Source: Thermoplasmata archaeon
GTDB lineage: Archaea > Thermoplasmatota > Thermoplasmata > UBA184
Direction: 5' to 3'
NCBI GenBank assembly: GCA_030042855.1
Contig: JASHYU010000241.1
Coordinates: 1-5,831 of the forward strand
DNA length: 5,831 nucleotides
The notes beneath the pieces were generated by a model that did no database searches, was not told the DNA's origin, and saw only the letters and a list, made by a program, of their open reading frames with translations. This document shows positions 1-5,831 of the stretch, piece by piece. Each line of letters opens with the position of its first letter. Position 1 is the first letter of the stretch. Both the position numbers and the translations under genes were made by a program.

Positions 1-55
1 GGGCCACCCGCGCCTCGCCGCGGAGAACTCCCGGCGGCGGATGTCGGCGGGGGGA

Positions 56-208
56 CTACGCTTCGACCGCCGATTCGACGGGGACGAGGACCGGGGCGAC
101 CGCGGGTTCGGGTCGGACCCGCGCCACCGTCCGGGGACGCTCCCGGACCGCCGCGCGTTCCTTCCAGAGCAGGTACTCGGCGTACTCTTCCTCGTGAACG
201 TCGCACAT
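56..208 (-). CDS. Small acidic-headed protein of unknown function (50 aa)
   Basis: I do not recognise a family. The product is 50 residues: an acidic, aromatic head (MCDVHEEEYAEYLLWKER, residues 1-18) that could form one amphipathic helix, then an Arg/Pro/Val/Ala-rich tail (about 19-50) that looks extended or disordered. There is no signal peptide or membrane segment. Cys2 and His5 could hold a metal, but a single pair is weak evidence. I chose ATG 208 rather than the in-frame GTG at 244 because a TATA-like TTATTTG box lies at 240-234, about 29 bases upstream of this ATG. A leaderless transcript would therefore start at or near it, and the GTG would lie upstream of the TATA box. It is divergent from the channel gene, with 131 bases between the two starts. 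The box and the non-random head argue for a real gene, but at this GC content a short ORF can arise by chance. Confidence 0.6.
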   Translation of the reverse strand: MCDVHEEEYAEYLLWKERAAVRERPRTVARVRPEPAVAPVLVPVESAVEA

Positions 209-233
209 CGCGGGAGGAGAGGGCCGCCCGGGG

Positions 234-240
234 CAAATAA
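234..240 (-). promoter_or_regulatory. TATA-like box for the 50-aa gene
   Basis: On the minus strand this reads TTATTTG, an AT-rich island in GC-rich DNA. Its centre is about 29 bases upstream of ATG 208. With the usual archaeal TATA-to-start distance of roughly 26 bases, transcription would begin within a few bases of the ATG, giving a leaderless or nearly leaderless message. The sequence before the ATG is pyrimidine-rich (CTCCTCCC) and offers no Shine-Dalgarno site. Confidence 0.55.
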
Positions 241-306
241 CCACCGAAATCGCGGAGGGGAACCGAGCGACGGTCCGGCGCGACCGAAGCGAACGGGCGC
301 GCGACG

Positions 307-313
307 CATATTT
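307..313 (+). promoter_or_regulatory. TATA-like box for the channel gene
   Basis: CATATTT stands out in GC-rich surroundings and is centred about 30 bases upstream of ATG 340, which fits a leaderless start. It lies too close to the in-frame ATG at 319 for that codon to be used from this promoter. A GGTGG six bases before ATG 340 could act as a weak Shine-Dalgarno site if a longer transcript exists. Together with the minus-strand box at 240-234, it makes the 131-base gap between starts a compact divergent promoter region. Confidence 0.6.
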
Positions 314-339
314 CAGGGATGGGAGAATGGTGGACTCCC

Positions 340-1512
340 ATGGAGGCCCCTCGAGCCAAGGGGACCGGCGTATCCGGGATCGGACGTCCGCTCCTCCCGC
401 ACCGGGTCCGGTGGATCGGGGTCGCCTCGGCGCTGGTCGGCGCGGGGATCGTGATCCTCGCGTTCCTCTCGAGCCTCTACCCCGCCCCCTCGTTCTACCG
501 CTCGTTCCTCGACGGCTACGATCCCGCGTTCGACGGGGTCGCGGGGATCCTCCTCCTCGCCCTCGCGATCCGCCTCCGCGACCGGAGCCTCGTCGCGTGG
601 CTCGCGTCGCTGATCGCGCCGGCGCTGACGGTCTTCATCGCGATCCTCTCCCCGAACGTCTACTCCTTCACCGCCGCCGGGCTCGCGACGATGCTGGTCG
701 CGCTGATCTTCCCGTTCCGGCTCGGGTTCTTCCGCGGCTCGGCGACCGGCCCCGAGGCCCAGCAGATCCTCGTGCTCGTCGCCGCCCTCGTCTCGATGCT
801 CTTCGGCATCGTCGGCTCGCGCTGGCTCAGTTCCCAGTTCACCCCCCCGGTCTCGGGCTGGGCCGACTCGCTGTACTTCACCGTCGGCACGATCTCGACG
901 AACGGCACGAACTTCATCCCGCGCACCGACGGCGCCCGCCTGTTCGTCGTCGCGCTGATCCTCCTCGGCGTGGCAACGTTCTTATCCGCCGTGGTCGTCC
1001 TTTTCCTCCCGCTGCTCGAACGCCGGCTGGAGGCGCTCGCGTCGCGCCTGGAACGGGCCCAGATGGAGGAGCTCTCGGAGCACGTGATCATCTGCGGCGG
1101 ATCGTCCGAGGCGCGAGCGACCGCGGACCTCCTGCGGGAGCGCGGCGTGCGCTCCGTCATCGTCGTGGACGACCCGAAGCTGGTCGAGCTGTTCCGCAGC
1201 GAGGGGTACCGGGCCTTCCTCGGAGAACCGTCCTCGGAGGAGACGCTCCGCGACGTCGGCCTCCATCGCGCCCACGCGCTCGTCGTCGCCCAGGACTCGG
1301 ACGCCGAGAGCCTGCTCACGGTGATCACCGCGCGGGGCCTCGAGCCCGCGCTGCGGATCGTGGCGGTCGCGACGGCCCCCGCGTCCGCGTCGAAGCTGCG
1401 CAAGGCCGGGGCGAACGAGACGATCAGCCTCGTCAACGTGGCGGCCCGGTTCCTCAGCGAGGCGGCGGTGGGAGCCCCCGCGGGCGCCGCGTCCGCGACG
1501 GCGCCCGGCTGA
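340..1512 (+). CDS. Six-TM K+-channel-like protein with cytosolic RCK/TrkA-N domain; atypical filter
   Basis: A 390-residue membrane protein of the two-pore-helix/RCK channel superfamily. Predicted membrane helices are at about 25-47, 65-79, 84-104, 110-128, 141-162 and 200-225. A re-entrant pore loop at about 173-196 (GWADSLYFTV, later IPRTD) lies between the last two. A linker rich in Glu/Arg (227-247) leads to an N-lobe RCK/TrkA-N Rossmann domain (about 248-375): strand HVIIC, helix TADLLRERG, the acidic end of strand two (VIVVDD, 273-278), and AQDSDAESLLTVITAR (317-332), which closely resembles the usual family segment. There is no RCK-C lobe. The fourth helix lacks a voltage-sensor arginine ladder. 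Two signatures are altered: the filter position reads TNGTNF (187-192) instead of TVGYGD, and the GxGxxG loop reads GGSSEA (253-258). The superfamily is therefore secure, but potassium selectivity and nucleotide gating are not. ATG 340 is preferred over ATG 319 because of the TATA-like box at 307-313. It appears monocistronic, with a hairpin following. Confidence 0.85.
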   Translation: MEAPRAKGTGVSGIGRPLLPHRVRWIGVASALVGAGIVILAFLSSLYPAPSFYRSFLDGYDPAFDGVAGILLLALAIRLRDRSLVAWLASLIAPALTVFIAILSPNVYSFTAAGLATMLVALIFPFRLGFFRGSATGPEAQQILVLVAALVSMLFGIVGSRWLSSQFTPPVSGWADSLYFTVGTISTNGTNFIPRTDGARLFVVALILLGVATFLSAVVVLFLPLLERRLEALASRLERAQMEELSEHVIICGGSSEARATADLLRERGVRSVIVVDDPKLVELFRSEGYRAFLGEPSSEETLRDVGLHRAHALVVAQDSDAESLLTVITARGLEPALRIVAVATAPASASKLRKAGANETISLVNVAARFLSEAAVGAPAGAASATAPG

Positions 1513-1534
1513 GCCCCGGGGAATCGACCGGAGT

Positions 1535-1557
1535 CCCGTCCGCCGCGAGCGGACGGG
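1535..1557 (+). terminator. Perfect 9-bp hairpin after the channel gene
   Basis: The arms CCCGTCCGC (1535-1543) and GCGGACGGG (1549-1557) are exactly complementary around the five-base loop CGCGA. The hairpin lies 22 bases after the channel stop codon and 45 bases before the next ATG. No T-run follows, so it is not a classic intrinsic terminator, and archaeal termination usually relies on T-rich sequence. It may instead mark or protect a 3' end, or act as an operator for the next gene. Confidence 0.4.
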
Positions 1558-1602
1558 GGTGCGTACCAAACGGCTTGAGGGGCGCCGAGCCTACCGACCG
1601 GC

Positions 1603-2235
1603 ATGGCGCCGCCCAACCTGCCGGGACCGGGCCTTTCGGCTCCCGACCTGACCGGTCCCACGTCGATCCTCGAATGGCCGCTCGTCGGGACCCCGAGTCG
1701 CGGGCGCCGCCGCGCGCGCCCCTTCACCCACGTCCACCTCGAGGTCGACCTCCACCCCGACGTCGTCCGCGACGGGGGCCTCCCCGTCTTCCGCCAGATG
1801 GAGGCGTTGATCCGGGAGCGGCAGGTCGTCGAGATCGGCGACCTCCTCCGCCTCGTCGGCGAGGCGCTCCACGCGCTCGCTTCCGTGGGGTTCTCCCGGG
1901 TCGACCACTGGGAGGTGGAGCCCGGCGGCTGGCTCCCGCTCCCCGAGGCGACCCACCCGGGGATCGTCGAGCCGGTCGGCCACATGCTGCGGGCGCTCAA
2001 GGACGACCGGTGGAAGCAGGTCGGCGGAGCGCGCTCGTTCTCGGTCCGGCTCTCGGGCCGGCTCAAGTTCCGGGCCGACCTCACCGTCCGGCGCGTCCAC
2101 CGCGAGCGTCGTCACTCGGTGAGCCTCGACCTCCGGGGCACGCTCCGCCCGTCCGACGTGAAGGACGTGGCCGGTGCGCTCCGGACCCGGCTCCCCGTGC
2201 TCCGCTCGCAGGTCACCGAATACGCCTACGGTTGA
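1603..2235 (+). CDS. Soluble protein of unknown function (210 aa)
   Basis: I do not recognise a family. The 210-residue product has no signal peptide or membrane helix, so it is presumably cytosolic. A Pro/Gly-rich, likely disordered start (1-40) is followed by a strand (FTHVHLEVDL, 41-50), a helix near 60-72 and a longer helix at about 77-97 (EIGDLLRLVGEALHALASVG). After a Trp-rich turn (DHWEVEPGGW, 101-110) come another helix near 120-133, strands at about 144-151, 154-164 and 172-179, and a last helix near 182-197. The mixed alpha/beta pattern with a beta-hairpin would suit a ligand- or nucleic-acid-binding fold, but that is only inference. Coding status rests on the balanced composition; the other frames here are Arg/Pro-rich and low in complexity. 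The start is uncertain. ATG 1603 has neither a Shine-Dalgarno site nor a clear TATA box (only CGGCTTGA about 30 bases upstream), and the next in-frame ATG (1798) would delete the first strand. Confidence 0.75.
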   Translation: MAPPNLPGPGLSAPDLTGPTSILEWPLVGTPSRGRRRARPFTHVHLEVDLHPDVVRDGGLPVFRQMEALIRERQVVEIGDLLRLVGEALHALASVGFSRVDHWEVEPGGWLPLPEATHPGIVEPVGHMLRALKDDRWKQVGGARSFSVRLSGRLKFRADLTVRRVHRERRHSVSLDLRGTLRPSDVKDVAGALRTRLPVLRSQVTEYAYG

Positions 2236-2250
2236 GGCGGCCCCCGAGGA

Positions 2251-2260
2251 CAAATCCTAT
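2251..2260 (+). promoter_or_regulatory. Possible TATA-like element before the ExTE membrane protein
   Basis: CAAATCCTAT is the only AT-rich stretch in the 59-base gap before ATG 2295. Its centre is about 35-40 bases upstream of the ATG, which would give a leader of roughly 10 bases. It is a weak match and could instead be incidental if this gene is co-transcribed with the one ending at 2235. Confidence 0.3.
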
Positions 2261-2294
2261 CGTTCGCGCCGTCGTACCGGGCGCGGCCCGCCCC

Positions 2295-3002
2295 ATGCTC
2301 GCGCTCTACGTTCCCGCCCTCGCCGTCGCCTTCGTCATCACGATGATCGAGATGACCGAGGTGGTGGCGCTGGTCTTCGCGCTCAGCGCCGACCACGCCT
2401 CGGTCGCGCACGGGGCGGCCGGGGCCGTCGCGGGCTGCGCGGTCGTCGCGCTGGTCGCGCTCGGGTCGGGCGCCCTCCTCCTCGCCCTGCCCCGGGACTA
2501 TCTGCTCGGGCCGGCCGCCATCACGCTCGCCGCCTTCGGCGTCTTCCTCTTCCGCAGCACGCTGCGGAGCTACCGCCGCGCGCGCGCTCCGCCCGGGACC
2601 GCCTTCCCACCCTCGCGATCCTCGACCGCCGTCCAGTTCGCGGGCGGGTTCTCGGTCGGGGTGATCGAATCCACGGAGGTGGTGGTCGTGCTGCTCGCGA
2701 TCGCGGCCGCGGGCTACGGATCGTCCGCGCTCGTGGGGGCGCTGGCCGGGGGCGCCGTGCTCGTCGGGGCGGCGCTGGCCGTGAACCAGCAGATCCGCCG
2801 CATCAAGGTCCCGTGGCTCAAGTGGGGGGCGACGTCGATGCTGTTCACGTTCTCGATCTTCTGGGCGGGCGAGGCGGCCGGGGTCGCCTGGCCGGGCGAC
2901 GACCTCTTCCTCGTCCCGATGTTCCTCGCCGGGCTCGGGATCGTCCGGGCGGGGATCGAGGGCCTGCTGCGGCGGACGACCCCTCGGACCGCCCCGGCGT
3001 GA
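2295..3002 (+). CDS. Multi-pass membrane protein with duplicated IExTEVV motif, putative metal-ion transporter
   Basis: A 235-residue, very hydrophobic protein with about six to seven predicted membrane helices (approximately 5-30, 38-65, 70-88, 116-138, 143-163, 176-196 and 203-222). The first and fourth helices carry the same motif, IEMTEVV (18-24) and IESTEVV (124-130), exactly 106 residues apart. This indicates two homologous halves joined by an Arg/Pro-rich loop (91-113). Paired acidic motifs in membrane helices are known from FTR1 iron permeases (REGLE) and GDT1/TMEM165 cation exchangers (ExGDK), and the ExxE spacing matches FTR1. A role in moving a metal cation is therefore reasonable, but the substrate and exact family are inferred. 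The second half ends in KWGATSMLFTFSIFWAGEA (177-195), which has no counterpart in the first half and includes Glu193 within the membrane. No other start codon lies close upstream of ATG 2295, and there is no Shine-Dalgarno site. The gene converges on the exporter operon with only 19 bases between stops. Confidence 0.75.
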   Translation: MLALYVPALAVAFVITMIEMTEVVALVFALSADHASVAHGAAGAVAGCAVVALVALGSGALLLALPRDYLLGPAAITLAAFGVFLFRSTLRSYRRARAPPGTAFPPSRSSTAVQFAGGFSVGVIESTEVVVVLLAIAAAGYGSSALVGALAGGAVLVGAALAVNQQIRRIKVPWLKWGATSMLFTFSIFWAGEAAGVAWPGDDLFLVPMFLAGLGIVRAGIEGLLRRTTPRTAPA

Positions 3003-3021
3003 GCGTCCGCGGGCGAGCCCC

Positions 3022-3867
3022 TCAGTGACGCGGGGCGAGGGCCCGCCGGGCGAGGAACACCGCGAGCAGGAACATCGCGAGCGCCCAGCCGAAGAGCCCG
3101 AGGAGGTAGATGTCCGCCGAGTACGGGTAGTAGGCGGAGGCGCCCGCGAACAGGTTCTCGCGGAGGACGTTGACCGCGAGCGTGATCGGGTTGTACGACG
3201 CGACGTTCTTCAGCCAGTCGGGGAGGATCCCCCACGGATAGAGGGCCGCCGAGGTGAGCAGCACGGGGAGGTTGATCGCGTTGACGATCGCGAAGTACGT
3301 CTGCGGCTGCTCCAGGCTGAATCCGATCGCGATGAAGAGCGACGCGAACATCACCGAGAGGATCACGACCGCGGCGACGATCTCGAGCGCGCCGAGCGCG
3401 CTCAGCGACGCCGTGACCTCGAGGCCGCTCAGCCCGACGTGGCCGAGCAGGAGGGAAAGGCCGAGCACGAGGAAGGCGAGGCCGATCGGCTGGACCGATC
3501 CCGCGATGAGCCGGGCGCCGAAGATGACGGTCGGCGTGGCCGGCGACGCGCTGGTCCGCTTCAGCGTCCCGAAGAGCCGGTCGAAGATCACGTTCGCCCC
3601 GACGAAGAGGGTCGCCGTCACGGCGACGAAGCCGGTCATCCCGGCCGAGAAGTAGGAGAAGTACGACGGGGCGCCGCGGTAGAGCTGGAGGAAGACCGTC
3701 GCCGGGATCGGGTACGGGCTGAGCTTCGTGATGTTGTTGAGGTTGAACGCCTGCCCGAAGAGCACGAGGTAGAGGATCGGCAGGAGGAGCGACGTCACGA
3801 TCGCCTGGGGGTTGCGGGCGATCCGGAGGAGCTCGCGCTTGGTGAGCGCCCCGAGCTCCCGCATCAT
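3022..3867 (-). CDS. ABC-2 type exporter permease (DrrB-like)
   Basis: A 281-residue membrane subunit of an ABC-2 exporter, the partner of the ATPase encoded just upstream. It has a short cytosolic N-terminus with an amphipathic stretch (LTKRELLRIARNPQ, 8-21) and six predicted helices at about 22-39, 72-96, 113-141, 159-185, 190-212 and 252-274. Between helices five and six is the typical ABC-2 segment LPDWLKNVASYNPITLAVN (215-233). The length and layout match DrrB/NodJ-type permeases. The outer loop between helices one and two (about 40-71) is relatively long and Tyr/Pro-rich and may contribute to substrate recognition. The first of two adjacent ATGs (3867, then 3864) is chosen because GGAGGT lies seven bases upstream of it; it overlaps the ATPase stop as ATGA. 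The substrate cannot be read from sequence; drugs, lipids or polysaccharide are all handled by this family. Confidence 0.92.
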   Translation of the reverse strand: MMRELGALTKRELLRIARNPQAIVTSLLLPILYLVLFGQAFNLNNITKLSPYPIPATVFLQLYRGAPSYFSYFSAGMTGFVAVTATLFVGANVIFDRLFGTLKRTSASPATPTVIFGARLIAGSVQPIGLAFLVLGLSLLLGHVGLSGLEVTASLSALGALEIVAAVVILSVMFASLFIAIGFSLEQPQTYFAIVNAINLPVLLTSAALYPWGILPDWLKNVASYNPITLAVNVLRENLFAGASAYYPYSADIYLLGLFGWALAMFLLAVFLARRALAPRH

Positions 3868-4877
3868 CGGCGGGACCTCCCGAACGCCTGGGAGACCTGG
3901 CCGATCCGCACCGCGCGGTCGGTCGCGGTCACGCCGTCCTCCCGGTACTCGCGGCCGGTGAACTCGAGGAAGACCTCGTCGAGGCTGGGGCGCTTCAGCG
4001 AGACCGAGGACAGCGCGACGCCCGCCTGGGCGCACGCCTGGACGAGCCGAGGGATCAGCTGCTCCCCCCGCGGCGCCTTCACGCGGTACGCGTCCTCCTG
4101 GACGGAGACCGACACGACGCCCGGGACCGCCTTCAGCGCCGCCTCCACGGCCGGGTCCACCCGGGCCGTCCGGATCGTCACGATGTCGCCCCCGAGGCCG
4201 TCCTTGAGCTCGGACGGAGTGCCGGTCGCGACGAGGTGGCCGTGGTCGATGATCGCGAGGCGCTCGCAGATCTGATCGGCCTCGTCGAGGTAGTGCGTGG
4301 TGACGAAGACGGTCATGCCGTGGTCCTTGCGGAGCTCCTGGACGTAGCGCCAGAACCCGGCGCGTCCCTGGGGGTCGAGGCCGAGCGTCGGCTCGTCGAG
4401 GAAGAGGACCCGCGGCGAGTGGATGATCCCGACGGCGAGCTCGAGGCGACGCCGCATCCCGCCCGAGTACGTCCTCGCGAGCCGGTCCGCGGCGTCCCCG
4501 ATCTGCATGCGCTCGAGCAGGGAGTCGACGCGGGCCCGCACTTCCCCGCGGGGGACGCCGAAGAGGGCCGCCGCGAGCTCGAGGTTCTCCCGGCCGGTGA
4601 GATCGCTGTCGGCGGTGGACTCCTGGAAGACGAGGCCGATCCGTCGCTTGATCTCCATGGGGTGCTGGAAGACGTCGACCCCGTCGACCGTCGCGCGGCC
4701 CGCGGTCGGGGCCAACTGGGCCGTGAGCACCGACACCGTGGTGGTCTTCCCGGCCCCGTTCGGCCCGAGGAACCCGAACGCTTCGCCCTGGTTCACCGAG
4801 AACGAGATGTTGTCGACGGCCTTGACCGTCCCGTTGTAGGTCTTCGAGAGCCCCTCGACGTGGATCGACTCGCCCAT
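3864..4877 (-). CDS. ABC-2 exporter ATPase (DrrA-like)
   Basis: A 337-residue nucleotide-binding subunit that would power export through the permease encoded directly downstream. All the ATPase motifs are intact: Walker A GPNGAGKTT (38-46), Q-loop Gln85, signature YSGGM (137-141) followed by RRRLELA, Walker B VLFLDEP (157-163), D-loop GLDP (166-169) and the switch His195. An accessory C-terminal domain (about 230-337) contains PSLDEVFLEFTGRE (297-310), characteristic of the daunorubicin-resistance DrrA-type ATPases. A basic tail follows (315-337). Start ATG 4877 is preferred to the in-frame ATG at 4940: the family normally begins a few residues before the first strand (here SIHVEGLSKTY), and an AT-rich TACGTTAT element lies about 32 bases upstream. 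The stop overlaps the permease start by four bases, implying translational coupling and fixed stoichiometry. Drug resistance should not be assumed, because the family also exports lipids and other compounds. Confidence 0.95.
   Translation of the reverse strand: MGESIHVEGLSKTYNGTVKAVDNISFSVNQGEAFGFLGPNGAGKTTTVSVLTAQLAPTAGRATVDGVDVFQHPMEIKRRIGLVFQESTADSDLTGRENLELAAALFGVPRGEVRARVDSLLERMQIGDAADRLARTYSGGMRRRLELAVGIIHSPRVLFLDEPTLGLDPQGRAGFWRYVQELRKDHGMTVFVTTHYLDEADQICERLAIIDHGHLVATGTPSELKDGLGGDIVTIRTARVDPAVEAALKAVPGVVSVSVQEDAYRVKAPRGEQLIPRLVQACAQAGVALSSVSLKRPSLDEVFLEFTGREYREDGVTATDRAVRIGQVSQAFGRSRR
3875..3880 (-). promoter_or_regulatory. Shine-Dalgarno site of the permease gene
   Basis: GGAGGT on the minus strand lies inside the end of the ATPase gene. 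It is seven bases from the ATG at 3867 and ten from the one at 3864, so it favours 3867. It is the only strong Shine-Dalgarno sequence before any gene in the window, as expected for an internal operon gene in an organism whose first genes are leaderless. Confidence 0.75.
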
Positions 4878-4905
4878 GGGTCGGTTCCCACTAACCGTTC
4901 GCCCG

Positions 4906-4913
4906 ATAACGTA
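4906..4913 (-). promoter_or_regulatory. TATA-like element of the ABC exporter operon
   Basis: On the minus strand the sequence reads TACGTTAT, centred about 32 bases upstream of ATG 4877, which would give a leader of only a few bases. The match to a TATA box is moderate because of the internal CG. The symmetric ATATAG element near 5030 could also be read on this strand, as a more distant alternative promoter. Confidence 0.4.
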
Positions 4914-5028
4914 CGGTGTCGAAGAGGCTCCGGATTGCACCGGCCGACCCGTCCGCGGACCCCCCGGGGCTCGCCCTCCGGTCCGCGCGTCGGATCGCTC
5001 GCACGACCGGTCCGAACCGGCCCGAACG

Positions 5029-5035
5029 GATATAG
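5029..5035 (+). promoter_or_regulatory. TATA-like element in the divergent intergenic region
   Basis: GATATAG is the most TATA-like sequence in the 249-base gap between ATG 4877 (minus) and ATG 5127 (plus). Read to the right, transcription would start near 5060 and leave a leader of about 66 bases before the zinc-ribbon gene. Read to the left (CTATATC), it would give a leader of over 120 bases for the exporter operon. A CCGGT/ACCGG inverted pair (5007-5011 and 5016-5020) lies just to its left and could be an operator, but five base pairs is weak. Confidence 0.4.
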
Positions 5036-5090
5036 ACCGGGTCTCCCGAGAATCCGGTCACTCCGGTGGCGAGGGGACCGGTGGCTCCAG

Positions 5091-5097
5091 CTAATCT
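5091..5097 (+). promoter_or_regulatory. Possible proximal TATA-like box of the zinc-ribbon gene
   Basis: CTAATCT is centred about 33 bases before ATG 5127, so it would give a nearly leaderless message like the other first genes here. It is a weaker TATA match than the GATATAG at 5029-5035. A perfect 12-base palindrome, GCCGGCGCCGGC (5098-5109), lies between it and the ATG. There is no Shine-Dalgarno site. Confidence 0.35.
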
Positions 5098-5126
5098 GCC
5101 GGCGCCGGCTCGGTCCGGGCGAACTC

Positions 5127-5822
5127 ATGGCGACTTCGTGCCCGTCCTGTGGTGCCGAGATGGAGTTCTCGGAGCGTGCGGTGGTCCTCCGGTCGGGGAC
5201 CTGCCCGTCGTGCGCGAAGGAGTTCGCGTTCGTGGAAGGGACGACGCTCGCCGGCCACCTGCCCGAGGGCGGCGAGGTCGAAGCGCCCCCACCGGTCGGC
5301 GCGCCGGCGGTCGTCGCGGGCGAAGGGCCGGAGTGCCCGACGTGCGGCGGTCCGCTCGAGGTCCGATCCGGTCGGGACGGGGCGCTGCTCGTGCTCTGCG
5401 AAGACTGCGAGACCCGGACCGTCTATCGGCCCGAGGGCGAACGAGGGGCGCGCGATCGCCGAAGCTCGGCGCCCGAGGGCCGACGGCCCGAGGGGGACTT
5501 CGAACCGCGGAGCCGACCGTGCCGTCGGTGCGGAGCGCCCCTCCGCTTCTCCACCGGCGAGGACGGCATGCTGGTCGGGGAGTGCGACTCGTGCGGGAAC
5601 CGCTTCACCCTCCCACCGCGACGGGATTCCGGCGGGGCCGGCGGGTACCGCGGCCGGCCCGGGGCCGATCGCGGCGGGTATCGGGACCGCGGGGGCAAGC
5701 GGCCCAACTTCCAGAACCGCCGGCGACCCGCGTACGGAGGTCCGTCCCGGCGCCCGAGAGACGGGAACGGGGACGGCGACGATCGGCGGGACCGACGGCG
5801 CCGGAGCCGCCGGGACGACTGA
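5127..5822 (+). CDS. Triple zinc-ribbon protein with Arg/Gly/Asp-rich C-terminal tail
   Basis: A 231-residue protein with three CxxC...CxxC zinc ribbons: Cys5/8 with 26/29, Cys70/73 with 91/94, and Cys132/135 with 153/156. In all three, exactly 17 residues separate the two CxxC knuckles, so the ribbons look like copies of one module. Each should bind one structural zinc. The linkers are disordered: an acidic then Pro/Ala/Val-rich one (47-66) and a highly charged Arg/Glu one (101-130). From about residue 165 to the end, the protein is a low-complexity Arg/Gly/Asp tail with GGYRGR, DRGGYRDRGG and a final RRDRRRRSRRDD. This resembles RGG-type RNA-binding tails, so binding to RNA or a ribosome/transcription complex is a fair inference, but no specific function can be assigned. 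ATG 5127 begins just before the first ribbon; the frame upstream has no family-like sequence. The gene is divergent from the ABC exporter operon. No terminator is visible in the nine bases left before the window end. Confidence 0.85.
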   Translation: MATSCPSCGAEMEFSERAVVLRSGTCPSCAKEFAFVEGTTLAGHLPEGGEVEAPPPVGAPAVVAGEGPECPTCGGPLEVRSGRDGALLVLCEDCETRTVYRPEGERGARDRRSSAPEGRRPEGDFEPRSRPCRRCGAPLRFSTGEDGMLVGECDSCGNRFTLPPRRDSGGAGGYRGRPGADRGGYRDRGGKRPNFQNRRRPAYGGPSRRPRDGNGDGDDRRDRRRRSRRDD

Positions 5823-5831
5823 GCACACCCC

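What the first reader, a model, noticed from the sequence alone, without database searches (positions are those of the whole stretch)
898..915. Channel with a non-canonical selectivity filter (TNGTNF instead of TVGYGD)
The pore loop is otherwise well conserved: DSLYFTV before the filter and IPRTDGARLF after it match K+ channels of this superfamily. However, the six filter residues (187-192) read T-N-G-T-N-F, keeping only the first Thr and the first Gly, and one residue is missing before the conserved Pro. The flanks stay in frame on both sides, so a frameshift is unlikely. The coding DNA contains ACGAAC twice nine bases apart, hinting at a tiny local duplication. Known K+ selectivity depends on the backbone of TVGYGD, so this protein may be non-selective, selective for another ion, or a non-conducting sensor.
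Basis: partly seen in the sequence, partly recalled or inferred. Interest (0 to 1): 0.7.

Follow-up and report, generated by a model that had tools for sequence, protein, structure and literature searches.

The report
Archaeal channel family with shortened filter
A family of potassium-channel-like proteins in some archaea carries an ion filter that is one residue shorter than, and different from, the standard potassium filter, so these channels may let several positive ions through rather than potassium alone; this is predicted from sequence, not measured.

Summary
The ORF at 319-1512 encodes a 6TM + RCK channel with filter S193-TNGTNF-IP201, one residue shorter than TxGYGDxxP. It is neither error nor decay: all 159 distinct family proteins listed (window's included) keep ST-x-G-xxxx-P (x = N 147, I 9, T 2, D 1). 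In 22 of 22 DNA orthologues covering it, S, T, N, G are fixed while S, T, G codons vary; dN/dS to the nearest relative is 0.12. The 30 matches ranked next in the class search, plus L004, are canonical TxG[YFL]GD; two relatives from a phylum search are not (TTLGGSSYEP). Short-filter proteins form one clade with filter columns removed (99/100). Nine of ten checked genomes also hold a GYG-type channel.

A filter-only profile against the PDB ranks four NaK mutants with glutamate-receptor-like filters first, gap-free; a canonical control does not. TNG/NNG also occurs in K+-selective KdpA. Best reading: an RCK-gated cation channel keeping only the inner filter sites, weakly or non-K+-selective; a KdpA-like K+-selective filter is the main rival. 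New variant of a known kind.

The parts
319..1512 (+). Channel gene: 397 aa from ATG 319 (390 aa from ATG 340); 6TM + pore loop + RCK (TrkA_N) domain
   Evidence: PF07885 27.3 bits (cut-off 22.5), PF02254 85.6 bits (cut-off 23.8); AlphaFold2 mean pLDDT 89.9
397..729 (+). Four N-terminal helices (residues 27-53, 68-88, 91-110, 114-137), S1-S4-like
   Evidence: AlphaFold2 helices; that they cross the membrane is inferred
751..825 (+). Outer pore helix S5 (residues 145-169)
   Evidence: PF07885 match spans residues 165-228
856..894 (+). Pore helix (residues 180-192)
   Evidence: W181 and T191 116/116 in A2
895..921 (+). Shortened selectivity filter S193-T-N-G-T-N-F-I-P201 (the finding is 898-915)
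928..1068 (+). Inner helix S6 plus linker (residues 204-250)
   Evidence: G217, V218, F221, L222 and A224 invariant in A2
1084..1428 (+). RCK / TrkA_N Rossmann domain (residues 256-370); no TrkA_C match
1603..2235 (+). Downstream ORF of unknown function, same strand; a homologue lies downstream on the channel's strand in 10 of 21 related loci (one of the ten a weak match)
   Evidence: No Pfam match at E<=1. Conserved neighbour only; no functional link shown
2295..3002 (+). OFeT_1 (iron/lead permease-type) gene; homologue follows in 7 of 21 related loci
   Evidence: PF16955 84.3 bits

Best explanation
A tetrameric cation channel of the K+-channel superfamily, gated from the cytoplasm by an RCK ring (ligand unknown), in which the filter has lost the GYG tyrosine and been rebuilt as T-N-G-[S/T]-x-[Y/F]-x-P, x most often N or E. 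T194 and N195 should still form the two inner sites (S3, S4). The outer half (S1, S2) is gone and is probably a wider vestibule lined by residues 197-199. The channel should therefore pass K+ and Na+ with weak or no preference. Members with E or D at 198 may also bind or pass Ca2+; the window protein has N there. Shown: sequence, conservation, single origin, paralogy to GYG channels, predicted monomer fold. Inferred: tetramer, site count, selectivity, gating.
For: Filter length and ST-x-G-xxxx-P are fixed in 159 of 159 listed family proteins; the gene is under purifying selection. The family is one clade apart from canonical relatives. The four best PDB matches of a 31-column filter profile are NaK mutants with TTVGSDISP (7oph), TTVGSELMP (7oq1) and TTVGCDISP (7oor, 7pa0), gap-free, E 1.5e-5 to 1.1e-4; the next NaK and the MthK entries score E 1.1e-3 or worse, most with one inserted residue. 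A canonical-filter control puts GYG channels first, and none of those four mutants is among its best 60 of 308. The 7oor sequence is also that of 8ayp and 8ayq, which PMC9976283 names as NaK with DGNF replaced by C-DI of the AMPA receptor; there monovalent ions bind S3 and S4, and Ca2+ binds S5, the vestibule and the Asp at S0. NaK itself (TVGDG) forms only S3/S4 and is non-selective (PMC8689586; PMC9822992). Nine of ten checked genomes keep a GYG-type channel as well.
Against: No measurement and no tetramer model. N195 is V in the engineered NaK filters, so the parallel is not exact. KdpA, strongly K+-selective, has TNG and NNGSAF in its filter repeats, and its selectivity is laid mainly to the S3 site (PMC12629597), which this family could also form. 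Position 198 is not conserved, which argues against a fixed divalent site.
Confidence: 0.55

Rival explanations
1. K+-selective channel with a KdpA/Ktr-like short filter: the T-N-G backbone forms one tight S3 site, so K+ is still preferred although GYG is gone.
For: 20 of 116 family members match Pfam KdpA at E<=0.05. Of ten members scanned singly, three of which I had picked for an earlier KdpA annotation, those three score above its curated cut-off, over the pore (residues 147-230 against model positions 410-495). E. coli KdpA has TNG ending at G232 and NNGSAFAG around G468. G232 lies in the middle of the KdpA filter and G232D loses selectivity (PMC12629597). KdpA is not among the 25 families shown for 40 of the 120 canonical-side proteins, so it matches 5 of those 40 at most.
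Against: The window protein itself has no KdpA match at E<=1. The reverse test, family pore profile against E. coli KdpA, gives 7.1 bits for the best stretch but -2.1 for the whole protein, not above shuffled KdpA (468 of 500 shuffles reported, up to 7.0). KdpA lacks the family's fixed Pro and works in a pump whose slow turnover its authors connect with telling K+ from Rb+. KdpA's map shows density at all four sites, S3 strongest, so it is not a clear example of a one-site filter.
Confidence: 0.27
2. Channel selective for another ion (for example Ca2+), like the plant RCK channel CASTOR.
For: CASTOR has an RCK gating ring, lacks TVGYG and prefers Ca2+ (PMC6697748). 26 of 116 members have E or D at 198.
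Against: CASTOR's critical acidic residue has no fixed counterpart here; the window has N198 and 90 of 116 members lack an acid there.
Confidence: 0.08
3. Non-conducting RCK sensor with a vestigial pore.
For: No channel with this exact filter has been shown to conduct in any paper that I saw.
Against: Filter, pore-helix and S6 residues are among the invariant columns; a dead pore would hardly keep STxG and P in 159 of 159.
Confidence: 0.08
4. Sequencing error or decaying gene.
For: The protein is known from one contig of 5831 bases and no genome is held for it.
Against: Same filter in a separate MAG and in the whole family; dN/dS 0.12; the in-frame stops flagged in 4 orthologues lie at or just after the natural C-terminus.
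Confidence: 0.01

Closest known systems
MthK (archaeal Ca2+-gated RCK K+ channel)
   Same: Best solved match over pore + RCK (E 2.5e-21; Foldseek rank 1)
   Different: MthK filter is TVGYGDYSP; MthK lacks the four extra N-terminal helices (recalled)
E. coli Kch (NCBIfam PRK10537)
   Different: 137.8 bits against a cut-off of 425; Kch has a canonical filter (recalled)
NaK mutants with glutamate-receptor-like filters (7oph, 7oq1, 7oor, 7pa0)
   Same: Same filter length, TxGxxxxP, gap-free best PDB matches of the filter profile
   Different: Engineered; V not N after the Thr. Only the 7oor sequence is tied to the AMPA receptor by a paper that I saw (PMC9976283); for the other three this rests on their letters and recall. 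NaK has 2 TM helices and no RCK domain (recalled)
NaK/CNG-type chimeras (6fiz, 3k0d, 4zbm)
   Same: Also fit the filter profile without a gap
   Different: Weaker, E 0.02-0.06; CNG filter TIGETPPP (PMC5052707). That 3k0d and 4zbm are such chimeras is recalled
KdpA (K+ subunit of KdpFABC)
   Same: TNG (ending at G232) and NNGSAF (around G468) motifs; weak Pfam match of some members
   Different: Single chain with four unlike repeats, part of an ATP-driven pump (for the pump); no match of the window protein
NirBac channels
   Same: Prokaryotic K+-channel relatives with non-canonical filters; NirBac1.1 and 1.2 non-selective; NirBac2.1 filter reads TTGTD (PMC4607889)
   Different: Kir-type cytoplasmic domain; NirBac2.1 itself was not assayed; three genes plus two near-copies rather than a broad family
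CASTOR/POLLUX/DMI1
   Same: RCK-gated channels without TVGYG, earlier suggested to be K+ channels (PMC6697748)
   Different: Filter AD(S/A)GNHA, Ca2+-preferring, plants
NaKTs of Tsukamurella
   Same: Natural non-GYG filter, non-selective (PMC5052707)
   Different: LPMGNGPLSP filter, 2TM, described as fairly specific to that one channel

Membership tests
K+ channel pore superfamily (Pfam Ion_trans_2) | Profile match over S5-P-S6 | tested here: met
   27.3 bits against cut-off 22.5; 116 of 116 A2 members match at E<=0.05
K+-selective channels | TxGYG-type filter | tested here: not met
   STNGTNFIP, one residue shorter
K+-selective channels | Measured K+ selectivity | not testable with these tools
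RCK-gated channels | TrkA_N / RCK domain after S6 | tested here: met
MthK family | 2TM pore, RCK with C-terminal lobe (TrkA_C), canonical filter (definition recalled) | tested here: not met
   Six long predicted helices besides the pore helix, no TrkA_C match, filter differs
Kch (PRK10537 equivalog) | NCBIfam cut-off of 425 bits | tested here: not met
   137.8 bits
NaK | TVGDGN filter in a 2TM channel without RCK | tested here: not met
Ionotropic glutamate receptors | Ligand-binding domain around an inverted pore | tested here: not met
   No such domain among Pfam matches at E<=1; only the filter resembles engineered mimics
KdpA | Pfam KdpA match; four unlike P-loop repeats in one chain | tested here: not met
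   Window protein: no match at E<=1; one pore loop per chain. Some members match weakly
NirBac/KirBac | Kir cytoplasmic domain | tested here: not met
   No such domain among Pfam matches at E<=1
Non-selective cation channels | Na+ and K+ permeate alike | not testable with these tools
   Inferred only

The most novel reading that the evidence does not exclude
A whole family of archaeal RCK channels evolved once, by losing the GYG tyrosine and placing N before the filter Gly, a natural homotetrameric version of the short filter otherwise known from glutamate receptors (and, in its TNG motif, from KdpA). It would be a second, natural solution to filter design inside the K+-channel superfamily, with residue 198 (N, E, T, D, Q) as a natural dial for divalent permeation.
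Probability: 0.4. Interest if true: 0.7.

Novelty: new variant of a known kind. Interest (0 to 1): 0.52.

Why it matters
How many filter sites a tetrameric channel needs for K+ selectivity has been studied with engineered NaK mutants (recalled; the title of Derebe et al. 2011 appears in the reference lists seen). This family is a natural experiment of the same design: 159 listed proteins with a fixed one-residue-short filter, natural variation at 195 and 198, and a GYG-type channel beside it in nine of ten genomes checked. It also warns that 'voltage-gated potassium channel', the label that many members carry in their sources, may be wrong about the ion.

Tried and rejected
Sequencing error, frameshift and decay: rejected. 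Local ACGAAC duplication: rejected. KcsA-type E71-D80 pairing: position 190 is A/T/S/G in A2 and E in many canonical relatives; noted, not pursued.

Viral source: a scan of viral contigs with alignment A2 gave 33 pattern matches, none a relative. Plasmids: 54 records with matches, none covering 80% of the query; the two haloarchaeal ones that I read have TVGYGD. Distribution: 20 family matches in 400 class genomes, 22 in 106 order genomes, one of them cut off by a contig end before the filter (L038), 6 in 389 phylum genomes; the three samples overlap. 'Class', 'order' and 'phylum' are those of G001, the genome of the nearest relative; no genome is held for the window itself.

Is TTLGGSSYEP (L088, L089) an intermediate on the way to the short filter? 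These two score slightly better against the window protein than the best canonical relative L027, but the tree leaves their place unresolved. Family pore profile against E. coli KdpA: not above shuffles. Filter length alone does not explain: NaK/CNG-type chimeras also fit without a gap but rank lower. A tetramer could not be modelled. Glutamate receptors themselves were not among the PDB matches shown. No paper on this family was among the rows listed in searches (open-access library only, top rows only); that does not show that none exists. The 2023 NaK-mutant paper by Minniberger et al. is not held; I know it only from passages in PMC9976283 and PMC11427812.

Rows dropped or not seen: searches list 120 of 172 and 120 of 135 hits; the rest were not seen. 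A2 leaves out P0002 (the window's own copy) and P0041, P0044, P0090 and P0094 of the first 121. The tree leaves out L001, L005 (same gene as L007), L002, L003, L006 and the truncated L038, and its output warns of long branches (L004, L054, L047, L058, L027). The tree uses 38 of the 147 N-type proteins, all 12 others and 10 canonical ones; its output warns of long branches too (P0181, P0182).

Full report
WHAT IS THERE. The window carries a 397-aa ORF at 319-1512 with an Ion_trans_2 pore and a TrkA_N (RCK) domain. AlphaFold2 on a 116-row alignment gives mean pLDDT 89.9, with six long helices besides a pore helix at 180-192, and an RCK fold; the block 191-200 has pLDDT 95. The nearest solved fold is MthK. 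Codons 898-915 read T-N-G-T-N-F as reported, in frame.

IT IS A FAMILY TRAIT. A search of 5.8 billion proteins gave 172 hits, the best 120 listed, one of them the window's own protein. A second search from a distant member gave 135 hits, 120 listed, 39 of them new. The 159 distinct listed proteins (window's included) all read S-T-x-G-x-x-x-x-P, with x = N in 147, I in 9, T in 2 and D in 1. In alignment A2 (116 rows) position 197 is S 77, T 29, A 9, P 1; position 198 is N 65, E 21, T 7, D 5, Q 4, others the rest; position 199 is Y 64, F 41, I 11. In the DNA of the 22 sequences that cover the filter (window, L007-L026, L037), S193, T194, N195 and G196 never change although codons do (S193 TCG 14/TCC 8, T194 ACG 11/ACC 11, G196 four codons; N195 is AAC in all 22). 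Against the nearest relative, window dN is 0.045 and dS 0.375. The more distant dN/dS values in that call (0.39-0.69) rest on dS of 0.60-0.90 in GC-rich DNA and I do not lean on them.

WHERE IT CAME FROM. The 30 matches ranked next after the family in the class search, plus L004 from the nearest relative's genome, all have TxG[YFL]GD, one residue longer; the alignment gap falls on the middle residue of G[YFL]G. With the filter columns left out, the short-filter proteins form one clade: 22 against 31 rows, support 99/100, one change; 50 against 10 rows, 100/100; 22 against 23 rows, 100/100. Inside the family N to I, N to T and N to D need one change each. Not every relative outside is canonical. 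Two from the phylum search, L088 and L089, which score slightly better than the best canonical relative, read TTLGGSSYEP; their place in the tree is unresolved. Of the 120 proteins listed from a search with the nearest canonical relative L027, 98 fit a GYG-type pattern; by eye 12 more are xxGYGD with other flanks, 9 are non-canonical in other ways and one is a fragment. None of these reads as the short STxG form. L084 reads TTIGLYVPNGGNF.

AN EXTRA PARALOGUE. 17 of the 20 family-bearing genomes show a second match to the query. I looked at ten: nine have TxGYGD (L004; L079-L083 and L085-L087) and one, G240, has TIGLYVPN (L084). So these archaea mostly seem to keep an ordinary GYG-type channel beside this one.

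HOW IT MIGHT WORK. In K+ channels the TVGYG backbone and the Thr hydroxyl make sites S1-S4; NaK (TVGDG) makes only S3 and S4 and is non-selective (PMC8689586, passages; PMC9822992, passages). The family keeps the residues equivalent to the inner sites (T194, N195, G196) and loses the Tyr. A 31-column profile of the filter region against all PDB sequences puts four NaK mutants first (7oph, 7oq1, 7oor, 7pa0; E 1.5e-5 to 1.1e-4), with TTVGSDISP, TTVGSELMP and TTVGCDISP aligned without a gap. Other NaK and MthK entries follow from E 1.1e-3, most with one inserted residue; NaK/CNG-type chimeras such as 6fiz and 3k0d also fit without a gap but at E 0.03-0.06. The same kind of profile from ten canonical relatives ranks K2P, TOK and Kv4 channels first, with none of the four mutants among the best 60 of 308. 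The C-DI mutant, whose sequence 7oor shares with 8ayp and 8ayq, was made by replacing DGNF of NaK with C-DI of the AMPA receptor. In crystals monovalent ions sit at S3 and S4, and Ca2+ at S5, in the vestibule and at the Asp at S0; the AMPA receptor pore is described there as non-selective for monovalent cations (PMC9976283, section 8 and passages). PMC11427812 (passages) mentions such NaK mutants together with the words 'nonselective tetrameric cation channels', in a sentence that may refer to the receptors. That 7oph and 7oq1 copy glutamate-receptor filters I infer from their letters and recall. By analogy the window channel should be weakly or non-selective among monovalent cations, and members with E or D at 198 may also handle Ca2+.

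THE RIVAL THAT MATTERS. Asn before the filter Gly is unusual for channels but known in KdpA: E. coli KdpA has TNG ending at G232 and NNGSAFAG around G468 (that G468 is a filter residue is recalled). Some family members match Pfam KdpA over the pore: three of ten scanned singly are above its cut-off, the three that I had picked for an earlier KdpA annotation, and 20 of 116 match at E<=0.05. The window protein does not, and the reverse comparison is not above shuffles. KdpA is strongly K+-selective, mainly through a tight S3 site, though its map shows density at all four sites; its authors connect its slow turnover with the ability to tell K+ from Rb+ (PMC12629597, passages). A K+-preferring short filter is therefore possible, and I give it 0.27.

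PRECEDENTS. NirBac channels (PMC4607889, passages) and NaKTs (PMC5052707, outline and passages) show that prokaryotic K+-channel relatives with rebuilt filters can be non-selective. CASTOR (PMC6697748, passages) shows that an RCK-gated channel without TVGYG can prefer Ca2+ after having been suggested to be a K+ channel. A broad family with a single-origin, one-residue-short filter was not described in any paper that I saw (searches; listed rows only).

SURROUNDINGS. A homologue of the ORF 1603-2235 (no Pfam match) lies downstream on the channel's strand in 10 of 21 related loci examined, 37-275 bases from the end of the channel match in 6 of them; the match in L060 is weak. An OFeT_1 permease gene follows in 7. 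Several of the other loci end too soon to tell. This is a conserved neighbourhood and no more.

LIMITS. Selectivity, stoichiometry and ligand are inferred. Genome counts come from unnamed, possibly incomplete genomes. The taxon is known only as Thermoplasmata, from the names of relatives.

Mended: the neighbour count (10, not 11, of 21), the claim about the best-scoring outside relatives (L088 and L089 are exceptions), the KdpA turnover argument, the identity of the NaK mutants, and the ambiguous sentence in PMC11427812.

Noticed in passing
L088, L089 (genomes G439, G444): RCK-channel relatives, about 31% identical, with a full-length but non-GYG filter TTLGGSSYEP; place in the tree relative to the short-filter clade unresolved.
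   Followed up: partly
L084 (G240:C7): Second RCK-channel match of a family-bearing genome has yet another filter, TTIGLYVPNGGNF.
   Followed up: no
P0147, P0149-P0151, P0153, P0156-P0159: Nested subclade of the family with STIG instead of STNG, same short length.
   Followed up: partly
window 1603-2235 and 2295-3002: Conserved neighbour pair (unknown protein, OFeT_1 permease) downstream of the channel in several related loci.
   Followed up: partly
P0187, P0192, P0200, P0206, P0207, P0209, P0227, P0252, P0266: Other RCK-channel relatives with assorted non-canonical filters such as TVGFSD, TVGFQV and TLGSYP.
   Followed up: no
window 3022-4940 (-) and 5127-5822 (+): Drr-like ABC exporter pair (the ATPase above the NCBIfam drrA cut-off, the permease below that of drrB) and a zinc-ribbon protein with an Arg/Gly-rich tail; not studied.
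   Followed up: no
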